Positions 1 to 5,258 of a stretch of 5,258 nt of DNA are shown one piece after another (position 1 is the stretch's first letter; each line of letters begins with the position of its first letter). Made by a program: the position numbers and the translations under genes. This DNA comes from an uncultured Clostridium sp. (GTDB taxonomy: Bacteria; Bacillota; Clostridia; Peptostreptococcales; Peptostreptococcaceae). The stretch covers positions 1 through 5,258 of the forward strand of contig USRS01000109.1 of assembly GCA_900557165.1 (NCBI GenBank), written 5' to 3'. Below the pieces are notes generated by a model. The model did no database searches, was not told where the DNA came from, and was given only the letters and a program-made list of their open reading frames with translations.

Positions 1-156
1 GTGTACTCTTGTACTCATAATAAAATAACCTCCTTTAAAATCATACATATAGTATATTCCAACTAAAATGTAATCAGTTCCACCTATCTCATCTATGTAT
101 TCAGGTACAATTCCTTTTAGTTGATGTTGCTTTAATTCTTCTAGTCCAAATCTTGT
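1..156 (-). pseudogene. Partial or decayed reading frame running off the left edge
   Basis: An open frame of 52 codons runs leftward out of the window from just below an in-frame TAA at 157-159. Its translation looks protein-like (it includes GIVPEYIDEIGGTDYILVG), while the other minus-strand frames contain stops. There is no start codon near its upstream end. A second frame (stop TAG at 141-143) reads NIWNKQDLD just upstream and would join sensibly to EELKQHQ if one indel were repaired, which suggests a frameshifted gene. An AGGAGG at 188-193 lies upstream, but the nearest ATG (182-184) is only 3 bases away and is followed directly by TAA. Alternatively the real gene starts at the ATG at 16-18, which has AGGAGG (29-34) 10 bases upstream; then only its first six codons are in the window. 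I do not recognise the family. Either reading is possible; decay is inferred. Confidence 0.45.
16..34 (-). promoter_or_regulatory. Shine-Dalgarno and ATG, possible start of a leftward gene
   Basis: AGGAGG at 29-34 lies 10 bases before an ATG at 16-18, in the same frame as the longer open frame around it. The spacing is acceptable for a clostridial start, so a gene running off the left edge may begin here. It may also be a chance match inside a coding remnant. Confidence 0.4.
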
Positions 157-210
157 TTATTCCAGATGTTTATTCTAATTACATCTTCCTCCTTATTTTT
201 AAAATAAAAT

Positions 211-243
211 AAGCTAGATTAAGTATTTTACTTAATCTAGCTT
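211..243 (-). terminator. Intrinsic terminator after the lipoprotein gene
   Basis: A perfect 13-base inverted repeat (211-223 with 231-243, stem AAGCTAGATTAAG) encloses a 7-base loop. On the minus strand it is followed by a T-rich run (TTATTTTATTTT). It lies 67 bases beyond the stop of the lipoprotein gene and would end the transcript of the exported-protein genes. The rest of 244-309 is AT-rich and shows no gene. Confidence 0.8.
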
Positions 244-309
244 TATCGTATTTATAATATATATTTTAAATTAGTTTACAAAACACTTTATTGTTTAATC
301 TTTTAAATA

Positions 310-777
310 TTATCTTTCTACTATATATAAATCTAATTTAACTTTTTTACTATCTAAAAAGTTAATTCTTACCTTATATAATCCTTTTTCTGATATACGA
401 TTAAATTTATATTCATCTTTATATTCTTTATTTAAATCATTATATATATTTCCATTTGGATCTTCGATTTCAACTGAAATTGGTTCTTTCAATAGATTTT
501 TTATCATTATTATTTTATTTTCATCCACATTTATATCAAACTCATAACCATCTTCCATGTCTTTTGTTTCTTTAACTGATTCTCCATAGTAATTTATATA
601 ATTTTTTGATGAATCATATGCATGATCTTTATCTTTTTCTAATGATATAATTATATTAGAAGTATCTAAATTATCTTTATTATCATCCTCTTTTAAATCA
701 TTTATATTGCATCCCACTAATATTACTAAAAGTAAACTTAATGATATTATCCTTGTTATAATCTTGTTCCTTTTCAT
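310..777 (-). CDS. Small putative lipoprotein of unknown function
   Basis: The 155-residue product begins with a lipoprotein signal peptide: basic MKRNK, a hydrophobic stretch at residues 9-22, and a lipobox L-V-G-C with the lipidated cysteine at residue 23. It should be anchored to the outer face of the membrane. After a charged Asp/Lys/Asn linker (about 24-60), residues 75-155 look like an all-beta domain: alternating hydrophobic strands, an EDPNGN turn near 105-110 and a GLYKVRI strand near 132-138. This resembles the small beta-sandwich domains found in exported proteins (pre-peptidase C-terminal or P-domain-like), but that is shape resemblance only. The start at 777 has AGGTAGG (787-793) 9 bases upstream, inside the end of the preceding secreted-protein gene, whose stop is 10 bases away, so the two are co-transcribed. 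A role as immunity or partner lipoprotein for that neighbour is speculation. Confidence 0.8.
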   Translation of the reverse strand: MKRNKIITRIISLSLLLVILVGCNINDLKEDDNKDNLDTSNIIISLEKDKDHAYDSSKNYINYYGESVKETKDMEDGYEFDINVDENKIIMIKNLLKEPISVEIEDPNGNIYNDLNKEYKDEYKFNRISEKGLYKVRINFLDSKKVKLDLYIVER

Positions 778-787
778 AAATTCTAAC

Positions 788-1795
788 CTACCTATCTGTA
801 GTATATATACTTATAACACCCGTTGAATGATCACTTATTGCATATGGAGTTGCTATTTTAGCAGTCTGGCTTAACTTAGTTATTAAACTTCCCTTTGTAT
901 TTGTTACTCTCATGCCAGGTCTAGTATTCATAGTCGTAGGAGAAGATGTTAAATGAGCCTTATATTGCCATCTCCCATATTTTGATCCCTTATTAGAAAG
1001 ATCTGTGACAGAAAAACCATTCAGTGGAAACGACCAACTTTTTACATCTAATAAACCTGTCAGTGAAACCGTTGCCGTTGACTTACCAGAATCGTAAGGT
1101 CCCCAACTATACAACGTTTGATTAGGCTGATTTACATCTAATCTAGTAATATGATTTTCTAAAAAACCATTTGATCTAGATAATAACTGTGAAGATGAAT
1201 CTATATCCCATACAGATCCTTTAACATTTCCTATTGTTGTATTTGATGATCTTCTTGTAAATGAAACTGATGTTGCTAAACTTCCTTGTTGTCTTTTAAC
1301 TCCATCTTTACCTGTAGCATAAAAATCCCATTTGTAATTTTTTATACTATTTCTGCTAGACTTAACATTATTCTTATTATTTATTTCTTCTTGTGTTTCT
1401 ATATTTTCTAATAAAATATTAATATCTATACTATCAAGATTATAAAAATAGTAAGTCCTCTGCTCTATTTGACCTATGTTATTTATAGTAATAGCAAAAA
1501 GCTCATTACCGTCTTTTCTTTCAAAAATATTAGTCTCAATTGGATTTCCATTATTATATAAAACTACATTTTCACCTACTTGATTCTTCGTTTCAGAAAT
1601 GGAAATATCATTGCTTCTTTCATTGCTATTAATCCTAAGTACAGCCTCTGATTCTTCATATTCTTTCCATTCACTTATTTCTAGTAACTGTGCATTATTT
1701 AAAAAATCATTACTTTGATCTGCATATGATATATTTAAATTAGTACATAAAATAACTGCAGATAGTACTCCAATTAACATCTTCTTAATTTTCAT
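788..1795 (-). CDS. Secreted protein of unknown function, 335 residues
   Basis: An N-terminal signal peptide is clear: MKIKK, a hydrophobic core at about 6-22, and a likely signal peptidase I cut after ISYA (residue 25). The mature protein of about 310 residues has no cysteine, no lipobox, no membrane anchor and no cell-wall sorting motif, so it is probably released. Residues 26-150 form a polar, probably beta-rich region ending in an Asn/Ser/Lys-rich linker (about 135-152). Residues 153-335 look like a separate compact domain rich in Ser, Thr and aromatics, with landmarks YKWDFYATG, GSVWDI, TRLDVNQ, LYSWGPYDSGKS, FSVTDLSN, KYGRWQYKAH and a final HSTGVISIYTT. I see no catalytic motif I can name and do not recognise the family. 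The start is supported by GGGAG about 10 bases upstream. It lies 101 bases after the small secreted protein gene with no convincing terminator between, and 10 bases before the lipoprotein gene, so it is probably in the same transcript. Confidence 0.85.
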   Translation of the reverse strand: MKIKKMLIGVLSAVILCTNLNISYADQSNDFLNNAQLLEISEWKEYEESEAVLRINSNERSNDISISETKNQVGENVVLYNNGNPIETNIFERKDGNELFAITINNIGQIEQRTYYFYNLDSIDINILLENIETQEEINNKNNVKSSRNSIKNYKWDFYATGKDGVKRQQGSLATSVSFTRRSSNTTIGNVKGSVWDIDSSSQLLSRSNGFLENHITRLDVNQPNQTLYSWGPYDSGKSTATVSLTGLLDVKSWSFPLNGFSVTDLSNKGSKYGRWQYKAHLTSSPTTMNTRPGMRVTNTKGSLITKLSQTAKIATPYAISDHSTGVISIYTTDR

Positions 1796-1896
1796 ATTTA
1801 TTTATCTCCCAATATCTTTTTAATTTTGTAATAATTAATTTTATTTAAATCTTACCAATAAATAATATATTAAATATTCAAAACAACGTAATGTAT

Positions 1897-2334
1897 TTAA
1901 TACTTTGATATATTACTTATTATTGTTTTAGTTTCTGACTTGCTTCCCTTATATGCCTTTGCTGTAGATACTACCCTATATTCATATCCTTTTAATACAT
2001 TAGCAGTTTTTGATAATGTACATGTTCTAGAACCTGTACTTGACCATGTTGAAATTGTAGTCCACGTATTATTTACTTTTCTTTGTAGGCTTGCTTTAAT
2101 TTCAGTTTTTGTAATACCCGTATTACCTGAAACAGTACATAATATACTAGCAATCCCTTTTGAGCTTATACTTATATTACTTTTTGAATTAGTAATATAC
2201 TCCATTAGTTCCATCGAATCATCTACTTCTTGGTATTCATCATATAAATTAACTTCATCTGCATATGATAGCAACGATGTAAACATAAATGATGATATGC
2301 ATATAGTTGATATTATTACTTTCTTAAAATTCAT
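1897..2334 (-). CDS. Small secreted protein, DUF6147-like
   Basis: The 145-residue product has a signal peptide (MNFKK, hydrophobic 7-22) with a likely cut after SYA at residue 25. An acidic stretch follows (26-48, DEVNLYDEYQEVDD), then a beta-rich domain at about 50-145. Its pattern (SISSKGIASI, LQRKVNNTWTTISTW, LSKTANVLKGYEYRVVSTAKAY) resembles the small exported clostridial family DUF6147; I am judging from memory of its look, with no profile search. C66 and C105 are the only cysteines of the mature protein and could form a disulfide. The start has a perfect AAGGAGG at 2340-2346, five T's before the ATG. That Shine-Dalgarno lies in one arm of an 18-base inverted repeat, and an ECF-type promoter is just upstream. 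The gene is therefore the most direct candidate target of the sigma factor encoded two genes upstream. Its biochemical function is unknown. Confidence 0.85.
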   Translation of the reverse strand: MNFKKVIISTICISSFMFTSLLSYADEVNLYDEYQEVDDSMELMEYITNSKSNISISSKGIASILCTVSGNTGITKTEIKASLQRKVNNTWTTISTWSSTGSRTCTLSKTANVLKGYEYRVVSTAKAYKGSKSETKTIISNISKY

Positions 2335-2336
2335 AA

Positions 2337-2391
2337 AAACCTCCTTATTATTTCTATTTTCACTATATATAACGAAATAATAAGGAGGTTT
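2337..2391 (-). repeat. Perfect 18-base inverted repeat hiding a ribosome binding site
   Basis: Bases 2337-2354 and 2374-2391 are exact reverse complements around a 19-base loop. In a minus-strand RNA reading through from the anti-sigma gene, the first arm (AAACCUCCUU...) pairs with GAAAUAAUAAGGAGG and buries the Shine-Dalgarno of the DUF6147-like gene. The stem has its GC-rich CCTCC/GGAGG end at the base and is followed by TTTTT, so it may also act as a weak intrinsic terminator for the sigma/anti-sigma operon. The first arm coincides with the spacer of the ECF-type promoter, so RNA begun at that promoter would not contain it. Confidence 0.85.
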
Positions 2392-2397
2392 GTGACA
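2368..2397 (-). promoter_or_regulatory. ECF-sigma-type promoter for the exported-protein genes
   Basis: The minus strand reads TGTCACA (2391-2397), exactly 16 bases, then CGTTATA (2368-2374). This matches the layout of known ECF promoters, and the elements are very close to the TGTCACA-16/17-CGTC consensus described for ECF41-group sigma factors. Transcription should begin near 2360-2363, giving a leader of about 25-29 bases. The sigma factor encoded nearby lacks the SnoaL-like extension of ECF41 but is the obvious candidate to use the site. I did not find the same bipartite motif elsewhere in the window. Confidence 0.7.
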
Positions 2398-2415
2398 CTT
2401 TTTATAATTTTTTTA

Positions 2416-3123
2416 TTATTTTATACTTTCCGCTATTTTTATCAATTCTTCTTTATCATTATTAATCATTTTAATATTTTTAGATTCCATATCAATTAAG
2501 TACGTTGATACTGAATCATTCCATACTAGCTGTTGAATATTATTTTTTACTATGTACTTAGCTTTATATCCATTTATGTTTATATCTTCTACTTGTGCAT
2601 CTTCTGTATCTAATATAATTGAGTTGTTACTTATCTCATCACAACTATATCTAATTTGTAAATATTCATCATTTTCATAAACTATAAATAATCCTATAGG
2701 ACTCTCTACTTTATCTATTTCCTTAAATCCTTTTGGAATATAATTAGGTAATGCAGGTTTAAATTTACTATCCACACTTACACTGTTATCTTCTTTTGAA
2801 AATATTATAGATGTAAATTCTTCATATATCTCAGTTATAACATTAATTACTTTTAATCTTACAGCATCTACACTCATAGATACTGTAAATAATCCCATAG
2901 TTATAATTAAAAATGTAACTGCTACCTTTTTTGAATATGAATATATAGACTTAATCATTGTATGTCTTTTTTCATATTTAATTAGCTTATTCATTTTACA
3001 TTTAAATTTATTTGAAAATTCATATTCTATATCTGATTCATTAGGCAAACTATCTAATAAATTCTGCTCTAATTTTTTACAACTTTTATAAAGTATTTCA
3101 TCTGTTATATCTAAATTATCCAA
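2416..3123 (-). CDS. Membrane anti-sigma factor with DUF4367-like domain
   Basis: The 235-residue protein has a cytoplasmic N-terminal part (1-64, with a helical FSNKFKCKMNKLIK stretch), one membrane segment (about 67-86, VAVTFLIITMGLFTVSM) and an extracellular C-terminal part. The segment just outside the membrane (VDAVRLKVINVITEIYEEFTSI) and residues 124-235 (LPNYIPKGF, then IRYS, INGYKAKYI, LVWNDSVSTYLI, IKIAESIK) follow the pattern of DUF4367 domains in Firmicute anti-sigma factors. The expected role is to hold the partner sigma factor at the membrane until an envelope signal arrives; the signal is unknown. No zinc-binding HxxxCxxC motif is present. The start is TTG at 3121-3123, overlapping the sigma gene end by 8 bases, with GGAGG 9 bases upstream; the next ATG is internal at about codon 44. 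Overlap implies translational coupling with the sigma gene. Confidence 0.85.
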   Translation of the reverse strand: MDNLDITDEILYKSCKKLEQNLLDSLPNESDIEYEFSNKFKCKMNKLIKYEKRHTMIKSIYSYSKKVAVTFLIITMGLFTVSMSVDAVRLKVINVITEIYEEFTSIIFSKEDNSVSVDSKFKPALPNYIPKGFKEIDKVESPIGLFIVYENDEYLQIRYSCDEISNNSIILDTEDAQVEDININGYKAKYIVKNNIQQLVWNDSVSTYLIDMESKNIKMINNDKEELIKIAESIK

Positions 3124-3658
3124 TACTATACACCTCCATTTTCTTTAATATATTTTTCAATTTTTCTCTTCCCCTAGATATTCTTTTCCTTACATTATCT
3201 GGTTTTATGTCAAGTATTTCACTTATCTCATTATCTGTTAATTCATGACTAAATTTTAATAAAAAAACTTGTTTATAGTTTTCAGGAAGTTTAGATATTG
3301 CAATTTCTAAATCCCCAATGTCATTTTTATTAATTTCATCATATCCATTAATATCATCTAAATCATCAATAAAAATAGTATTATCTCTTTCTTTTTTATT
3401 TTTTCTATATATATCAATAGATACATTCTTTACTATAATAACGATTAAACCTTTAGTTTTGTGACTATTAATATCTTCTATTTTTTCTAAATTATTTATT
3501 ATACGTAAAAATGCATTATGAACTGCATCTTCAGCTAGATGACTATCTTTTAGAATATTATTTGCAGTATAATACATTTGTTTTTTATATGTATTATAAA
3601 TTAGTTCAAATTTCGATATTTCTTCTTCTGAATCTAATAAACTTAAATATATTAACAT
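3116..3658 (-). CDS. ECF-type RNA polymerase sigma factor
   Basis: The 180-residue product has the two-domain layout of extracytoplasmic-function sigma factors. Region 2 spans about 17-86 (FELIYNTYKKQMYYTANNIL, then LAEDAVHNAFLRIINNL, and VKNVSIDIYRKNK for -10 recognition). After an acidic linker (95-115), region 4 spans about 116-171 (AISKLPENYKQVFLLKF, then the helix-turn-helix LTDNEISEILDIKPDNVRKRISRGREKLKNIL for -35 binding). There is no region 1.1 or 3 and no C-terminal SnoaL extension. It directs RNA polymerase to a small set of promoters when its anti-sigma partner, encoded by the next gene with an 8-base overlap, lets go. The ATG at 3656-3658 has GGAGGG 10 bases upstream. The promoter in front looks vegetative, so basal transcription appears independent of the sigma factor's own activity. 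I cannot assign a numbered ECF group from sequence reading alone. Confidence 0.93.
   Translation of the reverse strand: MLIYLSLLDSEEEISKFELIYNTYKKQMYYTANNILKDSHLAEDAVHNAFLRIINNLEKIEDINSHKTKGLIVIIVKNVSIDIYRKNKKERDNTIFIDDLDDINGYDEINKNDIGDLEIAISKLPENYKQVFLLKFSHELTDNEISEILDIKPDNVRKRISRGREKLKNILKKMEVYSIG
3133..3137 (-). promoter_or_regulatory. Ribosome binding site deciding the TTG start of the anti-sigma gene
   Basis: GGAGG lies inside the last codons of the sigma gene, 9 bases before the TTG at 3121-3123. No ATG or GTG in this frame is similarly placed, so the rare TTG is the best start. The arrangement probably couples anti-sigma synthesis to sigma translation. Confidence 0.75.
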
Positions 3659-3695
3659 ATATTTCTATCCCTCCATTTATAAAATAATAATCCAT

Positions 3696-3704
3696 ATAAT
3701 ACCA
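3696..3704 (-). promoter_or_regulatory. Extended -10 promoter for the sigma/anti-sigma operon
   Basis: The minus strand reads TGGTATTAT, an extended -10 element (TGn plus TATTAT). A weak -35 (TTTAGT at 3719-3724) sits 17 bases upstream of TATTAT. This resembles a housekeeping sigma-A promoter, not the TGTCACA/CGTT type found in front of the downstream gene. It leaves a leader of roughly 30 bases before the ATG. Confidence 0.55.
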
Positions 3705-3731
3705 TACTATATTTTTATACTAAATTAAAAC

Positions 3732-3763
3732 AAAAAAGCACTTAATCTCTTAAGATTAGTGCT
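3732..3763 (-). terminator. Intrinsic terminator after rlmH
   Basis: AGCACT-AATCT (minus strand, 3763-3753) pairs with AGATT-AGTGCT (3748-3737) with one bulged base at 3743 and a 4-base loop, followed by six T's (3737-3732). It lies about 55 bases beyond the rlmH stop and upstream of the sigma promoter, so it separates the housekeeping operon from the sigma operon. Confidence 0.85.
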
Positions 3764-3817
3764 AATTTGTTAAATTTTATCTGAGTATTTATTAATTTTT
3801 TATTAAAACCAGCTCCG

Positions 3818-4297
3818 TTACTTATGGTACGGTTCACCATTATTTATTCTATAAGCTCTATAAACTTGTTCTAGTAATATAAGTCTCATAAGTTGATGAG
3901 GGAATGTCATTTTTGAAAATGACAACTTATAATTAGCCCTTTTTAAAACTTCATCAGAAAGTCCAAGAGAACCTCCTATAACAAATACTATATGACTAAT
4001 TCCTCTAATTCCTAGCTTATCAATTGTTTCAGCTAACTCTTCAGAAGATAAATTTTTACCATCTATTGCAAGAGCTATAACATGAGAATTATCTTTTATC
4101 TTACTTAAAATTTTCTTACCTTCCTTTTCCTTAATCATAAGCATTTCTTTATCACTTAAATTTTCAGGTGCTTTCTCATCATCTAACTCTATTACTTCTA
4201 ATTTGCAGTATTTAGACAATCTTTTTGAAAACTCATCTATTCCAAGCTTTAAATATTTTTCTTTAATCTTACCTACACAAACTATACTAATACGCAT
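3818..4297 (-). CDS. rlmH: 23S rRNA (pseudouridine-1915-N3)-methyltransferase RlmH
   Basis: The 159-residue protein matches the RlmH (SPOUT class) family over its full usual length. It begins with [16 protein letters not shown], carries the glycine-rich S-adenosylmethionine-binding knot loop [14 protein letters not shown] (about 105-118), and ends with the hallmark [32 protein letters not shown]. The known family reaction is N3-methylation of pseudouridine 1915 in helix 69 of 23S rRNA, acting as a dimer on assembled 70S ribosomes. The ATG at 4295-4297 has AGGAG 6 bases upstream, and the gene starts 28 bases after the stop of the metallo-hydrolase gene, so the two form an operon. The 3' end of this gene is the integration site for SCC elements in staphylococci; the end here is intact, and I found no second copy of its terminal sequence in the window. 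Confidence 0.97.
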
Positions 4298-4325
4298 ATT
4301 TTTCTCCTATTCACCATCCCTAACT

Positions 4326-5117
4326 TTATAATTCAAATACTTTTGAAACCTTATCTCTTGATAAAACTTCTAAATTTAAATCTCGTCCTATTATCATATC
4401 ATTATTAGCCAACACATTTTTTGACGTAGCAAAAGCCAAGTCCGGAAAATTATTTTCTTTACTTAAATGGGCAAGTAATATAGACTCTGTATTATTATTA
4501 ATTAATTCAACACAGAATTTAGCCGCCTCTTCATTTGATAAATGACCACAATCAGACATTACCCTTCTTTTTAAACTATAAGTATAACTTCCCATCATCA
4601 ACATATTAGGGTCATAATTTGACTCTAATACTACAAGTTTTGAATCAAATAAATTTTGCCTAATATTTTCCGTTATACATCCTATATCCGTAGCAATTGA
4701 CATTTTTTCTTTATTTGAAAATAAATTATACCCTACTGCATCAACAGAGTCATGTGGTATTGAAAAAGGTTTAATACCAATATCTCCTATGCTATAAGTT
4801 TTATCATTTTCAAATACTTTCATATGCTCTTCTTTAATATTTCCTAATTTATCTTTCATGGCACACCATGTTTTTACATTTGCAAAAATAGGTATGTCCA
4901 ATTTTCTAGATAGTATTCCTGCCCCTTTTATATGGTCAGAATGTTCATGTGTTATAAATATTCCTTTAATTTTTTCAATATCTGCATTAATTTCCTCTAA
5001 GCCAGTAATTATTCTTTTACCACTAAGGCCTGCATCTATTAATATATTTGTATCTTTATAACTTACAAAATGACAATTTCCACTACTTCCGCTTCCTATA
5101 GAACAATATTTTAACAT
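4326..5117 (-). CDS. yycJ: YycJ/WalJ-family MBL-fold metallo-hydrolase
   Basis: The 263-residue protein has the metallo-beta-lactamase fold and the features of the YycJ/WalJ family: the N-terminal SIGSGSSGNCHFV and ILIDAG segments, the metal motif HEHSDH (57-62: H57, H59, D61, H62), H122 in SIPHDS, D144 in IATDIG, the ESNYDP segment (165-170), GHLSN (191-195) and a final AHLSKENN with H217. All expected metal ligands are present. Family members bind two metal ions and act in the cytoplasm; a 5'-to-3' exonuclease activity on DNA has been reported for YycJ homologues, and in bacilli the gene sits in the walRK operon, though no walRK genes are visible here. The ATG at 5115-5117 has an AGAGGT-type site a few bases upstream. 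It is the first gene of an operon with rlmH, as in many Firmicutes. Confidence 0.95.
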   Translation of the reverse strand: MLKYCSIGSGSSGNCHFVSYKDTNILIDAGLSGKRIITGLEEINADIEKIKGIFITHEHSDHIKGAGILSRKLDIPIFANVKTWCAMKDKLGNIKEEHMKVFENDKTYSIGDIGIKPFSIPHDSVDAVGYNLFSNKEKMSIATDIGCITENIRQNLFDSKLVVLESNYDPNMLMMGSYTYSLKRRVMSDCGHLSNEEAAKFCVELINNNTESILLAHLSKENNFPDLAFATSKNVLANNDMIIGRDLNLEVLSRDKVSKVFEL

Positions 5118-5151
5118 GGCCTACCTCTTTTCTCTTTTTATCATAAATTAT

Positions 5152-5160
5152 ATTATACCA
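5152..5160 (-). promoter_or_regulatory. Extended -10 promoter for the yycJ-rlmH operon
   Basis: The minus strand reads TGGTATAAT, a consensus extended -10 with TATAAT at 5152-5157. The only -35 candidates lie within the upstream terminator hairpin and are weak, which fits an extended -10 promoter. Transcription would start near 5145, about 28 bases before the ATG. The first bases of this element abut the T-run of the terminator. Confidence 0.65.
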
Positions 5161-5197
5161 AAAAAATAGAGCATTAAATTAATTTTCAATGCTCTAT
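5160..5197 (-). terminator. Intrinsic terminator of the upstream gene
   Basis: A 10-base stem (5188-5197 with 5166-5175, ATAGAGCATT) encloses a 12-base loop and is followed on the minus strand by seven T's (5166-5160). It lies 7 bases after the stop codon of the partial gene at the right edge and ends that transcription unit. Confidence 0.85.
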
Positions 5198-5204
5198 CAA
5201 AATT

Positions 5205-5258
5205 TTATTTATAATTATTTATAATTTTTTCAATATCCACACCTTTACTTTTCCATAA
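5205..5258 (-). CDS. C-terminal end of an unidentified upstream gene
   Basis: Seventeen codons and a TAA stop are in the window, reading LWKSKGVDIEKIINNYK. The frame is open to the edge, has codon use like its neighbours, and its stop falls directly before a strong intrinsic terminator, which supports it being a real gene end. The fragment is too short to name a family. Confidence 0.65.
   Translation of the reverse strand, partial: LWKSKGVDIEKIINNYK

Follow-up and report, generated by a model that had tools for sequence, protein, structure and literature searches.

The stretch of DNA analysed here (the window; 5,258 nucleotides from an uncultured Clostridium sp.) contains a long inverted repeat, one arm of which lies in the predicted promoter of a gene for a predicted secreted protein and the other over the ribosome binding site of that same gene. 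Given this arrangement, the question is what such a repeat could be for: a terminator, an operator, a regulatory RNA, or a device that keeps the gene silent unless its own promoter is used. All features of the element are found on the minus strand, and the genes follow one another in the order ECF sigma factor, DUF4367 protein and 145-aa protein, as follows.

3116..3658, minus strand: gene for an ECF-type sigma factor, 180 aa (Pfam Sigma70_r2 and Sigma70_r4_2; NCBIfam sigma70-ECF above cut-off)
2416..3123, minus strand: gene for a DUF4367 protein, 235 aa (Pfam PF14285, 69.2 bits)
2389..2397, minus strand: -35-like element TGTCACAAA of the predicted ECF promoter, from sequence
2375..2388, minus strand: promoter spacer, 14 nt, from sequence
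2374..2391, minus strand: 5' arm (anti-Shine-Dalgarno arm) AAACCTCCTTATTATTTC, the exact complement of the 3' arm, filling the promoter spacer
2370..2374, minus strand: -10-like element CGTTA, from sequence
2355..2373, minus strand: loop, 19 nt, from sequence
2337..2354, minus strand: 3' arm GAAATAATAAGGAGGTTT, covering the Shine-Dalgarno sequence
2340..2346, minus strand: Shine-Dalgarno sequence AAGGAGG, 5 nt upstream of the ATG, from sequence
2335..2339, minus strand: T-run TTTTT, directly 3' of the stem's GG, a terminator-like tail that is partly paired
2332..2334, minus strand: start codon ATG of the target gene, from sequence
1897..2334, minus strand: target gene, for a predicted secreted protein of 145 aa (signal-peptide-like N-terminus, read by eye)

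The DUF4367 gene shares 8 bases with the end of the sigma factor gene; its position, together with a hydrophobic stretch seen by eye in the protein, makes it likely that the product is the cognate anti-sigma factor. From the anti-sigma stop codon to the ATG of the target there are 81 bases, and the element occupies most of them. Named close protein relatives of the window genes include those of Terrisporobacter MAGs (78% and 82% identity). Downstream of the target, on the same strand, are genes for proteins of 335 aa (788-1795) and 155 aa (310-777), both predicted by eye to be exported or lipid-anchored; neither has a Pfam or NCBIfam family, and neither gave a tblastn match (E up to 1e-3) in the loci L001-L139 described below. 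Two other short-loop inverted repeats, at 211-243 (15 nt exact, loop 3) and 5166-5197 (13 nt at 92%, loop 6), are situated outside the gene group and resemble ordinary terminators.

The two arms are complementary without mismatch over 18 bases. An exact 18-base repeat with its arms in the promoter spacer and over AAGGAGG had been proposed in the sequence-only reading of this DNA, and both the coordinates and the shuffling analysis bear this out: in 200 dinucleotide shuffles of positions 2201-2500, with a loop of up to 60 allowed, the longest exact inverted repeat reached a maximum of 12 and a mean of 8.1 bases. The description of the first arm as lying within the spacer needs one refinement: the arm fills the 14-nt spacer completely, reaches three A back into the end of the -35 element and takes in the C with which the -10 element opens. 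Folding of the region (plus strand) gave -24.6 kcal/mol against -8.7 +/- 2.65 for the shuffles (z -6.0; 0 of 200 as low), and the minus-strand RNA from 2440 to 2320 folds at -25.3 kcal/mol with all 18 pairs formed. If transcription starts about 9-13 nt after the beginning of the -10 element, the position of that element predicts a start in the loop, at about 2365-2361, and the 5' arm would then be absent from the RNA.

We are fairly confident in reading the repeat as a predicted ECF promoter spacer that is complementary to, and coevolves with, the Shine-Dalgarno sequence of the downstream gene and that acts as a lock against read-through, the mechanism itself being a proposal. RNA running in from the sigma and anti-sigma genes would contain both arms and is predicted to fold the ribosome binding site away, while RNA started at the ECF promoter would begin in the loop, lack the first arm and stay translatable. 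Such read-through RNA presumably exists; no terminator was found in the window between the anti-sigma stop codon and the promoter. The mask would lower translation of the target, and at loci with a U-run behind the stem, transcription may also terminate at the hairpin. The net effect would be a secreted protein that depends on free ECF sigma factor despite its gene being placed directly behind the sigma factor operon.

The analysis was extended to relatives of the module. With an alignment of 21 DUF4367 proteins as the query, genome contigs yielded 37 loci and viral contigs another 4. When whole genomes were searched, 25 of 71 from the Clostridioides family contained DUF4367, and the alignment was matched in 63 of 391 genomes at the level of the class and in 61 of 297 at that of the order; loci were taken from the best 30 genomes or fewer in each, and plasmid and phage records were added. 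Removal of identical stretches left 100 distinct regions downstream of DUF4367-type genes. The adjacent gene was accepted by a rule blind to the hairpin, which called for a start codon 35-140 nt past the anti-sigma stop codon, a frame of 90-350 aa and a Shine-Dalgarno sequence; 53 of the 100 regions have such a gene, and 44 loci remained after the target proteins were clustered at 70% identity. The 47 regions without an adjacent gene by this rule include four with arms visible by eye (L006, L011, L050 and L081) and some distant or truncated matches with no remaining module. One locus with too short a gap (L019) entered the comparison of own and swapped arms at an energy of 0 and was omitted from later counts, and the viral-contig loci L038-L041 were read by eye only.

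In 47 of the 53 loci a three-round profile search placed the next gene in the family of the window's 145-aa protein. Neither this protein (Pfam and NCBIfam) nor six of its relatives (Pfam) matched a family above cut-off, and the family can be described as unnamed, predicted secreted proteins of ~145 aa with the consensus pieces ISxGKA, LQ....GxWxTI..WS and KGYxYR. ECF sigma factor, DUF4367 protein and secreted protein thus make up a three-gene module found in many Clostridia, the target of which has no Pfam name. Relatives of DUF4367 are also encoded on Clostridioides and Vescimonas plasmids (L042, L043, L104-L107), in phage records (L108-L110) and in the viral contigs L038-L041. In one C. difficile plasmid (L042) the target is followed by a gene annotated as a geobacillin-26 family protein, a neighbor that may indicate a link with bacteriocins.

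If the two arms are held together by RNA pairing, each spacer should fit the ribosome binding site of its own locus better than that of another. For each of the 44 clustered loci we calculated the best RNA duplex that the stretch lying 30-90 nt ahead of the start codon can form with the 24 nt immediately preceding that codon; the mean was -16.3 kcal/mol for own arms and -10.7 kcal/mol for arms swapped between loci (z -13.2), and own arms were better than swapped ones in 20,000 of 20,000 permutations. The signal is found in the spacer itself: for the 27 clustered target-family loci with a clear motif, the spacer alone (13-15 nt) gave -13.4 kcal/mol with its own arm and -9.2 when swapped (z -8.7; 0 of 20,000 permutations), and the same pairing test on flanking DNA gave nothing, with z 0.03 for the 15 nt upstream of the -35 element and z -0.04 for the 14 nt after the -10 element. 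The own spacer is the best or tied for its arm in 7 of these 27 loci and among the top three in 16; swapped pairs are also not weak, because all Shine-Dalgarno arms share a G-rich core.

The divergence of the arms can be followed by eye from spacer to ribosome binding site. The window has the pair AAACCTCC / GGAGGTTT, Clostridioides has AAACCACC / GGTGGTTT, Romboutsia timonensis (L010) has AAAACCTCCTAAAAATTTC / GAAATTTTTGGGAGGTTTT, and a Clostridioides phage (L108) has ATCACTTCTT / AAGAGGTGAT, which includes one U-G pair; the arms in a Clostridia MAG (L015) are AAAACTCCCCCC / GGGGGGAGTTTT. Across 29 loci, four to six pair types are present at most positions just outside the Shine-Dalgarno core. 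A MAFFT alignment of 27 of the 32 elements selected (L008, L047, L104, L105 and L024 were omitted) showed near-invariant columns at the TG of the -35 element, the GTT of the -10 element, the Shine-Dalgarno GG and the start codon; RNAalifold found 0 consensus pairs in this alignment, a result we ascribe to arms that slide within the spacer and to insertions on both sides. Because the arms slide, the comparison of own with swapped pairing was used and no covariance model was built.

Duplexes of at most -14 kcal/mol were found in 27 of 43 clustered targets and in 50 of 431 other genes (Fisher 2e-13), the latter being genes of the fetched loci with a gap of at least 40 nt and with copies of the element removed; irrespective of gap the background is 60/582 after this removal and 66/600 with the copies. 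The duplexes are at -18 kcal/mol or below in 20 of the 43 loci, and 16 of the 43 are without a strong hairpin (above -14 kcal/mol); weak or absent arms are seen in Faecalimicrobium and a relative (L001/L002), in L009 and L047, and in the Clostridioides group L104/L105/L070. One of the refuting outcomes named in the sequence-only reading was a loss of complementarity in orthologous loci; with compensating changes, and with the promoter motifs in place, the complementarity is kept in the loci with strong duplexes, the 16 others falling short of the cut-off, and the reading is supported by this test. Taken together, the own-versus-swapped tests and the range of pair types argue that the Shine-Dalgarno and spacer arms are under selection for pairing.

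The promoter motif is distributed unequally around the operon. Of 42 clustered loci, 26 have a match of at least 7/9 to the -35 element, together with a -10-like partner, behind the anti-sigma gene; upstream of the sigma factor gene an ECF-like motif is found in 5 of 42, each of them weak (7 of 9), and none was found upstream of the sigma factor gene in the window. For this reason the sigma and anti-sigma genes are probably transcribed from a different promoter, and their RNA could continue into the target when no sigma factor is free; the upstream operon itself appears not to use the promoter of the target. Autoregulation of the sigma factor from the same motif was accordingly set aside, the five weak upstream matches notwithstanding. 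Good ECF-like promoter strings also occur inside the sigma factor gene (L001 at 5656, L077 at 1164 on the minus strand, L156 at 1500), and these probably reflect a conserved peptide (SHKTKGL-like in the sigma factor of the window) and not a promoter.

When the -10 element was required to lie 13-15 nt from the -35 nonamer and 36-44 nt ahead of the start codon, 32 of the 53 loci passed; a conserved -35/-10 pair at near-fixed spacing beside a sigma factor gene, as is a feature of ECF promoters, is thus present. The motif could be placed in 49 of the 53 loci, and there the 5' arm mostly lies within the spacer and stops close to where the -10 element begins; the distance from the -10 element to the start codon is often 37-43 nt (range 23-74), and exceptions to the geometry are L047, L110, L128, L014, L102 and L089. 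The bare promoter pattern was dropped as a marker of the regulon, as it is not enriched genome-wide, with 41 matches against 61 for the backward control in 19 genomes. Four intergenic matches to the pattern (L149, L154, L170 and L171) have by eye no anti-Shine-Dalgarno spacer and are not counted as a control; none was accepted by the gene rule, and in both genomes of origin (G002, G054) the operon copies are either weak or rejected by that rule. With DUF4179, another possible anti-sigma family, none of the 7 next genes separated from it by 35 nt or more reached -14 kcal/mol, and at a gap of 21 nt one more gene scored -16.0; the sample comprises 28 frames of 30 loci, too few to call the lock special to DUF4367.

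The consequences for the ribosome binding site were examined by predicting how often it is unpaired in each form of the RNA. In the window, the Shine-Dalgarno core has a predicted unpaired probability of 0.00 in the read-through RNA and 0.62-0.73 in the promoter-started RNA; the medians over 38 clustered loci are 0.01 and 0.56-0.62, in a comparison that covered module loci only and in which the longer RNA has more partners anyway. The predicted value is below 0.2 in the long RNA in 30 of the 38 loci, with any pairing counted, and the site is more than 0.5 open in the promoter-started RNA in only 24 of the 38.

Several other explanations would account for parts of these observations. The hairpin might be only the terminator of the sigma/anti-sigma operon, the Shine-Dalgarno sequence being reused as its 3' arm and masking being a side effect; we consider this unlikely, while noting that it draws on real features of the loci. 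Among the loci with a strong hairpin, 15 of 27 have a T-run of four or more in the 8 nt that follow the Shine-Dalgarno sequence, as do 3 of 16 loci with a weak one and 8.8% of 431 other genes (p 8e-9 for strong loci against other genes); of 32 loci at or below -14 kcal/mol, 24 have a stem with a T-rich tail beside the start codon, loops of up to 40 being allowed. Pairing with the A-run of the -35 element may explain the T-run in part, some A's being paired opposite it in the folds of L101 and L133, but this is no explanation for L090 and the related pair L094/L095, where the T-run has no A's opposite in the 5' arm. At two loci a hairpin of another kind is found: L137, with a target outside the family, has an open Shine-Dalgarno sequence (0.92) and instead a short-loop hairpin with T8 across the -10 element, and L047 has a weak short-loop hairpin (-4.0 kcal/mol) just before the -35 element. 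Against termination as the sole function, 12 of the 27 strong loci have no such T-run, no terminator with a loop of 3-8 was found in the window between 2200 and 3820, and the loop here measures 19 nt; positions 1-5 of the Shine-Dalgarno core, moreover, are paired in 26-29 of 29 strong loci, which supports masking, albeit with a choice of 3' arm near the start codon that favors such pairing. Both outcomes named in the sequence-only reading, a hidden ribosome binding site and an end of transcription at the T-run, may apply; we read masking, termination or both as serving one purpose, that of stopping read-through expression.

Many DNA operators are inverted repeats, and this one overlaps a promoter, so that it might act as DNA, either as the operator of a dimeric protein or as a cruciform that tunes the promoter. 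This is improbable, as the arm sequence varies between loci and the complementarity stays, unlike in a protein site, and the strands are not equivalent: the sense duplex is the stronger in 25 of 32 loci and the antisense duplex in 4, and G-U outnumber A-C sense pairs by 44:12 in own arms against 588:355 in swapped ones (p 0.015, score >= 10), an excess that is not significant at the looser cut-off of >= 8 (55:19 against 1505:751, p 0.21). The pair ratio and the strength of the sense duplex modestly favor sense-strand RNA over DNA, with base composition contributing. Hairpins around the Shine-Dalgarno sequence are also a usual form of thermosensors and riboswitches; the long RNA could then be the regulated one, opening on a signal (temperature, ligand or small RNA) and being translated after read-through. 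We find this a shade less credible still, since there was no Rfam match at gathering score in the window, the near-invariant columns are promoter bases, Shine-Dalgarno GG and start codon and not a ligand pocket, and the stability of the 20 duplexes at or below -18 kcal/mol is very high for a switch. A repeat that arose by chance, or as a mimic of the 16S rRNA tail, hardly merits belief: the length of the repeat relative to the shuffles and the permutations of own and swapped arms both speak against coincidence, and although the arm contains ACCTCCTT, the 16S anti-Shine-Dalgarno sequence, arms elsewhere track their own partners and depart from 16S (ACCACC, ACTCCCCCC, ATCACTTC). The special weight that the sequence-only reading gave to this match is therefore not supported, as the likeness of ACCTCCTT to the 16S tail is a mere by-product of the match between the arm and its own AAGGAGGT.

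A read-through lock of the kind we favor has relatives among known systems. In IS10-type elements, external transcripts fold the start site of the transposase away and the RNA from the element's own promoter does not; protection against read-through is shared, but those are the ends of mobile elements, with no dependence on a sigma factor. Intrinsic terminators share the G+C-rich stem and, in the 15 strong loci noted above, the T-run; unlike in these, the 3' arm here doubles as the Shine-Dalgarno sequence of the downstream gene, promoter DNA supplies the 5' arm, and the loop is 19 nt long. The closest parallels are in phage T4, where long RNAs started upstream of gene e, soc, gene 49 and I-TevI hide the Shine-Dalgarno sequence and/or the start codon in a helix, and where, for gene e and I-TevI, the late-promoter RNA lacks the 5' strand and is translated; the structure in gene e lowers lysozyme about 100-fold, as cited there (PMC3014915, PMC2988022). 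As in gene e and I-TevI, the Shine-Dalgarno sequence of our element is predicted to be hidden in the long RNA, and its 5' arm lies in the spacer of a promoter predicted by motif, the RNA of which would lack that strand. The T4 leaders have phage late promoters; here the system is a cellular ECF one in which the -35/-10 spacer is taken up by the arm and the stem is often followed by a T-run, and the likely sigma factor of the promoter is encoded, with its likely anti-sigma factor, in the upstream RNA. In Bacillus subtilis, sigG follows the same logic, with a large read-through hairpin below spoIIGA-sigE (PMC5942855); that case concerns one sporulation gene, and here it is an ECF/DUF4367/secreted-protein module of many Clostridia in which covariation of spacer and ribosome binding site could be measured. 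In searches of the open-access PMC library, outside which most subscription papers lie, no title or displayed abstract among the papers listed described an ECF system of this kind or DUF4367. The logic of a read-through lock is thus already known from T4 e, I-TevI and sigG; new here are the placement inside an ECF promoter spacer, the T-run, the link to a sigma/anti-sigma/target module, and arms that covary across many loci.

It seems rather probable that one stretch of sequence serves as promoter spacer, as anti-Shine-Dalgarno arm and often as terminator stem, forming a conserved lock in Clostridia whose module is found in chromosomes, plasmids and phage contigs. Promoter spacers are usually regarded as weakly constrained filler. 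Where a spacer covaries with the downstream ribosome binding site, as it does here at many loci of one class of bacteria, its sequence can serve as a record of selection against read-through, and what had been single-gene precedents (T4 e, I-TevI, sigG) becomes countable and testable across many loci. A compact insulator of about 60 bases would tie a gene to its own sigma factor only, which would help in locating ECF targets in genomes and in the design of circuits. If the proposal is true, the target stands directly behind the operon of its own regulator and yet answers only to the free sigma factor, and promoter spacers of these Clostridia would be evolving under the rules of RNA pairing.
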